NCBI GenBank assembly: GCA_946803585.1
Contig: CAMPEQ010000007.1
Span: 94,451 to 158,450, forward strand
Direction: 5' to 3'
Length of the DNA: 64,000 nt
From: an uncultured Actinomycetes bacterium
GTDB taxonomy: Bacteria; Actinomycetota; Actinomycetes; S36-B12; UBA10799
Every line of letters starts with the position of its first letter. Position 1 is the first letter of the stretch. The notes under the pieces are model-generated. The model did no database searches and was not told the DNA's origin. It saw only the letters and a list, made by a program, of their open reading frames with translations. A program made the position numbers and the translations under genes. This document shows positions 1 through 64,000 of the stretch, piece after piece.

Positions 1-1
1 T

Positions 2-202
2 AACCTCATCGCGGGTTTGGACTACATAGAGCGTGCACGTGATGTCGTTCGAGTTGCTCCCGACATCACACTTAAGCCAGTCGAAAGCGTTCTGCCGACG
101 AAGGCTGCCTACCCGGTCCAACTCAACGAGTTCGCGACTCGCTGGGGCTTGACTAGCGCTATCGATCGTCTCGAGCGAGCGTTCAAGTGGCAGGTGCGCT
201 AG
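2..202 (+). CDS. 5'-3' exonuclease, C-terminal fragment
   Basis: This is the last 66 residues of a gene that starts before the window; the frame is open from base 2. The tail (DYIERARDVVRVAPDI, then RWGLTSAIDRLERAF) resembles the C-terminus of stand-alone actinobacterial 5'-3' exonucleases related to the PolA 5' nuclease domain, which remove RNA primers and flaps. The catalytic part is outside the window. In mycobacteria the equivalent gene also lies next to helY, tatC and tatA, and this synteny supports the call. The gene runs rightward and converges on the next gene. The identification rests on a short tail plus context. Confidence 0.6.
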   Translation, partial: NLIAGLDYIERARDVVRVAPDITLKPVESVLPTKAAYPVQLNEFATRWGLTSAIDRLERAFKWQVR

Positions 203-226
203 CTGCGAGATGACTCCTGACTGATC

Positions 227-1513
227 TCAGAGTCCAAGGCTGCGTTGAAAGCTCTTTGAAGCCCGACCGTTCGGACGTAGGCCGTTGGCACGTTTCCACG
301 ACTTAACCGCCCGGACGGTGCTCTTACGGTAGCGACCGTCGCGCTTCTTCTTGTTCATTCGTAGCGCCCGCTGCAACCGCTTCACATCCTTGCCGCGTTT
401 GCCCTTCTTCAGTGAGCGCTTTACCTTCGAGACGGGTTCGCCCATTCCAAGAGCAAACCAGGTCGCGGCATCCACCGCCCCTGTCGCTGGAATCCCGGCA
501 CGGTGCTGGAAGGCCGCGGCAGCCTTCGCCGTCGATGCATCGAAGGTTCCCGATTGCGTGGCCCCCAGCTTCGATTGCGCGGTGGCCACCAAACTGCCGG
601 TACTGCCACGCCAGAGGAGACCTGCTGATCCCCAGGCATTCGGCAGTTGGGCCGCAGGCGGGCACGGTGACGAGTTCTTGCCAGCGCGCAGCGGAGCTGG
701 TTGACCCTGATAGATCCGACATGGGCCGTAGTCGTTGCTCTTGACCTTTCCAGTCCAGAAGCTCGTCTTCTTACGGGCGCCATTCCATGTGAACGAGAAG
801 TGAACATGATCGGTGTGTGGGTTGCTGTTGGAAAGCGCTCGCCACCCTTCGCTCGCTCGGTACGCGCCCCAGATCCGGTAGTTGTAGCCGATATACATGA
901 TCCCCAGTCGTTTAGCGTTGGCTCCGCCATCGGCAGTCAACCACCCGAGGAGTTGCCCGGCCTGGGTGAACTGGGTTGGGTTGTTGACGTCGACGTTCCA
1001 ATCCCATGCCCGGCCTTCGAGATGCTCGCTGGTGCCGTCGTCTGTGCAGTTCCGCGACGATCCCCAATCCCGCCCCGCCGGATAGGTCGACATGACGAGC
1101 GCTTTGAAGGCCTTGATGCCCTTCTTCTCCCCGGGGTCACACGAGGTTTGGGGCACGTACGGGGGTGCGGGTTCGACTACGTTCGACGCCGCTTGGCTGC
1201 CTGGCAGACCAGGTGAGTTCGCAGAGGTTGGGAACGGGGCTTGGCCGACCGGAGGTAGCTTGAAATTGTCGCCGTTGGGAAGCTTGCCAGAGATCTTGCG
1301 ATTAGCCCGCTCGCTTAGCTCAATGGACTCGGAATCTGGGTTCGTCTGCGCGGTAACTTCGGCCTCACCGAGCACCGGTGCCGACGCTGCGTTGGCGGCT
1401 GGAAGAGGAGCGAGCCCGAGGGTGGTAGCTAGGGCTACCGCGCCGACTACATGAAGTGTTCCCATGCTGCTGTGTTTCGACAGATTCGTCCGAGACCTTG
1501 CGGACTTGGTCAC
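227..1513 (-). CDS. secreted ARB-07466-like protein with two peptidoglycan-binding repeats
   Basis: A secreted cell-wall protein of about 428 residues. A basic N-terminus leads to a hydrophobic stretch ending PLPAANAA, a typical signal peptide. The middle has GRAWDWNVD and HTDHVHFSF, the pattern of the ARB-07466-like domain seen in actinobacterial secreted proteins related to VanY/extensin-like metal-binding folds. The C-terminal half holds two peptidoglycan-binding-type repeats: one with GTFDASTAKAAAAFQ, and a very basic one ending the protein. The GTG at 1513 is chosen because it gives a charged n-region before the hydrophobic core; ATG at 1465 is the alternative. A start at 1648 would overlap the end of helY. 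Enzymatic activity is unproven; binding to the wall is the safer inference. Confidence 0.65.
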   Translation of the reverse strand: MTKSARSRTNLSKHSSMGTLHVVGAVALATTLGLAPLPAANAASAPVLGEAEVTAQTNPDSESIELSERANRKISGKLPNGDNFKLPPVGQAPFPTSANSPGLPGSQAASNVVEPAPPYVPQTSCDPGEKKGIKAFKALVMSTYPAGRDWGSSRNCTDDGTSEHLEGRAWDWNVDVNNPTQFTQAGQLLGWLTADGGANAKRLGIMYIGYNYRIWGAYRASEGWRALSNSNPHTDHVHFSFTWNGARKKTSFWTGKVKSNDYGPCRIYQGQPAPLRAGKNSSPCPPAAQLPNAWGSAGLLWRGSTGSLVATAQSKLGATQSGTFDASTAKAAAAFQHRAGIPATGAVDAATWFALGMGEPVSKVKRSLKKGKRGKDVKRLQRALRMNKKKRDGRYRKSTVRAVKSWKRANGLRPNGRASKSFQRSLGL

Positions 1514-1571
1514 CCGTTTGGAGTACACATCACCGGAGGCTGAAACTGAGTTCGGTGTGCAGTCGGTCGCC

Positions 1572-4361
1572 TTAATCCAATATCGCGGTGTAAGACACGA
1601 CTCCGCGCTGCAAACCTTCGACTGCGGCGCGCGCGCTCTGGCGGACATCGCGCTCTGGACTCGCCTCTCCGATTTGCCCCAACAGATCTATCAACTGTCG
1701 GCACCAGCGAACAAAGTCACCCGGTGCGAGTTCACTCTCCCGCAAGACCACGTGGAGTGGCTCGCCCTTAACCCACTCGAACGCGGCCATCGAGAACCCG
1801 GCGTTGGGCTGGCGGGTGAAGTCAAGATGGTGGTTGGACTCACGTTCGGCCAACTCGATCGCGAGCTCGGACTCGTCGGCCAAAGCCGCGCGAAGAGATG
1901 GTGACTTCGGCACTGGTGGGGTGGCGCCACCCTGGTCTGGGCTTCGGCTCTCGAATACCAGGGCTGCCGCAGCACCAGCTAACTCAGCCGGATCGAGTCC
2001 CTCCCAGATCCCTTCGCGCAGACACTCGGCCGCGAGCAAGTCCTGGTCGGAGTACAGGCGCGCCAGGAGTGCTCCCGCCGGCGTAGGACTGAGCTCACCG
2101 TCATCGTTCTTGGCCAAATAGCCCAAGCTCTCAAGCAGGGCACAGACTCGGTCAAACTGCCGCGCAATGGTGTTGGTTCGGCTCTCAACCTTCGTTCGTA
2201 GTTGTCGGGTCTCTCGCTCAAGACGGTGGTAGCGCTCCCCCCACCGGGCGTGGGCTTCACGATCGTCACACCCGTGACAAGGATGCGCTCGAAGGTCTGC
2301 CCGCAATTGCGCAATCTCGGCGTCCTCGCCGCTAGCTTCAGTGCGCTTGCGGGGGCGCTTCAAATCAAGTGAAGCGGTCTTCTCCGTGAGGGTGCGCGCC
2401 AGGTCACGACGCCAGTTCGCGCTGCGGGAATCGAAGTTGCGCGGGACCTTCATCCGGGCTATCGCCTCAATACCGTGAGGGGTATCCGAGGTTGAGACCT
2501 TCTTGACCCGCCGCTCGAGGGTCAGTACACCCACTCGGGGTTGCTCATCGTTGGGCCGGGAAGGCTCTACGACAACGGCTGGACCGACTCGACGCCCCGT
2601 CGGCAGAACGACAATATCGCCCACCCGTAGCCGGGCAATAGCTGCAGCGCTGGCTGCCCGGCGGTTCGCTGCCGAGTTCTTTGAGATCGAACGTTCGCGG
2701 GCTGCGAGCCCGGCGCGAAGCTCTGCGTACTCGCTGAAGTCGCCGAGGTGGCATTGCATGGACTCTCGGTATCCGACGAGGGCATCCTCGTGCTTACGTA
2801 TCTGCCGGGCGATCCCGACGACGCCCGCGTCAGCTTGATACTGCGCGAAGGATGTCTCGAGTAGTTCTCTGGCCGCCTGGACTCCGAGACGGGTGATGAG
2901 ATTGATTGCCATGTTGTAGGAGGGGCGAAACGATGACCGCAGCGGATAGGTGCGCTTTGACGCGAGCCCAGCCAGGATCTGGGGATCAAGTCCGGTGTGC
3001 CAGGTGGTGACCGCATGACCCTCGGTGTCGATTCCACGACGCCCGGCACGACCCGTGAGCTGGGTGTACTCCCCCGCCGTGATGTCTGCATGAGCCGAGC
3101 CGTTCCACTTGACGAGGCGCTCCAAAACCACACTTCGGGCCGGCATATTGATCCCTAGCGCCAATGTCTCGGTAGCAAACACCGCCTTGGTCAGTCCAAG
3201 ACTGAAAAGCTCCTCGACGGTCTCTTTGAACATGGGGAGCATGCCGGCATGATGGGCGGCCAGACCCCGTTCGAGGGCATCACGCCACTCGAAGTAGCCC
3301 AGTACGTTGAGATCGTCGCTGGGCAGGTCACGACACCGCTCATCGACGTACTCACGGATACGGATCCGTTCCGGTTCGGTGGTCAGGCGAAGTCCGGAGT
3401 TCAAGCACTGCTTTACGGACTCGTCGCAACCTCTCCGGCTGAACACAAAGAAAATCGCCGGCAGCAATTCATAGCGGTCAAGGCGCTCGAGTACGACCGA
3501 ACGCGGTAGGTATCCCCCACCCTGACGTCGCGGCGGTCCGGATGCTTTGCGGCCCCGACCTCGATTGCCGCGGTACGACCCGCGGGAAGCTCGAGTAGCC
3601 CGCGCGTCGTCGACAGCGAGTTGGATGAGTTCAGGATTGACCGCAGCTTCAGCCTGGTCGTCAACGTCGGCGAAGAGGTCAAGTAATCGCCGCCCCGCCA
3701 ACACGTGCTGATGCAGCGGGATGGGTCGCCTCTCCTCAACAATGATCTCGGTGTTTCCGCGGACTTGGTCTAGCCATGCCCCGAACTCCTCGGCGTTACT
3801 GACCGTCGCTGATAGCGCAACCAAGGCGACATGTTCTGGTAGATGGAGGATGACTTCTTCCCAGACTGGTCCCCGCTGACGATCCGCCAAGTAGTGGACC
3901 TCGTCCATCACTACATGAGACAGCGATGCGATCGCATCCGAACCGTCGTACAGCATATTTCGGAGTACTTCGGTCGTCATGACCACAACCGGCGCATCGC
4001 CGTTCAACACGGTGTCCCCGGTTAACAATCCGATCTTCTCTGGACCGTAACGCTCAACGAGGTCTCGGTACTTCTGATTACTCAACGCCTTTATTGGCGT
4101 CGTATAGAACGCGCGGGTGCCCTGCGCTAACGCCAAGAAGATCGCGAACTCACCAACGACGGTCTTACCGCTACCTGTTGGAGCGGCGACTAACACGCTC
4201 TTGCCTGATTCTAAGAACCTGCAGGCTTCGACTTGATACGTATCGAGCGCAAACTCGTAGCCGCCTTGAAAATCCGCCAACGCGGTCTTGGAGTGGGCAG
4301 CGCGTCGCTTTGCCGCTGCGTAGTGTTGCGCGGCAGTCGTCTGGTTCCCGTCGTTCGTCAT
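1572..4361 (-). CDS. helY: HelY-type DEAD/DEAH-box RNA helicase (Ski2-like)
   Basis: An ATP-dependent helicase of 929 residues, the usual size for actinobacterial HelY, a Ski2/Mtr4-like protein. Walker A is APTGSGKT (residues 60-67), motif II is DEVH (153-156), SAT appears as ALSATVSN, and motif VI is QLTGRAGRRG. A Ski2-type C-terminal region follows. It is the last gene of the leftward run tatA-tatC-dagK-helY, 25 bases after dagK, so probably co-transcribed. Its substrate is not shown by the sequence; a role in RNA processing is inferred from the family. The position beside the 5'-3' exonuclease and tat genes matches the mycobacterial order. Confidence 0.92.
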   Translation of the reverse strand: MTNDGNQTTAAQHYAAAKRRAAHSKTALADFQGGYEFALDTYQVEACRFLESGKSVLVAAPTGSGKTVVGEFAIFLALAQGTRAFYTTPIKALSNQKYRDLVERYGPEKIGLLTGDTVLNGDAPVVVMTTEVLRNMLYDGSDAIASLSHVVMDEVHYLADRQRGPVWEEVILHLPEHVALVALSATVSNAEEFGAWLDQVRGNTEIIVEERRPIPLHQHVLAGRRLLDLFADVDDQAEAAVNPELIQLAVDDARATRASRGSYRGNRGRGRKASGPPRRQGGGYLPRSVVLERLDRYELLPAIFFVFSRRGCDESVKQCLNSGLRLTTEPERIRIREYVDERCRDLPSDDLNVLGYFEWRDALERGLAAHHAGMLPMFKETVEELFSLGLTKAVFATETLALGINMPARSVVLERLVKWNGSAHADITAGEYTQLTGRAGRRGIDTEGHAVTTWHTGLDPQILAGLASKRTYPLRSSFRPSYNMAINLITRLGVQAARELLETSFAQYQADAGVVGIARQIRKHEDALVGYRESMQCHLGDFSEYAELRAGLAARERSISKNSAANRRAASAAAIARLRVGDIVVLPTGRRVGPAVVVEPSRPNDEQPRVGVLTLERRVKKVSTSDTPHGIEAIARMKVPRNFDSRSANWRRDLARTLTEKTASLDLKRPRKRTEASGEDAEIAQLRADLRAHPCHGCDDREAHARWGERYHRLERETRQLRTKVESRTNTIARQFDRVCALLESLGYLAKNDDGELSPTPAGALLARLYSDQDLLAAECLREGIWEGLDPAELAGAAAALVFESRSPDQGGATPPVPKSPSLRAALADESELAIELAERESNHHLDFTRQPNAGFSMAAFEWVKGEPLHVVLRESELAPGDFVRWCRQLIDLLGQIGEASPERDVRQSARAAVEGLQRGVVSYTAILD

Positions 4362-4386
4362 TGACGACAGGCTACGGGTTGTGGCA

Positions 4387-5286
4387 TCAGGACGTGGGTG
4401 CGAAGACGTTCACAGCGCCGGGACGCACGGTCACCGTAGCGGGAACGGTGCCGATTCGTTCGCCGTCGGCGTAGACGATCTGGTTCGGTGCGTTGATCAC
4501 TGCTTTGGTGAACCGGTGCTGCGTGACGTACTCATGTTTGGTGTGCGTTCCCTTGAAGACAGATGGAAAGGCGCGAACGAACTGGCCCTTTCCGACGGCG
4601 GCGAGGACTGTCATGTCCAGGAGTCCGTCTGCCACGTTCGCATCGGGACAAACCTTCATACCGCCACCGTAGGAGATCCCGTTGCCGATGGCGACGAGCA
4701 TTGCCTCCTGTTTGAGCTCCGCACCGTCGATTGTCAGATCGAATGGAACCGGCTGAAACACCCGAAGCTCGGCCAAGGTCGCGATCAGGTACCGGGCTTG
4801 TCCGTGCGGCCACGTCATGTCGTTTGCGCGCTCATTAACTTCAGAGTCGAATCCAACCGACAAGATTCCCAGGAAGTAGCGGGACTGCTCATCGGCGGTA
4901 GCGACGTGCCCGCAGTCCACCAGGCGAGTCTTGCCATCAGCGATCACATCGGCAGCGGCGGTTATGTCCTTCATCGGGATCTCGAGAGTGCGGGCGTTGT
5001 CATCGCCGGTTCCCATCGGCAAGATCCCCAACGGAGTATCAGTCTCGGCGACTGCCTGAAGCGCGAGGTTGAGCGTGCCGTCGCCGCCGCACGCAACCAG
5101 CGCGTCGGCACCTTCGCGGACTGCGACCCGAGCTAGCGAAGCTGACTCCTCAGCGCTGCCCCCGACGATTTCTGTGACTCGCAGACCACGTTCGCGAAGT
5201 CGGCGTGCAGCAATTGGTGCGCTACGGGCTCCACGACCCCGACCAGAACTTGGATTCACCAGCATGGCGATATTGCGTTGGCTCAT
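4387..5286 (-). CDS. diacylglycerol kinase family lipid kinase
   Basis: A soluble lipid kinase of the DagK/YegS type, about 299 residues. The nucleotide-binding region shows VNPSSGRGRG near the start, then the diagnostic LVACGGDGTLN and LPMGTGDDNAR. The C-terminal beta domain has YGGGMKVCPDA, usual for the family. It should phosphorylate diacylglycerol or a related lipid at the membrane, recycling DAG to phosphatidic acid. I chose the ATG at 5286, which gives MSQRNIAMLVNP; a GTG at 5304 would extend it by six residues. It follows tatC by 21 bases and precedes helY. The exact lipid substrate cannot be read from sequence. Confidence 0.88.
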   Translation of the reverse strand: MSQRNIAMLVNPSSGRGRGARSAPIAARRLRERGLRVTEIVGGSAEESASLARVAVREGADALVACGGDGTLNLALQAVAETDTPLGILPMGTGDDNARTLEIPMKDITAAADVIADGKTRLVDCGHVATADEQSRYFLGILSVGFDSEVNERANDMTWPHGQARYLIATLAELRVFQPVPFDLTIDGAELKQEAMLVAIGNGISYGGGMKVCPDANVADGLLDMTVLAAVGKGQFVRAFPSVFKGTHTKHEYVTQHRFTKAVINAPNQIVYADGERIGTVPATVTVRPGAVNVFAPTS

Positions 5287-5307
5287 GGTGTGTGAAGGTA
5301 CCACCGG

Positions 5308-6171
5308 CTACAGCGGGCTGGTCTCGTCGTCGCCCCATTGTGCAAACTCGGATTCGTTCGCACGTTTAGCTCGACGTCGATCGTTGATGAAACAGAAACC
5401 GAGTGCAGCACCCACCAGGATGAGTACGGGAGTCGCAAGTAGCAGCAAGTTGAACGGATCTGCGGTCGGCGTCGCGATCGCAGCGAAGAGGAACACACCG
5501 AAGATAATGAAGCGCCACCATTTTAGGAGCGTTCGGCCGGTCAATACGCCGAAGAGGTTGAGTCCGACGATAAGCAACGGAGTTAGGAAGCCGAGGCCAA
5601 AGACCAGGATCAGTCGGATGAAGAATGATAGGTAGGTGTCGACTGGCAGGAAGTTCGCGACGGAGTCGGGTGTGAAGTCGAAGAGGATCTGGAGCGCGCC
5701 CGGCAAAACGAGGTAGGCCATGACGACGCCGGCCAGGAATAGTGGCACAGCGAGGGCGACGAATCCGTAGGCCCACCGCTTCTCGTGCTTGTGCAGGCCA
5801 GGTGTAACGAAGCGCCAAAATTGATAGATCCACACCGGTGAGGCAAGAATGAGCCCGGTGACGGCAGCAACTTTCAGTTGCAGGGTGAACGCGCCAGCGA
5901 CGTCGGTAATCGTGAGGGTGACGTCACGGCCTTGCGCACGCGCCTCTTCGACGACCTGGTTGATTGGCTCGGAGAGAAACTCGAATATCTGCTGGTAGTA
6001 GATCCATCCAACAATGGCTCCGAGGAAGATTGCTAGAGCGCTCTTGAGGAATCGGGATCGCAGCTCGCGGAGGTGGTCGGCCAGGCTCATGGACCCCGCG
6101 ATCCGCGGCGGTCGTTCTTCGCTGGGCTGCCCGGAACCGGAGTCCCCGGAACCACCCACAGTTAACGTCAC
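5308..6171 (-). CDS. tatC: Sec-independent protein translocase TatC
   Basis: The TatC receptor of the twin-arginine translocase, 287 residues with six predicted membrane helices. The family signature MSLADHLRELRSRF precedes the first helix, and GLHKHEKRWA lies in the cytoplasmic loop. The first 25 or so residues are an unusual Gly/Ser-rich cytoplasmic extension. TatC recognises RR-signal peptides and works with TatA, encoded 12 bases upstream. No tatB is visible in this window; many actinobacteria keep tatB elsewhere. A probable client (the molybdoenzyme at 47553-49145) lies in the same window. Confidence 0.95.
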   Translation of the reverse strand: MTLTVGGSGDSGSGQPSEERPPRIAGSMSLADHLRELRSRFLKSALAIFLGAIVGWIYYQQIFEFLSEPINQVVEEARAQGRDVTLTITDVAGAFTLQLKVAAVTGLILASPVWIYQFWRFVTPGLHKHEKRWAYGFVALAVPLFLAGVVMAYLVLPGALQILFDFTPDSVANFLPVDTYLSFFIRLILVFGLGFLTPLLIVGLNLFGVLTGRTLLKWWRFIIFGVFLFAAIATPTADPFNLLLLATPVLILVGAALGFCFINDRRRAKRANESEFAQWGDDETSPL

Positions 6172-6183
6172 GTACGGCGGGAG

Positions 6184-6537
6184 CTAGGACTTCGCGGTAC
6201 CGGTGCCACCGCTTCCTGAGGCGGCACCGTTTCCTGGCTTCGCTGACACCGGATGTGGCTCTTGCGTTGGCTCGGTCGTGGAATCTGTCGAGGATGGCGC
6301 ACTATCCGCTGAATCGATTGCTGACGGGCTCTTAGCACCATCAGCTGTTGTTGAATCTGCGGTCGGCGCTTCACCCGACTGCTCGTCGTCGTCTTGTAGA
6401 CCCTTGGTCTCGGCCTTGAAGATCCGAAGTGATCGCCCCACCCCGCGAGCGGCGTCGGGCAGCTTCTTGAATCCACCGAACAGTAAGAGTGCAAGCAGCA
6501 GAATGAGGATCCATTCCCAGCCACGAAAGTTTCCCAT
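6184..6537 (-). CDS. tatA: Sec-independent protein translocase TatA
   Basis: A pore-forming TatA subunit of 117 residues: one short N-terminal membrane helix ([12 protein letters not shown]), the FGGFKKLPD hinge, an amphipathic helix ([12 protein letters not shown]), then a long acidic/Ser/Thr-rich disordered tail. The ATG at 6537 (MGNFRGWEW) is preferred over the codon at 6549, because TatA proteins begin just before the helix. It is first in the tatA-tatC-dagK-helY run. The tail of roughly 75 residues is long for TatA but common in actinobacteria. Confidence 0.93.
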
Positions 6538-6662
6538 GTCACGCAGCATACGCGTTCAGTTGTTGGCTGTGCACGACCCAAAGGGTATTGCGTGCTCAAA
6601 TATCCGTAGTTGCGTGCGGTGATGCGCAAGGCAGCACCGACAAATCGGACAAGACGGGCTGG

Positions 6663-6989
6663 TTATGCCCCTGAGGCAGGGGTGAAGTCAGCAGCTACGA
6701 GGTCGTTCTTTTCTAACCAGAGGGCGAAGTCCAAGACGTCGTCATAGGTGATGACCGCTCCGGCGTGACCTTCGAGAGCTTCTGCTGGTACCCGGTCGAT
6801 CTCAACGCCAGCGCTGGAAAGCAGGGCAACAACCTCGTCGTCGGCTGACTTCTCAACCTGGTCGTGGCACTGGGTGCACGTGAAGGTGTAGGTCGCCCAA
6901 CCTGCGTCGTCAGCAACCGTGAGTCGGACATCCTTCGGCGTGAGGTCGATGTCGCCGCATACTGGGCAAGTCGCCTTGATGGTAGTCAT
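6663..6989 (-). CDS. small zinc-ribbon-like protein of unknown function
   Basis: A 108-residue acidic protein. The first half holds two CxxC pairs, CPVCGD near residue 8 and CTQC near 38, arranged as a zinc ribbon around a DVRLTVADD strand. The C-terminal half looks helical (DDVLDFALWLEKNDL). The start is supported by a GGAGG-type site just upstream of the ATG. It lies between pafBC and tatA on the same strand, 163 bases after pafBC, so it may belong to either unit. I recognise it as a common actinobacterial hypothetical, with no assigned function. Confidence 0.75.
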   Translation of the reverse strand: MTTIKATCPVCGDIDLTPKDVRLTVADDAGWATYTFTCTQCHDQVEKSADDEVVALLSSAGVEIDRVPAEALEGHAGAVITYDDVLDFALWLEKNDLVAADFTPASGA

Positions 6990-7152
6990 TCTGTGCCTCC
7001 GGTCCGTACCACAGTCTTGTTACTGCGAGTGGCAGATCTTCTATCCGGAGACTGACTTATTTCGACGGCTGATTCGCGGCGAGTGACAAAACTGCGCCCA
7101 ATCGGACAATAAGTAACTCTACGTATTCAAAAGCCGGGAAAACGAGATTCGA

Positions 7153-9105
7153 CTACGTTTGGTAGTTACGCAGAGACGTGGCAGCTACCGACCGGACATC
7201 CTCGGCCAGTGAGCTCGGTGAAACGACACCTAGGCGACCACCAAGTCCAATAATGGTGCGAACGGCCCACTGGACTGAGCCAACTTGGAGCTGGACTAAC
7301 AATCGACCGTCGGTCAGCACCGTTGACCCCTCATTGGGTACCTGATCGACCCACCAACTAACGCTGGGATCGACTGCGATGACTGTCTTGGTCCCCTGCG
7401 GATTGATGCCGGCGAGTAGTCCACCAGCAGCCTCGGGAACGTGGGCGGGATCGTCGAGGACCTCGAGGGACTTCACTCGGTCAAGTCGGAAGAGCCGAAC
7501 GGCATCTGCCTCGCGACACCATGCTTGTAGATACTCGACGCCTTGCGTTGTCACCAACCCCATTGGATCGATTACGCGAGTTGATTCCGTATCGGTGCTG
7601 CCTGCGACGTAGACCAGCTTGATTGCGAGCTGGTCCCCCAATGCTCGCTCGGCGTCTGCGACAAGATGCGGGTTCCCGGGTCCGGCACTGACGAGCTGGC
7701 CATCAACGCTGAGATGGTTCGTCAGTGAGGATGAGGCACCTGCGGTAGCTCGGAGTTTGTCAGAGATTGTGGCAATCGCTGAGACATCGTGGGGCCCGCG
7801 GACCTGAGTCAGTAGGTCCAGCCCTATCAGCAAAGAGAATGCTTCCGATTCGGTGAATCGCAGCGGCGCTTCGATTCCTCGGGAGTCTCGGACGTAAATC
7901 GTCTGATCCCAGATATCCATGTCCAGGGTCAGGAGGTGGGGGCCGAACTCCGTGCAGACAGCCAGTGTTAGGTCCTTCTTGAGGCGGTCGACAGTTACCC
8001 CGAAGTGCTCGGCGGCCTGGTCATAAGTCGCGCCTTGGTGGGCTCGCAGCCAAGGAATCACAGCGAGAAGTCGGCCGAGTTGCTCGATTGACGTCTCCGC
8101 TACGACCTTCGATCGGCGGCCAACAGCCTTGTCGAGGGCAGCAAGGTCGTCGTCGGTAACAGCCGTCGGCTGGGCTGAGATCACGTCCTCAAGTCGGCCT
8201 TGAGCAATGTCGCGAACCCATGCTGGAGACAGCACGGTCGCATCCGGACCGGCGCGCAGAATCTCTGGTAGAAGCGAGTCTGGATCTACTTGCGAGAACT
8301 CGGCGATCTCATCCACGACAGAGTCGGCGCGTGCGCGAAGGTTCGCCCCTCGATCTGTCTTGAGCTTGACGGTAACGTCAACGCGATTCTCGCTCGCAAA
8401 GTCTGTGAGCACTAGCTTGCGAAGGTCGGTCTCCGGCGGGGCAACGAATGAGTTCGGGCGCTTGACGATTCGCAAGGCGGACGTGAAGCGAGACATCCGG
8501 AACGCCCGAGTTGCGTCGCGATCCTCGTCGTGGCCAACGAGGTACCAGCGCCCTCGAGCAGCCACGACCCCCCACGGTTGTAGGTGGCGTGTTTGAACGT
8601 GTGCTTCGTCGCCGGTCCGGTAGTCAAAGCTGACTCGTTGGCGATTGTGGGCAGCGGAGAGGGCGTCGGTTAGTAGCGCGGAATCTACTGGCACGGAGAA
8701 TGCAAAAGTTGTGGCCGGACTACTTTGGAATCCGTCGACAAGTTCGAGTTTGCGCAGGGCTGTCGTAGCCGCATGACTCCAACTGACTTCCTGCCATATT
8801 CGCGAAGCGAGTGCTAATGCGAGGCGCTCTTGTTCGGTTGCCTGAACTGGCGACAGGAATGCACTGCTCTTCTCGACCTGGTAGCCGATTCCCTCTTGTC
8901 CATCAATATCGACAGACTCAAGCGGAACTCCCATTGTGCGAAGTTCTTCTTTGTCGCGCTCAAACATGCGCTCGAACGCAACCTGGCTGGCGTCGGCGGG
9001 ATAGTCGCGAACGGCCGCTTGGATTTCAGAACGGCTGAGGGGTCGAGTCGCGTTGATCATTGCCAACGAGAGCGCTAGGAGCCTCTCAGTACGAGAGTTA
9101 CTCAC
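7153..9105 (-). CDS. pafBC: PafBC, fused PafB-PafC WYL-domain transcriptional regulator
   Basis: One 650-residue protein covers what mycobacteria encode as two genes, pafB and pafC. Each half has an N-terminal winged-helix-type region followed by a WYL domain. The first half begins SRTERLLALSLAMINATRPLS and has a clean GRWYLVGHD (WYL at 187-189); the second has its DNA-binding-like part at about 340-400 and EYLQAWCRE (524-526) where WYL would be. PafBC activates the LexA-independent DNA-damage regulon in mycobacteria, and natural fusions are known in other actinobacteria. It starts with GTG only 3 bases after the FKBP gene, so it is the tail of the pup-prcBA-pafA unit. The ligand that triggers it is not shown here. 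Confidence 0.9.
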   Translation of the reverse strand: MSNSRTERLLALSLAMINATRPLSRSEIQAAVRDYPADASQVAFERMFERDKEELRTMGVPLESVDIDGQEGIGYQVEKSSAFLSPVQATEQERLALALASRIWQEVSWSHAATTALRKLELVDGFQSSPATTFAFSVPVDSALLTDALSAAHNRQRVSFDYRTGDEAHVQTRHLQPWGVVAARGRWYLVGHDEDRDATRAFRMSRFTSALRIVKRPNSFVAPPETDLRKLVLTDFASENRVDVTVKLKTDRGANLRARADSVVDEIAEFSQVDPDSLLPEILRAGPDATVLSPAWVRDIAQGRLEDVISAQPTAVTDDDLAALDKAVGRRSKVVAETSIEQLGRLLAVIPWLRAHQGATYDQAAEHFGVTVDRLKKDLTLAVCTEFGPHLLTLDMDIWDQTIYVRDSRGIEAPLRFTESEAFSLLIGLDLLTQVRGPHDVSAIATISDKLRATAGASSSLTNHLSVDGQLVSAGPGNPHLVADAERALGDQLAIKLVYVAGSTDTESTRVIDPMGLVTTQGVEYLQAWCREADAVRLFRLDRVKSLEVLDDPAHVPEAAGGLLAGINPQGTKTVIAVDPSVSWWVDQVPNEGSTVLTDGRLLVQLQVGSVQWAVRTIIGLGGRLGVVSPSSLAEDVRSVAATSLRNYQT

Positions 9106-9108
9106 GGG

Positions 9109-9651
9109 CTATGAGTCGATGGAAATCAGTTGAACGACAAACACCAGGGTGCCCTCGCCTGGGTAGGCAAGGGCCTCGGGAACAACCAAGATTCGCTCCC
9201 CGCCGGCCTTCATGCCGGGGATTCCCTGCTGCCAGGCCGGGATCAGACCCTGCAGGTTCGAGGAGAACGGCTGGGTATCGAACGACGCCTCCATCTTTTG
9301 TCCGGTTAGCGCACTGGCAAGGTAGTAGTTCACGGTGACGTCATCCGTCGCGGTGACGTCCTTGCCCTTTCCAACCGTGATGTCTTCGGTCGACAGTTCG
9401 GATGCCTCCGAGGGGACCGGGAACGTAACGGTCATGTTCTTGCCGATGTTCTCGACCTTGACATCTGTCGCTTTAAGATTCGTTGTCTTGAACTCTCCGC
9501 TAGCGGCCGATGATTCTGCCGTTGCCGAAGCGGAAGCTGACTCGGTTGATGAGCCATCCGAGGACCCAGAGGTGCTCGAGCAGGCCCCAAGGGCCAAGGC
9601 GAGAGCGGCTGTGGCGGAAATCGTTGCAATGCGAACCCTGGTCGAAGTCAT
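9109..9651 (-). CDS. FKBP-type peptidyl-prolyl isomerase lipoprotein
   Basis: A 180-residue secreted lipoprotein. The signal peptide ends in the lipobox LALGAC, followed by a Ser/Ala/Thr-rich linker to about residue 52. The C-terminal 85 residues form an FKBP domain: VTVNYYLASALTGQKMEASF, then GLIPAWQQGIPGMKAGGERI and FVVQLISID. It should catalyse prolyl isomerisation outside the membrane. FKBP genes are often found in the actinobacterial proteasome neighbourhood, although this product acts on the other side of the membrane. It sits 72 bases after pafA and directly before pafBC. Confidence 0.88.
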   Translation of the reverse strand: MTSTRVRIATISATAALALALGACSSTSGSSDGSSTESASASATAESSAASGEFKTTNLKATDVKVENIGKNMTVTFPVPSEASELSTEDITVGKGKDVTATDDVTVNYYLASALTGQKMEASFDTQPFSSNLQGLIPAWQQGIPGMKAGGERILVVPEALAYPGEGTLVFVVQLISIDS

Positions 9652-9723
9652 CTGTGGATGATAGCCCCGACGGGGGTGATTGGTTGGTAGCGGGCGCGCA
9701 GCGTTTCGGTAAAAGGGCTGGCG

Positions 9724-11094
9724 TCACATACCCGAGATCAGCCGCTCGACCCGCTCATCTACGGACCGGAACGGGTCTTTGCAGAGCACAGTTCGGGCAG
9801 CTTGATCGTTGAGTTTGAGATGGACCCAGTCAACAGTGAAGTCCCGGCGCTTCTCTTGAGCGCGCTTAATGAACTCCCCCCGTAGTTTCGCTCGCGTGGT
9901 CTGGGGTGGGATTGACTTGGCAGCAAACACATCGATATCAGCCGAGACCCTGGCTGCCAATCCATTGCGCTCGAGGAGGTAGTACAAACCACGCGTGCGA
10001 GTGATGTCGTGGTAGGCCAGATCTAGTTGAGCGATACGGGGATTTGAAAGATCCATATTGTGCTTGTTCATGTAGCGCTCGATTAGTCGTAGCTTCATTG
10101 CCCAATCGATCTCGGTATCGATCTGACTCAGGTCGTTGGCGGAGACGGCCTTTAGGGTCCGCTGCCACAGATCCACAGTTCTAAAGGGAATCGAGTCCGG
10201 CTCATCTAGCAAGCCTTCAGATTCGGCGAACCCGCGCACTCGTTCGAAGTACTCCGTTTGAATATCCAGCGCGGACATCGACTTACCGTTGGCTAGTCGA
10301 ACAGTCCGGCGCCCTGTCTGATCGTGGCTAATCTCGCGGATTGCTCGGATCGGGTTCTCTAGAGTGAGATCTCGCATCGTGCGCCCGGCCTCAAGCATCC
10401 GCAGGACAAGATCGGCCGATCCCAGCTTGAGCATCGTCGTTGTCTCGCTCATATTCGAGTCGCCAACAATCACGTGCAGGCGCCGGAACCGTTCAGCGTC
10501 GGCGTGAGGTTCGTCGCGAGTATTGATAATCGGGCGAGATCGGGTCGTGGCGCTAGAGACGCCCTCCCAGATGTGGTCGGCTCGCTGACTCACGCAGTAG
10601 ACCGCGCCCCTTGGAGTTGGCACAACTTTGCCAGCACCACAAATGATCTGGCGAGAAACCAGAAAGGGAATAAGCGCGTCGGCTAGGCGCCCGAACTCAC
10701 CTTGTCGGGAGATGAGGAAGTTCTCATGGCAACCGTATGAGTTGCCAGCTGAGTCAGTGTTGTTCTTGAAGAGATAGATATCCCCGGTTATCCCCTCCTC
10801 GGAGAGCCGCTTCTGCGCGTCAACTACTAGACCCTCGAGAATCCGCTCCCCCGCCTTGTCGTGGACAACCGTGGCAATGACGTCGTCACACTCCGGTGTT
10901 GCGTATTCCGGATGACTGCCCACGTCGAGGTAGAGGCGTGCGCCGTTACGAAGAAAGACGTTAGATGACCGACCCCAAGAGACAACTCGACGAAATAGGT
11001 ACCTCGCGACTTCGTCAGGTGAGAGTCGGCGTTGACCCTTGAACGTACAGGTCACGCCATATTCGGTCTCTATCCCGAAGATGCGCCGATCCAT
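9724..11094 (-). CDS. pafA: Pup-protein ligase PafA
   Basis: The sole E3-like enzyme of pupylation, 456 residues. It uses ATP to phosphorylate the C-terminal Glu of Pup and joins it to substrate lysines. The glutamine-synthetase-like fold is marked by [11 protein letters not shown] at the N-terminus and by [19 protein letters not shown], whose Asp matches the catalytic base of the family. It lacks the Dop-loop insertion, which separates it from the paralogue at 13043-14560. It lies 9 bases after prcA in the run pup-prcB-prcA-pafA. Because Pup here already ends in Glu, PafA could use it without prior deamidation. Confidence 0.96.
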
Positions 11095-11103
11095 GCCCCC
11101 ACC

Positions 11104-11814
11104 CTACGGTGAGAGGAGCTCCGTGAGCTGATTACCGACGATGCGTTTGAACTTGCGTCGTGGCCGATTGCGATCCAAGACCGCAACTTCTAGCTCTTCC
11201 GCCGTGAGGATCCGGGATTCGCCGTTGGGCTCTCCCGCGCTCGCGCTGTTCTTTGATAGCTCCTTGACCGCCAAGCGCACGGCGGCGGGCAGATTAAGGT
11301 CATCGTTCCAGTGATCTGCCAACGCGGCGCTGATCGCGTCTGCGGACCCACCCATCGCAACGAAGCCGTGTTCGTCAGCGACAGAGCCATCGAAGGTTAG
11401 GCGATAGAGCTGGTCGTCGCTAGCCTCGCTTCCGACCTCCGCCACCACAATCTCAACCTCGTATGGTTTGGGTGCCTCGGTGAATACATTGCCTAGAGTC
11501 TGGGCATAGGCATTAGCCAGACTCCTCGAAGTGACGTCCGAACGGTCATAGGCGAACCCGCGCATGTCGGCAAAACGAACCCCTGCCTGCCGCAGATTCT
11601 CAAACTCGTTGTACTTGCCCACCGCGGCAAAAGCGATGCGGTCGTAGATCTCGCTGATCTTGTGTAGCGCGCGGCTGGGATTCTCGGCCACGAAGGCGAT
11701 GCCATCTGCGTACTGCAAGACGATCACCGAACGGCCACGACCGATCCCTTTCCGGGCGTAGTCGGCCTTGTCTTTGATGAGCTGTTCGGGTGCGACGTAG
11801 AACGGCATCGTCAT
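11104..11814 (-). CDS. prcA: proteasome alpha subunit PrcA
   Basis: The alpha-ring subunit of the 20S core, 236 residues. The N-terminal gate segment and helix H0 ([20 protein letters not shown]) are followed by the proteasome fold ([10 protein letters not shown]). There is no catalytic Thr after a propeptide, as expected for alpha subunits. Its start overlaps the prcB stop by four bases (ATGA), indicating translational coupling; ATG at 11808 is an alternative start. The alpha ring accepts the C-terminal tail of the ARC ATPase encoded at 15599-17275. Confidence 0.95.
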
Positions 11815-12677
11815 TTGGAGTCACCCCGAGAGGTCGGCAAGTCTGCGGTTGGTCCATCTGGAGAGGTAGATCTGGCGTTCACGACCCGATGAACGAACTC
11901 GGCCATCTCTGACTCGGAGAACTTCCGATCGCCATCGCCGTCAACCGCGACGACAATCGGATAGATACGACGGAATAGATCAGGTCCGCCGGTCGCGGAA
12001 TCGTCATCTGCTGCGTCGTAGAGCGCTTCGACACAAGCGGTCACTGCTTCATCCTGAGTTAGGTCGGACCGATAGAGCTTCTTCAACGATCCGCGCGCAA
12101 ACACCGAACCCGAGCCCACCGCGAAGAACGAGTGCTCCTCGTAACGGCCTCCAGTTACGTCGTAGGAGAAGATCCGGCCGTTGCTCCCCCGCGGATCGTA
12201 GCCAGCAAAGAGCGGGACGACCGCCAACCCTTGCATGGCCATTGCGAGATTACTGCGCAGCAGAGTTGAGAGGCGGTTTGCCTTTCCCTCAACTGACAAC
12301 GGCGCACCCTCCATCTTCTCGTAGTGCTCGAGTTCCACTTGGAAGGTTCGTACGAGCTCGATGGCAAGGCCAGCCGCACCGGCAATACCGACAACCGAGA
12401 ACTCGTCCGTTGCGAATACCTTCTCGATATCTCGCTGGGCAATCATGTTTCCTGCCGTTGCGCGACGGTCCCCAGCCATCACTACTCCGCCGGGGTAGGT
12501 AAGCGCAACGATTGTCGTTCCGTGTGGAACACCCTCGAGTGGGAAGGTCGACGTCATTGGCTCTACTCGAGATACATCACGGTGCCCGGTTCGACTGAGT
12601 TGATCAAGAAATTCGGAGAACGACGAGGTTGCGGCATTCAGATATGGATCTGGAAAGCTAGGAGACGTTGACGCCAC
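11811..12677 (-). CDS. prcB: proteasome beta subunit PrcB
   Basis: The catalytic beta subunit, 288 residues including a propeptide of about 53. Autocleavage at GVPHG/TTIV would expose the N-terminal threonine. Counting from that Thr, the expected catalytic residues are present: Thr1, Asp17 (in MAGDRR) and Lys33 (in RDIEKVF). It lies 5 bases after pup and overlaps prcA by 4 bases, giving the conserved pup-prcB-prcA order. The core degrades pupylated proteins delivered by ARC. Confidence 0.96.
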
Positions 12678-12682
12678 GAGGC

Positions 12683-12886
12683 CTACTCACCGCCCTTTTG
12701 GACGAACGATGAGACGAACTCTGCTGCATTCTCCTCGAGCACTCCATCGATCTCGTCAAGGATGTCGTCAACATCTGTATCTAGCTGCTCCTTGCGTGCG
12801 GCGACTGCCGTACCGTCGGCGGCCTCCGGCTCTGGGGCTTCATCTTCCGACCGCGAGGATCCCTTTCGCTGTTGTTCGCTAGCCAC
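12683..12886 (-). CDS. pup: prokaryotic ubiquitin-like protein Pup
   Basis: The 67-residue protein tag. The helical ARC-binding part is [19 protein letters not shown] and the C-terminus is FVQKGGE. A longer reading exists to 12952, but the GTG at 12886 is chosen because it gives a normal Pup N-terminus ([10 protein letters not shown]) and sits 7 bases after a strong GGAGG site. The last codon is GAG, so Pup is made with its final Glu rather than the Gln found in mycobacteria, and it can be ligated without Dop deamidation. The N-terminal half is acidic and disordered, as usual. Confidence 0.96.
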
Positions 12887-12893
12887 TTTTTGA

Positions 12894-12898
12894 CCTCC
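12894..12898 (-). promoter_or_regulatory. Shine-Dalgarno site of pup
   Basis: The minus strand reads GGAGG here, 7 bases before the GTG at 12886. It decides the pup start over the longer in-frame reading that begins at 12952. Confidence 0.8.
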
Positions 12899-12969
12899 GT
12901 CTAGGTTCGCTCGCGAGCCCGCCTGCTCCGCTACTCGCGGATGCAACCGCATCTCCTAGAGCCTATCCC

Positions 12970-12986
12970 GCGATCGGGGCGATCGC
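12970..12986 (-). other. perfect stem-loop in the dop-pup spacer
   Basis: Two 7-base arms (GCGATCG and CGATCGC) flank a 3-base loop. An outer pair of arms, GCCTAT at 12961-12966 and ATAGGC at 12996-13001, could extend it. It lies in the 156-base gap between the dop stop and the pup start. No T-run follows on either strand, so a classical intrinsic terminator is unlikely. It may act as an mRNA-processing or stabilising element for the downstream pup-prcBA message; this is inference. Confidence 0.5.
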
Positions 12987-13042
12987 CTAGGTCGAATAGG
13001 CAAAGCCCGCGCCGATCGGCTGATCCTGCCGTGTGCCGATCC

Positions 13043-14560
13043 CTATTGAACGGTACGCAGTGCAATCAGTAGATCTTTAGCTGTTGGGCAATCATTCAGT
13101 AAGGCGCTGACATGATCGCGGGTGCCGCGCAGCGGATCGAGGGTGGGAACTCGTTGTAGTGAAGGTTGCCCTTGAACATCAAAGACGACCGAATCCCACG
13201 AGGCTGCCGCGATGGACTCTGGATACCGGCGCAGGCACTCGCCTCGAAACCATGCGCGCGTGTCCGGCGGAGGATCTGTTACTGCTCGTTGTATCTGCTC
13301 GTCGGTAGTTAGTCGCTGCAAGCTCCCACGCCGTTCAAGTTTGCGGGCTAGCCCCTTGCCTTCTGTTAAGTCGCTGTACTGAAGGTCAACTAGTTGGAGT
13401 CGCGGATCAGTCCAACTCAAGCCGTCACGCCGCCGATAGCCATTGAGTAGTTGGAGCTTGGCGACCCAATCAAGCTCGGTAGCTAGCGCCATTGGGTCGG
13501 CTTCGAGCTGGTCGATAACCCTTAGCCATTGTGCAATGACGTCTCTAGTTTGCTCATCGCTTTGATCGCCTTCTCTACTTTCGATGAAGCTGGCGACCCG
13601 TTCCGCGTAGCTGCGCTGCACCTCCAACGCCGTCATCTTGCGTCCATCAGCGAGTTCAAGTTTCTGCGTTAGGTCCGGATCATGGGAGACCTGGTGGATC
13701 TGCTCAACTGGATCAGCGAGCGAGAGGTCATCGAGCGTGACCCCGGCTTCAATCAACTCCAGGACCAGGGAGGTCGTTCCCATCTTCAAATACGTCGCGA
13801 GGTCAGACAGATTCGCATCACCCACAATCACATGCAGACGGCGATGGAACTGTGGGTCGGCGTGGGGCTCATCGCGTGTATTGATTATTGGCCGCTTGAG
13901 AGTGGTCTCGAGCCCAACCTCTACCTCGAAGAAGTCAGCCCGAGAACTAAGTTGGAACCCATCGGTGCGCCCGTCTTGACCGCGGCCGACCCTGCCAGAT
14001 CCCACGATCACTTGGCGAGTGACAAAGAACGGCAACAGTCCCGTGGTGATATCGGCGAATGGCGTTGAGCGGTTCATCAAGTAGTTCTCGTGGGTACCGT
14101 ATGAGGCGCCCTTGTTATCTGTGTTGTTCTTGTAGAGCCGGATCTGCGGCGCACCTGGTGTGAGCCGAGCGAGTTCTGCCGCCTTGGCCATCACCAGCTC
14201 ACCGGCTCTGTCGTAGATGACGGCATCTAGTGGTGTGAGGACTTCCGGACTGGAGTACTCCGGGTGTGCGTGGTCGACGTAGAACCGGGCACCGTTGGTG
14301 AGAACGGAGTTGGCCATACCGAAGTCATCGTCGGTCAACTGGGAGGGGTCAGCGTCCGCCCGGGAGAGATCAAATCCCCGCGCGTCACGAAGTGGTGTCT
14401 CTTCGTCGTAGTCCCACCTGGTCTTGGCGGCTGCACCAGGAAGTTGGCTGGCATAGGCATTGACAACTTGAGATGAAGCCAGCATCGAGTTGACGTTCGG
14501 GTGGCCAGGCACCGAGATTCCGTACTCGGTTTCGATCCCCATGACTCGAGTGACGCCCAT
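13043..14560 (-). CDS. dop: Dop, depupylase / Pup deamidase
   Basis: The PafA paralogue that removes Pup from substrates, 505 residues. Family marks are [15 protein letters not shown] at the N-terminus and [18 protein letters not shown], with the conserved Asp. Between them is the acidic Dop loop (around [15 protein letters not shown]), which PafA lacks. With a Pup that already ends in Glu, its remaining job would be depupylation. It is separated from pup by 156 bases and follows dsbB by 28 bases. The ATG at 14560 is preferred over the internal ATG at 14542 because actinobacterial Dop proteins carry the short leading peptide. Confidence 0.95.
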
Positions 14561-14588
14561 GACGCCACCCTAGCCGTGAGGTCGCGGG

Positions 14589-15251
14589 CTAGTTCTTGAT
14601 CCCCAAGTCGTAGAGCAACTCATAGCGAGACGGATCATCGGGAAGTACCCAGTTGAAGCCTTGTTCCGTGAAGATCAGGATTACGTTGATGATCACGATG
14701 GCGATAAAGATCCAAATAAGGATCCGGCTGATCCACAGGCTAGCTGCGCCCTTTGGCATGACTGGGAACGTTTGCTTGGTCAAGGTGAGCATGACCGCGC
14801 TGTAGACCAAAACCACGAAGAAGGTGACGAGCGCCCAAGTGTAGAGGTGCAGGCCGAGGAGTGGATCGCCATAGCCAGGGTCATCAGGCTGGATATGCAG
14901 AAGAACTTGCCGCGTAGAGACCAGCGTGCCCAGCAGCGCGCCAATCATCATGAGGCCGAACGTTCGCGCGTACTTGTCGGGAGTCAGCAGACCCTTGCGG
15001 GCCAATCCCACAACCCAGGTGGCCGCGATTGCCACCAGGATCATGCAGAACCGTTGAAGGGTACACAGCGGGCATGGCAGATCGCCCTGGCTGAACTGAA
15101 TGAAGATCGCGCTGGCGATTACTCCGGCGTAGCCAACGGCCACGACATGTGGGAACCAGAACCCAACGTAGTTCCAGAATCCTGGGGCTGGAGTTGCTTC
15201 GGATTGTTCGATGGGTGCGCCGTCGGTACTAGGCGTTGTCGTATCGCTCAT
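14589..15251 (-). CDS. DsbB-like disulfide bond formation membrane protein
   Basis: A 220-residue membrane protein with about five hydrophobic helices. The motif LPCPLCTLQRFCMI matches the quinone-proximal CxxC of DsbB-family thiol oxidases, which pass electrons from a disulfide-forming partner to quinone. In contrast to E. coli DsbB, I see no second cysteine pair in the later external loop; only a third Cys (RFCMI) follows. The start is one base after the stop of a 52-residue DUF5993 gene, so the two are coupled. DsbB-DUF5993 pairs occur in other actinobacteria. The partner oxidant (DsbA or VKOR type) is not in this window. Confidence 0.78.
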   Translation of the reverse strand: MSDTTTPSTDGAPIEQSEATPAPGFWNYVGFWFPHVVAVGYAGVIASAIFIQFSQGDLPCPLCTLQRFCMILVAIAATWVVGLARKGLLTPDKYARTFGLMMIGALLGTLVSTRQVLLHIQPDDPGYGDPLLGLHLYTWALVTFFVVLVYSAVMLTLTKQTFPVMPKGAASLWISRILIWIFIAIVIINVILIFTEQGFNWVLPDDPSRYELLYDLGIKN

Positions 15252-15252
15252 A

Positions 15253-15411
15253 TCAGAAGCTCAAATCCAGTGCGGAGGAGACATGGTAGTTGAAGAGCAG
15301 TGCCGTGAGGACGACACCGAGAAGGAATACCGGGACGACAATCTTGGCCGGCGCTCCCTTCATCGCAAAAATGGCTCCAACCAGGAGCACGATGAGAATG
15401 ATGGTGTCCAC
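15253..15411 (-). CDS. DUF5993-like small membrane protein
   Basis: A 52-residue gene read directly from the minus strand. It starts with GTG at 15411 (MDTIILIVLLVGAIFAMKG), has two hydrophobic segments separated by KGAPAKI, and ends ALDLSF followed by TGA. Its stop lies one base from the ATG of the dsbB-like gene, which strongly suggests translational coupling. Size, topology and neighbour match DUF5993 proteins that accompany DsbB homologues in actinobacteria. The function is unknown; it may be a small subunit or assembly factor of the thiol oxidase. Confidence 0.7.
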   Translation of the reverse strand: MDTIILIVLLVGAIFAMKGAPAKIVVPVFLLGVVLTALLFNYHVSSALDLSF

Positions 15412-15598
15412 TGTCTACCCTTCCGACGATAACGACCTAAGTCAGCGGGGAATGTCTATCAGTTTGGGAGGGGCGATGCCCGATTTATCCCCAAAGGGCG
15501 GCATTTGGACGGCAGTTAACTGCGGCATGTGCGGAACACGGGACAAGCGGCACAGACAACAAATGACCTAGGTCCTGAGCGGAGCCGACGTGCGCCAC

Positions 15599-17275
15599 TC
15601 AGAGGTATTGGCCGGTATTTGCAACTGTGTCGATCGAGCGTCCGGCTTCTTTTCCCTTCTTGCCCTGAATGAGGGTCCGAATGAAAATGATCCGCTCGCC
15701 CTTCTTCCCCGAGATACGAGCCCAGTCATCTGGGTTCGTCGTGTTTGGGAGATCCTCGTTCTCTCTAAACTCGTCAACGCACGCCGAGAGCAAGTGGTTC
15801 ACGCGAATGCCCTTGTGGCCGGTGTCCAAGAAGTCCTTGATGGCTGACTTTTTGGCACGAGCAACGACATTCTCGATCATCGCCCCAGAGTTAAAGTCCT
15901 TGAAGTACAGGACCTCTTTGTCACCGTCGGCGTAGGTCACCTCAAGGAATCGATTCTCGTCATCTTCGGTGTACATCCGCTCCACTCCGCGGTGGACCAT
16001 CTCTTGCACTGTGAGGTCGGGATCGTTGCCGTTGGCACGCAGGTCTTCTTCGTGTAGCGGCAGGTCAGACGTGAGATAGATCGACATAATGTCGGCCGCA
16101 GCCTGCGCGTCCGGCCGCTCGATCTTAATCTTCACGTCCAGCCTTCCGGGGCGCAGAATTGCTGGGTCAATCATGTCTTCTCGGTTCGAGGCGCCGATCA
16201 CAATCACGTTCTCGAGACCCTCAACACCATCAATCTCAGAGAGTAGCTGCGGGACGATCGTGTTCTCGACGTCGCTGGATACCCCAGTGCCGCGAGTACG
16301 GAACAGTGAGTCCATCTCGTCAAAGAAGACGATGACAGGCATTCCTTCGCTCGCCTTCTCTCGGGCGCGTTGGAACACCAGTCGAATGTGGCGTTCTGTC
16401 TCTCCGACGTACTTGTTAAGTAACTCTGGGCCCTTGATATTGAGGAAGAACGATCGATGCTGATCGGTACCTTCTTTAGCGGCGACCTTCTTTGCTAGCG
16501 AGTTCGCAACCGCCTTGGCGATCAGCGTCTTTCCGCAGCCGGGTGGGCCATAGAGCAGGATCCCCTTCGGGGCCCGGAGTTTGTGCTCGGCATAGAGGTC
16601 GGCGTGCAAGTACGGGAGTTCGACGGCGTCGCGGATTGCCTCGATCTGCGGGCCGAGACCACCGATGTCTTCGTAGTCGATATCAGGGACCTCTTCAAGA
16701 ACGAGTTCCTCGACTTCCGCCTTTGGAATCCGCTCGTAAACATATCCCGATCGAGACTCCATGAGCAGGGAGTCGCCGGCCCGAATTGGTTCGTCGATAA
16801 GGGGCGCAGCAAGTAGAACAACGCGTTCTTCATCGGTCCGGCCGACAACGAGTGCACGCTCGCGGTCTTCTAGAACCTCTTTGAGTGTGACGATCTCGCC
16901 CTGGCGCTCAAACCCACATGCAGCGACGACGTTCATCGCCTCGTTGAGCATCACTTCCTGGCCGGGCTGAAGATTCTCTGCCCCGACGGAGGGACTGACC
17001 GTTACGCGCATCTTGCGGCCGCTCGTGACGATGTCAGCCGTGCCATCGTCGTAGTTGTCGAGAAAGACGGCGTATCCGCTTGGCGGCTCAGCGAGGCGGT
17101 CAACTTCAGCCTTGAGGTCGATTATCTGTTCGCGAGCGATGCGCAACGTATCGGCAAGGCGTTCTGAGCGCAGTTGCGCGCTGTTCAGTTGTCGACGAAC
17201 TTCGTCTAGGTCACCTTCGGTAACTCGCGGGCGACCGTCTGGACGCGGCGTTCCGTATCCGTCATCAGGTGACAT
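15599..17275 (-). CDS. arc: proteasome-associated AAA ATPase ARC/Mpa
   Basis: The hexameric unfoldase that recruits pupylated proteins, 558 residues. An N-terminal coiled coil (about 18-62) binds Pup. Two OB-type domains lie at about 65-190, then the AAA module with Walker A GPPGCGKT (243-250) and Walker B FFDEMD (317-322). The protein ends in GQYL, the C-terminal tail that docks into the PrcA ring and opens the gate. It lies upstream of the DUF5993-dsbB-dop genes, with a 187-base gap that may hold a second promoter. All key motifs look intact. Confidence 0.96.
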
Positions 17276-17368
17276 AGGTGACCTCCGTTGCCCGCTCGGC
17301 TGGTTACCCGCCGAAGAGTTTCTGCCTAAGTCCTTCGACCCTACTCTGCCTTCGTTGCTGTTGGGGCG

Positions 17369-18298
17369 CTACTTGGGTGTGGCCTTACCATCTGCTTGTT
17401 CGGCCTGTTCTTTCTGTTTGGCCACATGCGCCTGCCAGTCTTGGCCGTACGCGCCCTTTGAGGGACGCGATCGTTTGGGCGGCAACTCCACACCGTCCGC
17501 CAAACGCCTCGTTGTCACGAGGAAGCCGGTATGCCCAATCATCCGGTGGTTGGGACGAACGGCTAGACCCTCTACATGCCAGCTTCGAAGCAGCGTCTCG
17601 GTCGATTCCGGCTCCGTCCACCCTCCGTGGCCTCGAAGTTCCTCGACAATCCGCGAAAGCTGGGTGGTGGTTGCCACGTAGACGCACAAGACGCCCCCCG
17701 GCCGCATCGCGGTATGTACCGCACTTACGCACTCCCACGGTGCGAGCATGTCCAGCACTGCGCGGTCGACATTGGTATCGGCTAGCTCTGTAGCGAGATC
17801 GCCAACGGTTATCTCCCAGGCCGGGTGAGGTTGGCCAAAGGTTCGCTCGACGTTTGCCGCCGCGATCTTGGCGAAGTCTTCCCGACGCTCGAACGAGTGG
17901 ACACGCCCCGAATCGCCGACGGCCCTTAGTAGGGAGCAGGTCATCGCTCCTGAACCAGCGCCGGCCTCAATCACCGTGGCACCTGGGTAGATATCGGCGA
18001 GACCCACGATCAGTGCGGCGTCTTTGGGATAGATCACCGTGGCTCCGCGCGGCATCGAGAGGACTAGATCTCGTAGCAAGGGTCGTTGTGCCAGGTACTT
18101 AGTGCCGTTCGTTGAGCTCGCAACGACTCCTTCTGGACCATCGAGCAGGTCGTCGTGGGCTATTGCGCCCTTCGCAGTATGAAAGGACTTGCCGCGTTCC
18201 AGCGTAATCGTGTGCATTCGACCCTTGGGGTCGGTGAGTTGAACGAGGTCCCCGGGTTGCAGAGGTCCAGATCGAAGTTCGGAGCCAATCGCAGTCAT
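17369..18298 (-). CDS. trmI: tRNA (adenine58-N1)-methyltransferase TrmI
   Basis: A SAM-dependent enzyme of 309 residues that makes m1A58 in the T-loop of tRNA. The SAM-binding motif is EAGAGSGAMTC, followed by RREDFAKIA and later AVLDMLAPWECV. An N-terminal beta domain (PGDLVQLTDPKGRMHTITL) is typical of bacterial TrmI. The gene sits directly upstream of arc, the conserved actinobacterial order. ATG at 18298 is chosen; GTG at 18304 would add two residues. The C-terminus is rich in Lys and Gln. Confidence 0.92.
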   Translation of the reverse strand: MTAIGSELRSGPLQPGDLVQLTDPKGRMHTITLERGKSFHTAKGAIAHDDLLDGPEGVVASSTNGTKYLAQRPLLRDLVLSMPRGATVIYPKDAALIVGLADIYPGATVIEAGAGSGAMTCSLLRAVGDSGRVHSFERREDFAKIAAANVERTFGQPHPAWEITVGDLATELADTNVDRAVLDMLAPWECVSAVHTAMRPGGVLCVYVATTTQLSRIVEELRGHGGWTEPESTETLLRSWHVEGLAVRPNHRMIGHTGFLVTTRRLADGVELPPKRSRPSKGAYGQDWQAHVAKQKEQAEQADGKATPK

Positions 18299-18364
18299 GG
18301 GCACTGACCCTAGTCTGCGCGCGTTGGGCGTCGATTGTCAGCGCCACCTCGTAGCCTTGAGACC

Positions 18365-19357
18365 ATGGCCAAGAACGAGACACTCGCTAAGGATGCGACA
18401 CGGTCCGACGTCGTGGAGTCATCACCCGACGTCACGGTCCTCCCGTCTGCAGAGCCGCCTCCAGGGCTGCCACGCGGAATCGCCTTGTCACCATCGCGTG
18501 CTTCGGACTTTCTGAGCTGTCCGCTGCTATTTCGCTATCGTGCCATTGATCGATTCCCTGAGAAACCGAGCTCCGCGGCAGCCCGAGGATCGCTTGTCCA
18601 TTCCGTTTTGGAAGACCTATTCGACCTGCCGGCCCCTGCGCGGACGCTCGATGCGGCGACTGAGTTACTGATGCCGGCTTGGGAGCGAATGGTTGACAGG
18701 CAACCATCGCTGACGTTCGCGGTAGCCGCTGGGTCTGACCGCGCTGTCGACGCGGAGGGTGATCAAGCACAGGTAGATCTAGACCGCCCGCCGAATGTCT
18801 CCGCCAAGGAGTTGGCACGTTGGATCCGCGGAGCGGAACCGCTCTTGCGCACCTACTTCAACTTGGAGGATCCCCAACACCTCGAGCCGGCTTCCCGTGA
18901 ACTTCGCATCGAAGTTGAGCTTGCCGATGGACCACCACTGCGTGGAATCGTCGACAGAGTTGACATTGCACCAAACGGGCTCAAGCGTGTAGTTGATTAT
19001 AAGACCGGCCGCTCCCCCGGCGAGGGGTTTGAGCAACGAGCGATGTTCCAGATGCGCTTCTACGCCCTCATGCTCTGGCGCCTTCACGGGTCGATTCCAA
19101 AACGGCTTCAGTTGATCTATCTGGGCGACTCACAGATCCTGCATTACGACCCATCGGAGCAGGAACTACTTGCGTTTGAGAGAACTCTACGAGCATTGTG
19201 GGACGCCATCACAAAGGTCGCTGAATCGGGTGATTGGCAACCACGACCATCACGGATGTGCGGGTGGTGTGACCACCACGATAGGTGTCCGACCAAAGGG
19301 GGGACCATTCCGAACCTCCCTACCGACCTCAACCTGATCCCCAAGCCAGTAGCCTGA
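18365..19357 (+). CDS. RecB-family Fe-S PD-(D/E)XK exonuclease
   Basis: A 330-residue nuclease. The PD-(D/E)XK core is visible: His79 in GSLVHSVLED, Asp197 in IVDRVD and Asp211-x-Lys213 in VVDYKTG, with a downstream QMRFYALM helix. Four cysteines, Cys52 (DFLSCPL) and Cys299/302/308 (MCGWCDHHDRC), match the iron-sulfur clamp of AddB/Cas4-type nucleases. It lacks a helicase domain. The ATG at 18365 is preferred to the earlier codon at 18335. The ABC ATPase gene begins 4 bases after its stop. No cas genes are nearby, so a Cas4 role is unlikely; DNA repair is inferred. Confidence 0.85.
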   Translation: MAKNETLAKDATRSDVVESSPDVTVLPSAEPPPGLPRGIALSPSRASDFLSCPLLFRYRAIDRFPEKPSSAAARGSLVHSVLEDLFDLPAPARTLDAATELLMPAWERMVDRQPSLTFAVAAGSDRAVDAEGDQAQVDLDRPPNVSAKELARWIRGAEPLLRTYFNLEDPQHLEPASRELRIEVELADGPPLRGIVDRVDIAPNGLKRVVDYKTGRSPGEGFEQRAMFQMRFYALMLWRLHGSIPKRLQLIYLGDSQILHYDPSEQELLAFERTLRALWDAITKVAESGDWQPRPSRMCGWCDHHDRCPTKGGTIPNLPTDLNLIPKPVA

Positions 19358-19361
19358 TCCT

Positions 19362-20126
19362 GTGGAACCAGCAGCGCGAGCGCGCAATCTGTCGAAGGTC
19401 TATGGCCAAGCGGACACCCGTGTTGTCGCGCTCGATTCAGTCGACGTTGACTTCGCAGCCGCGGAGTTCACCGCGATCATGGGTCCATCAGGGTCCGGTA
19501 AGAGCACTCTCATGCACTGCCTAGCGGGGTTAGACCAAGCCTCGGGGGGTGAGGTGTTCATTGGCGACACCGAGCTCACAGAACTGTCGGACAAGGCCCT
19601 GACCAAGCTCCGACGCAGCCAAGTTGGGTTCGTGTTTCAGAGCTTCAATCTGGTGCCTACCCTGACAGCCAAGGAGAACATCACGCTCCCGCTCGATATT
19701 GCTGGGAACAAGGTTGACCAAGAGTGGTTCGACATCGTTGTCGATACGGTTGGACTAAGAGATCGGCTCGGGCATAAGCCGACAGAGCTCTCGGGCGGGC
19801 AGCAGCAGCGGGTGGCGTGCGCCAGAGCATTGGCGTCACGGCCTGCGATTGTGTTCGCAGATGAGCCGACAGGCAATCTTGACTCAACCAGCGGCGCAGA
19901 GGTCTTGGGCTTTCTGCGTCGAAGTGTCGACGAGTTCAAACAAACGATCGTGATGGTCACCCACGATGCGAATGCCGCCTCCTACGCTGATCGCGTCATC
20001 TTCTTGGCCGATGGGCGAATCGTCGATGAGCTGCGCGAACCCACCGCGGCGCTGGTCCTCGAGAAGATGAAGAATCTCGATGCGGCAGCACGCCGCAACG
20101 AGGCGGCAGTCGGTGCGTCCTCTTAA
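19362..20126 (+). CDS. ABC transporter ATP-binding protein (LolD/MacB type)
   Basis: A 254-residue ATPase starting with GTG. Walker A is GPSGSGKST, the Q-loop is FVFQSFNLVPTLTA, the signature is LSGGQQQR, Walker B is AIVFADEPTGNLDS and the H-loop is VTHD. The FQSFNLVP and DEPTGNLD forms are typical of the LolD/MacB/FtsE-like group, which pairs with FtsX-like permeases. No permease follows: the next gene is on the opposite strand 9 bases away. It probably works with a permease encoded elsewhere. Confidence 0.9.
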   Translation: MEPAARARNLSKVYGQADTRVVALDSVDVDFAAAEFTAIMGPSGSGKSTLMHCLAGLDQASGGEVFIGDTELTELSDKALTKLRRSQVGFVFQSFNLVPTLTAKENITLPLDIAGNKVDQEWFDIVVDTVGLRDRLGHKPTELSGGQQQRVACARALASRPAIVFADEPTGNLDSTSGAEVLGFLRRSVDEFKQTIVMVTHDANAASYADRVIFLADGRIVDELREPTAALVLEKMKNLDAAARRNEAAVGASS

Positions 20127-20135
20127 GGCTCGACT

Positions 20136-20786
20136 CTAGCCGTGGCTGACAAGGCGGCGAAGCTTCCCAACGTCTATTGAGGCCGCGCTTTCGACGCTGA
20201 TCTGACGGTCGGAAGGCTCGATCGTGACCTCGCCCGGGACAATCACGACGAAGCAACCCGCCGCGGTTGCTGATGCAATACCGGTCAGCGAATCCTCTAA
20301 AACAACGGCCTCATGTGGATCGACTCCTAGCCTCGCGCACGCTGATAGATATGGCATCGGATGTGGCTTGTTCTCAGGTATTTGATCACCAGCGATGACC
20401 ACGTCAAATGCGAAACCGGTAGATTTCATCACCAACTCCGCGAGGTGTTGGAATGAGTTGGTCACTAGCCCGACCGGAATACCTGCCGCCACGATCTCGT
20501 CATAGAGGCCGCGAATCCCCGGTTGGATCGGGAACGGTCGAGTCCTCATCAACTCACCGATCGTATCGACTAGTCGCTCACCCATCTGTTCAGAAGTGAC
20601 CCCTGCCTTTTGAGCCATGTAGTCCACAACTCGTCCAAATGGGCCACCGAGTGAGAACGTGTGGTCCTCGTCGTCCCAAGTCGACCCGTAGAACTCCATC
20701 GTGGACACTTCAGCCTCATGCCACAGCGATTCGGACTCTACGAGGGTTCCGTCCATATCAAAGAGCACTGCCGCGAGTTCAGTCAC
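20136..20786 (-). CDS. HAD-family phosphatase (beta-phosphoglucomutase-like)
   Basis: A 216-residue haloacid-dehalogenase hydrolase. Motif I is LFDMDGTLVESE, motif II is VTNSFQHL, motif III is the Lys of ENKPHPMPY and motif IV is VLEDSLTG. A helical cap lies after motif I, as in PgmB/phosphatase members. GTG at 20786 is chosen to begin MTELAAVLFDMDG; TTG at 20804 is possible. It lies just after metH on the same strand and may be co-transcribed. The substrate cannot be read from sequence; small phosphorylated metabolites are usual. Confidence 0.85.
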   Translation of the reverse strand: MTELAAVLFDMDGTLVESESLWHEAEVSTMEFYGSTWDDEDHTFSLGGPFGRVVDYMAQKAGVTSEQMGERLVDTIGELMRTRPFPIQPGIRGLYDEIVAAGIPVGLVTNSFQHLAELVMKSTGFAFDVVIAGDQIPENKPHPMPYLSACARLGVDPHEAVVLEDSLTGIASATAAGCFVVIVPGEVTIEPSDRQISVESAASIDVGKLRRLVSHG

Positions 20787-20813
20787 GTGAGCATTGTCGC
20801 GCAATGTCGCCGC

Positions 20814-23800
20814 CTACGTAGCGTTGAAGTACCTCGCTTGCGGATGGTGAAAGATAATCGCTGAGGTCGACTGCTCTGGGTGGAGTTGGTACTCCTCACT
20901 GAGCTCGACACCAATTCGATTTGGGTCAAGCAGCTCGAACATCACCGTCTGCTGCTCCAACTCCGGGCATGCGGGATACCCAAAGGAGAAACGTTCACCG
21001 CTGTACTTCTGCTTGAGGATGTCAGCCATCGGGATATCGCTTGGGTCCGGCATTCCGAGCTCGGCACGTACCCGTGAGTGCCAGTACTCGGCTAACGCCT
21101 CAGTGAGCTGGACTGAAAGGCCGTGTAGCTCAAGGTAGTCGCGGTACGCGTTGTCGGCGAACAGCACTTCCGTGGCTTTTGCGATCTTGGAACCAGCTGT
21201 GACGACCTGCATCTCGAGAACGTCAACCTCGCCGGGTTTGAGTAGCTCAAGGGGACGAATGTAGTCAGCCAGGCACAGGAACTGCCCGTGACCCTGACGG
21301 GGGAATCGCAGGCGAGCCATTTCCGTGGGCCGCGAACCATCAGTCAACTCAGCCATCTCGGTTGGATTGCCAAGGACCACCTCATCGCCGTCGGCCCAAG
21401 CCGGATAGTAGCCGTACACCACTGCCGCTTCGAGTAGATTCTCGGTCTTTATCCGGTCCAGCCAAGCCCTCAACTGGGGCTTGCCGTCGGTCTCAACAAG
21501 ATCGTCGTACGTTGGACCGTTCTCTCCACGCGATGGAGTTAGCCCCCACTGTCCACGGAACAGTGCGCGCTCGTCGAGGTAGTTGGTGTATTCAGCTAGT
21601 CCGATCCCCTTGACGATCCGATCCCCCCAGAAGGGTGGAGTTGGCAGCGGATTGTCGTCTGCAACTGCTGAGCGCTTTGGAATGTCAGCGGCATCGACGG
21701 TCTTTACCGATCGCGTGCGAACCCGTCGTTCGCGACGTTCAGGTAAGGCCGCGCCCTCATCGCCGCGCTTGACCGCCATCATCGCGTCCATCAGGCTGAG
21801 CCCTTCAAACGCGTCGCGGGCGTAGCGGACTTCTCCGTCGAAGAGGTCGGCCATGTCTTGCTCGACGAATGCCCTGGTGAGGGCAGCCCCGCCCAACATG
21901 ATCGGCCAGTTCTCGCCGAGGCCGCGCTGGTTGAGCTCTTTGAGATTGTCACGCATGACTACGGTCGATTTGACGAGTAAGCCAGACATCCCGATGACGT
22001 CAGCGTTGTGCTCTTGGGCAGCATCAATGATCACATTGACGGGTTGTTTGATGCCAAGGTTAATGACCTCGTACCCGTTGTTTGTCAGAATGATGTCGAC
22101 GAGGTTCTTTCCGATGTCGTGCACATCGCCCTTGACCGTCGCCAATACCAAGCGACCCTTGCCGCCCTCATCTGTCTTCTCCATGTGGGGTTCCAGGTAT
22201 GCAACAGCGGTCTTCATCACTTCGGCACTCTGCAGGACGAATGGCAGCTGCATTTGACCTGATCCGAAGAGCTCCCCGACAACCTTCATTCCGGAGAGCA
22301 ATGTCTCGTTCACGATCTCGAGGGCGGGTTTCTCTAACAGAGCGTTGTCGAGGTCCTCGTCCAGACCTGTGCGCTCGCCATCAATGATGCGACGTTGGAG
22401 TCGCTCGAAGAGCGGTAGCTTCGCGAGCTCTTCGGCGCGCGTCTCGGCACTACTGCGTGCCTCGACTCCTTCGAAGAGCTCCATGAAGCGCGCCAACGGA
22501 TCGTAGTCCGTGGTTCCGTCTTCATTGAAGGTTCGGCGGTCATAGACCAAGTCCAACGCGGTCTCGCGCTGTTCGTCCGGAATCCGGTTCATGGGAACAA
22601 TCTTGGATGCGTGGACGATCGCCGAGGTGAGACCGGCTTGCTGGCACTCGTGGAGGAATACAGAGTTGAGCACCTGACGTCCCGCTGGGTTGAGCCCGAA
22701 GGAGACATTGGAAACGCCGAGCGTGGTTTGCACCTCGGGGTAGATTGCCTTCAACTCGCGAATCGCCTCGATCGTCTCGATGCCATCTCGCCGGGTCTCT
22801 TCCTGGCCTGTGGCAATCGGGAAGGTCAGGGTGTCGACGAAGATGTCCGAGATCTCCATCCCCCAGTTCCCGGTGAGATCCTCAATCAGGCGCGTGGCGA
22901 TGCGGACTTTCCAGTCCTTATCGCGGGCTTGTCCTTCCTCATCAATAGTCAGTGCTACGACTGCCGCACCATGTTCCTGGACCAGCGGCATCACCTGCCG
23001 GATTCGTGAACCCTCCCCGTCGCCATCCTCGTAGTTCACAGAGTTGATGACACATCGTCCTCCTAGCATCTCCAACCCTGCCTCAATCACGGCCGGCTCG
23101 GTCGAATCGAGCACGATCGGCAGCGTTGATGCGGTGGCGAGTAGCCCAGCGAGAGTGCGCATGTCCTCGGCACCGTCGCGACCTACGTAGTCCACACATA
23201 GGTCAAGTAGATGAGCGCCATCTCGAGCCTGGGCCTTAGCAATCTCTAGGCAGTCGTTGTGTCGACCTTCGAGCATCGCATCGCGGAAAGCGCGGGACCC
23301 TACGGCGTTGGTGCGCTCGCCAATGTTCAACACACTGGCATCCTGTCCGAACGGCACGGCCGAATAGATCGACGAGGCACTGGCCTCGTGTACTGGCTGA
23401 CGAGCTACCGGCGCGCGGGCAGCTATTCGGTCAACGACGGCCTTGAGATGTGCTGGCGTTGTACCGCAGCATCCGCCGACGATGTTGAGGCCGTATTCGG
23501 TTGCGAATAGGTCGTGCGCATCAGCGAGCGCGTCTGGCCCCAACGGATAGCTAGCTCCCTGCGAAGTCAGTTGCGGCAGCCCTGCATTTGGCATGCAGCT
23601 GATGAGCACTTCCGACTGCTGAGACAGAGTTCGAAGATGTTCGCTCATCTCTTCTGGACCGGTCGCGCAGTTCAAACCGATCATGTCGATGCCGAGGTGC
23701 TCAAGTGCGGTCAGAGCAGCGCCGGTCTCAGTGCCAACGAGCATAGTTCCGGTCGTTTCGACCGTGATCTGGGCGATGAGTAAGGCGTTCTTACCTGTGC

Positions 23801-24344
23801 GTGCCATTGCCCGACGCGCACCAATCACGGCTGCCTTTGCGAGCAGGATGTCCTGCATCGTCTCGATGAGGATCGCGTCGACTCCCCCGTTTAGCAGACC
23901 AACACATTGGGTCTCGTACGCATCTCGCAAGAGAGCGAATGGTGCGTGTCCAAGTGTAGGGAGCTTCGTTCCCGGCCCTACTGACCCAATGACATATCGG
24001 GGTTGTTCCGGCGTCGACCACGCATCAGCGGCCTCCCGGGCAATTCGCGCACCGGAGTGCGCTAGCTCCTCAATCCGCTCGGTGATGTCGTACTCGTTGA
24101 GGTTCGCCCAGTTCGCGCCGAAGGTATTTGTCTCGACCATATCGACGCCAACTTCGAAGTACGCATCATGGACAGCGCGAACCACGTCGGGTCGAGTGAC
24201 GTTCAGGATCTCATTACAGCCTTCGTGGCCTTCGAAGTCATCAAGGGAAAGGTCGTTGTCCTGCAGCATCGTTCCCATTGCGCCGTCGGCAACGAGAACA
24301 CGGGACTTTAGGGCACTCAGGAGAAGTTCTTTGCGATCAGTCAT
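20814..24344 (-). CDS. metH: cobalamin-dependent methionine synthase MetH
   Basis: A full-length 1176-residue methyltransferase that makes methionine from homocysteine and 5-methyltetrahydrofolate. The homocysteine domain has zinc ligands Cys226 (GLNCATGP) and Cys292/293 (GGCCGTTP). The folate domain follows at about 335-620, then the cobalamin module with DVHDIG (axial His742), and the SAM activation domain ending with RFSFGYPACPEL. All four modules are intact. The upstream gap to the next gene is short and shows no sign of a cobalamin riboswitch. Confidence 0.97.
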   Translation of the reverse strand: MTDRKELLLSALKSRVLVADGAMGTMLQDNDLSLDDFEGHEGCNEILNVTRPDVVRAVHDAYFEVGVDMVETNTFGANWANLNEYDITERIEELAHSGARIAREAADAWSTPEQPRYVIGSVGPGTKLPTLGHAPFALLRDAYETQCVGLLNGGVDAILIETMQDILLAKAAVIGARRAMARTGKNALLIAQITVETTGTMLVGTETGAALTALEHLGIDMIGLNCATGPEEMSEHLRTLSQQSEVLISCMPNAGLPQLTSQGASYPLGPDALADAHDLFATEYGLNIVGGCCGTTPAHLKAVVDRIAARAPVARQPVHEASASSIYSAVPFGQDASVLNIGERTNAVGSRAFRDAMLEGRHNDCLEIAKAQARDGAHLLDLCVDYVGRDGAEDMRTLAGLLATASTLPIVLDSTEPAVIEAGLEMLGGRCVINSVNYEDGDGEGSRIRQVMPLVQEHGAAVVALTIDEEGQARDKDWKVRIATRLIEDLTGNWGMEISDIFVDTLTFPIATGQEETRRDGIETIEAIRELKAIYPEVQTTLGVSNVSFGLNPAGRQVLNSVFLHECQQAGLTSAIVHASKIVPMNRIPDEQRETALDLVYDRRTFNEDGTTDYDPLARFMELFEGVEARSSAETRAEELAKLPLFERLQRRIIDGERTGLDEDLDNALLEKPALEIVNETLLSGMKVVGELFGSGQMQLPFVLQSAEVMKTAVAYLEPHMEKTDEGGKGRLVLATVKGDVHDIGKNLVDIILTNNGYEVINLGIKQPVNVIIDAAQEHNADVIGMSGLLVKSTVVMRDNLKELNQRGLGENWPIMLGGAALTRAFVEQDMADLFDGEVRYARDAFEGLSLMDAMMAVKRGDEGAALPERRERRVRTRSVKTVDAADIPKRSAVADDNPLPTPPFWGDRIVKGIGLAEYTNYLDERALFRGQWGLTPSRGENGPTYDDLVETDGKPQLRAWLDRIKTENLLEAAVVYGYYPAWADGDEVVLGNPTEMAELTDGSRPTEMARLRFPRQGHGQFLCLADYIRPLELLKPGEVDVLEMQVVTAGSKIAKATEVLFADNAYRDYLELHGLSVQLTEALAEYWHSRVRAELGMPDPSDIPMADILKQKYSGERFSFGYPACPELEQQTVMFELLDPNRIGVELSEEYQLHPEQSTSAIIFHHPQARYFNAT

Positions 24345-24432
24345 AGTGTGGCAAAGGCTACCTGCGCATCGAATCAGGCATACGCTTGCGCTTGGCGATT
24401 TCCTGAGAATCTTCTAGTAATTGGAGTCAACG

Positions 24433-25266
24433 TTGATCGAGTGGGAACAACTACCCGAACTGCGTTCACCCGTCCTGGTCACCTCGTTTGAGGGCTGGAA
24501 CGACGCGGGCGAGGCAGCGACTGACGCAGTTGATCACCTAAGACAGGTCTTTGATGCCGAACCCCTTGGAGAGATCGAACCTGACGATTTCTACGACTTC
24601 CAGGTGACGCGACCCCACGTGAAGTTTGACGGGGATGCTCGCGAGGTGACGTGGCCGACTACCCGCTTCTACGTCGCGCACGCTCCCAATCGTGACTTCG
24701 TGCTCGCACACGGTATCGAGCCCAATATGCGGTGGCGGCGGTTCTGTTCCGACATCATCGAGGTTGCCGAAGACCTCGAAGTCGAGCTGGTCGTCAATCT
24801 CGCCGCGTTGCTCGCAGATGTTCCACACACACGACCTGTTCCCATTAGCGCGTTCGCGACCTCAACCGATTTGATCGTCAACCATGGCTTTGAGCGATCC
24901 GGGTATGAGGGACCAACTGGAATTGTCGGTGTGTTTCAGCATGCCTGTGATCTAGCGGAACTGCCAGCGATTTCAATCTGGTCGGCCGTGCCGCACTACG
25001 TCGCTCAGAACCCCTGCCCGAAGGCCGCCCTCGCGTTGATCACTCGGCTCGCGGACGTCACCGCGACTAAGATTCCACTCGGCGACCTGCCCGACGAGGC
25101 AGCCGCATGGCAGCGCGGTGTCGAAGAGATGGCTGCAGAGGACGGCGAGATCGCTGAGTACGTGGAACGTCTCGAGCGAGCACGCGATAGCGAGGAGTTC
25201 AACGCGACGAGCGGGGATGCGATTGCGGCTGAGTTCGAGCGCTACCTCAAACGTCGCGAGAAATAG
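24433..25266 (+). CDS. PAC2 family protein
   Basis: A 277-residue member of the PAC2 family, related to the archaeal/eukaryotic proteasome assembly chaperone fold. Family marks are LVTSFEGWNDAGEAA near the start and a YEGPTGIVGVF segment. The TTG at 24433 is chosen because GGAG lies 6 bases before it and it gives MIEWEQLPELRSPVL; the TTG at 24421 is the alternative. It is divergent from metH. In actinobacteria PAC2 proteins are common, and a role in assembling the 20S core encoded nearby is not established. Confidence 0.85.
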   Translation: MIEWEQLPELRSPVLVTSFEGWNDAGEAATDAVDHLRQVFDAEPLGEIEPDDFYDFQVTRPHVKFDGDAREVTWPTTRFYVAHAPNRDFVLAHGIEPNMRWRRFCSDIIEVAEDLEVELVVNLAALLADVPHTRPVPISAFATSTDLIVNHGFERSGYEGPTGIVGVFQHACDLAELPAISIWSAVPHYVAQNPCPKAALALITRLADVTATKIPLGDLPDEAAAWQRGVEEMAAEDGEIAEYVERLERARDSEEFNATSGDAIAAEFERYLKRREK

Positions 25267-25302
25267 CGCCCGAACTCAGCTCACAGGTCGACCTAGAACT
25301 TA

Positions 25303-26949
<1,647 letters not shown>

Positions 26950-27069
26950 GAGAACTCCTCTTGGTTCGTATCTTCATCGTGGATTCGGTCAATGGAACTA
27001 GTGGTGTCGGGTCCAGGAAACCGAGAGGGCTAGGCGAACCAAGCCGACCCGGCAAACCTGATCGACGGG

Positions 27070-28446
27070 CTAGACGGTCGGCTCACGCCATCCGCCGTAT
27101 TCGGCCGTCATATCGATTGCAGCCTGCGGACCCCAGGTACCTGGCTTGTAGGTCTGCGGTTGATCAGGATCATCAATGATTGGCTGAACAATCCGCCATG
27201 TCTCCTCGACGGTTGCCTCGTCCGGGAAGAGCGAGCGATCACCTTCCATTGCAGAGGTAAGGAGCAGCTCATACGGCTCTGGCGCGTCACCGAGTGCCTT
27301 GGCGAAGTCAACGGAGAGATCGACCGGCTCCAAGTGATCGCCACCTGGTTGCTTGACGCGAATCGCCAGTGATACGCCAGAATCGCTTCCCAATCGCAGA
27401 ACGATGTCGTCGTGGAACTCCGAGACACGCAAACGGCCATTGATGTAGATCGGCGGAATCTTCTTCATTCGCACAACAACCTCGGTTGCCTTCACCGGCA
27501 GGTTTTTGCCAGCGCGGATGAAGACTGGAACACCTCCCCATCGCATGCTGTTGATGTCCATCCTCAGCGCCACAAAGGTCTCCGTAGCGGAGTCAGGTTT
27601 GACACCCTTAACTTCTTTGTACCCCTCGTATTGACCGCGGACTACGTTCTTGGGGTCAACATCGGGAATCGCGCGGAAGATATCCAACCGAGGTGCCGCG
27701 ATATCGTGAACTGGGACTTCCATCGTTGTCAGGGCAAGTACCTGCAGTAGGTGGTTCTGGACGACGTCTCGGATCGTGCCGACCGGGTCGTAGAAGGAGC
27801 CGCGGTCTGCAACGCCAAAGTCCTCAGCCATCGTGACCATGATGCAGGCAACGTAGTGGTTGTCCCAGACAGGCTCGAACATCGTGTTAGCGAACCGCAG
27901 GTACAGCAGATCTTGGACCGGCTCTTTACCGAGGTAGTGATCAAGGCGATAGATCTGATCCTCGCGCATGATCCCGTGCAGGGTCTTATTCATATCGACT
28001 GCGGTCTTGTAGCTCGTTCCGAACGGCTTCTCAAAGACGATCCGAGCCTCCCCGTGCAGCATGTCAGCGTTGTACAACTGCTGCGCAACCGTGATGAAAA
28101 GACCCGGCGGCACCTCAAGGTAGTAACAGGCCGAGTTTGTGTCGCCGAGTTCCTTCTTAAGGTTCTGATAGAGCTCGGGATCCTTGAAGTCACCGTGAAC
28201 GTATGACAGTCGCTGAGCTAGACGGGTGAATACCTCTTCATCAATCGCCCCCTCCTCATTCTCGATCGACTCCCGTGCATGCGCAACTAGCTGGTCGTGC
28301 GTCCAATCGTTGAACGCCACGGTTACTACTGGCACATGGAGCATGTTCCGGCGTTCGAGCCGGTACAGCGATGGAAGTGTCATCTTCTTTGCAAGATCTC
28401 CGGTAATCCCAAAAATCACCAGTCGATCGGACGTCTGCGATGCCAT
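27070..28446 (-). CDS. zwf: glucose-6-phosphate dehydrogenase (copy 1)
   Basis: A 458-residue G6PDH. The nucleotide-binding motif is VIFGITGDLAKK, the substrate site shows FEKPFGTS and the catalytic motif is RLDHYLGKEP. The ATG at 28446 (MASQTSDRLVIFG) is preferred over an upstream extension to 28521. It is divergent from gnd with a 98-base spacer that should hold both promoters. The usual actinobacterial partner opcA is absent here. A second, clearly different G6PDH is at 49820-51283. The motif GITGDLA differs from GATGDLA of the other copy. Confidence 0.94.
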   Translation of the reverse strand: MASQTSDRLVIFGITGDLAKKMTLPSLYRLERRNMLHVPVVTVAFNDWTHDQLVAHARESIENEEGAIDEEVFTRLAQRLSYVHGDFKDPELYQNLKKELGDTNSACYYLEVPPGLFITVAQQLYNADMLHGEARIVFEKPFGTSYKTAVDMNKTLHGIMREDQIYRLDHYLGKEPVQDLLYLRFANTMFEPVWDNHYVACIMVTMAEDFGVADRGSFYDPVGTIRDVVQNHLLQVLALTTMEVPVHDIAAPRLDIFRAIPDVDPKNVVRGQYEGYKEVKGVKPDSATETFVALRMDINSMRWGGVPVFIRAGKNLPVKATEVVVRMKKIPPIYINGRLRVSEFHDDIVLRLGSDSGVSLAIRVKQPGGDHLEPVDLSVDFAKALGDAPEPYELLLTSAMEGDRSLFPDEATVEETWRIVQPIIDDPDQPQTYKPGTWGPQAAIDMTAEYGGWREPTV

Positions 28447-28544
28447 CAATGGTCCCTTTCCCCTAGTCTCGCGAGTGACCTTAGCGAGCAATCGGCCCCT
28501 GTTGCCGAGAATGTCGCTCACATCGAATCAAGTTGGAGGCATAA

Positions 28545-29579
28545 GTGGCCACGGAAACACCAATGCAGTTAGGAATGGTTGGGCTAGGACGCATGGGTGC
28601 GAACATCGTGCGCCGAATCATGCGAGACGGACATCGAGCGGTTGTGTTTGACACCGACCCGAAGGTTGTCGCTGAACTCGTCGCTGAGGGTGCCGAGGGC
28701 GCCGCCTCCATGGAAGAACTCGTGGAGAAGCTCGAGAAGCCCCGTAACGCCTGGATCATGGTTCCGGCCGGAGACATCACTGACAAAGTCATCACCCAGA
28801 TGATCGGCCTCATGGATGAGGGCGACTCCATTATCGATGGCGGTAACTCCTACTACCGTGACGATATTCGTCACGCAAAGATGGGCGCCGAGAAGGGCGT
28901 TCACCTCATCGACTGCGGAACTTCCGGCGGCGTCTGGGGCCTTGAGCGCGGCTACTGTCTGATGATTGGTGGCGACGATAAGCAGGTCGACCGCCTCGAT
29001 CCAATTTGGGAATCAGTTGCTCCCGGCGTTGGAGACGTCGAGCGCACACTAGGCCGTAAGGGTGACTTTGCACCAGAAGAGCAGGGCTGGCTTCACTGTG
29101 GTCCAAACGGTGCTGGGCACTTCGTCAAAATGGTTCACAACGGCATCGAGTACGCGACGATGGCGGCATACGCAGAGGGCCTGAACATCCTCGAGAACGC
29201 CGATGCTGGCAAGGAGAACCGCGACCAGGATGCAGAGACAGCGCCCCTGGAGCATCCAGAGTTCTACCAGTACGACATCGATGTCTCGAAGGTCTCTGAG
29301 GTGTGGCGCCGCGGATCGGTTATTGGCTCGTGGCTGCTCGACCTGACAGCGATCGCCCTACTCGAAGACCCCACGCTGAAGGACTTCAGTGGGCGGGTAT
29401 CTGACTCGGGCGAGGGACGCTGGACCAGCATCGCTGCCATCGAAGAAGGCGTTCCGGCTTCGGTGCTCACCGCCTCGCTGTACTCGCGGTTCAGCTCACA
29501 GGGTCACAACCTATTCGCTGACAAGGTGCAGTCGGCCATGCGTAAGCAGTTCGGTGGCCACGACGAGAAGAAGGACTAA
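28545..29579 (+). CDS. gnd: 6-phosphogluconate dehydrogenase (decarboxylating, Gnd/GntZ short type)
   Basis: A 344-residue enzyme of the short type. The dinucleotide fold begins MVGLGRMGANIVRR, the active site has the IDCGTSGGVWGLERG and GPNGAGHFVKMVHNG motifs. It oxidises 6-phosphogluconate to ribulose-5-phosphate. The start is GTG at 28545, preceded by GGAGG 5 bases away. The Asp in VVFDTDPK, after the first strand, fits the NAD-preferring short form, but the cofactor is inferred. It is divergent from zwf and ends before a strong hairpin terminator. Confidence 0.94.
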   Translation: MATETPMQLGMVGLGRMGANIVRRIMRDGHRAVVFDTDPKVVAELVAEGAEGAASMEELVEKLEKPRNAWIMVPAGDITDKVITQMIGLMDEGDSIIDGGNSYYRDDIRHAKMGAEKGVHLIDCGTSGGVWGLERGYCLMIGGDDKQVDRLDPIWESVAPGVGDVERTLGRKGDFAPEEQGWLHCGPNGAGHFVKMVHNGIEYATMAAYAEGLNILENADAGKENRDQDAETAPLEHPEFYQYDIDVSKVSEVWRRGSVIGSWLLDLTAIALLEDPTLKDFSGRVSDSGEGRWTSIAAIEEGVPASVLTASLYSRFSSQGHNLFADKVQSAMRKQFGGHDEKKD

Positions 29580-29608
29580 CACCCGCTAGATCGAACGCGG
29601 TATTGCAG

Positions 29609-29652
29609 GAGCCGCTGGGGAGGATTCACTCGAATCTGCCCAGCGGCTCTTT
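29609..29652. terminator. hairpin terminator between gnd and mshC
   Basis: Arms GAGCCGCTGGG (29609-29619) and CCCAGCGGCTC (29639-29649) form a perfect 11-base stem with a 19-base loop, followed by TTTGCT on the plus strand. It sits 30 bases after gnd and beyond the 3' end of the convergent mshC gene, so it may serve both. Confidence 0.8.
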
Positions 29653-29719
29653 GCTGTCCTGTTGGGCAGTTCTCGAATACCCGGGATGGAGACCACACCG
29701 GCAGCCGTTGAGCTACTTG

Positions 29720-30946
29720 CTAGAGCGCAACTCCGAGCAGCGCGTCTACTGAACGTGAAATAACACCAGGCCCAGCATCGTCATCCCCGCCCCGAAGACG
29801 CTGTTCCTCGGCCCACACATCAACGGCTCTCAGCGCTGAGCGGGTATCGAGATCATTCGCGAGGGCCCGTCGCATTTCGTCAAGCGCTCGGGTCGGTGTT
29901 GGCCCCGTTGGCGGTGAGACGGCCGCGCGCCACCGCTCAAGCCGCTCGCTGGCCCGCGCGAGGTCGGAGTCGGTCCAGGTCCAGTCCTGTCGGTAGGGGT
30001 GCTCGAGGATGGCAAGTCTGATAGCCATTGCGTCCACGCCGGCTTCCAATAGCTTGGAGACGAACACGAGGTTGCCTAGCGACTTGCTCATCTTCTCGCC
30101 GTCCAGACCCACCATTCCTGTGTGCATGTAGTGCCGAGCGTACGGCCACGAGTCCGTTGCGACTTGGGCTTGGGAGGCGCCCATCTCATGATGCGGGAAG
30201 ATCAGATCGCTACCCCCACCTTGAACGTCAAAGGACATTCCTAATCGGTCAAGTGCGATTGCTACGCATTCAATATGCCAGCCGGGGCGACCCGGCCCAA
30301 ATGGCGAATCCCACCGCGGCTCACCCTCGCGGGCCGCGCGCCACATCATTGGATCGAGCGGATTCTCTTTCCCCACCCGCTGCGGGTCCCCGCCGCGCTC
30401 AGCGAAGAGCGCAAGTTCTTGCGCGGATTCTAGGTGCCCGACCTGGCCGAACCGTTCGTCGGAGTCGACGCGGAAGTACAGGTCATCATCGACCCGATAG
30501 ATGGCGCCCTTCTCATCAAGTACCGTGATCCGCTCGATGACCCAATCAATCGACTCCACCACGCCGATGTAGTCATCTGGTGGCACCAGGCGAAGGGCCG
30601 TCATATCATCGCGAAAGAGCTGGATCTGGCTCGTTGCAAGTTCGTCCCACGACTCACCGGTTTGCGCAGCCCGCTCCAAGAGCGGATCGTCGACGTCGGT
30701 CACGTTCTGGGCGTAGCGCACGGTTCTGCCTTGGTCGATCCACTGACGGATCAGCATGTCGAAAGCTACATAGGTCGAAGCGTGGCCTAGGTGGGTCGCG
30801 TCGTATGGCGTAATACCGCACACGTAAATCTGAGCTGTCGGACCAACGGCGAGAGCTCTCAGTTCACTCGTTGCGGTATCAAAGAGCCGGAGCGGATACC
30901 CCTGACCTGGGAGCGCGGGAATAGACACCTTCGGCCATGACTGCAC
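29720..30946 (-). CDS. mshC: MshC, cysteine:glucosaminyl-inositol ligase
   Basis: A 408-residue ATP-dependent ligase that adds cysteine to GlcN-Ins in mycothiol synthesis. It is a cysteinyl-tRNA-synthetase relative: zinc Cys43 in YVCGITPYD, the HIGH-like segment [17 protein letters not shown] and FPHHEMGAS zinc ligands, and the KMSKSLGN loop. It lacks the long tRNA-binding C-terminus of CysS. It heads a conserved leftward actinobacterial neighbourhood (uppP, histidine phosphatase, DUF3090, SCO1664-type, mshC). The product shows the cell uses mycothiol as its main thiol. Confidence 0.94.
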
Positions 30947-30969
30947 CTGCTGACCCTATCTCTAGCGAT

Positions 30970-31776
30970 TCAGAACACCGGCCACGGCACTGCGGGGCCC
31001 TCACCTAGCGGGCGGGGGAACTCGCCAGCCGTGAGCAGAGCTTCAGCCCGAGCTGCGGTGGCGCGGACCTCTGCTGGGCTCAAATGCTCCGCCAGTTGCG
31101 GCGCAACCTGCGCAAACTTGGCCACGAACTCGGCCAACTCGCTGCTCAGCCAGTGCGGAAGCGGCTCGCCGGCAAAGCCCCAGAACACCGTCCGTAGCTT
31201 CGGATCGGTGTGGAATGTCAATCCGTGATCGATTCCCCAGAGCTCGATCTCACCGTCGCTGCTGTTGGTCAGCAAGTGTCCCGCCTTGCGGTCGGCGTTG
31301 TTCGCGATGACGTCGAAGGCCACCAGTCGCCGCAAGTCGTCGGAGTCGCTATGGGCGAACACCACTGGTTCATCGTGCTCGTCGCGGCCCTCGAGGATGG
31401 CGTGCCAGTCGACCGGGGCTGTCTCGGTAGCAAACAGGTTGACGTACGAGCTAGTGGACTCGGTGTCGATCCATAGTTGGCACATACCCGGACCGGCAGG
31501 GCCAGCGTCTCGCCACACAGTTGGCGGGACCACCGTCCATCGCAGGGCACGCGCAAGGTCAAATGCGGCAACCTCACGCCGGGCCAACTCCGTGTCAGGG
31601 AAATCCCATAGGGGCCGCTCGCCTGCAGCAGGTTTGTAGACCGCCTTGATCGGTTGGTCTGCTTCTGGATCGTCAATCTCAACCACGAGCGCGTTGTTAC
31701 TCGAATCTAAGAGCCGGCCATGAACGGTTAGTTCGGAATCGCGCAGTAGCGAGCTAAGATCATCGACGGTAGCCAT
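30970..31776 (-). CDS. SCO1664 family protein (PI3/4-kinase-like fold)
   Basis: A 268-residue member of the actinobacterial SCO1664 family. Marks are AVYKPAAGERPLWDFP (ATP-binding Lys in YKP), RREVAAFDLARAL, and the kinase-like pair DVIANNADRKAGHLL and IDHGLTFH, which resemble the catalytic and metal-binding loops of phosphoinositide-kinase-like enzymes. The function is unknown. The start is uncertain because the gene overlaps the end of DUF3090: ATG at 31776 fits the family N-terminus, and ATG at 31800 is possible. Confidence 0.8.
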   Translation of the reverse strand: MATVDDLSSLLRDSELTVHGRLLDSSNNALVVEIDDPEADQPIKAVYKPAAGERPLWDFPDTELARREVAAFDLARALRWTVVPPTVWRDAGPAGPGMCQLWIDTESTSSYVNLFATETAPVDWHAILEGRDEHDEPVVFAHSDSDDLRRLVAFDVIANNADRKAGHLLTNSSDGEIELWGIDHGLTFHTDPKLRTVFWGFAGEPLPHWLSSELAEFVAKFAQVAPQLAEHLSPAEVRATAARAEALLTAGEFPRPLGEGPAVPWPVF

Positions 31777-32311
31777 TGGCACGCGGGCAAATATGGCCAT
31801 CGGGGTCTAGCGGTAGATGGCAGAACGGGCATGGCGGTCGACCGGCAGCTACGACGCGCTGTGCGCGGTTAGCGAATGCGCGCGCAGTGGACGCGGAGAT
31901 CCGCACACGGAGACACTCCGGTGAGTTTGGGTCCGAGTCATCCTCGAGATCGGGAACATCGTCGGTACCACCACCGTGAGCCTCAATAATCACCTTGTCG
32001 GTCTCGGCATTCCAGCCCAAACCAAGCGCTCCAACGCGAAAATCCTCGGTGATCGGTGCCTCAAGCGGGTCAGTGTCCTCGATGGCCTCCATCGCGGTCG
32101 TTCCCAAGATCTCTGGGTGACGCCGCGTCACCTCATCGAGGAGCTCGATGATCTTCTCAGCCAGAAGTTCGGTCTGTTCCTTTTCTAGTGCCACGGAGGT
32201 GACTCGTAGTCCATCTCGGGCTTGTAGATAGAAAACGCGATCCCCGGGTTCTCCGACCGTACCGACGACGAATCGCTCAGGCGGGTCAAAGAGATACACA
32301 GTACGCGACAT
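31760..32311 (-). CDS. DUF3090 family protein
   Basis: A 183-residue protein of the actinobacterial DUF3090 family. It begins MSRTVYLFDPPERFVVGTVG and ends with a zinc-ribbon-like CPFCHLPLDPDGHICPR. The region between has an acidic stretch (DDVPDLEDDSD). It is always found with the histidine phosphatase and SCO1664-type genes in actinobacteria, which suggests a joint role, but none is known. It lies 9 bases after the phosphatase. Confidence 0.85.
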   Translation of the reverse strand: MSRTVYLFDPPERFVVGTVGEPGDRVFYLQARDGLRVTSVALEKEQTELLAEKIIELLDEVTRRHPEILGTTAMEAIEDTDPLEAPITEDFRVGALGLGWNAETDKVIIEAHGGGTDDVPDLEDDSDPNSPECLRVRISASTARAFANRAQRVVAAGRPPCPFCHLPLDPDGHICPRANGYRR

Positions 32312-32320
32312 AGCCCTACC

Positions 32321-33031
32321 CTACTTTTTCTTTCTCGATCGTCCCGCTCCCCCACCAACAACCGCGTCCGAACCGTTGCTAGTGCTCGGTAGCACCCCGG
32401 GCGCAAGTGCATCCCCTGTCCCGTTCACGAGTTCCACAAATGGCCTCAACTCGGTGTAGTTAACGATCGATAGGGATGCTGGTTCGACAACAAGGCGTTG
32501 GAACATGTCCAGATGCATCCCTAGTGCATCAGCAAGGATCGACTTGATGATGTCTGCGTGGGACACGACTACGACGACGCCAGCATCACCTTCCTGCTTC
32601 GCGCCGATCGATGCCCAACTCCGACATGCAGCGATCGAGCGTGTCGCGGCGCCCAGTACCGATTCACCACCCGGAAATGTAACCGCCGACGGGTGCGCTT
32701 GAACCTGTGGCCACAGCGGGTCACCGGCCAAGTCCTTGAGCTTCTTCCCGCTCCACGTGCCGTAGTCGCATTCCAGAAGTTCCGGATCACGACGGACCTT
32801 AGGTCGAGAGATCTTTTTCTGCGCCTTGGCAATGATTTGTGCCGTCTCGACAGTCCTTTCGAGTGGACTTGCGATCAGGTGAGTGATTCTGGTGGCGGCG
32901 AGCTGATCGGCAAGCTTTGAGACTTGGGTACGACCGACGTCATCTAGGTGAACCCCCGCAGTGCGGCCGGCCAGGGTTCCTTGAGCGTTTGAGGTACTTC
33001 TCCCGTGCCGAACCAGCAGAACTCGAGTCAT
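32321..33031 (-). CDS. histidine phosphatase family protein (MSMEG_4193 type)
   Basis: A 236-residue phosphomutase-like hydrolase. The catalytic His lies in LLVRHGRSTSN, ASPLERTVETA holds the second Arg, and VVVVSHADIIKSIL the second His, so the active site is complete. The C-terminal tail is low-complexity and basic (GRSRKKK). The substrate is unknown. It belongs to the conserved block with DUF3090 and the SCO1664-type gene, and follows uppP by 33 bases. Confidence 0.88.
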   Translation of the reverse strand: MTRVLLVRHGRSTSNAQGTLAGRTAGVHLDDVGRTQVSKLADQLAATRITHLIASPLERTVETAQIIAKAQKKISRPKVRRDPELLECDYGTWSGKKLKDLAGDPLWPQVQAHPSAVTFPGGESVLGAATRSIAACRSWASIGAKQEGDAGVVVVVSHADIIKSILADALGMHLDMFQRLVVEPASLSIVNYTELRPFVELVNGTGDALAPGVLPSTSNGSDAVVGGGAGRSRKKK

Positions 33032-33064
33032 GCTGCCAACGATAGGACTCGCCAGCTTGCGGCG

Positions 33065-33886
33065 CTAGCTCGAGACGAGAACACCGGCGCCTAACAGCGC
33101 GAAGATCGCGAGTCCAGCGAAGAGTCGGTAGACGGTAAAGATCAGGACCGAGTGACTCGTCAGCCATCGAAGTAGCCAAGCGATTGATGCGTAACCCACA
33201 GCAAAGGAGACGATAGTTGCCACGATCGTTGGGCCCCACGGGACGCTTCCATCGGAACCGATGTCCTTCGCCTCATACAGGCCGGAAAGGACGATCGCCG
33301 GGATCGAAAGCAGGAATGAGAATCTGGCAGCTGTCTCACGATTGAAGCCAAGTGCGCGTCCAGCTGTGATCGTTGCACCGGACCGGGAGACACCGGGAAT
33401 GAGCGCAAGCATCTGAGCTAGACCAAAAATAAGGCCGTCCTTCAGCGTCAGGTCCTTCTCTGTCTTCTTCTGCGAGCCATAGCGATCGGCGATGTAGAGC
33501 AGAATGCCGAAAATGATCAGCATCGATGCCGTGAGCCGGAGGTCACGAGCAACGGTTTTGATTTGCTCGGAGAAGGCCAGCCCGGCTATCGAGATCGGGA
33601 TAGTGCCAACGATCACGTACCAACCCATTCGGGCGTCAAGCGTTCCGCGCAACGACGGTGTCCACAGACTCCGGGTCCACGCACTACCAATCCGCAGGAT
33701 GTCGCGCCAGAAGAAGAGGATGACCGCTGCCATTGTGCCGAGTTGGATAACCGCGCTAAAAGACGCTCCGGGATCTTCCCACCCGAAGAGCTGCGGCACC
33801 ACAAATAGATGACCGGAGGACGAGATGGGGAGGAACTCGGTCAGGCCCTGGACGATGCCAAGAACGATCGCTTCAATCCAGCTCAC
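33065..33886 (-). CDS. uppP: undecaprenyl-diphosphatase UppP
   Basis: A 273-residue integral membrane phosphatase that recycles undecaprenyl pyrophosphate for cell-wall synthesis. Family motifs are GIVQGLTEFLPISSSGH (with the catalytic Glu) and GVSRSGATITAGRALG (with the catalytic Arg). About seven or eight membrane helices are apparent. The start is GTG at 33886, sharing one base with the stop of the upstream oxidoreductase, so the two are translationally coupled. Confidence 0.95.
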   Translation of the reverse strand: MSWIEAIVLGIVQGLTEFLPISSSGHLFVVPQLFGWEDPGASFSAVIQLGTMAAVILFFWRDILRIGSAWTRSLWTPSLRGTLDARMGWYVIVGTIPISIAGLAFSEQIKTVARDLRLTASMLIIFGILLYIADRYGSQKKTEKDLTLKDGLIFGLAQMLALIPGVSRSGATITAGRALGFNRETAARFSFLLSIPAIVLSGLYEAKDIGSDGSVPWGPTIVATIVSFAVGYASIAWLLRWLTSHSVLIFTVYRLFAGLAIFALLGAGVLVSS

Positions 33887-34935
33887 TACTGCGCCAATCC
33901 CGCCTGGTCGACGAGTTCTGCCATCGTTCTGATGGTGTCGATTCGGGTCTGTAGATCGGCAGCGTAGGACGCGACTGTCAGGGTTGTAACCCCGGAGTCC
34001 TTGTACGCGTGGAGGCGTTCTTTGACCCGATCCGGTGGCCCGATAAGTGAGGTCTTGTCAATGAAGTCCAGCGGTACCGCGGCCATTGCCTCACCTTGTT
34101 TGCGTGACAGATAGAGGTCTTGGATCTCGCGCGCTGCCTCCTCGTAGCCCATCCGAGAGACGAGTTGATTGTAGAAGTTCTTCTCCCTGCTACCCATCCC
34201 CCCGATGTACAGCGCGGAATAGGCGCGCAGTGGCGCTGCGCACTCCTCGACGGTGTCACCGAATACCACCGGAACGGTCGGCACAATATCGAAGCCATCG
34301 ATCGTCTTCCCGACCTTCTTCCGGCCGACCTCGATGTTGCTCTTGAGCTCGTCTGCGAACTCAGGACTGTAGAAGATGGCGAGCCAACCGTCGAACAACT
34401 CACCAGCAAGTTCAAGGTTCTTTGGACCGATTGCGGCCAAATAAAAGGGGATCTCCTCGCGAACGGGGTGCACCGTCAGAGTCAACGGTTTGCCGGGGCC
34501 ATCTGGCAGCGGAAGGGTGAAGAACTCCCCCTCGTACTGGACCTTCTGACGGGCTAGTGCCATCTTGACGATGTCGACGTACTCGCGGGTGCGCTTGAGC
34601 GGCTTTTCGAACTTCACGCCATGCCAGCCCTCGGATACCTGCGGACCGGATACACCGAGACCAAGCCGGAATCGACCACCGGACAAGGTGTCGAGGGTGG
34701 CCGACGTCATCGCCGTCATAGTCGGTGTGCGGGCCGGGATCTGAAATACCGCGCTGCCAATATCAATCTGCTCGGTTTGGGCAGCGATCCAACTGAGGAC
34801 GGTGGCCGTATCAGAGCCGTAGGCCTCTGCGGCCCACACCACGCTATAGCCGAGTTTGTCTGCTTCACGCGCAAGCGCGAGGTTATCGGCGTCGTTGCCG
34901 GCGCCCCAATATCCGAGATTCAATCCGAGTCGCAT
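33886..34935 (-). CDS. LLM-class F420-dependent oxidoreductase
   Basis: A 349-residue luciferase-like monooxygenase-fold enzyme. The N-terminus MRLGLNLGYWG, then WAAEAYGSDTA and SGGRFRLGLGVSGPQVSEGW are typical of the F420-binding subgroup in actinobacteria. It probably transfers hydride from F420H2 to an unknown substrate. It is coupled to uppP by a one-base overlap, an association I cannot explain functionally. FMN dependence cannot be excluded. Confidence 0.85.
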   Translation of the reverse strand: MRLGLNLGYWGAGNDADNLALAREADKLGYSVVWAAEAYGSDTATVLSWIAAQTEQIDIGSAVFQIPARTPTMTAMTSATLDTLSGGRFRLGLGVSGPQVSEGWHGVKFEKPLKRTREYVDIVKMALARQKVQYEGEFFTLPLPDGPGKPLTLTVHPVREEIPFYLAAIGPKNLELAGELFDGWLAIFYSPEFADELKSNIEVGRKKVGKTIDGFDIVPTVPVVFGDTVEECAAPLRAYSALYIGGMGSREKNFYNQLVSRMGYEEAAREIQDLYLSRKQGEAMAAVPLDFIDKTSLIGPPDRVKERLHAYKDSGVTTLTVASYAADLQTRIDTIRTMAELVDQAGLAQ

Positions 34936-35085
34936 GGTCGGTTACCTTACGCGTATTCGTCCCAACGTCGGCTCATCACCGCCTTCAACAAGTGCGATTC
35001 ATATCCATTCTTAGTCACAACCGGTGCGCAGACTTGGCGGTTCAATGCGCAGGCCTATGGCGCCCCTTGCAGTAGCGTTAACCGA

Positions 35086-36066
35086 GTGGAACAACGGGCA
35101 CTGGGACGATCTGGGTTACGAGTAGGTTCGCTTGCGCTAGGCACAATGACCTGGGGTCGCGATACCGACGAACATGAGGCACGCGAGCAGGTTGACGCAT
35201 TCCTTGGTGCCGGCGGCAACCTGATTGACACTGCCGATGTCTATGCCGATGGGGCATCAGAGCGGCTACTGGGGCGCCTGCTTGCCGAGGATGGGCGGCG
35301 AGATCAGGTCGTCTTGGCGACGAAGGCTGTGTCACTTCCAGGTACCGAACGTCGATTCGATGCTTCCCGGCGCCACATCCTTGATGCGCTAGAAGGCTCC
35401 TTGCGACGCCTTGGTGTCGACACGATCGATCTATGGCAACTACACGCCTGGGACCCGTGGACTCCGCTCGATGAGACCCTTGCGGCCGTAGATGCGGCTA
35501 TTGCATCGGGCAAGGTTAGATACGCAGGAGTCTCCAACTATGCCGGCTGGCAACTCGCGCAGGCAGCAACGAGTTCGGCTCTACGCGATGGCTCCCAACC
35601 TCTCGTTTCGGTGCAAGTTGAGTACTCGCTACTCCAACGGGGGGTCGAACGTGAGGTTGTCCCGGCGGCAGAGGCGCTAGGCCTTGGACTGCTCCCCTGG
35701 TCTCCGCTGGGGCGCGGAGTGCTTAGCGGGAAGTACCGAAACGGAACCCCAGCCGATTCGCGCGCGGCCAATCCATCCTTCTCGAGCTTCGTTCAGCCCT
35801 ACCTGTCGGAAGATTCCCGTCGCGTCGTTGACGCCGTGTGCACGGCTGCCCAGGGACTAGATGCTCAACCTGTGGAAGTAGCTCTCGCGTGGGTTCGGGA
35901 TCAGCCTGGTGTTGTCGCGCCCATCATTGGTGCGCGAACCGCCGCCCAGCTTAAGACGGCTCTAGCAAGTGCGAAGCTGGAACTTCCCGCCCAGCTGCGG
36001 GCTGCCTTGGACGACATCTCGCGGCCAACGCGAGGCTATCCCGAATATGGTTGGAATCAGAGGTGA
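35086..36066 (+). CDS. aldo/keto reductase
   Basis: A 326-residue NADPH-dependent reductase. The catalytic tetrad is visible: Asp and Tyr in NLIDTADVYADGASE, Lys in VLATKAV and His in WQLHAWDPWTP. The C-terminal IIGARTAAQLKTAL is the cofactor-binding loop. GTG at 35086 (MEQRALGRSGLRVG) is chosen; the long upstream extension to 34621 runs antisense over the LLM gene and is rejected. The substrate is unknown. A DUF5703 gene follows 11 bases later. Confidence 0.9.
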   Translation: MEQRALGRSGLRVGSLALGTMTWGRDTDEHEAREQVDAFLGAGGNLIDTADVYADGASERLLGRLLAEDGRRDQVVLATKAVSLPGTERRFDASRRHILDALEGSLRRLGVDTIDLWQLHAWDPWTPLDETLAAVDAAIASGKVRYAGVSNYAGWQLAQAATSSALRDGSQPLVSVQVEYSLLQRGVEREVVPAAEALGLGLLPWSPLGRGVLSGKYRNGTPADSRAANPSFSSFVQPYLSEDSRRVVDAVCTAAQGLDAQPVEVALAWVRDQPGVVAPIIGARTAAQLKTALASAKLELPAQLRAALDDISRPTRGYPEYGWNQR

Positions 36067-36077
36067 GCTAAACCCCA

Positions 36078-36311
36078 ATGACTCGATTCTCTGCAGCATC
36101 GCCGCGGGCGTCACGAACCCAGTGGGAGACCCGCGAAATCACTATGCCGCCATCAACGACGCGGCAAGAAGCGAAGACGATGTTGACTGAGTATGCCGAA
36201 TACGGTCATTGGGAGCTCGCGCGGCTTCGTCTCTACCAGGATGGACGCCGATGGGCACTCCTACGACGACGAGCGATGAAGGTTCACCGAACCGATCCAG
36301 ACTTCTTCTGA
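36078..36311 (+). CDS. DUF5703 family protein
   Basis: A 77-residue, basic protein. The core LLTE-like segment MLTEYAEYGHWELARLRLY followed by DGRRWALLRRR matches the actinobacterial DUF5703 family. It lies 11 bases after the aldo/keto reductase and is probably co-transcribed. The ATG at 36078 keeps the family's N-terminal WETREITMPP strand; an ATG at 36144 would lose it. Function unknown. Confidence 0.75.
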   Translation: MTRFSAASPRASRTQWETREITMPPSTTRQEAKTMLTEYAEYGHWELARLRLYQDGRRWALLRRRAMKVHRTDPDFF

Positions 36312-36352
36312 TGCGGGTACTCGCGGGTGTGAGCGATGAACGCTCTTGTCAC

Positions 36353-37675
36353 CTAGGTCGCTAGTAAGAACCGATCCAGCACCCGAACGCCGAACTCGAG
36401 GGCCGAGACTGGAACCCGCTCGTTCACGTTATGGAACATGCCGAAGAAGTCAAGGTCGGCCGGCAGTAGCAGCGGCGAGAACCCGAAGCAACGGATTCCA
36501 AGGCGATCGAAGTGTTTGGCGTCAGTTCCACCGGACATCAGGTACGGAACTGGATGAGCGTGCTGGTCCTCGGCCTTAAGTGCGCCCGCCATCGCATCGA
36601 CGGTGGGACCGTCGAAGGTGGTCTCGACAGATCGCAGGACGTTGATGACCTCGGTCTCAATCTCGGGGCCGACGAGCTCCTGGAGATGGGAAATGAACTC
36701 GTCTTGTTGACCGGGGATAAAGCGTCCGTCGATTACGGCGCTGGCAGATTCCGGGACAACATTCGCCTTGTACCCGGCGTCCAGCATTGTGACGTTGGAG
36801 GTGTTGCGCACTGTTGCCCCAACAACACGACCTAGAGCGCCGAGCTTTGCTACGCAATCGTCAGGGTCTTCTAGATCGAGTGCCACTCCGGTGATCGCCT
36901 CAACTCTGGTCACAAACTCCTTTGCGGCCGGGGTCAAGTGGACCTGATGCCGGTAACGACCGACCTCTGCTGCTGCCGCACAGAGCTTCACTACGGCGTT
37001 GTCGTCGTGAAGGAACGAACCGTGCCCGGCCATGCCCGTTGCGGCGAGGCGTAGCCACGCGATCCCCTTCTCGGCGGTCTGGATTGGATACACCCGCAGA
37101 TCGTCTTGCAGGGTGACGCTGAAGCCGCCCACCTCGCCGACAGCTTCGGTAACCCCTTCGAAAATCTCCGGCCTGTTGTCGACCAGCCAGGCCGACCCAT
37201 GCGTACCACCGGCTTCCTCATCAGGTAGCCACAGCGCAACGATGTCTCTGTCTGGCTGAATACCGAGCCGGGCCCAGTTCCTGATGACAGCGAGCATCAT
37301 GCCGTCCATGTCCTTCATATCCACGGCACCGCGACCCCAGAGCATCCCCTCCCCGTCAATCTGGCCTGAGAAGGCAGGATGAACCCAGTCGGTTTCCGGA
37401 GCAGGAACAACATCTAAATGACCGTGAAGTAGTAGCGCACCGCGAGAGGAATCACGGCCAGCGATCCGGGTGACGACGCCTTGTCGACGGTCGCTTGTGG
37501 TCGAGAACCGTTCGCTCTCGATTCCGACCTCACTGAGACGCTGCTGAACATAGTCCGCAGCGGCCGACTCCCCCGGACCCTCGTCGTTGCCAAAGTTCGA
37601 GGTATCGATCTGGATGAGTTCGCTGACTAGTGTCGCGACTTCGCTTTGGGCTGCCGTTGTGTCGTGGTTTGCCAT
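36353..37675 (-). CDS. M20/M25/M40 family metallopeptidase
   Basis: A 440-residue zinc peptidase. Metal ligands are seen in LLLHGHLDVVPA (His, Asp), WGRGAVDMKDMDG (Asp) and LPDEEAGGTHGS (Glu-Glu), with a final His in YLMSGGTDAKHF region. A dimerisation domain lies in the middle. The ATG at 37675 is preferred over 37732. The family cleaves dipeptides or N-acyl amino acids; the substrate here is not known. It converges on DUF5703. Confidence 0.9.
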   Translation of the reverse strand: MANHDTTAAQSEVATLVSELIQIDTSNFGNDEGPGESAAADYVQQRLSEVGIESERFSTTSDRRQGVVTRIAGRDSSRGALLLHGHLDVVPAPETDWVHPAFSGQIDGEGMLWGRGAVDMKDMDGMMLAVIRNWARLGIQPDRDIVALWLPDEEAGGTHGSAWLVDNRPEIFEGVTEAVGEVGGFSVTLQDDLRVYPIQTAEKGIAWLRLAATGMAGHGSFLHDDNAVVKLCAAAAEVGRYRHQVHLTPAAKEFVTRVEAITGVALDLEDPDDCVAKLGALGRVVGATVRNTSNVTMLDAGYKANVVPESASAVIDGRFIPGQQDEFISHLQELVGPEIETEVINVLRSVETTFDGPTVDAMAGALKAEDQHAHPVPYLMSGGTDAKHFDRLGIRCFGFSPLLLPADLDFFGMFHNVNERVPVSALEFGVRVLDRFLLAT

Positions 37676-37804
37676 GTGGACATGTTGTCCTATCGAATGC
37701 CTCAAGTTCGCGCGAAACGGCGGATTGTGCACGGCTGAATTCGCTACGGTGCCTCCACCTGGGTAAGTGAGAATCGGAGCACGCTATTCTTGCCCGGCAC
37801 ACTC

Positions 37805-37889
37805 GTCCGGGTGGCGGAATGGCAGACGCGCTAGCTTGAGGTGCTAGTGCCCTTTAACGGGCGTGGGGGTTCAAGTCCCCCTCCGGACA
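37805..37889 (+). tRNA. tRNA-Leu(GAG)
   Basis: The acceptor arms GTCCGGG and TCCGGAC pair (last pair G-T), and the anticodon arm CTAGC/GCTAG encloses the loop TTGAGGT, giving anticodon GAG, which reads CUC and CUU. A long variable arm (GCCC-TTTAAC-GGGC) marks a class II tRNA such as Leu. The T arm is GGGGGTTCAAGTCCCCC. CCA is not encoded; the discriminator is A. Confidence 0.97.
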
Positions 37890-37921
37890 CAAAATCGCGG
37901 GATGCGTCCCGTAACCCCAGC

Positions 37922-37938
37922 GCCGCAGATTCTGCGGC
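37922..37938. repeat. perfect inverted repeat downstream of tRNA-Leu
   Basis: GCCGCAGA and TCTGCGGC flank a single T, and the unit CTGCGGCA then repeats directly after 3 bases (37932-37939 and 37943-37950). It lies 33 bases after the tRNA 3' end. No T-run follows. It may be a terminator remnant, a protein-binding site or an old attachment site. Confidence 0.45.
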
Positions 37939-38003
37939 AGTACTGCGGCACTTCCACTTGGCGACGCCAGTGGTCGGCAGGGATCAGCTGAGCCGGGGCC
38001 GGG

Positions 38004-38402
38004 CTAAAGGGCAGTAACCTTCACATCGTAGAGCTTTGCGTCACCTTGGCCGTACACGTCTAACGTGGCTGACCCCGTTCCCACGACCGTGGCTCCAGCG
38101 TTGAACTGCGCGCTTCCGTCGTCACGGGGCTGGGAGATGTCGAGCACAGCCGGGTTGTCGGTGCTAACGCGTGTGACACCTTCGGTATTGACGACCAGAG
38201 TCGAGCCAACATCCACAGTGACATCCGCTGCCTTCGATATCTCGATAGGCGGAAGGACTGATGTAGTCGCCGTGGCCGACGGACTCCCTGATGGTGAGGT
38301 CGACGGCTCCGAGCTTCCCGACGAACACGCGGTGGTGAGAAGCAACGCGGCTGAGGTCGCAACGACGAGTTGGGTGGCGGCCATCGCCCTATTTCGTATC
38401 AT
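38004..38402 (-). CDS. small secreted lipoprotein of unknown function
   Basis: A 132-residue lipoprotein. The signal peptide ends in LLLTTAC, a good lipobox, followed by a Ser/Thr/Pro-rich linker. The mature domain (ADVTVDVGSTLVV, then GATVVGTGSATLDVYG) is beta-rich and looks like a small immunoglobulin-like or inhibitor-like fold, but I cannot name the family. The ATG at 38402 is chosen over 38453. It is divergent from the GGDEF gene at 38603. Confidence 0.7.
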   Translation of the reverse strand: MIRNRAMAATQLVVATSAALLLTTACSSGSSEPSTSPSGSPSATATTSVLPPIEISKAADVTVDVGSTLVVNTEGVTRVSTDNPAVLDISQPRDDGSAQFNAGATVVGTGSATLDVYGQGDAKLYDVKVTAL

Positions 38403-38602
38403 CCCAGCAGTATGCCGACTTCGGTAGACGATGGCGCGTTTCGAGCCACCCACGGTCTACGAGCATTTCTTTCGATTAGGTAACCCAGTCAGCGGGTGCG
38501 ACTGGGCGGTGAAGGCCTGTCGCGTATTGGCCAAGGCTCACCGATCCGACCTGAGTCCTTTGATGACTGCGCATCTACCGCCGGCGGGCGATACGATCGA
38601 CT

Positions 38603-39874
38603 ATGTCTCAAGGTGCAAGCGAAGGTGTGAGCGCTGGGAGTCAGCGTTCCGAGCTGATTGGGTATGGCCTCAAGGAGCTACCGGCTTCTGCGGTCATGAT
38701 CTTCGATCGAGATATGCGCTTCGTACTGGTACGCGGCGGTGCGATTCAAGATAACGATATGAGTCCGGCGGAATTCGAAGGTCGCCTAGCCGAGGAGTCT
38801 CTACCTCGAGAGCGGTTTGAGTTTCATAAGCCGATGTATGAGGCAGCGCTTGAAGGTGAGTCGATCCAACGCGAAGTCGTATCTCCCGACGGAACACGCC
38901 GGTACTCCCTGTGTTGCAGCCCAGTCCTTGACTCGGGCGGACAGATTATCGGCGGAGTGATGTCTGCGATGGAAGTCAGTCAGCTCAGAGAAAGCCAGCA
39001 ACGCGAGGCCGAGAGCGCAGCGAGGTTTCAGCTCGCAATGGATTCCGCTCCCATTGGAATGGCCGTGGTCTCGATGGATCGGGTGTTCCTCGACGTGAAC
39101 CAGGCGCTCTGCGAGATGTTAGGTAAACACGAAGGCGATTTGGTTGGCCACTCGCTAGACGAGGTGATTCACCCAGACGACCGGGCCTCGGATCTCGCCG
39201 TACGGTCCGATGTGCGTGCCGGCGCAGAAAAGTGGGCAAAGACAGAGAAGCGCCTCTTGAGATCAAACGGGACAGAGATCTGGGTGAACCACTCAGTCGG
39301 GCTGGTCACTGGAGAACAGGGTGAACCCCACTCGTACGTCTCACAGTTCGCGGATATCACTGAGGCACGCGCAAAACAAACCAAACTCCAGAACCTTGCC
39401 GATTCTGACCCTCTTACCGGACTACCGCATCGCCGGGCGCTCTATCGGAAACTCGACAAGCTCTTTCCCGATTCCGCGGACTCACGGGTCGCCATCCTCT
39501 TCATCGATCTCGACGATTTCAAGAACCTAAACGACACACATGGGCACCAGGCAGGCGATAGAGCCCTTGTCGCGGTAGCGCAACGCCTCCAGGCGACTGT
39601 CAGAAGTGACGACACCATGGCCAGAGTTGGCGGTGACGAGTTCGTCCTGGTAACCCACACGCCTCCGACGGATATCACGGAGGTCTGCGACAGGCTCCTC
39701 GCCAGCCTTGCCGACCCCATCCACATAGACGATGTGCGGGTGCAGGTCACCGTCAGCATTGGCGCGGCCGTGTCCAACGGTAACGATTACGAGTCCGTGC
39801 TGGGACAGGCCGATGAGTGCCTCTACGCGGCAAAAGCAGTGGGTGGGAACAGATATGTGATCAAGGCAGGCTGA
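38603..39874 (+). CDS. PAS-PAS-GGDEF diguanylate cyclase
   Basis: A cytoplasmic 423-residue signalling enzyme making cyclic-di-GMP. Two PAS-type domains lie at about 22-125 and 138-255 (HPDD motif IHPDDRASD), then a GGDEF domain at about 258-423. The active-site motif GGDEF is intact (343-347), and RSDD at 334-337, five residues before it, fits the RxxD inhibitory site for product feedback. No membrane segment is seen. The sensed signal is unknown. The beta-helix secreted protein follows on the same strand. Confidence 0.9.
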   Translation: MSQGASEGVSAGSQRSELIGYGLKELPASAVMIFDRDMRFVLVRGGAIQDNDMSPAEFEGRLAEESLPRERFEFHKPMYEAALEGESIQREVVSPDGTRRYSLCCSPVLDSGGQIIGGVMSAMEVSQLRESQQREAESAARFQLAMDSAPIGMAVVSMDRVFLDVNQALCEMLGKHEGDLVGHSLDEVIHPDDRASDLAVRSDVRAGAEKWAKTEKRLLRSNGTEIWVNHSVGLVTGEQGEPHSYVSQFADITEARAKQTKLQNLADSDPLTGLPHRRALYRKLDKLFPDSADSRVAILFIDLDDFKNLNDTHGHQAGDRALVAVAQRLQATVRSDDTMARVGGDEFVLVTHTPPTDITEVCDRLLASLADPIHIDDVRVQVTVSIGAAVSNGNDYESVLGQADECLYAAKAVGGNRYVIKAG

Positions 39875-39898
39875 CGCTTGTTGGTTAGCTTCGACACC

Positions 39899-40003
39899 AT
39901 GTGGCAAACGGGTGACGCTCTCGATCATTGGCTGCCGAAGTTCTGTGAAGCTCACGGCAACCGCTGCGAATGTAGCGACTTCCTTGAAGGGCGCCAACCA
40001 TGA
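39899..40003 (+). CDS. possible 34-residue Cys-containing leader ORF
   Basis: An ATG at 39899 opens a 34-codon frame (FCEAHGNRCEC in its middle) whose TGA overlaps the ATG of the beta-helix gene as ATGA at 40000-40003. It has three cysteines in ten residues. No clear ribosome site precedes it, so it may be chance; if translated it would couple translation of the large gene. Speculative. Confidence 0.25.
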   Translation: MWQTGDALDHWLPKFCEAHGNRCECSDFLEGRQP

Positions 40004-42042
40004 AGCATCACCTCACCCCAGTAGTCGGTGCGCTCAGCGCAGTAACGTGCGTTGCGGCAGTGTCTCTAGTCGCGGTGGCACCTGCGAGCGCCTTGGCAAC
40101 GGTGACGGTCAGCGAAGTTGTGAACGTGGCGATCAACCACCCAATGGGCAGCCCTGAGGTACGAGCGGACTTCACCGAAGTCGTCACAAACCGAAAGAAC
40201 GCCGGCAAGGGCTCGTTGCGGAAGGCTCTTGAAACCGCGAATAAGCGCAGTAAAGGCTCGGCCACACAAATCGTCTTTGCCAAGGCGGGAACGATTGTTC
40301 TCAAATCGAATCTGCCAGCAATCGAACGCAAGGCAATTATCGACGCCACGACGGCCCCGGGCTACATCAGCGGTGGTGGCCCAGTTGTCGGTCTGAACGC
40401 AAACGGGCATCGGGCCGTGCGTTTCAACCCGGGATCGAAGGGATCTCAGCTTCTCGGGCTGTCAGTGACCGAAGCCAGTGGAAACGGCGTGACGCTGTCG
40501 GCTAGCCGGATCACGCTGAACTACAACTACATTGGTCTGACAGTGCAGGGTCGCAAACGTGGTGATATCGGCTATTCCGGTGCGGGGAACCGCGGGGATG
40601 GTGTGTATGTCGATCGCACGTCAAAACGTAACAAGATCGGACTCAATCCGTCACTCACAGTTGGCGCAGTTGGAAACGTGATCTCCAACAACAGGGGTGC
40701 CGGAATCCGGCTGGTTGACTCCTCCCGCAACGTGATCCAGGCTAACCGAATCGGCACGAACCCGGCGGGAACAAAGGCCGCTGGAAACAAGCATGGTGGC
40801 ATTGAGTTGTTCGGATCAAAGAAGAACGAGATCGGCGGCAACGCCATCGGTTCTAATGACAACGGTCCCAACAATCCGACTGGTTCCAAGGGTGAGGTGC
40901 CAGAAAACTACGTGGCCCCGCCGCAGGGAAACGTCATCTCAGGCAACAAACAAGAGGGAATCCTGATCGCGGCGAAATCCAAAGGCACACTACTGAGCGG
41001 CAACTTCATCGGGACCAACGCCGCCGGTGTCAAGGCCATCCCCAACGCCCGTAATGGTGTGCGGGTACTCAAGTCTGACAACACGGTGTTTCGAGGGTGC
41101 ACGGTTACCGACGAACCGTTCGTCTACTACAACGTGATCAGTGGCAACAAACGCAATGGTATTCACGTCACGGACTCTCACAACACGGTTGTTCAGGCGA
41201 ACTTCTTCGGTATTGGAATGGACAACACCACGACCGTGCCCAACAAGCTCGACGGAATGCTCTTCGATGGCGACTCCAACAAGCCCCATGTTGGCGGGGT
41301 CATCCCCCTAGGCAACGTAGCGGCTGGCAATGGGCAGAACGGCATCGCTGTTCGTGGAACTGTTAGTGGCTTCGAAACCTTCAACACCTTTGGCGGACTC
41401 CTTGCCTTCAAGGGCAAGGCGCCAAACAAGCGCAATGGTCTGTATGTGAGCTCAACCGGAGGTAACAACCTCGCTCGCACAAACGTATTCAGTGGCAACC
41501 GAGGAAACGGAATCCTCATCACCGGAAACGCCACCGGGATGACCGTGGATCCAAATATCGTCGGACTGAATACCAGCGGTAGTGGGCCGCTGCGAAACCG
41601 CGGAAACGGCGTCGTCCTGAAGGGGAATGCCCGAGGGAACACGATCGGTGGAAACCGGGTCTCGGTCATTCCGCAGAATGCGTTCTCCGGAAACGCTGGC
41701 TACGGCCTGGTTCTCGAGGGCAACGCGCGCAACAACAAGGTCTACAACACCTTCGTCGGGACGGGAGTCGCAATCTCGACCCCGGTATCAAATCTCAAGG
41801 GCGGCATCATCGTTAGGGATAAGGCCCGTAAGAACTACATCGGTGCGACTGGTTCACAGAAGATTAACGTCATTGCCGGAAATATCGGCTACGGAGTGAC
41901 CCTGAAAAAGAAGACCACAGGAAATGTCGTGGCTAATAACAATATTGGTAAGGGTCGCGAGGGGTTCTCCGTGCCGAACACCAAGGGCCCGGTGCTGGAC
42001 AAGGGTAAGAAGAACGTCGTGAAGAACAACAATACGAACTAG
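40000..42042 (+). CDS. secreted right-handed beta-helix repeat protein
   Basis: A 680-residue exported protein with a signal peptide ending VAPASALA. A CSLREA-like segment (GSLRKALETANKRS, then QIVFAKAGTIVL) opens the solenoid. The rest is an array of Asn/Gly-rich turns of the form NVISGNKxxGI and NxIGTNxAG, typical of PbH1/NosD-like parallel beta-helices. It has no LPXTG signal or transmembrane anchor. A polysaccharide-binding, lyase or surface-adhesion role is possible, but no catalytic residues can be assigned. The SD-like GAAGGG lies 8 bases before the ATG. Its stop abuts that of the convergent oxidoreductase. Confidence 0.85.
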   Translation: MKHHLTPVVGALSAVTCVAAVSLVAVAPASALATVTVSEVVNVAINHPMGSPEVRADFTEVVTNRKNAGKGSLRKALETANKRSKGSATQIVFAKAGTIVLKSNLPAIERKAIIDATTAPGYISGGGPVVGLNANGHRAVRFNPGSKGSQLLGLSVTEASGNGVTLSASRITLNYNYIGLTVQGRKRGDIGYSGAGNRGDGVYVDRTSKRNKIGLNPSLTVGAVGNVISNNRGAGIRLVDSSRNVIQANRIGTNPAGTKAAGNKHGGIELFGSKKNEIGGNAIGSNDNGPNNPTGSKGEVPENYVAPPQGNVISGNKQEGILIAAKSKGTLLSGNFIGTNAAGVKAIPNARNGVRVLKSDNTVFRGCTVTDEPFVYYNVISGNKRNGIHVTDSHNTVVQANFFGIGMDNTTTVPNKLDGMLFDGDSNKPHVGGVIPLGNVAAGNGQNGIAVRGTVSGFETFNTFGGLLAFKGKAPNKRNGLYVSSTGGNNLARTNVFSGNRGNGILITGNATGMTVDPNIVGLNTSGSGPLRNRGNGVVLKGNARGNTIGGNRVSVIPQNAFSGNAGYGLVLEGNARNNKVYNTFVGTGVAISTPVSNLKGGIIVRDKARKNYIGATGSQKINVIAGNIGYGVTLKKKTTGNVVANNNIGKGREGFSVPNTKGPVLDKGKKNVVKNNNTN

Positions 42043-42984
42043 CTATGGCGTGATTACGATCTTGCCACGCACATGCCCGCCTTCCAGGAGTTGGTAGGCC
42101 TCGACGGCGTGATCGAAGTCAAACGTTTGAGCGAGGTCGACGACTAGTTTGTCGTTGTCGATGAGCTCAGCGAGGTGTTCTAGATCCAGCGACGACGGGC
42201 GGCAGTACGCGTACACCCCACCACGGGCCTTGACACCGTCACCATCTGCGATCGACCCGAATCTCGCATTCGCCTTAACTAGTGCATTTGATCGGTCCAG
42301 CGACCCTTGACCGACCAAGTCAACGACCACATCAACCCCCGCAGGCGCGAGCTCCTTGACCGCAGGCTCCAGCTCAGGACCATAACCAACGGGTTCAGCG
42401 CCCAGGGTCCTCAAATGATCGTGGTTCGCTTCCGACGCGGTCCCGATCACCCTGGCGCCAGAAAGCACCGCAAGTTGGACAGCAAACTGCCCAACTCCTC
42501 CCGCTGCGTTGTGAATCAAGACGGTCTCGCCGTTCTTGATGTCAAGCCTACGCAGGAGCTGCAGAGCAGTCAGTCCCGTGAGCGGTACTGCGGCCGCCCG
42601 CACTAAGTCCATACTCCTCGGTGCTTTGGCCAGCACCCGAACGGGTAGAACGACCGTCTCTGCTGCTGTTCCGTGTTGCACGGTGTCGAGGCGGGCGTAT
42701 CCAAACACTCGGTCCCCCGGTTGGAACTCAGTAATCGCTGGGCCCACGGCAAGCACTTCGCCGGCGATGTCCCAACCGATGACAACGGGGAAATCAGTTT
42801 GGATAGCCTCCTTCAGGTAGCCCCTTTCCACTTTGAAGTCGACCGGGTTGATACCAACACCCACAACCTTGACTACAACGGAGTCAGGGCCAACGGGCGC
42901 CATCGCGATATCGCCGACCCGCAAGTTCTCCGGCCCGCCAAATGCCTCGTAGTAGACAGATCGTGAAAAGCTAGCGTTTGTCAT
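42043..42984 (-). CDS. NADP-dependent quinone-oxidoreductase-like protein
   Basis: A 313-residue medium-chain reductase/dehydrogenase of the zeta-crystallin/QOR type. It shows GINPVDFKVERGYL, GWDIAGEVLAVG, GDRVFGYA and the nucleotide-binding HNAAGGVGQFAVQLA. The structural and catalytic zinc ligands of alcohol dehydrogenases are missing, so a zinc-free reductase is likely. ATG at 42984 is chosen because GAGGAG lies 8 bases upstream; the reading to 43071 is rejected. Substrate unknown. Confidence 0.88.
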   Translation of the reverse strand: MTNASFSRSVYYEAFGGPENLRVGDIAMAPVGPDSVVVKVVGVGINPVDFKVERGYLKEAIQTDFPVVIGWDIAGEVLAVGPAITEFQPGDRVFGYARLDTVQHGTAAETVVLPVRVLAKAPRSMDLVRAAAVPLTGLTALQLLRRLDIKNGETVLIHNAAGGVGQFAVQLAVLSGARVIGTASEANHDHLRTLGAEPVGYGPELEPAVKELAPAGVDVVVDLVGQGSLDRSNALVKANARFGSIADGDGVKARGGVYAYCRPSSLDLEHLAELIDNDKLVVDLAQTFDFDHAVEAYQLLEGGHVRGKIVITP

Positions 42985-43127
42985 GGGAGTGCTCCTCGTC
43001 GCGTCCATCAGTGCAGCGGTCCGACACGGTCCGCCATCGAAACCTACTGGGTTGTTTGAGCGTATGCTCACACCGCGCGACCATCACATTGGACTGATCC
43101 CCGCTGCTGCCTATGAGGAGAGCCATT

Positions 43128-44483
43128 ATGGCCACTGATGATCCAACCCCACAGGACTCGGCAGAGTTGGCTGCACTACGTGCGGAGAACTCAGCGCTCA
43201 AGACTCGCCTCCTACTTCTGGAAGACAGCTCAGCAACAGAGTGGCCTGAGCCCGTTCGACGCCGCCGATTCCGTAGCTTCTGGGCCGTCCTACTCATCGT
43301 TGTTGCCTGTCTACTCGCTCCGCTTTCGGTAGCTGCAGTCTGGGCAAAGGGCGAGGTGACAAACACCGATCGATACGTAACGACCGTAGCTCCACTCGCT
43401 AGCGATCCGGCGATCCAGGCGGCAGTGACCCAGCGGGTGACCACCATCGTCATGGACGCTCTCAACGTCGACGAGCTTTCCACCGAGGCTCTCGGGGCCA
43501 TCGCGCAGAACCGTGATCTGACTGATCGCCAGTCCGCCGCGTTGGAAGCACTGTCGGGCCCGATCACAAGTGGCGTGACAAGCCTCGTCGAGAGCACCGT
43601 CGACAAAGTGATCACCTCCGAGACCTTCGAGACGATCTGGGTGGAGGCAAATCGACGGGCCCATTCGCAGCTCGATGGCATCTTGTCCGGCTCGAACGCC
43701 GGGGGCGCAGTTTCTATTCAAGGAGATGCGCTAGAAGTTAACGTCGGAGAGGTCGTAGCCAAGGTGAAGGAAGCCCTTATTGCCGATGGGCTCACGGTCG
43801 CGGACAAGATCCCCGAGGTAAATACGACCGTCACTCTGTTCGAATCAGACAACCTCTCGAACGTCACGCAACTACAGCGGGCTTACACCCTTCTCAACAC
43901 GATTGGGTTCTGGCTACCACTCCTGGTTGCAGTTCTTGCCATCACGGGAATCGCTCTAGCGGTCAGTAGCCGACGCGCGGTGATCGGGTTTGGTATCGGC
44001 TTCCTCATCTCGATGGCCAGCTCGGCACTACTTCTCATGCTCGCCCGTGTGGAATACCTCAATGCGTTGCCTGAATCGGTAAATCAAGATGCCGCCGCCT
44101 CGTTCTTCGACACGATGGCATTCTTCCTGCGCCAGAGTCTCTGGACAGGTGCCACGGCCGCCGTCGTGCTCGTACTCGCAGGAATTCTCACCGGACCGAC
44201 GAGGTTTGCGCGCAGTATTCGAGGCGCTGCGATCACTGTCGCTGCTGCGGTGCAACGACAGCTCGCAGAGTGGGGCGCAAGCCTAGACACCGTCCGCCGA
44301 TGGGTGATTAGCTCATCCACCGGAATACGAGTCGGTGTCGTACTTATCGCTGCGGCAATAGTTGTCTTGCAGTCCACTAGGACACCGGCTTTGGTCCTGT
44401 GGGTGAGCGCCGGTCTATTGGTGGCTCTCTTCGTCATTCAAATCCTCGCATCCGATACTGAGCCCGAGGTCGCTGATGAGTGA
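43128..44483 (+). CDS. multi-pass membrane protein with N-terminal coiled coil
   Basis: A 451-residue protein that I do not recognise by family name. An N-terminal leucine-rich heptad stretch (about 11-34) precedes a membrane helix (about 47-68), an external helical domain of roughly 190 residues, and about five further helices. The ATG at 43128 is preceded by GAGGAG at 8 bases. It overlaps the YihY gene by 8 bases, so they are coupled and probably form a unit at the membrane. Similar hypothetical proteins occur in actinobacteria. Transport or envelope function is only a guess. Confidence 0.75.
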   Translation: MATDDPTPQDSAELAALRAENSALKTRLLLLEDSSATEWPEPVRRRRFRSFWAVLLIVVACLLAPLSVAAVWAKGEVTNTDRYVTTVAPLASDPAIQAAVTQRVTTIVMDALNVDELSTEALGAIAQNRDLTDRQSAALEALSGPITSGVTSLVESTVDKVITSETFETIWVEANRRAHSQLDGILSGSNAGGAVSIQGDALEVNVGEVVAKVKEALIADGLTVADKIPEVNTTVTLFESDNLSNVTQLQRAYTLLNTIGFWLPLLVAVLAITGIALAVSSRRAVIGFGIGFLISMASSALLLMLARVEYLNALPESVNQDAAASFFDTMAFFLRQSLWTGATAAVVLVLAGILTGPTRFARSIRGAAITVAAAVQRQLAEWGASLDTVRRWVISSSTGIRVGVVLIAAAIVVLQSTRTPALVLWVSAGLLVALFVIQILASDTEPEVADE

Positions 44484-45414
44484 ACCGGACACCCCGGATC
44501 AAGTCCCCGAGCCCACGGAGGCTGCAACAGCGAAGCAGGGGGCGCTTGCCGGCTTGATCTCTCGAATTGATGAGGTCCAGCAGAGCCGTCCCTACTTGGC
44601 CGTGCCCGTCGCGGTGTACAAGAAGTTCTCCGACGATGAGGCGGGACGACTCGCTGCCCTCATCTCATACTTCGCGTTCCTATCGATTTTTCCTCTCCTC
44701 ATCGTGCTCGCCACAATCGTGTCGCGAGTTCTCGCAAATCACCCGGACCTGGCAAGTGAAATCGTCACCACCGCTGCTGGCAGCTTCCTTGCAGTAGGCA
44801 GTAACGGCGAAGTCCAACCCCTCGATCTGTCCGGATTCGCGCTGGTCATCGCGGTGCTTCTTGCTCTGTGGAGTGGCCTCGCGGTCGCGAACACGATGCA
44901 GGTTGCCGTCAATACGGTCTATCAAGTGCCCAAAGATGCGACTCCTAACCTGCCGAATCGCGTTCTTCGAAGTATCGAACTCCTCGTGATTATCGGAGTG
45001 GGGCTGCCGATTGTCGGGATTCTGCAAGGGACCGCGAACCAGACCATTCCAGGGTTCTTTGCCAACGCCCTGGTTGTTGTTGGAGTAGTTGTTCTTGACA
45101 CGGGACTGATAGCCCTGGCCTTGCGGCAAGCCACGGTCGCCACGACAAGCTGGAAGGGTGTCTTGCCTGGGGCTGTAATCGCTTCGATCGCTTGGGTGGT
45201 GCTGCAATCGCTGGCGACCTGGCTACTCACGAGCAAGGTAGCGAGCGCTGAATCAAACTATGGGCAGTTCGCTGTCGTCGTAGGGCTTCTCTTCTGGTTC
45301 TTCCTTCTCGCTCAGATCACGCTGTACTGCGCAGTCCTGAACTCGGTTCTTTCAGACAGGCTATGGCCCCGCAGCCTACGCAAAAACGCTACGCCGGCAC
45401 TCGAGCAGTCCTAG
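44476..45414 (+). CDS. YihY/BrkB family membrane protein
   Basis: A 312-residue integral membrane protein of the YihY/UPF0761 family. Marks are DEAGRLAALISYFAFLSIFP at the first helix, LWSGLAVANTMQVAVNTVYQV in the middle, and a terminal NYGQFAVVVGLLFWFFLLAQ. About six helices. The family was once called ribonuclease BN, but that activity belongs to another protein; its real function is uncertain. It is coupled to the upstream membrane gene by an 8-base overlap, and its stop shares the bases CTAG with the convergent neighbour. Confidence 0.9.
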   Translation: MSEPDTPDQVPEPTEAATAKQGALAGLISRIDEVQQSRPYLAVPVAVYKKFSDDEAGRLAALISYFAFLSIFPLLIVLATIVSRVLANHPDLASEIVTTAAGSFLAVGSNGEVQPLDLSGFALVIAVLLALWSGLAVANTMQVAVNTVYQVPKDATPNLPNRVLRSIELLVIIGVGLPIVGILQGTANQTIPGFFANALVVVGVVVLDTGLIALALRQATVATTSWKGVLPGAVIASIAWVVLQSLATWLLTSKVASAESNYGQFAVVVGLLFWFFLLAQITLYCAVLNSVLSDRLWPRSLRKNATPALEQS

Positions 45415-45866
45415 GTTGTTGCGCTACCACCAGCGCTAAGCCCCTCAAGCATCTCGACCATCTTCTGTCCGACGATCTGGATCGCCTTCATCGGTCGCAG
45501 CATGACCTTGAAATCAACTATCTGGCCAGTCGAATTGAACTCGATCATGTCGACGCCGTTGACGTCGATACCGTCAATCTGCGTCGTGAACTCGAGCACT
45601 GCGTGGGCGCCATCAACTAGCTCTCGAACGTAGGTGAACTGTTCATTACCCAAGACATGCATTGCGCCCGTGAGGTACATGCTGGTCCGAGCACGACCCT
45701 GTTGAGGCGTATGGACTATTGGCGAGCGAAACACAACGTCATCGGCCAGTAGATCGGCCAATCGGGCCGGGTCACGCGTGCTCACCAGTTGATGCCATGC
45801 AGCTAGTCCGAGGGCGGTGCCAGCATCTGACCAGTCGGTCTGGGACTTCTCATCGTGTTCGCTCAC
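45411..45866 (-). CDS. NTF2-like / SnoaL-like protein
   Basis: A 151-residue protein of the NTF2-like cone fold. The pattern DPARLADLLADDVVFRSPIV, then AVLEFTTQIDGIDVNGVDMIEF and GQIVDFKVMLRPMKAI is typical of the SnoaL/DUF1486-like group. These proteins may bind or isomerise small hydrophobic molecules; this one cannot be assigned. Its stop shares CTAG (45411-45414) with YihY, so the two genes converge with no spacer. Confidence 0.8.
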   Translation of the reverse strand: MSEHDEKSQTDWSDAGTALGLAAWHQLVSTRDPARLADLLADDVVFRSPIVHTPQQGRARTSMYLTGAMHVLGNEQFTYVRELVDGAHAVLEFTTQIDGIDVNGVDMIEFNSTGQIVDFKVMLRPMKAIQIVGQKMVEMLEGLSAGGSATT

Positions 45867-45977
45867 AGGGCCAGCCTATCCGCAGGCAAAGGGCCGGACA
45901 TAGGCAATCAATGACCGAATGCCCACATGGGGCAACGGACGGTGCACGGAGTCCGCGTCTTCGCTTGAATGGTCTGT

Positions 45978-47093
45978 ATGGAACCAACCTCACCCGATCC
46001 ACTCCTGCGGCCACTCAAGCTCGGTGAGATCTCGGCACCTAATCGAGTATTCCTAGCTCCCTTGACGCGCTCTCGAGCCACCGATCCAGCCGGAGTTCCA
46101 ACGCCGTTGATGGCAAAGTACTACGCGCAACGGGCCTCAGCAGGGCTGATCGTTTCCGAGGCCACGAACATTTCTGAGTTGGCCCGCGGTTATGCCTGGA
46201 CGCCGGGAATCTACACGCCGGAGCAAATCGCTGGCTGGCGCGTGGTGACCGACGCCGTGCACGCCGCAGGCGGACGAATCGTTTGCCAACTCTGGCACAC
46301 CGGACGAGTTTCGCACGACTCGCTTCATCCCGGGTCAGCGCCGGTGTCTTCCTCCGCAGCCCGATCAGATCAATGTCAGGCGTTCATCAAGGTTGACGGG
46401 CAGGGACAGCGAGTCGCAGCCTCCCCACCCCGCGCAATCACCGCCGAAGAGATCAGTTCTACGGTCGAGCAGTATGGGATGGCGGCCGAGAACGCACTCG
46501 AGGCTGGATTCGACGGAGTCGAAATCCATGGTGCGAACGGATACCTCCTCCAGCAGTTCATCACCCCCAATGTCAACGATCGAACTGACGCCTACGGCGG
46601 TGACGTAAACAACCGGGTCCGGTTTACCCTCAACGCTGTCGACTCCGTGATTGACCGGATTGGCCCGGGCAGAGTCGGCCTACGTATCTCTCCCCTCTTC
46701 CCATTCAACGGCATCGCGGACCCCGATCCCGGTCCCGCACATCGCCTCATTGCAACCGAGATGTCGGATAGAAACCTCGCGTACCTTCATATCGCCGACA
46801 CCGCAACGATGGCATCGAACTCCACCTCACTAATGCCGGAGATCCTCGCCGTCATGCAGAACAGTGCGTCGCTACCAGTCGTGCTCAATGGGGCATACGA
46901 CGCGGATCGCGCCAGAGCAGATATCGCGAGCGGCGCAGCGGACGCGATCGCGTTCGGCCGGGCCTTCCTAGCCAATCCTGATCTACCGCGCCGCCTCGCA
47001 GATGGCCTCAGTCTCAACAAGCCGGATCCGCGAACCTTCTACGGAGGAGATGACCTCGGCTACACCGACTACCCATTCTGGCAAGACGAATGA
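45978..47093 (+). CDS. Old Yellow Enzyme family alkene reductase
   Basis: A 371-residue FMN flavoprotein. Family motifs are the FMN- and substrate-binding QLWHTGRVSH (His) and EIHGANGYLLQQFITPNVNDR, then RTFYGGDDLGYTDYP at the end. It should reduce activated C=C bonds with NAD(P)H. ATG at 45978 is preferred over GTG at 45969-type extensions. Its stop overlaps the ATG of the GNAT gene (ATGA), so the two are co-translated. Confidence 0.92.
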   Translation: MEPTSPDPLLRPLKLGEISAPNRVFLAPLTRSRATDPAGVPTPLMAKYYAQRASAGLIVSEATNISELARGYAWTPGIYTPEQIAGWRVVTDAVHAAGGRIVCQLWHTGRVSHDSLHPGSAPVSSSAARSDQCQAFIKVDGQGQRVAASPPRAITAEEISSTVEQYGMAAENALEAGFDGVEIHGANGYLLQQFITPNVNDRTDAYGGDVNNRVRFTLNAVDSVIDRIGPGRVGLRISPLFPFNGIADPDPGPAHRLIATEMSDRNLAYLHIADTATMASNSTSLMPEILAVMQNSASLPVVLNGAYDADRARADIASGAADAIAFGRAFLANPDLPRRLADGLSLNKPDPRTFYGGDDLGYTDYPFWQDE

Positions 47094-47542
47094 TGAACGA
47101 GTTTGCCGTCACCGAGGCCGACTGGAGTAACGCTCGGGAACGCGAGGATTGCCGACTAGTCCGGCGCAGGGTCTTCATCGTTGAGCAGGAACTGCCAGAG
47201 GCAGAGGAGTGGGACGATTCCGATGCGACCTGTCGGCACGTCCTCGCACGCAATCCCGCGGGCGATCCAATCGGAACGGCACGAGTCCTCTCCGACGGTT
47301 CCATCGGCAGGGTTGCGGTCATGCCGCAATGGCGTGGCAAGCAGATCGGTGAGGCCTTAATGCAAGCTGCTATCGAGCTCGCCCGCTCAGCTGGGCATAG
47401 CGAAACGACCGTTCACGCCCAGGAGCAGGCAGTCCGGTTCTATGAGCGGCTCGGATACCAGGTCTACGGGGATCCGTTCCTAGAGGTCGGTATCCCCCAT
47501 CGACATATGCGAAGGAGTCTGCGGGAGACCGCGGGGAGTTAG
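47090..47542 (+). CDS. GNAT family N-acetyltransferase
   Basis: A 150-residue acetyltransferase of the GNAT fold. The acetyl-CoA loop is VMPQWRGKQIGEALM, a beta-bulge Arg/Gln form of motif A, and the C-terminal part VRFYERLGYQVYG is typical of the family. The early RRRVFIVEQELPEAEEWD resembles the ElaA-like group. Substrate unknown. It overlaps the Old Yellow Enzyme gene by 4 bases and precedes the molybdoenzyme by 10 bases. Confidence 0.88.
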   Translation: MMNEFAVTEADWSNAREREDCRLVRRRVFIVEQELPEAEEWDDSDATCRHVLARNPAGDPIGTARVLSDGSIGRVAVMPQWRGKQIGEALMQAAIELARSAGHSETTVHAQEQAVRFYERLGYQVYGDPFLEVGIPHRHMRRSLRETAGS

Positions 47543-47552
47543 GCTTGACGGT

Positions 47553-49145
47553 ATGCCCGAGCAGAGCAGCACGTCCGTACTGCCGGGGCAGACTCCTCCT
47601 GTTTGGTCTAAGCGAGCAGGCGCTGGCATTGGCCTGCTATCAACCCTCGTCGCGTTGGCGGTCGCAGAACTGCTCTCCCTTGTCCTGCCTGGCGGTCCAT
47701 CTCCAGTCCGAGCGATCGCGGACCTTGTCATTGAGACGACTCCGGCCGAACTCAGGAAGACGCTCATTGATGCCGTGGGAACGGCCGATAAGCCACTGCT
47801 TACCGGTGGCATCATCATTGTGATCCTGATCGTTGGAGCCGGTGTTGGAGTCCGGTTCCGCAACATGGCTCGAACATCGTGGCCGGCTTATCTGGTGCTC
47901 GGCTTACTCGTGGGTGCACTCACGGCGTTGGGTACGGCCGCCATCGTCTCCGGGTTGATCGCAGGCCTAGGCGGCGCACTCGCCGGTTGGGCAACACTGG
48001 CATTCCTATTGCAAACGACCGCCGAGCCCGTTGAGATCGCTCCGGGTGAAGTTGGAATCAGGGTCTCGCCCACCCTTGACCGCCGAACCTTCCTGGTCTC
48101 TAGTGGAGCCGTCGGACTGCTGGCGGTCGGTGGCGTCGCTGTCTTGTCTGCGGTCCGGGCTACGTCTCTGCGCACTGTCGAGACCGCTCGGGCGATGCTG
48201 AGCTTGGCAAGACCAGCGAGTCCTGCCCCGCCGCTGCCCCCTGCCGCCGGAATTGATATCGCCGGAATGCCGCCCCCAGTAACTGCCAACGAGGATTTCT
48301 ACCGCATCGACACCGCGCTCGTACCACCAGCGGTCGATGTTGATGACTGGTCGCTGACTATCACCGGCCGGGTAGGTCAACCGATAACTCTGACGTACTC
48401 CGAGCTCCGAGACCTACCGCAGATAGAGCGCTACATCACGCTGGCGTGTGTCAGCAACCCAGTGGGTGGGGACCTAGTCGGGAACGCGCTCTGGCAAGGA
48501 GTGCCACTACGGGCCGTGCTAGAAAGTGCTGGAATCAGCCCATCGGCTGAACAGCTCGTTGCAGAGTCAGTTGACGGCTTCACTGCAGCCTTCCCCATAA
48601 ACGCAGCAGTTGATGATCGCGAAGCAATGATCGCCTTGGGTATGAACGGCGAAGTGCTACCGATCAGCCATGGATTCCCCGCCCGTCTCGTTGTTCCGGG
48701 GCTGTACGGCTATGTGTCAGCGACCAAGTGGTTGAGTCAAATTCGGTTGACCACTTTCGCTGAAGAGACTGGGTTCTGGATTCCGCGTGGATGGATTGCG
48801 GATGGAACAATCGAGTCAGCATCGAGAATCGATGTACCGCTCAATCGCGAGTCACTACCTGCCGGCAACGTGGTGGTGGCCGGACGGGCTTGGCACCAAC
48901 GCGTCGCGATTGGCGGTGTCGAAGTATCAGTCGATGATGGACCCTGGTCTGCCGCGACATTGGCAGCCGATATGGGTATCGACACCTGGCGCCTTTGGTC
49001 GTGGAACTGGGCGGCCACCCGAGGCGATCACACCTTGAGAGTAAGAATGATCGATGCGAATGGCGACGTCCAGTCACCTGTTGTCAGGAGGTCGGGTCCG
49101 GGTCCGTCGTCGGGATACCAGTCAGTTGAGGTCTTTGTTGACTAG
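47553..49145 (+). CDS. membrane molybdopterin-dependent oxidoreductase
   Basis: A 530-residue membrane enzyme. Four Sec-type helices lie at about 22-155. A fifth hydrophobic helix at about 183-200 is preceded by DRRTFLVSS (Arg177-Arg178), a twin-arginine signal in the middle of the protein. The external domain (about 250-525) is of the sulfite-oxidase fold: ITLACVSNPVGGDLVG carries the molybdenum-binding Cys298, and a Mo-cofactor dimerisation-like beta domain ends the protein. Such five-helix proteins in Streptomyces are known to use Sec first and Tat for the last helix. The electron partner and substrate are unknown. Confidence 0.88.
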   Translation: MPEQSSTSVLPGQTPPVWSKRAGAGIGLLSTLVALAVAELLSLVLPGGPSPVRAIADLVIETTPAELRKTLIDAVGTADKPLLTGGIIIVILIVGAGVGVRFRNMARTSWPAYLVLGLLVGALTALGTAAIVSGLIAGLGGALAGWATLAFLLQTTAEPVEIAPGEVGIRVSPTLDRRTFLVSSGAVGLLAVGGVAVLSAVRATSLRTVETARAMLSLARPASPAPPLPPAAGIDIAGMPPPVTANEDFYRIDTALVPPAVDVDDWSLTITGRVGQPITLTYSELRDLPQIERYITLACVSNPVGGDLVGNALWQGVPLRAVLESAGISPSAEQLVAESVDGFTAAFPINAAVDDREAMIALGMNGEVLPISHGFPARLVVPGLYGYVSATKWLSQIRLTTFAEETGFWIPRGWIADGTIESASRIDVPLNRESLPAGNVVVAGRAWHQRVAIGGVEVSVDDGPWSAATLAADMGIDTWRLWSWNWAATRGDHTLRVRMIDANGDVQSPVVRRSGPGPSSGYQSVEVFVD

Positions 49146-49715
49146 TGCCCCAACCGCGGTCTGCGATGGCGCGGCGGCATTCTCGACCAGGGAATAGTTC
49201 TCCGCAATCGCCTGGGCAACGGCCTGCCTTGCACCTCGCTCAACAAATATCGAGAAATCTGCTGCCTCCTCGTAGAACGGTAGGCGCGATCTCATGATCT
49301 GTTCGGCGGATTTCTGCGCATGAAGCGACGGACGCGTTGGATCGTCAGCGGTCTTAGCAGCCAGCCGAGCAATATCTCCCTGTAACCAAACGACAGGACC
49401 AGCTGATCGCAGGGCCTCCAACTTGCGCGCGCTGTAGATCTCCGTCTCATCCTCATCTAGATCCACAATCACACCACCGCCACAGTCAACAATTATTCCG
49501 TCTAGCGCGGCCAACTGTTGAACCACTATGAACTCTGCGTCGCGGAACACTCGCCAATCTCCGCCACTGTCGGAGATAAGCTCGGGGATGGTCTTTCCAA
49601 ACTGATACTCCACGAGCAAATCGGTCGACATGACGGGACGCTTGGTCAGAACCGAGAGACGCCGAGCGACGTTGGACTTACCAACACCGCGCATACCGAT
49701 CAAGTTGATATTCAA
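49122..49715 (-). CDS. shikimate kinase-like protein
   Basis: A 197-residue NMP-kinase fold protein. The P-loop GMRGVGKS, the substrate site STDLLVEYQFG and WRVFRDAEF (Arg), the IVDCGGGV loop and the TRPSL lid Arg are in the right order for AroK. The first lid Arg is replaced by Lys (AAKTADDP). TTG at 49715 is chosen: GGAAGGG precedes it by 6 bases. The reading to 49883 is rejected. It lies next to a second G6PDH rather than an aro operon, so its true substrate is uncertain. It overlaps the molybdoenzyme tail by 24 bases. Confidence 0.7.
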   Translation of the reverse strand: MNINLIGMRGVGKSNVARRLSVLTKRPVMSTDLLVEYQFGKTIPELISDSGGDWRVFRDAEFIVVQQLAALDGIIVDCGGGVIVDLDEDETEIYSARKLEALRSAGPVVWLQGDIARLAAKTADDPTRPSLHAQKSAEQIMRSRLPFYEEAADFSIFVERGARQAVAQAIAENYSLVENAAAPSQTAVGALVNKDLN

Positions 49716-49721
49716 CGAAGA

Positions 49722-49728
49722 CCCTTCC
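49722..49728 (-). promoter_or_regulatory. Shine-Dalgarno site of shikimate kinase-like gene
   Basis: The minus strand reads GGAAGGG here, 6 bases before the TTG at 49715, and supports that start over the long reading to 49883. Confidence 0.65.
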
Positions 49729-49819
49729 AGTTCGGAGTATGTGGTCGCAATACTGGCATTTAACGCCTGGTGTGGGTGCTTGTAACGCGCGTGAAACTGG
49801 TATTCGAGACCGTCTGTAG

Positions 49820-51283
49820 ATGGCGAAACCCAGTTCAGGCGTTGGACCCAAGAATCCACAGGTTGTCGTGCTCTTTGGAGCAACAGGGGACCTTGCCCGG
49901 CGTAAGCTCCTTCCCGGCCTATTCCACCTGGCCACTAGCGGTTTCATCCCAGGCTGCCAGATAGTGGGAGTGTCCCTAGATGAGATGACTCCCGAGGAGT
50001 TCCGCTGCGCTGCCAGGTCCGCCCTTGACAACCACTTCTCGCGCGGGATCGATGAGCAGAAGTGGGAGGCCTTTGCCGACAGTTTGGACTACGTGTCGAC
50101 GACCTCGGGACCCGAGGCATTGGCGGCGGCAGTCAAGAGAGCCGAGGGAGAGCTCGGCGACAGCCCTGATCGATTGCACTATTTGAGTGTGCCGCCTAAC
50201 GCAGCGCTAGCGGCCGTACAACTACTTGCCGACGCTAACCTGGTCGCGCGATCTCGCGTCATTATGGAGAAGCCATTCGGAATCGACTTGGTGTCCGCGG
50301 TAGCCCTCAATTCTGAGCTGCATGAGGTCTTTGGCGAGGACCAAATATTCCGAATCGATCACTTCCTGGGTAAGGAGCCAGCTCAGAACATTCTTGCCTT
50401 CCGGTTCGCTAACGGCCTATTCGAACCGATCTGGAACCGCAACTTCATCGACCACATCCAGATCGACGTCCCGGAGGAACTCGGACTCGATCAACGCGCA
50501 GGCTTCTACGAGGGAACGGGCGCGTATCGGGACATGGTGGTCACTCACCTCTTCCAGATCCTTGGGTTCATCGCTATGGAACCACCCACAGCGTTGGATT
50601 CGGCATCAATCACCGAGGAGAAGAACAAGGTATTTCGCAGTATGGTCCCGGTCGAGCCCTCGGACGTGGTCCGCGGGCAGTACAACGGCTATCGAGAGAT
50701 CGACGGTGTTGATCCCGAATCCGACACTGAGACCTTCATCGCGATGCGCTGCACGATCGATAACTGGAGATGGGCCGGTGTCCCGTTCTACTTACGAACC
50801 GGAAAGCGGATGGCGGAAGGGCAACGAATCGTCTCGATCGCCTTCCGAGAGCCACCGAAGAGCATGTTCCCGGCCAACTCTGGAGTAGGGGCGCAGGGTC
50901 CTGATCACCTGACATTTGACCTCGCTGACGCCGCGAAGATGTCGCTATCGTTCTACGGTAAACGGCCTGGTCCGGGAATGCGCCTAGACAAGCTCAGCTT
51001 GCAGTTCGCTATGCATGACACCGGCCTGCAGGGTGACGTGCTCGAAGCATACGAGCGCCTCATCCTGGACGCTATGCGCGGCGATCGAACCTTGTTCACT
51101 ACCGCGGAGGGAATCGAGCGACTTTGGGAAGTTTCGACGCCACTACTAGATGCGCCGCCGCCGGTTCGGATGTATTCGCCTGGATCATGGGGCCCCAACG
51201 CCATCCATCAACTCGTCGCTCCCCACGCTTGGCGCCTCCCATTCGAACGTGCGTGGCGTAGCCCGAACGCCCTGGGAAGCTAG
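49820..51283 (+). CDS. zwf: glucose-6-phosphate dehydrogenase (copy 2)
   Basis: A 487-residue G6PDH distinct from the copy at 27070-28446. It shows [44 protein letters not shown] (catalytic His) and later RTGKRMAEG. All catalytic residues are present. It is divergent from the shikimate-kinase-like gene (104-base spacer) and 18 bases before the convergent ChaA-type gene. The two copies differ at the cofactor loop ([10 protein letters not shown] versus GITGDLAKKM), so they may differ in NAD/NADP preference or regulation. Confidence 0.93.
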
Positions 51284-51301
51284 GCATGTCTGGTACCGCA
51301 A

Positions 51302-52429
51302 TTAGGGCAGGACCGCCAGCATGATGAAACCCGCGAAGACAACCAAATGCACCCCACCCTGAAGTACAGTCGCGCGACCGTTATTGAGGGTGAGAATCCC
51401 TAACGCGACGGTAAGTGCTAGAAGCACCATCTCGATAGCGCCTAGGCCAAGGATCAGTGATCCATCGATCCAAATAGAGGCGATTGCGATTGCCGGAATC
51501 GTCAAGCCGATACTGGCAAGTGCAGAACCGTACGCCAGATTGAAACTCGTCTGGATCCTCCCACGTGCGGCGGCTCGCGTTGCCGCGATCGCCTCAGGTA
51601 GTAAGACAACCAATGCAATGACGATCGCTACCACCGTGATCGGCAAGCCTACGCCGGCGATAGCGGATTCGATGGCTGGAGAGACGGTCTTGGCCAGACC
51701 AACCACGGCCACTAGGCCAACGACGAGCATCAGCAGGCTCAGGATGGTCTCGCCTCGCGAGGGCGGCGTCGCATGGCGTTCTTCTTCAGCCGCGGCGTCA
51801 GCGAGTTCAGACTTGGTCGGATTCTTGACCGGCTCCGGGAGGAAGAAATCACGATGTCGAACTGTCGCAACAAAGACGTAGAGCCCGTAAAGGACGACCG
51901 AAGCTCCCGCAGCGAACGCGAGTTGACCTCCAGTGAACGTAGGCCCAGCGCTACTAGTGGTGAAGGTCGGAAGGACCAGGCACAGAGTCGCAAGCGCACC
52001 TACGGTCGCGAGTGCTCCCCCGCTGCCGCCAGGGTTGAACAGCGCAACGCGACCACGGAAGGTTGCCGCGATGAGGGAAATGCCGACTATGCCATTCGCG
52101 GTGATCATCAAGGCGGCAAAGACCGTATCGCGAGCGAGTGAGGCCTTGTCATCTCCGCCAGAGATCATCAGCGTGACGATGAGACCCACTTCAATGATGG
52201 TCACTGCTACGGCGAGTACCAACGAACCGAACGGCTCACCAACCTTCAAGGCCACCACCTCGGCGTGGTGAACTGCGGCAAGAATCGCCCCAACCAGCGC
52301 GATCACAATGATCCAGACAAGCACACCAGCGGGCTTTGAACCCCACGTTAGCGCCAAGATCACGACAGCAATTACTGGTGCACCGACGGGCCACCATCGG
52401 GCAAGGGGTGAAGAAGCACTTGCAGACAT
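51302..52429 (-). CDS. ChaA-type calcium/cation:proton antiporter
   Basis: A 375-residue membrane antiporter of the CaCA superfamily. It has about eleven helices, with two alpha-repeat Glu motifs: VGEPFGSLVLAVAVTIIEV and VLLPEAIAATRAAARG. A charged cytoplasmic loop (about 200-225) separates the halves. It should exchange Ca2+, Na+ or K+ for protons. Gene length and motifs fit ChaA. It converges on zwf copy 2. Confidence 0.88.
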   Translation of the reverse strand: MSASASSPLARWWPVGAPVIAVVILALTWGSKPAGVLVWIIVIALVGAILAAVHHAEVVALKVGEPFGSLVLAVAVTIIEVGLIVTLMISGGDDKASLARDTVFAALMITANGIVGISLIAATFRGRVALFNPGGSGGALATVGALATLCLVLPTFTTSSAGPTFTGGQLAFAAGASVVLYGLYVFVATVRHRDFFLPEPVKNPTKSELADAAAEEERHATPPSRGETILSLLMLVVGLVAVVGLAKTVSPAIESAIAGVGLPITVVAIVIALVVLLPEAIAATRAAARGRIQTSFNLAYGSALASIGLTIPAIAIASIWIDGSLILGLGAIEMVLLALTVALGILTLNNGRATVLQGGVHLVVFAGFIMLAVLP

Positions 52430-52847
52430 GGCGACACTCTCCCAGACGTCAGGCCCGGACTGTGACCTAGTCGTCCTATCTCTCGTTAGGTTTTCGCGCT
52501 ATGGTGGCATTCTTACTTTGGGCGTCATTGGCACGACAACCGCTCCCAGTCCGATCTCGCACCCGCAAGGATCTGCGAGTCTGCGGAACAAGAGCGATGG
52601 AAGTACATCAGATGTTCTCCAGCCAGGAGGGCACAACCGATGCCAATGCAGTGCAGCCAAGCCTGACCACGTGACCACGTGTGGTTGGCTGCCGACTCGC
52701 AGACTCTGATCTAAGAGCAAACGCGCAGAGTTCGGTGCAGAGCGATCAACCTGATCACCCTGTCGCGAACGGCGCTAGCCCGGAGCAGTCTTCTGACTCC
52801 GGATCGTGCCCTTGCGTAGTCTTTCAAGAACAGCAATGGAGTTTGTC
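52430..52847. other. 418-base intergenic region before the DEAD-box helicase
   Basis: The longest gene-free stretch of the window, between divergent chaA-type and helicase genes. No credible ORF is seen. It contains two tandem copies of GACCACGT (52665-52680) that create two CACGTG palindromes (52668-52673 and 52676-52681). The rest may be a long 5' leader of the helicase, as known for some cold-shock helicases; no clear terminator or -10/-35 set was found by eye. Confidence 0.5.
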
Positions 52848-54263
52848 GTGGCCACAGCCAAGTTTACTGATTTCAATATCCCCGATCCGATCATCGACCT
52901 CTTGCGCGCTGATGGAATCGTCGAGCCGTTTCCGATTCAATCCGCGACCCTGCCCGATTCCCTGATGGGACGCGATGTACTCGGTCGCGGCCGCACTGGG
53001 TCAGGTAAGACGCTGGCGTTTGTCCTGCCTGTCGTAACCCGGCTCTGCAGCCCGCGACGTAAGGCCGCAGCGGGTCGACCACGGGCGATCATCCTCGCAC
53101 CGACACGTGAACTGGCGAACCAGATCAACGATGTACTTGCGCCAATAGCTGAGCAAGTTGGACTAACGACAGTCACGATGTACGGCGGGGTAAGCCCAGT
53201 GCCTCAGCTCAACGCTTTGCGGCGTGGTGTCGACATTGTTGTTGCATGCCCAGGCCGACTCCTCGATCACTACCGGGCCGGAAAGCTGGAGCTCAGCGCT
53301 GTCGAGATCACGGTGATTGACGAGGCCGACCATATGGCTGACCTGGGCTTCTTGCCAGATGTCCGGAAGATCTTGGATGGTACCCAGAAGTCTGGACAGC
53401 GACTCCTCTTCTCGGCGACGCTGGACAAGGACGTAAATGTGATCGTTCGCCGCTACCTCAATGACCCCCTAACGTTCGACGTCGATCCAGGCGATCGAGA
53501 CCCACACGCAGACATCGATCACCACATCTTGACCGTCGACTCCGGTGATCGAGTCGCCGTGATTGCCGAACTCACGAAGCCAGGTGGCCGAACCGTCGTG
53601 TTCACCCGAACGCGTCACGGCGCGACGAAGCTGCGTGAACAACTACGCAAGCACGGCGTCTCAGCGGTCGAGCTACACGGCATGCTCAGCCAATCGGCAC
53701 GAGCACGCAACCTCGAGTCGTTTGCTAGTGGACGCTCCAGCACGCTAGTTGCGACCGACGTTGCTGCGCGCGGAATCCACGTTGATGACGTGGGCTTGGT
53801 CATCCATGCTGATCCGCCGGCGGAATCCAAGGCGTATCTACACCGATCAGGACGCACCGCCAGAGCAGGCGCAAAAGGAACCGTCGTCACGATGGCAACA
53901 GGAAAGCAGATCCGGGGTGTGCGTCAGCTGACGGCGCGAGCCAAGATCAAGCCCACGGAGAACCGGGTTGCACCAGGAAGCGAGCTGCTGAGCTCTCTTG
54001 CTGCTCCACCGCTGGCCACAAACGGATCGACCCGATCGGCACAGTCGACACATCCGAGCCAGCCCGAGCAGCGCAAGCGCCAAGCGAAGCGTTCACGGTC
54101 AGGCTGGGCGAAGGCCAAACCCAAGACCAACGCTAGGTCGAAATCAAAGCGGACCAATCGAGGGGCAGATGCCGGTAACAACGCCCAAAGTGGAAAGCCT
54201 CGCCATGGCACCACCGTTCGGGCCGGCCAAGCTGCCAAGAACAGGGAGCGGGTCAGCTCCTAG
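52848..54263 (+). CDS. DEAD-box ATP-dependent RNA helicase
   Basis: A 471-residue RNA helicase. The Q motif is GIVEPFPIQSATLP, Walker A is GRTGSGKT, then PTRELANQ, motif II is VIDEADHM, SAT appears as FSATLD, and motif VI is HRSGRTARAG. The last 100 or so residues are a basic, disordered Lys/Arg/Ser-rich tail, typical of RhlE/CsdA-like proteins and likely to bind RNA. GTG at 52848 is chosen: GGAG lies 6 bases upstream; ATG at 52836 is an alternative. Confidence 0.93.
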   Translation: MATAKFTDFNIPDPIIDLLRADGIVEPFPIQSATLPDSLMGRDVLGRGRTGSGKTLAFVLPVVTRLCSPRRKAAAGRPRAIILAPTRELANQINDVLAPIAEQVGLTTVTMYGGVSPVPQLNALRRGVDIVVACPGRLLDHYRAGKLELSAVEITVIDEADHMADLGFLPDVRKILDGTQKSGQRLLFSATLDKDVNVIVRRYLNDPLTFDVDPGDRDPHADIDHHILTVDSGDRVAVIAELTKPGGRTVVFTRTRHGATKLREQLRKHGVSAVELHGMLSQSARARNLESFASGRSSTLVATDVAARGIHVDDVGLVIHADPPAESKAYLHRSGRTARAGAKGTVVTMATGKQIRGVRQLTARAKIKPTENRVAPGSELLSSLAAPPLATNGSTRSAQSTHPSQPEQRKRQAKRSRSGWAKAKPKTNARSKSKRTNRGADAGNNAQSGKPRHGTTVRAGQAAKNRERVSS

Positions 54264-54307
54264 GCTGGTCTGAGCTGTGGCAGACCAATGAGCTTGAATA
54301 GATCGCC

Positions 54308-55024
54308 ATGACGGTGAACGAGTCAACACGATCCGCTGATCACACCGACGTCGACCGCACGATTCGATCTTTCAACGCGCGCCGCGGACGGGTGCGTTCT
54401 GGCACGGCCGAGGCGTTGGAGCGACTGTGGCCCCGTTGGGGTGTGGATGTTGGCGATGATTTCAGCATGGCCTCCCTCTATCCCGGGAGAGAGACAGATG
54501 ATCTGGTCGTTGAGATCGGCTGCGGAATGGGTGAGACAACCCTGGCAATGGCGCTGGCACAACCCCACCGCCGGTTGCTAGCTGTTGACGTTCACACACC
54601 GGGGCTCGGCGCGATTTTGCGCGGCTGTGAGGACAATGAGATCACGAATGTTCGCGTTGTTCGTGGCGATGCGGTCGATCTCCTGTCCGGCCGGATAGAG
54701 GCAGAGTCGTTGGACGAGATTCGGATCTACTTTCCTGATCCATGGCCCAAGCAGCGACATCAGAAGCGGCGCCTGATCCAGCCGGCATTTGTACGGTTGG
54801 CGTCCTCCCGGCTGCGTCCTGGAGGGACCCTTCACTGTGCAACGGACTGGCCTGATTACGCGCGTCAGATGCTCGAAGTTCTGACGGCCGAACCTAGCTT
54901 GCGTAACAAGTTCGAAGGATTTGCTCCTCGTCCTTCAACACGACCGACGACGCGATTCGAGTCTAAGGGAATCGCTCAAGGGCACCCGATCGCAGATCTG
55001 ATCTTCTCCAAGACGGCTACGTAG
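54308..55024 (+). CDS. trmB: tRNA (guanine46-N7)-methyltransferase TrmB
   Basis: A 238-residue SAM-dependent enzyme making m7G46 in tRNA. Signatures: VEIGCGMGETTL (SAM site), VVRGDAVDLL, IYFPDPWPKQRHQKRRL (catalytic and tRNA-binding), and a final FESKGIAQGHPIADLIF. All family motifs are present. The gene follows the helicase by 44 bases on the same strand. Confidence 0.95.
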   Translation: MTVNESTRSADHTDVDRTIRSFNARRGRVRSGTAEALERLWPRWGVDVGDDFSMASLYPGRETDDLVVEIGCGMGETTLAMALAQPHRRLLAVDVHTPGLGAILRGCEDNEITNVRVVRGDAVDLLSGRIEAESLDEIRIYFPDPWPKQRHQKRRLIQPAFVRLASSRLRPGGTLHCATDWPDYARQMLEVLTAEPSLRNKFEGFAPRPSTRPTTRFESKGIAQGHPIADLIFSKTAT

Positions 55025-55105
55025 CAGCCGGTCCCTTCCGTCACTTCTAGAAAGTGGGCCATTTCTAAGCTGCGTCACCGCCGCCGCCGGAATAGGCTGA
55101 CCGGC

Positions 55106-55801
55106 ATGAATTGGAACGGACTATCCACCCCAACATGGCCGGGAACGATCTCGAACCTTGATGCGAAAATCGAGATCGCACAGAAACTCGCCGGACGAGC
55201 CGAAGATGGCCAAGTAATCGGCATCGGATCTGGGTCGACGAGCTTCCTCGCCCTGCTTGCACTCGCTGATCGGGTCAAGAACGAGAGCCTCAGTATTCGC
55301 TGTGTAGCGACGTCGATCGAGATCGAGTCGTATTGCACAGCTTTGGGCCTCACCGTGACGACCCTCGTAAACTGCCGACCCGACTGGGCATTCGATGGTG
55401 CCGACGAGGTCGATCCCCACCACAACCTCATCAAGGGCCGCGGCGGCGCGTTCGTTCGCGAGCAACTGGTCTTTGCCTCAGCCCCAAAGCGAGTGATCCT
55501 CGTAGACGAGTCAAAGTTCGTACCTGCCCTCGGCACGAACTTCGGCGTCCCTCTCGCCGTTGTCCCGGAAGCATCCAACCTGGTTCGGACTATCGTCGAG
55601 GCTGAACTCGGCACCTACCCACAGGTGCGCCCAGCAGGCGGCAAGGACGGCGGAGTGATTGATGAACAAGGGAGCCTCGTGATGGACCTTCACATCGATG
55701 CGAGTAGAACCCCCGCAGACCTTGAATCATTCCTCCTAACCGTGCCTGGAATAAGCGCAACCGGTCTATTCGTCGGCTACGACATGGAAGTCATTAGCTA
55801 G
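55106..55801 (+). CDS. rpiA: ribose-5-phosphate isomerase A
   Basis: A 231-residue enzyme interconverting ribose-5-phosphate and ribulose-5-phosphate. Motifs: GIGSGSTSFLAL (phosphate loop), DGADEVD (catalytic Asp), KGRGGAFVREQL (Glu base) and VDESKFV. It belongs to the non-oxidative pentose phosphate branch and complements gnd and the two G6PDH genes in this window. The stop shares CTAG with the convergent GGDEF-EAL gene. Confidence 0.95.
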   Translation: MNWNGLSTPTWPGTISNLDAKIEIAQKLAGRAEDGQVIGIGSGSTSFLALLALADRVKNESLSIRCVATSIEIESYCTALGLTVTTLVNCRPDWAFDGADEVDPHHNLIKGRGGAFVREQLVFASAPKRVILVDESKFVPALGTNFGVPLAVVPEASNLVRTIVEAELGTYPQVRPAGGKDGGVIDEQGSLVMDLHIDASRTPADLESFLLTVPGISATGLFVGYDMEVIS

Positions 55802-58659
55802 ACAGCACGCAGGTGTGAGCGCTTCGCTTCAAGCGTGGACTTGTCCGTGTCGCCTTTCTCAGCCTCGGCAGCGGACGAGGATGCGTCCGTCTCGGCCGTT
55901 CGCTGCGCAGGGATCGGATTAGCAAGCATCTCGCTGAAGTCCTGTCCGGAGAGCGGCCTTGAGAAGAAGAAGCCTTGGCCATACTCCGCCCCCATGGTCG
56001 CCAGGTTTTGTGCTGCCTGTTCGTCCTCGACGCCTTCGGCAATGATCGGGATCTCGAGGGTTTGGCACACCCCCACGATTGAGCGAAGGAAGCGCAGTTC
56101 AGCAGGCTGCGTCGAGGAGTTCAGGACAAATGATTTGTCGATCTTCACCTTGTCGATCGGTAGTCGTGCAAGTTGGGATAGCGACGACTGGCCTGTCCCA
56201 AAGTCGTCCAATGCTACGGCGACCCCGAGCCGGCGCAAGTGTTCAAGAGTCTTCATCGCCTCGTCGGTATCGAAGATCACGGCACTCTCGGTCACCTCTA
56301 TGCACAGGGATGAGGTCGGAACGCCGTTGCGCTCAATCGCTGCCTCGATGAGTTCAACGAGTCCGCCAGAAAGTTGACGGCGTGAGACATTGACGCTGAT
56401 CTGCGGGCTAGCGATTCCGCTTCGGCGCCACTCGCCAATCTGCGCGCACACAGTATTGATCATGAATTGATCGATCTTCGAAATGATCCCCGTACCCTCG
56501 GCGACGGGGATGAAGTCCTCTGGAGAGACGAATCCTAGTTCCGGGTCATTCCACCGAATGAGGGCTTCTGCCCCAACCATGTCACCGTCTGGCAGACCAA
56601 CGATCGGCTGGTAGGACACTTGGAACCTAGACTCCTCGAGCGCACGCTTAATACCCTCCTGAATCTGCAAGCGCGATGCGGCAGTCTCATACATCTCGGG
56701 GTCATACCAGCGCGCCGCACCACCGCCACCTTCTTTAGCCGAGTACATCGCCAGATCAGCGTTCCGGAGTAGCTCTTCCGGAGTGGACGCATCGACCGAC
56801 CGCGCAATCCCGACGCTACCGTCGATACTGATCGAGGTCCCATCGACTAAGAACGGTCGCCCCAACTGCTGCAGAATCTCTTCTGCAGCCTCGGTCGCAG
56901 ACTGCTCAGAATCAAAGATGAGAACGAACTCATCTCCCCCAATTCGAACGACCGCGTCCTCGTCGGCAACACATGTTGAGAGCCGACGGGCAACCGCGAC
57001 CAGCAACTCATCTCCGAATGCGTGCCCGAACGTGTCGTTGACGGTCTTGAAGCCGTCGAGATCGGTCATGAGAACTGACACCGTCTGCCGGTCGTTTCCG
57101 TAGCAGTGCTCGCTGAGGACCTCTCGTGCGTGGGCGAGGTTGCCTAGTCCGGTCAGCGCGTCGTGATACGCATCGAAACTCAAACGCTGCCGGAGGATCT
57201 GCTGGTCGTGGATGTCTCGGCTATTGCAGACGATTCCTTGAACGCTGCTGTCTCCAATCATGTTGTGGGCGATGACCTGCATCCACCGCCACTGCGGTTC
57301 GCTTGGATCCTCCGTAGAACGATCTCGGATCAGACTGATGTCCGGCGTCGTGTGCGCGCTGAGGCGTAGGACGATCTCTCTCACGGTCGACGGCTCGTCT
57401 AACAGCCTCTCAAACTCACTCTTAAGATCCGCACGATCGTCGGGGTGGATCCGGCGCATAATCTCGATACCGGTGATCTCCTGGGCGCTTACGCCAAGAA
57501 CCCGCAGGACAGCCGGGCTTGCGTAGCGGATTTCACCGGATGGGTTGTGCAAAGTGATGAGGTCTGATGACCCGGTCACTAGTGAATGGAATAGTTCGCC
57601 ACGGGATCGGAGACGACTTGAAAGGGCACTTCGATCCCGGTTTGCTACGACCTGCTGGATCGCGAGTAGGGATAGCAGAACGAGACAAATCACGAGGTCG
57701 ATGTTGGAGAAGCTGTGGCCAATCGTAAGAGAAACTAGGCAAGAGACTAAGACCAGCGCCACCATCAGCGACGGGAGAAGCGGTGCTAACCGCGACCAGC
57801 TATTGCTAGAGCCGGTAATCTCACCGGCCTCGTCGAACGGAAGGCGCCAGAGGCTGTCGCCGTCTACTTGCTCGACTGGCTCGACCTGTGATGTGGTCCG
57901 TTCACTGCTCGCGCTGAGTGCACCCACCACGATGAGAACGAGTCCCAGTTCGGCGATTACAGCAACCCAGCTGTTTGGCTGATAGGTCCCTGCCGATTTC
58001 TGGGCGACGAAGACGACCTCTTCGATACTGATTATCGCTAGACCTAAGCACGTGATTGCCAACTCACGGCGAGCCGAACGCGCCACCCGCAGCATCATCG
58101 AGATCGTCACTCCGATGATCAGCACGCACGCAGTTGGGTACGCGAGCAGAGTTAGCTGGGTAAGGATCCCCTGCTGACTGCTTGCCAAGACTGGTGAGAG
58201 CGTGAATACGTAGAGCACTGCTCCCAGGCAGGCCGCGGCAATCAGCCCATCAAGTAGTGCGCGCAGCTTGGAACCGGTGAACTCGTTTGCCAATGGATAG
58301 CTCAAGAGCGCAAAGATGACGACTGGGACGAGGGAGAAGTAGGCGGCATCGGCAATGGAGGGGATTGCTAGTGGCGCGCCATTTGAGACCACGAAAAAGG
58401 AGGACACAAATCCGCCACAAGCCGCCAGCGCGAGGACACCTGCAAGCGTCGCGCGCGCCCGCCTAAGCGCGCCGGACGCCGATCGCGCACTCATGGCCAT
58501 AATGGCCGCTCCAGTCAGGGCCGTCACAGTCCTGCCGAGGTAGGACACGACTTCGGCGGGGCCTGCAGGTAAGACTGGAAAGAGCATGATGATCGTAAAC
58601 ACCAGGAACAGAATGACGGCGACGAACAAGAGAATCCTTGTCAGTCGGGTCGCAGGCAT
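55798..58659 (-). CDS. membrane PAS-GGDEF-EAL cyclic-di-GMP protein
   Basis: A 953-residue protein with roughly nine to ten N-terminal membrane helices (1-335), a PAS domain (about 355-490), a GGDEF domain (motif GGDEF at 574-578) and an EAL domain (EAL at 698-700, with DDFGTGQSSLSQL and a C-terminal FSRPL). Both catalytic motifs look intact. The RxxD inhibitory site is lost (ADED). It may switch between making and breaking cyclic-di-GMP, or have one active domain. The membrane part resembles the MHYT/MASE-like sensor arrays but is not recognised. The gene is divergent from the App1-type gene. Confidence 0.9.
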   Translation of the reverse strand: MPATRLTRILLFVAVILFLVFTIIMLFPVLPAGPAEVVSYLGRTVTALTGAAIMAMSARSASGALRRARATLAGVLALAACGGFVSSFFVVSNGAPLAIPSIADAAYFSLVPVVIFALLSYPLANEFTGSKLRALLDGLIAAACLGAVLYVFTLSPVLASSQQGILTQLTLLAYPTACVLIIGVTISMMLRVARSARRELAITCLGLAIISIEEVVFVAQKSAGTYQPNSWVAVIAELGLVLIVVGALSASSERTTSQVEPVEQVDGDSLWRLPFDEAGEITGSSNSWSRLAPLLPSLMVALVLVSCLVSLTIGHSFSNIDLVICLVLLSLLAIQQVVANRDRSALSSRLRSRGELFHSLVTGSSDLITLHNPSGEIRYASPAVLRVLGVSAQEITGIEIMRRIHPDDRADLKSEFERLLDEPSTVREIVLRLSAHTTPDISLIRDRSTEDPSEPQWRWMQVIAHNMIGDSSVQGIVCNSRDIHDQQILRQRLSFDAYHDALTGLGNLAHAREVLSEHCYGNDRQTVSVLMTDLDGFKTVNDTFGHAFGDELLVAVARRLSTCVADEDAVVRIGGDEFVLIFDSEQSATEAAEEILQQLGRPFLVDGTSISIDGSVGIARSVDASTPEELLRNADLAMYSAKEGGGGAARWYDPEMYETAASRLQIQEGIKRALEESRFQVSYQPIVGLPDGDMVGAEALIRWNDPELGFVSPEDFIPVAEGTGIISKIDQFMINTVCAQIGEWRRSGIASPQISVNVSRRQLSGGLVELIEAAIERNGVPTSSLCIEVTESAVIFDTDEAMKTLEHLRRLGVAVALDDFGTGQSSLSQLARLPIDKVKIDKSFVLNSSTQPAELRFLRSIVGVCQTLEIPIIAEGVEDEQAAQNLATMGAEYGQGFFFSRPLSGQDFSEMLANPIPAQRTAETDASSSAAEAEKGDTDKSTLEAKRSHLRAV

Positions 58660-58822
58660 ACCTCTATATCGGTTCTAGGACGGCTGCCTTTCAGGCCCAA
58701 ACGGGTGAACGTGATCAACTGCAATTCGGCAGCCGCCGAATTGCCCGGATATTTGGGACAGTACGCCCATATCGCCTACGTGTAGCAAGGACTCACTGTG
58801 CTATTCGTGGCACCCTGTTTCT

Positions 58823-60064
58823 ATGCCCGAGAACCCAGCAGCTGACGATCGTGACGACGAGGCCACCGAAGCTCTTCCGACGCCTGAGGTCGAAGACTCC
58901 GAGGATGGGATCTGGCATTCCGTAGGACGCGGCGTTGACCGGGCCGCTCGAAGCACCGTGACCGCACGTGCGATCTCCGGACTAGAGCGGCGCGTTGCGA
59001 CGTTTCGACGAGAACGAAAAATCGGCAAGGGGACGTTGCGCAATACCCACTTGGCAACCTACCGAGGATTCATCTCCGAAGGTCAAGCTCATATCCGGAT
59101 CAGGGTCGTGGAAGAACCCCGGGTACCTGATTCTGCAGAGATCATTCGCGATCCAAAGGTAATCCGCTCCAACTTGCGCCGATTCGCTGCCTTAGCCCTG
59201 CCCGGCGTACGGGCAACCATCAGCTTTCTCGGCTCTGAGGTAGAGGTCGTCAGTAACCGCCACGGGTACGCGACTGCACACCTCGCCGCTCCTGAAGGAC
59301 TGAGCCCGGGTTGGCACGACTACTCGGTAGCTACTATCCCGGATGATCCGGAGGAGGAGCCTCGAGTCGCGCAGGGTCAAGTGCAACAGCCCGATCCGAA
59401 GTCGCCCTTTATCGTCATCTCTGACGTTGACGACACCGTCCTGCGCACAGGTCTCACTGAAGGCATGGTTGCCGTCAAGCAGACCCTTCTACTTAGTGCT
59501 CAGACCCGACGTGCGATCCCTGGGATGTCGACGCTGTACCAAGCGATCGCGATAGGAGTACGCAAGCGTCCTTCTCCGATGTTTCTCTACCTGTCTACAG
59601 GGCCATGGAACTTGTACGAGATGTTGACCGACTTCCTCAGCCTGCGTCGCTTCCCCAAAGGTGTCCTACTTCTCACAGATTGGGGACCCCAGGAGCGCTA
59701 CGTGATGCGATCTGGGAAGGAACACAAGCGACTTTCTCTGGCGCGTACCTTCGGCTCCTACCCGTCGAGTCAGTTCCTCTTAATCGGTGACAGTGGTCAG
59801 AACGACCCGAACGTCTATGTCGAGGTAGCCCGCCAGTCCCCCGGCCGTGTGAAAGCCATAATCGTTCTCGATGTTGGTTCCCATATGACGGAACGCGCTG
59901 ACGAGCTTCGCGCTTGGCAAGCCGAACTTGCCAACGAGGGAATCCCGTTCCACTTCGTGGATGACGCAGCAGATGCCGCGCAGGTGCTGTATGACCTCCA
60001 CGTCATTCATAAGGCTGCCGTAGAGCAAGTCCGCACCGCCGTCGCGTCTGCACCCAAGGATTAG
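58823..60064 (+). CDS. App1-type phosphatase (DUF2183)
   Basis: A 413-residue protein. The C-terminal half is an App1/DUF2183 HAD-like phosphatidate phosphatase domain: FIVISDVDDTVLRTG (catalytic Asps), YLSTGPWNLYEML, LLLTDWGPQ, KEHKRLSLART and LIGDSGQNDPNVY. The N-terminal half (about 60-180) has a beta domain with NRHGYATAHL. No signal peptide or membrane helix is seen. In yeast App1 acts on phosphatidic acid; the bacterial substrate is not established. It is divergent from the GGDEF-EAL gene. Confidence 0.88.
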   Translation: MPENPAADDRDDEATEALPTPEVEDSEDGIWHSVGRGVDRAARSTVTARAISGLERRVATFRRERKIGKGTLRNTHLATYRGFISEGQAHIRIRVVEEPRVPDSAEIIRDPKVIRSNLRRFAALALPGVRATISFLGSEVEVVSNRHGYATAHLAAPEGLSPGWHDYSVATIPDDPEEEPRVAQGQVQQPDPKSPFIVISDVDDTVLRTGLTEGMVAVKQTLLLSAQTRRAIPGMSTLYQAIAIGVRKRPSPMFLYLSTGPWNLYEMLTDFLSLRRFPKGVLLLTDWGPQERYVMRSGKEHKRLSLARTFGSYPSSQFLLIGDSGQNDPNVYVEVARQSPGRVKAIIVLDVGSHMTERADELRAWQAELANEGIPFHFVDDAADAAQVLYDLHVIHKAAVEQVRTAVASAPKD

Positions 60065-60126
60065 GCCCCGACGTTCGACTGTGTCGTATCGGCGCTGCCT
60101 AGGCCGCTAAACCCAAACTTGCCGCT

Positions 60127-60139
60127 AACGTCAGACGTT
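60127..60139. promoter_or_regulatory. inverted repeat upstream of the methyltransferase
   Basis: AACGTC-A-GACGTT is a perfect palindrome with one central base, 65 bases before the methyltransferase start. It may be an operator that times R-M expression, since no controller gene is seen, but this is a guess. No convincing promoter hexamers could be assigned. Confidence 0.4.
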
Positions 60140-60203
60140 GCTGTAACAGTCTGGCTATGAATCTACCCTTAGCCGACGCCAACCGACCGCAACGGAGTCT
60201 GAC

Positions 60204-61205
60204 GTGACACAAGCAACCTGCTTGGAGATCTGCGCCGGAGCTGGCGGGCAAGCCCTCGGCCTCGAAGATGCAGGCTTCGGTCACGCTTCAGCTGTCGAGA
60301 TTGACACCGATGCGTGCGCGACTTTGACGCTTAACCGACCAGACTGGGATATTCGCCAGCACGATGTCCGTGACATCAATGGACGAGAGTTCCGTGGTGT
60401 GGACCTATTGGCTGGCGGCGTCCCGTGCCCACCCTTCTCCGTCGCAGGGCACCAACTCGGTGCAGACGATGAGCGGGACCTCTTCCCTGAAGCGCTCCGA
60501 CTCGTTCGGGAGGCACGCCCCGCTGCCGTCATGCTGGAGAACGTTCGAGGTTTAGCTTCCAAGCGGTTTGACGACTACCGCGCGGCTGTCATCGCTGAAC
60601 TTGACGCGGCTGGTTACCGAACCGATTGGCGACTTGTGTCAGCGGCCGACTTCGGGGTTGCTCAACTACGGCCTCGGTTCATTCTGGTCGCACTACGACC
60701 CCGTGCTTTTCGTCGTTTTGAGTGGCCCACAGCGCACGTCTGCGCGCCAACCGTTGGTGCCACCCTCGGAGACCTGATGGCGAGTAACGGCTGGCCAGGC
60801 GCGCGCGACTGGATCGCTAACGCAGATCGAATCGGCCCCACGCTGGTTGGGGGGTCCCGCAAACACGGTGGCCCCGATCTCGGGCCCACCAGGGCACGCC
60901 GCGACTGGGAACGACTCGGCGTGGACGGACGCGGGATTGCCAATGAGATTCCTGGACCTGACGATCCCCTCGATCTTCATCCTCGGCTGACGCTGCGAAT
61001 GGCCGCTCGCATTCAGGGATTCCCAGACGCCTGGCAGTTCGCGGGCCGCAAGACATCTGTGTATCGACAGATCGGCAACGCATTTCCTCCACCCGTCGCT
61101 GCGGCTGTTGGTGCATCTATCATGGCTGCGCTCAGCAATAGCACAGTCACCCAACCTGCAGTCAGACAAGCCAATCGGTCAAAGGATCTGGATCTGGTGA
61201 GTTGA
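60204..61205 (+). CDS. DNA (cytosine-5)-methyltransferase, M.NaeI-like
   Basis: A 333-residue 5mC methyltransferase. Motifs run in the standard order: I EICAGAGGQALGL, IV GGVPCPPFS (catalytic Cys75), VI MLENVRG, VIII AQLRPRF, a target-recognition region at about 190-260, IX RMAARIQGFPDAW and X YRQIGNAFPPPVA. The start is GTG at 60204 with GGAG at 6 bases. Its stop overlaps the endonuclease start (TTGA). It should protect the host from the neighbour enzyme by methylating the same site; GCCGGC is inferred from the NaeI match of the partner. Confidence 0.93.
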   Translation: MTQATCLEICAGAGGQALGLEDAGFGHASAVEIDTDACATLTLNRPDWDIRQHDVRDINGREFRGVDLLAGGVPCPPFSVAGHQLGADDERDLFPEALRLVREARPAAVMLENVRGLASKRFDDYRAAVIAELDAAGYRTDWRLVSAADFGVAQLRPRFILVALRPRAFRRFEWPTAHVCAPTVGATLGDLMASNGWPGARDWIANADRIGPTLVGGSRKHGGPDLGPTRARRDWERLGVDGRGIANEIPGPDDPLDLHPRLTLRMAARIQGFPDAWQFAGRKTSVYRQIGNAFPPPVAAAVGASIMAALSNSTVTQPAVRQANRSKDLDLVS

Positions 61206-62209
61206 GTTCACGGATCCGACAGCAGCTAGCGCTTCTTGACCAGCAATTTGTCCAGAATCCGATTCCGGTCGAGACAACGAGCGACGCCGATGTTCTCACC
61301 GTTGCTGATGAGCTCACTGCCCAAGCGGGCGGCAGGGAACTCCTCGGCCAACTCGTGGGCCACGCCATCAGAAACAGCTTCGATCAAGTGTACGACGGTC
61401 AGCGAACCGGCCGATTCCACCTGAGTCAGCTCTCAAAAACGGAGAAAACGAATACCGGGTCGCTAGTCGAGATCTGGCTCGCGAGGCTCCTACGCCTCGC
61501 CGATGGCCGCGCTCTCGATTTTTGTATCGCTGGACACGATGTGGACTGCAAATTCAGCTTTCGAGATGGGGGCTGGATGCTTCCTCCGGAAGTTCTGGGG
61601 AGCATCGCTATTCTGGTGACCGCTGACGACTATTCGGGCCAATGGAGCCTCGGTTTGCTAAGGATTACCGAGGACCGAACTCGGAACTCGCGGAACCGCG
61701 ATGCCAAGACGTCACTATCGGCAAGTGGGCGTTCAGACATCACCTGGCTGTTCAGACATGCGAAGCTACCCTCAAACGTCCTACTTGCACTCCCACCCGC
61801 AGACACGATCGCGATCATGCGCAAGGAGGTTGGCGGTCGCACCACCAGCGGCCAACAACGGCTCGACGAGCTGTTCACCCGTTGCCTTGGCCAACGCATC
61901 AGCCGAACAGTGATCGCGACCGTCGCTCAGCAAGACGACTTCATGAAGCGGGTCCGATCGAACGGCGGATCCCGCTCACGCCTCGCGCCAAGTGGATACC
62001 TGCTGTTGGGCCACTACGCCAGGCACCAACGGGTCGCCAAGGAGCTCGACCTTCCTATTCCGGTGGCCGGTGAGATCGTGAGCATAAGAGTCGCGCGATA
62101 TGTCCCGAAGGACGCTAGCGCTGTGAGAACTGAGATCGATGGCCAGAGTTGGCGGCTTTGGCGCGCGGGCGACCCAGTCATACCGGCCCCGGAGTTACCC
62201 CATCGATGA
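61202..62209 (+). CDS. type II restriction endonuclease, NaeI-like
   Basis: A 335-residue endonuclease recalled as a close match to NaeI: YDGQRTGRF, QLSKTEKT, VDCKFSF, GWMLPPE and VIATVAQQDDFMKRVRS are shared. The catalytic residues correspond to Glu90, Asp106, Asp115 and Lys117 here (NaeI Glu70, Asp86, Asp95, Lys97; same spacing). The C-terminal part matches the CAP-like effector-DNA domain of this type IIE enzyme. Val63 is at the position of NaeI Leu43, where Lys turns NaeI into a topoisomerase. The start is TTG at 61202, overlapping the methyltransferase stop. It overlaps the next, opposite gene by 15 bases. Confidence 0.92.
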   Translation: MSSRIRQQLALLDQQFVQNPIPVETTSDADVLTVADELTAQAGGRELLGQLVGHAIRNSFDQVYDGQRTGRFHLSQLSKTEKTNTGSLVEIWLARLLRLADGRALDFCIAGHDVDCKFSFRDGGWMLPPEVLGSIAILVTADDYSGQWSLGLLRITEDRTRNSRNRDAKTSLSASGRSDITWLFRHAKLPSNVLLALPPADTIAIMRKEVGGRTTSGQQRLDELFTRCLGQRISRTVIATVAQQDDFMKRVRSNGGSRSRLAPSGYLLLGHYARHQRVAKELDLPIPVAGEIVSIRVARYVPKDASAVRTEIDGQSWRLWRAGDPVIPAPELPHR

Positions 62210-63280
62210 GCGCTCCTTGCGCCATCGATTCCGCATTGCTAGCACCCATCCCCAACCCGCAACTCCCGCCGGGATTTCGATGAGGTACGTGTAGAAGTGC
62301 AAGACGAGGACGGCGGCCGCAGCAACCGCCGGCGGGGTACCAAAGAGCACCAATAGCCCCGCAGTCCCCGCCTCTGAGACGCCCACCCCAGATGGCGTCA
62401 CTACAACCGACGTGAGAACACGTGAGAGCGCAAACGCCGCCGTAGTCTCGGCAACTCCCAGGTCTGCCCCTAGTGCATCGAGTGCCCAAAGGAAGAGGGC
62501 GAGCTCACTGGCGTAGTACGCAACCATGCCAAAGGTGATGGACGGCCAGCCGCGTCTGAGAACAACGGATGCCTTGGCTTGCAGTTCTTGGGCGGCATCA
62601 GCAAGCCGATTCGGCCGCGCGCTACGCCGAAAGACCCTAGCCACAACTGCAAGCAGCCGATCACCCAATGTGCCGAGCCATCGCGCGAACCTCGGACTCA
62701 CCAGCATTGCGAGCACCGCGATAGCCGCTACAACCAGTACCGCAAGTGTTGATAGCAACACGCCACTGGCTGCATCGGGTAGGGACGCACTGCTGCCCAC
62801 TAGGGCTAGCAACCCGATGACGGGTAGGGCGATACGGATCAACAAATTTGCTAGACCGCTCACAAGCACCATCAGCGAAGTGCGGATTCCAGAGAAGCCC
62901 CAGGCGAAGGTCAAGCCATAGGTATTTGCAACTCCTGCTGCTCCGCCGAATGGCAGCAGGTTCGACACCAAGGACCCCGTCAGATTCAAGGTAAGTGCCT
63001 GGCTATGAGTAATTCCAGGCATGCTGCCGGTGTAGACGAATGTGTAGAGCCATAGCCCGAGCGCCCACAAGGCCGTCATGACAGCAATATCGAGCCATGA
63101 CAACTGAGTGAGTACGTCCCATGCCTCCGCCCACCCCGTACCCGCGGCGCGAGGAAGTAAGAGCCCCAACAACACAACGGCCAGCGCAAGTGATGCGAGC
63201 GAGGCGGCAATTTGGAACCCTGATGGCCGCCACCCCTTGGGGGGCTGCGGGGCTGACTCAGAATTCTCGTTCGTGCTCAC
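62195..63280 (-). CDS. flippase-like / LPG synthase transmembrane domain protein
   Basis: A 361-residue membrane protein with about eight to nine helices, of the UPF0104/lysylphosphatidylglycerol-synthase N-terminal (flippase) family. Marks are GSLVSNLLPFGGAAGVANTY and VVVTPSGVGVSEAGTAGLLV, the latter typical of the family. It lacks the GNAT-like synthase domain, so it is a stand-alone transporter-like protein, probably moving a lipid or glycolipid. It is coupled to the upstream PIG-L gene by a GTGA overlap. Confidence 0.85.
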   Translation of the reverse strand: MSTNENSESAPQPPKGWRPSGFQIAASLASLALAVVLLGLLLPRAAGTGWAEAWDVLTQLSWLDIAVMTALWALGLWLYTFVYTGSMPGITHSQALTLNLTGSLVSNLLPFGGAAGVANTYGLTFAWGFSGIRTSLMVLVSGLANLLIRIALPVIGLLALVGSSASLPDAASGVLLSTLAVLVVAAIAVLAMLVSPRFARWLGTLGDRLLAVVARVFRRSARPNRLADAAQELQAKASVVLRRGWPSITFGMVAYYASELALFLWALDALGADLGVAETTAAFALSRVLTSVVVTPSGVGVSEAGTAGLLVLFGTPPAVAAAAVLVLHFYTYLIEIPAGVAGWGWVLAMRNRWRKERSSMG

Positions 63281-64000
63281 GTACCACCTTGCTCGCAGTG
63301 ATCGGCCGATTCCTCGCTTGATCCGGGCTGGTAGCCCGGTGCTGACCTGAAGACGTCTCGAAGGCTATCGGACATAAGTGCTCGGCCTGGCGAACCACGA
63401 GCGATTCCAAAGAACTCTGTGCCTAGCAGCTTGTTGAATGCTGGTCGCGGAAGCTTCAGCAGCACTCCAACCGTGCGGGGACCTTCACCGCCAGATGTTT
63501 GAGAAGTGTGAGCGGCAAGCGCGGCTCTTTTCTGTTGCCAGACGCTGCGAACATTCACGCGGTACGCGATATCTCGCCGAGGAGTGAACGCGCTGCTCCA
63601 AGTCTGTGGATCCAACCCTGCCAAACTCGGTATGAGCCATCGAAACGCTCGCACTCCGGCGATGACCTTCGTCAGCGGTTCGCGAGGTAGCGTCGCTTCT
63701 AAGACGAGCACCGCATTATCTGCGACCGCGATTTGGGTTGCGACCTCATTTACTTTGACGTGGTCAGGGTGGCCGTATCCCCCAGCTGCGTCATATCCGA
63801 CGAGGACGTCTGCTTGCACCGTCCGCAGAATCTCTCCTACTCGCTCAACGATCGCCGTGACGTCCGCATCAGCGAATCGTTGGCAATCCCCTACTGGCGC
63901 ATGCCCATCTAGTCCAGAGTCCGCGTACCCCAGGGAGAACCGTTGAGCGACGCCCAGGACTCGACAGGACTGAGCGAGTTCTGCGTCCCGCACGTGTGCG
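63277..64000 (-). CDS. PIG-L family deacetylase, partial at window end
   Basis: The 240-residue C-terminal part of a LmbE/PIG-L deacetylase; the gene continues beyond the window, and the HPDDE zinc motif is out of view. The second metal-binding motif AAGGYGHPDHVKVNEVA is present, and the end has GTEFFGIARG. Members remove acetyl groups from GlcNAc lipids or from mycothiol intermediates (MshB). The coupling to a flippase-like gene suggests a glycolipid pathway rather than MshB, but this is inference. Confidence 0.8.
   Translation of the reverse strand, partial: AHVRDAELAQSCRVLGVAQRFSLGYADSGLDGHAPVGDCQRFADADVTAIVERVGEILRTVQADVLVGYDAAGGYGHPDHVKVNEVATQIAVADNAVLVLEATLPREPLTKVIAGVRAFRWLIPSLAGLDPQTWSSAFTPRRDIAYRVNVRSVWQQKRAALAAHTSQTSGGEGPRTVGVLLKLPRPAFNKLLGTEFFGIARGSPGRALMSDSLRDVFRSAPGYQPGSSEESADHCEQGGT

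Follow-up and report, generated by a model that had tools for sequence, protein, structure and literature searches.

What functional unit do two small membrane genes form in the midst of a Pup-proteasome locus, and how could a DsbB-like protein that has a single periplasmic cysteine pair work? Both questions arise from a 64,000-nucleotide stretch of actinomycete DNA, referred to here as the window, in which a DUF5993 gene and a DsbB-like gene lie between arc and dop. The preliminary description of the locus took the two genes for a thiol-oxidase pair embedded among Pup genes and supposed that the small protein might make up for the cysteines that its partner lacks. The features on which the analysis rests are the following.

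15599..17275, minus strand: ARC/Mpa proteasomal AAA ATPase, the upstream neighbor of the pair.
15253..15411, minus strand: DUF5993 gene with a GTG start, encoding 52 amino acids with two predicted transmembrane helices; PF19455 match.
15283..15285, minus strand: codon of His43 of DUF5993, a near-invariant residue (100/101) at the predicted outer end of the second helix.
14589..15251, minus strand: DsbB-like gene of type II, encoding 220 amino acids with five predicted transmembrane helices; PF02600 match.
15063..15074, minus strand: CPLC codons, of which Cys60 and Cys63 form the active-site pair on the quinone side; Gln66 and Arg67 come after them.
14853..14915, minus strand: shortened TM3–TM4 (P2) loop, residues 113–133, without cysteines and with the conserved pattern RQxxLHIxPxDPGYG..GLH.
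14625..14669, minus strand: C-terminal tail behind TM5, residues 195–209, with Gln197 and Leu203 at the type I cysteine sites.
13043..14560, minus strand: Dop (Pup_ligase family), the downstream neighbor of the pair.

The four genes are co-directional, with DUF5993 upstream of the DsbB-like gene and a single base (15252) between them, and the base composition of the pair is that of its neighbors. The coordinates and the Pfam matches confirm a 52-residue membrane gene one base away from a DsbB-like gene, both between arc and dop. The DUF5993 protein scores 41.5 bits against PF19455 (cut-off 27) and covers profile positions 1–50 of 50, i.e. the full length. The DsbB-like protein scores 49.1 bits against PF02600 (cut-off 22.1), with only profile positions 6–88 of 148 matched.

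The two-gene pair, and not the Pup locus, is the real unit. A scan with an alignment of the DsbB subfamily, using one genome per species, gave 80 loci, some of them on MAG contigs, in Actinomycetota, Planctomycetota, Pseudomonadota, Bacillota, Bacteroidota, Myxococcota, and Verrucomicrobiota. One locus (L069) ends at a contig edge; in all of the 79 testable loci DUF5993 lies immediately upstream of the DsbB-like gene, a count that measures how often a DsbB-like gene has a DUF5993, as the loci were found via the DsbB-like protein. In about 31 of the 79, the stop codon of one gene shares 1 nt with the start codon of the next. Among 60 near relatives, own genome included, DUF5993 adjoins the DsbB-like gene in 17 of 17 carriers. 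The reverse test, from DUF5993 to its neighbor, was made in 398 genomes drawn randomly from Pseudomonadota: 16 have DUF5993, with a DsbB-like gene adjacent in every one (16/16). Of the co-occurrence of DUF5993, DsbB, and dop that the preliminary description had proposed to look for, the DUF5993–DsbB part is thus conserved, and counts of 79/79, 17/17, and 16/16 exclude chance adjacency. Of 296 Actinomycetota genomes, only 2, the window's own among them, score above the cut-off of the DUF5993 Pfam model, so the occurrence there is patchy. Neither DsbA, nor a copper protein, nor any other third gene was found as a conserved neighbor in the 80 loci, and a DMT transporter lies upstream of the pair in one Serratia and one Salmonella plasmid only.

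The cysteines of the DsbB-like protein divide the subfamily into two types. Cys60, Cys63, and Arg67, the last being the equivalent of Arg48 in E. coli DsbB, are invariant in all 105 type I and type II sequences, and Gln66 is near-invariant. Across these 105 members the TM3–TM4 loop, which in E. coli DsbB bears C104 and C130, is short and holds no conserved cysteine. A profile alignment to E. coli DsbB omits the C104–C130 loop and rejoins at LGLEMPQW/LGLHLYTW behind it; the usual P2-loop cysteine pair is absent because the loop is deleted. The earlier observation that the window protein lacks the second periplasmic pair was correct and extends to the whole subfamily. In type I, the tail behind the fifth helix bears a cysteine pair of its own, CGxxxC (e.g. 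ECGSGQCADNPVIY), and the two tail columns corresponding to residues 197 and 203 of the window protein hold Cys in 29/29 and 27/27 sequences. The type II tail matches that of type I, typically as E-x-G-F-x-W-x-LPDDP-x2-Y, without cysteines in these columns; the commonest residues there are Glu and Leu, and the window protein has Gln197 and Leu203. Among the 76 type II sequences, no cysteine other than the two of CPLC is fully conserved. A hidden second pair, sought by better alignment, is thus found at the C-terminus of the sister proteins and nowhere in the window protein.

Type I occurs in Gammaproteobacteria and Betaproteobacteria, and in one family (f5) and part of another (f3) of the window's own order. 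Type II is found in the window and in Mycobacteriaceae, Streptomyces, Nocardia, Salinispora, Microbacteriaceae, Lactobacillaceae, Alphaproteobacteria, and Planctomycetota. A tree built without the tail places the two types on either side of one branch, and its rooting with canonical DsbB involves extremely long outgroup branches. Pair members reside on plasmids of Serratia, Pantoea, Salmonella, Pandoraea, and Legionella, and two distinct type I contigs were the only ones found among viral contigs. Neither the Salmonella pair nor its DsbB was matched in E. coli genomes or phage records, and a plasmid tblastn gave no match to the 52-residue DUF5993, a query that is too short and divergent for this purpose. 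In our reading the pair is a horizontally mobile accessory unit.

Several individual loci merit separate mention. The Serratia plasmid pQE32 carries a DUF5993 ORF (L019:3801-3959) without annotation, in a gene table (PLSDB) that is incomplete; it exemplifies a small gene that may escape annotation. Vibrio campbellii (L020) has tandem type I DsbB-like copies, at 2932-3570 and 3956-4495, with DUF5993 directly before the second. In a Gemmataceae MAG (L061:2399-3946) the DsbB-like ORF continues in frame into an apparent glycerophosphodiester phosphodiesterase domain and may be a fusion that arose naturally. Five genomes of family f25 (G085, G115, G247, G269, and G311) give marginal DUF5993-profile matches of 22–24 bits, below the cut-off, inside ORFs of 511–633 amino acids (e.g. 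G115:C1:969084-969212), which may be due to chance or to an embedded DUF5993-like segment. Three loci titled Bifidobacterium breve (L059, L060, and L066) cluster with freshwater actinobacterial and mycobacterial sequences, and these names look wrong. A MAG contig labeled Hyphomonas (L130) carries a pair nested in a Planctomycetota clade, either by transfer or by mis-binning.

The complex was modeled with AlphaFold2 on read-through fusions, for which we chose genomes whose two genes happen to share a reading frame and translated across the first stop codon. The modeled pairs are those of a genus-mate (L054, not the window protein itself) and of a Bacillota member (L099). The predictions, from alignments composed mostly of unpaired rows and with a program that packs helices readily, reach pTM values of 0.85 and 0.86 in the two phyla, with a pLDDT of about 93–98 for the DUF5993 helices, which in the genus-mate span residues 2–17 and 22–43. 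By our own arithmetic from the number of ordered residues, an unplaced DUF5993 would limit the pTM to about 0.7–0.75 at most. The observed values therefore imply that DUF5993 is placed relative to DsbB, which suggests that it docks on the DsbB core; the modeling proposed in the preliminary description thus yields a predicted complex for these two fusions. The DsbB core of the genus-mate superimposes on E. coli DsbB (2zuq) with Z 11.8 and rmsd 2.6 over 122 residues, and its DsbB part on 6wvf with Z 11.3. The latter structure is also the top Foldseek match (prob 1.00, E 0.02). Z values of this size can arise by chance among helical bundles, but taken together with the sequence match they make the assignment to the DsbB fold safe. 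Searches of the PDB by sequence gave only weak matches of the subfamily profile to E. coli DsbB and nothing for DUF5993.

Charge distributions indicate how the two proteins may be oriented. The inter-helix loop of DUF5993 has a mean net charge of +2.5 and is positive in 100 of 101 sequences, so both ends of the protein should lie outside, by the quinone/CPLC face. In the DsbB-like protein the TM2–TM3 loop has a charge of +1.5 to +1.9 and the C-tail one of about –2.3. From these loop charges the predicted topology has the C-tail and His43 outside, together with CPLC. His43 is the only near-invariant residue of DUF5993; in the sequence, T/S comes after it and then L-x-L-S/N-F at the extreme end.

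On balance, we favor the reading that the pair is an accessory two-subunit, quinone-linked putative thiol oxidase that would work without a cysteine relay, which the sequences and models make reasonably probable. The catalytic subunit would be a five-helix DsbB-like thiol:quinone oxidoreductase, retaining the CPLC-x2-QR quinone site without the second periplasmic loop and its DsbA-facing cysteine pair, and the small subunit would be the two-helix DUF5993. In type I, the extra fifth helix would carry the tail with the replacement CGxxxC pair to the outside; in type II, the tail is present and the cysteines are absent. DUF5993 is predicted to pack on the catalytic subunit in such a way that His43 and the conserved LxLSF tail face the side of CPLC and the quinone; the small subunit probably shapes or proton-couples the quinone/thiolate site there. 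We regard His43 as the best candidate for the contribution of the small subunit, be it proton or quinone coupling. A thiol substrate would give its electrons straight to CPLC, from which they would reach (mena)quinone without an internal relay, and the pair would work beside the housekeeping VKOR–DsbA route.

The literature on two enzymes bears on this scheme. In α-DsbB, quinone is the reaction partner of the P1 pair and DsbA that of the P2 pair; the CCSS variant can still be reoxidized by quinone but no longer oxidizes DsbA (PMC3839904). VKORC1, an analog with respect to the quinone site, functions without its loop cysteines (PMC5732223). By analogy, type II proteins should be able to pass electrons from CPLC to quinone. 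If α-DsbB is a guide, the lack of a second pair implies no oxidation of DsbA, and hence another substrate or an altered mechanism; a donor other than ordinary DsbA seems more likely than direct attack by DsbA.

The main alternative is that the type II pair directly re-oxidizes a DsbA-like protein at CPLC and thus constitutes a second oxidase for ordinary disulfide formation. The DsbB fold and the quinone-site residues are retained, the genome encodes two DsbA-family proteins, one of them membrane-anchored and located beside lgt, and type I keeps an outside second pair, as expected of a DsbA oxidase. However, the α-DsbB results speak against oxidation of DsbA by an enzyme without the second pair, no DsbA gene is a conserved neighbor, and in actinobacteria, which are described as using VKOR in place of DsbB (PMC11208910, PMC12421883), DsbA is already served by VKOR (PMC12421883). 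We therefore consider this alternative rather unlikely. The search for a DsbA or VKOR partner that the preliminary description proposed found both in the window's genome: besides the DsbA-like proteins there is a separate VKOR with cysteines in both expected places, so the pair would add to, and not replace, the usual actinobacterial VKOR–DsbA route. In the set of relatives, VKOR is present in 15 of 17 DUF5993 carriers, compared to 24 of 43 non-carriers, and a canonical DsbB is also present in all four alphaproteobacterial carriers checked. As judged from this gene content, the pair is an extra putative oxidase in most carriers. Two genomes (G008 and G025) have the pair and no VKOR match; in these it may be the main quinone-linked thiol oxidase, with a role beyond an accessory one.

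A role as a sensor of redox or quinone state, or as an envelope-stress protein rather than a high-turnover oxidase, appears improbable. It would fit the one expression result found: in a copper-sensitive strain of Erwinia amylovora, copper strongly induces a DUF5993 gene (log2FC 3.35 and 4.83) along with envelope-stress genes (spy, rprA, and colanic acid genes; PMC12542790). A thiol oxidase would be expected to respond to stress just as much, however, and the active-site residues are conserved as in enzymes.

The thiol oxidase reading can be extended, with considerably less assurance: type II pairs may possibly be widespread, undescribed single-disulfide two-subunit thiol:quinone oxidoreductases, independent of DsbA, that act on a substrate without a thioredoxin fold (e.g. 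a small thiol or persulfide) and to which DUF5993 lends a catalytic histidine in trans. That DUF5993 would instead provide a missing redox-active group in trans, as its small size, obligate presence, and membrane location might suggest, has a negligible likelihood, since 66 of 101 DUF5993 proteins are free of cysteine, no cysteine column is conserved, and DUF5993 also accompanies the type I proteins, which have a second pair. DUF5993 thus supplies no redox pair, and the cysteine count in these 101 sequences rejects the notion that it fills the cysteine gap.

The idea that the pair is a functional part of the Pup-proteasome system fares just as badly, as gene order contradicts it, and we reject it. 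The pair does lie co-directionally between arc and dop in the window's own genus (G001-G003) and in one sister genus (G008), but only there; among the 80 loci elsewhere a genus-mate alone has this position, and the pair occurs in unrelated contexts in Bacillota, Planctomycetota, and Pseudomonadota. Eight other genomes, namely G009 (of the same family), G011, G013, G014, G015, G016, G018, and G019, have dop immediately after arc, and two of these (G009 and G014) are carriers that keep the pair elsewhere in the genome. An association with pup, dop, and arc is thus not conserved across lineages, and the pair came to lie between arc and dop by a lineage-specific accident.

What remains is a DUF5993–DsbB pair that is real and conserved, a variant of the DsbB kind, and without description in the literature searched; a search for DsbB proteins without the second pair returned nothing on a DUF5993-paired subfamily. 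Published descriptions give DsbB enzymes two cysteine pairs that are completely conserved (PMC4555120). The present protein falls outside this four-cysteine definition, and we therefore call it DsbB-like. With E. coli DsbB (PF02600) it shares the four-helix core, a CxxC at the outer end of TM2 (C41–C44 in E. coli), the Arg four residues past the second Cys, and a probable quinone site. It differs in the deletion of the P2 loop with Cys104 and Cys130, in the fifth helix with an outside C-terminus, in the obligate DUF5993 partner, and in a second pair that is either placed in the C-terminal tail (type I) or absent (type II). VKOR (PF07884) is likewise a quinone-linked CxxC membrane enzyme, and the actinobacterial form also has five helices (PMC4555120, PMC12421883); however, the window protein has no PF07884 match at E ≤ 1 in the Pfam scan, and the helix order of VKOR differs according to the literature. 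DsbI (NF050065) and other DsbB paralogs share the DsbB-like core, but the NCBIfam DsbI profile gives only a weak match of 34.5 bits against a cut-off of 800, and the window protein lacks the β-propeller extension, is of another size, and has the DUF5993 partner. The 52-residue protein is a clear full-length member of DUF5993, a family that carries no assigned function and is named in a single paper of the literature searched. A protein of ~50 residues always accompanies this branch, and a likely role can now be assigned to it. The existence of a DsbB-like branch in actinobacteria and other phyla breaks both the four-cysteine statement and the statement that VKOR stands in place of DsbB. The branch also shows that the relay pair may be located elsewhere in the protein or be lacking altogether, and it provides a natural test of the purpose of the second pair.
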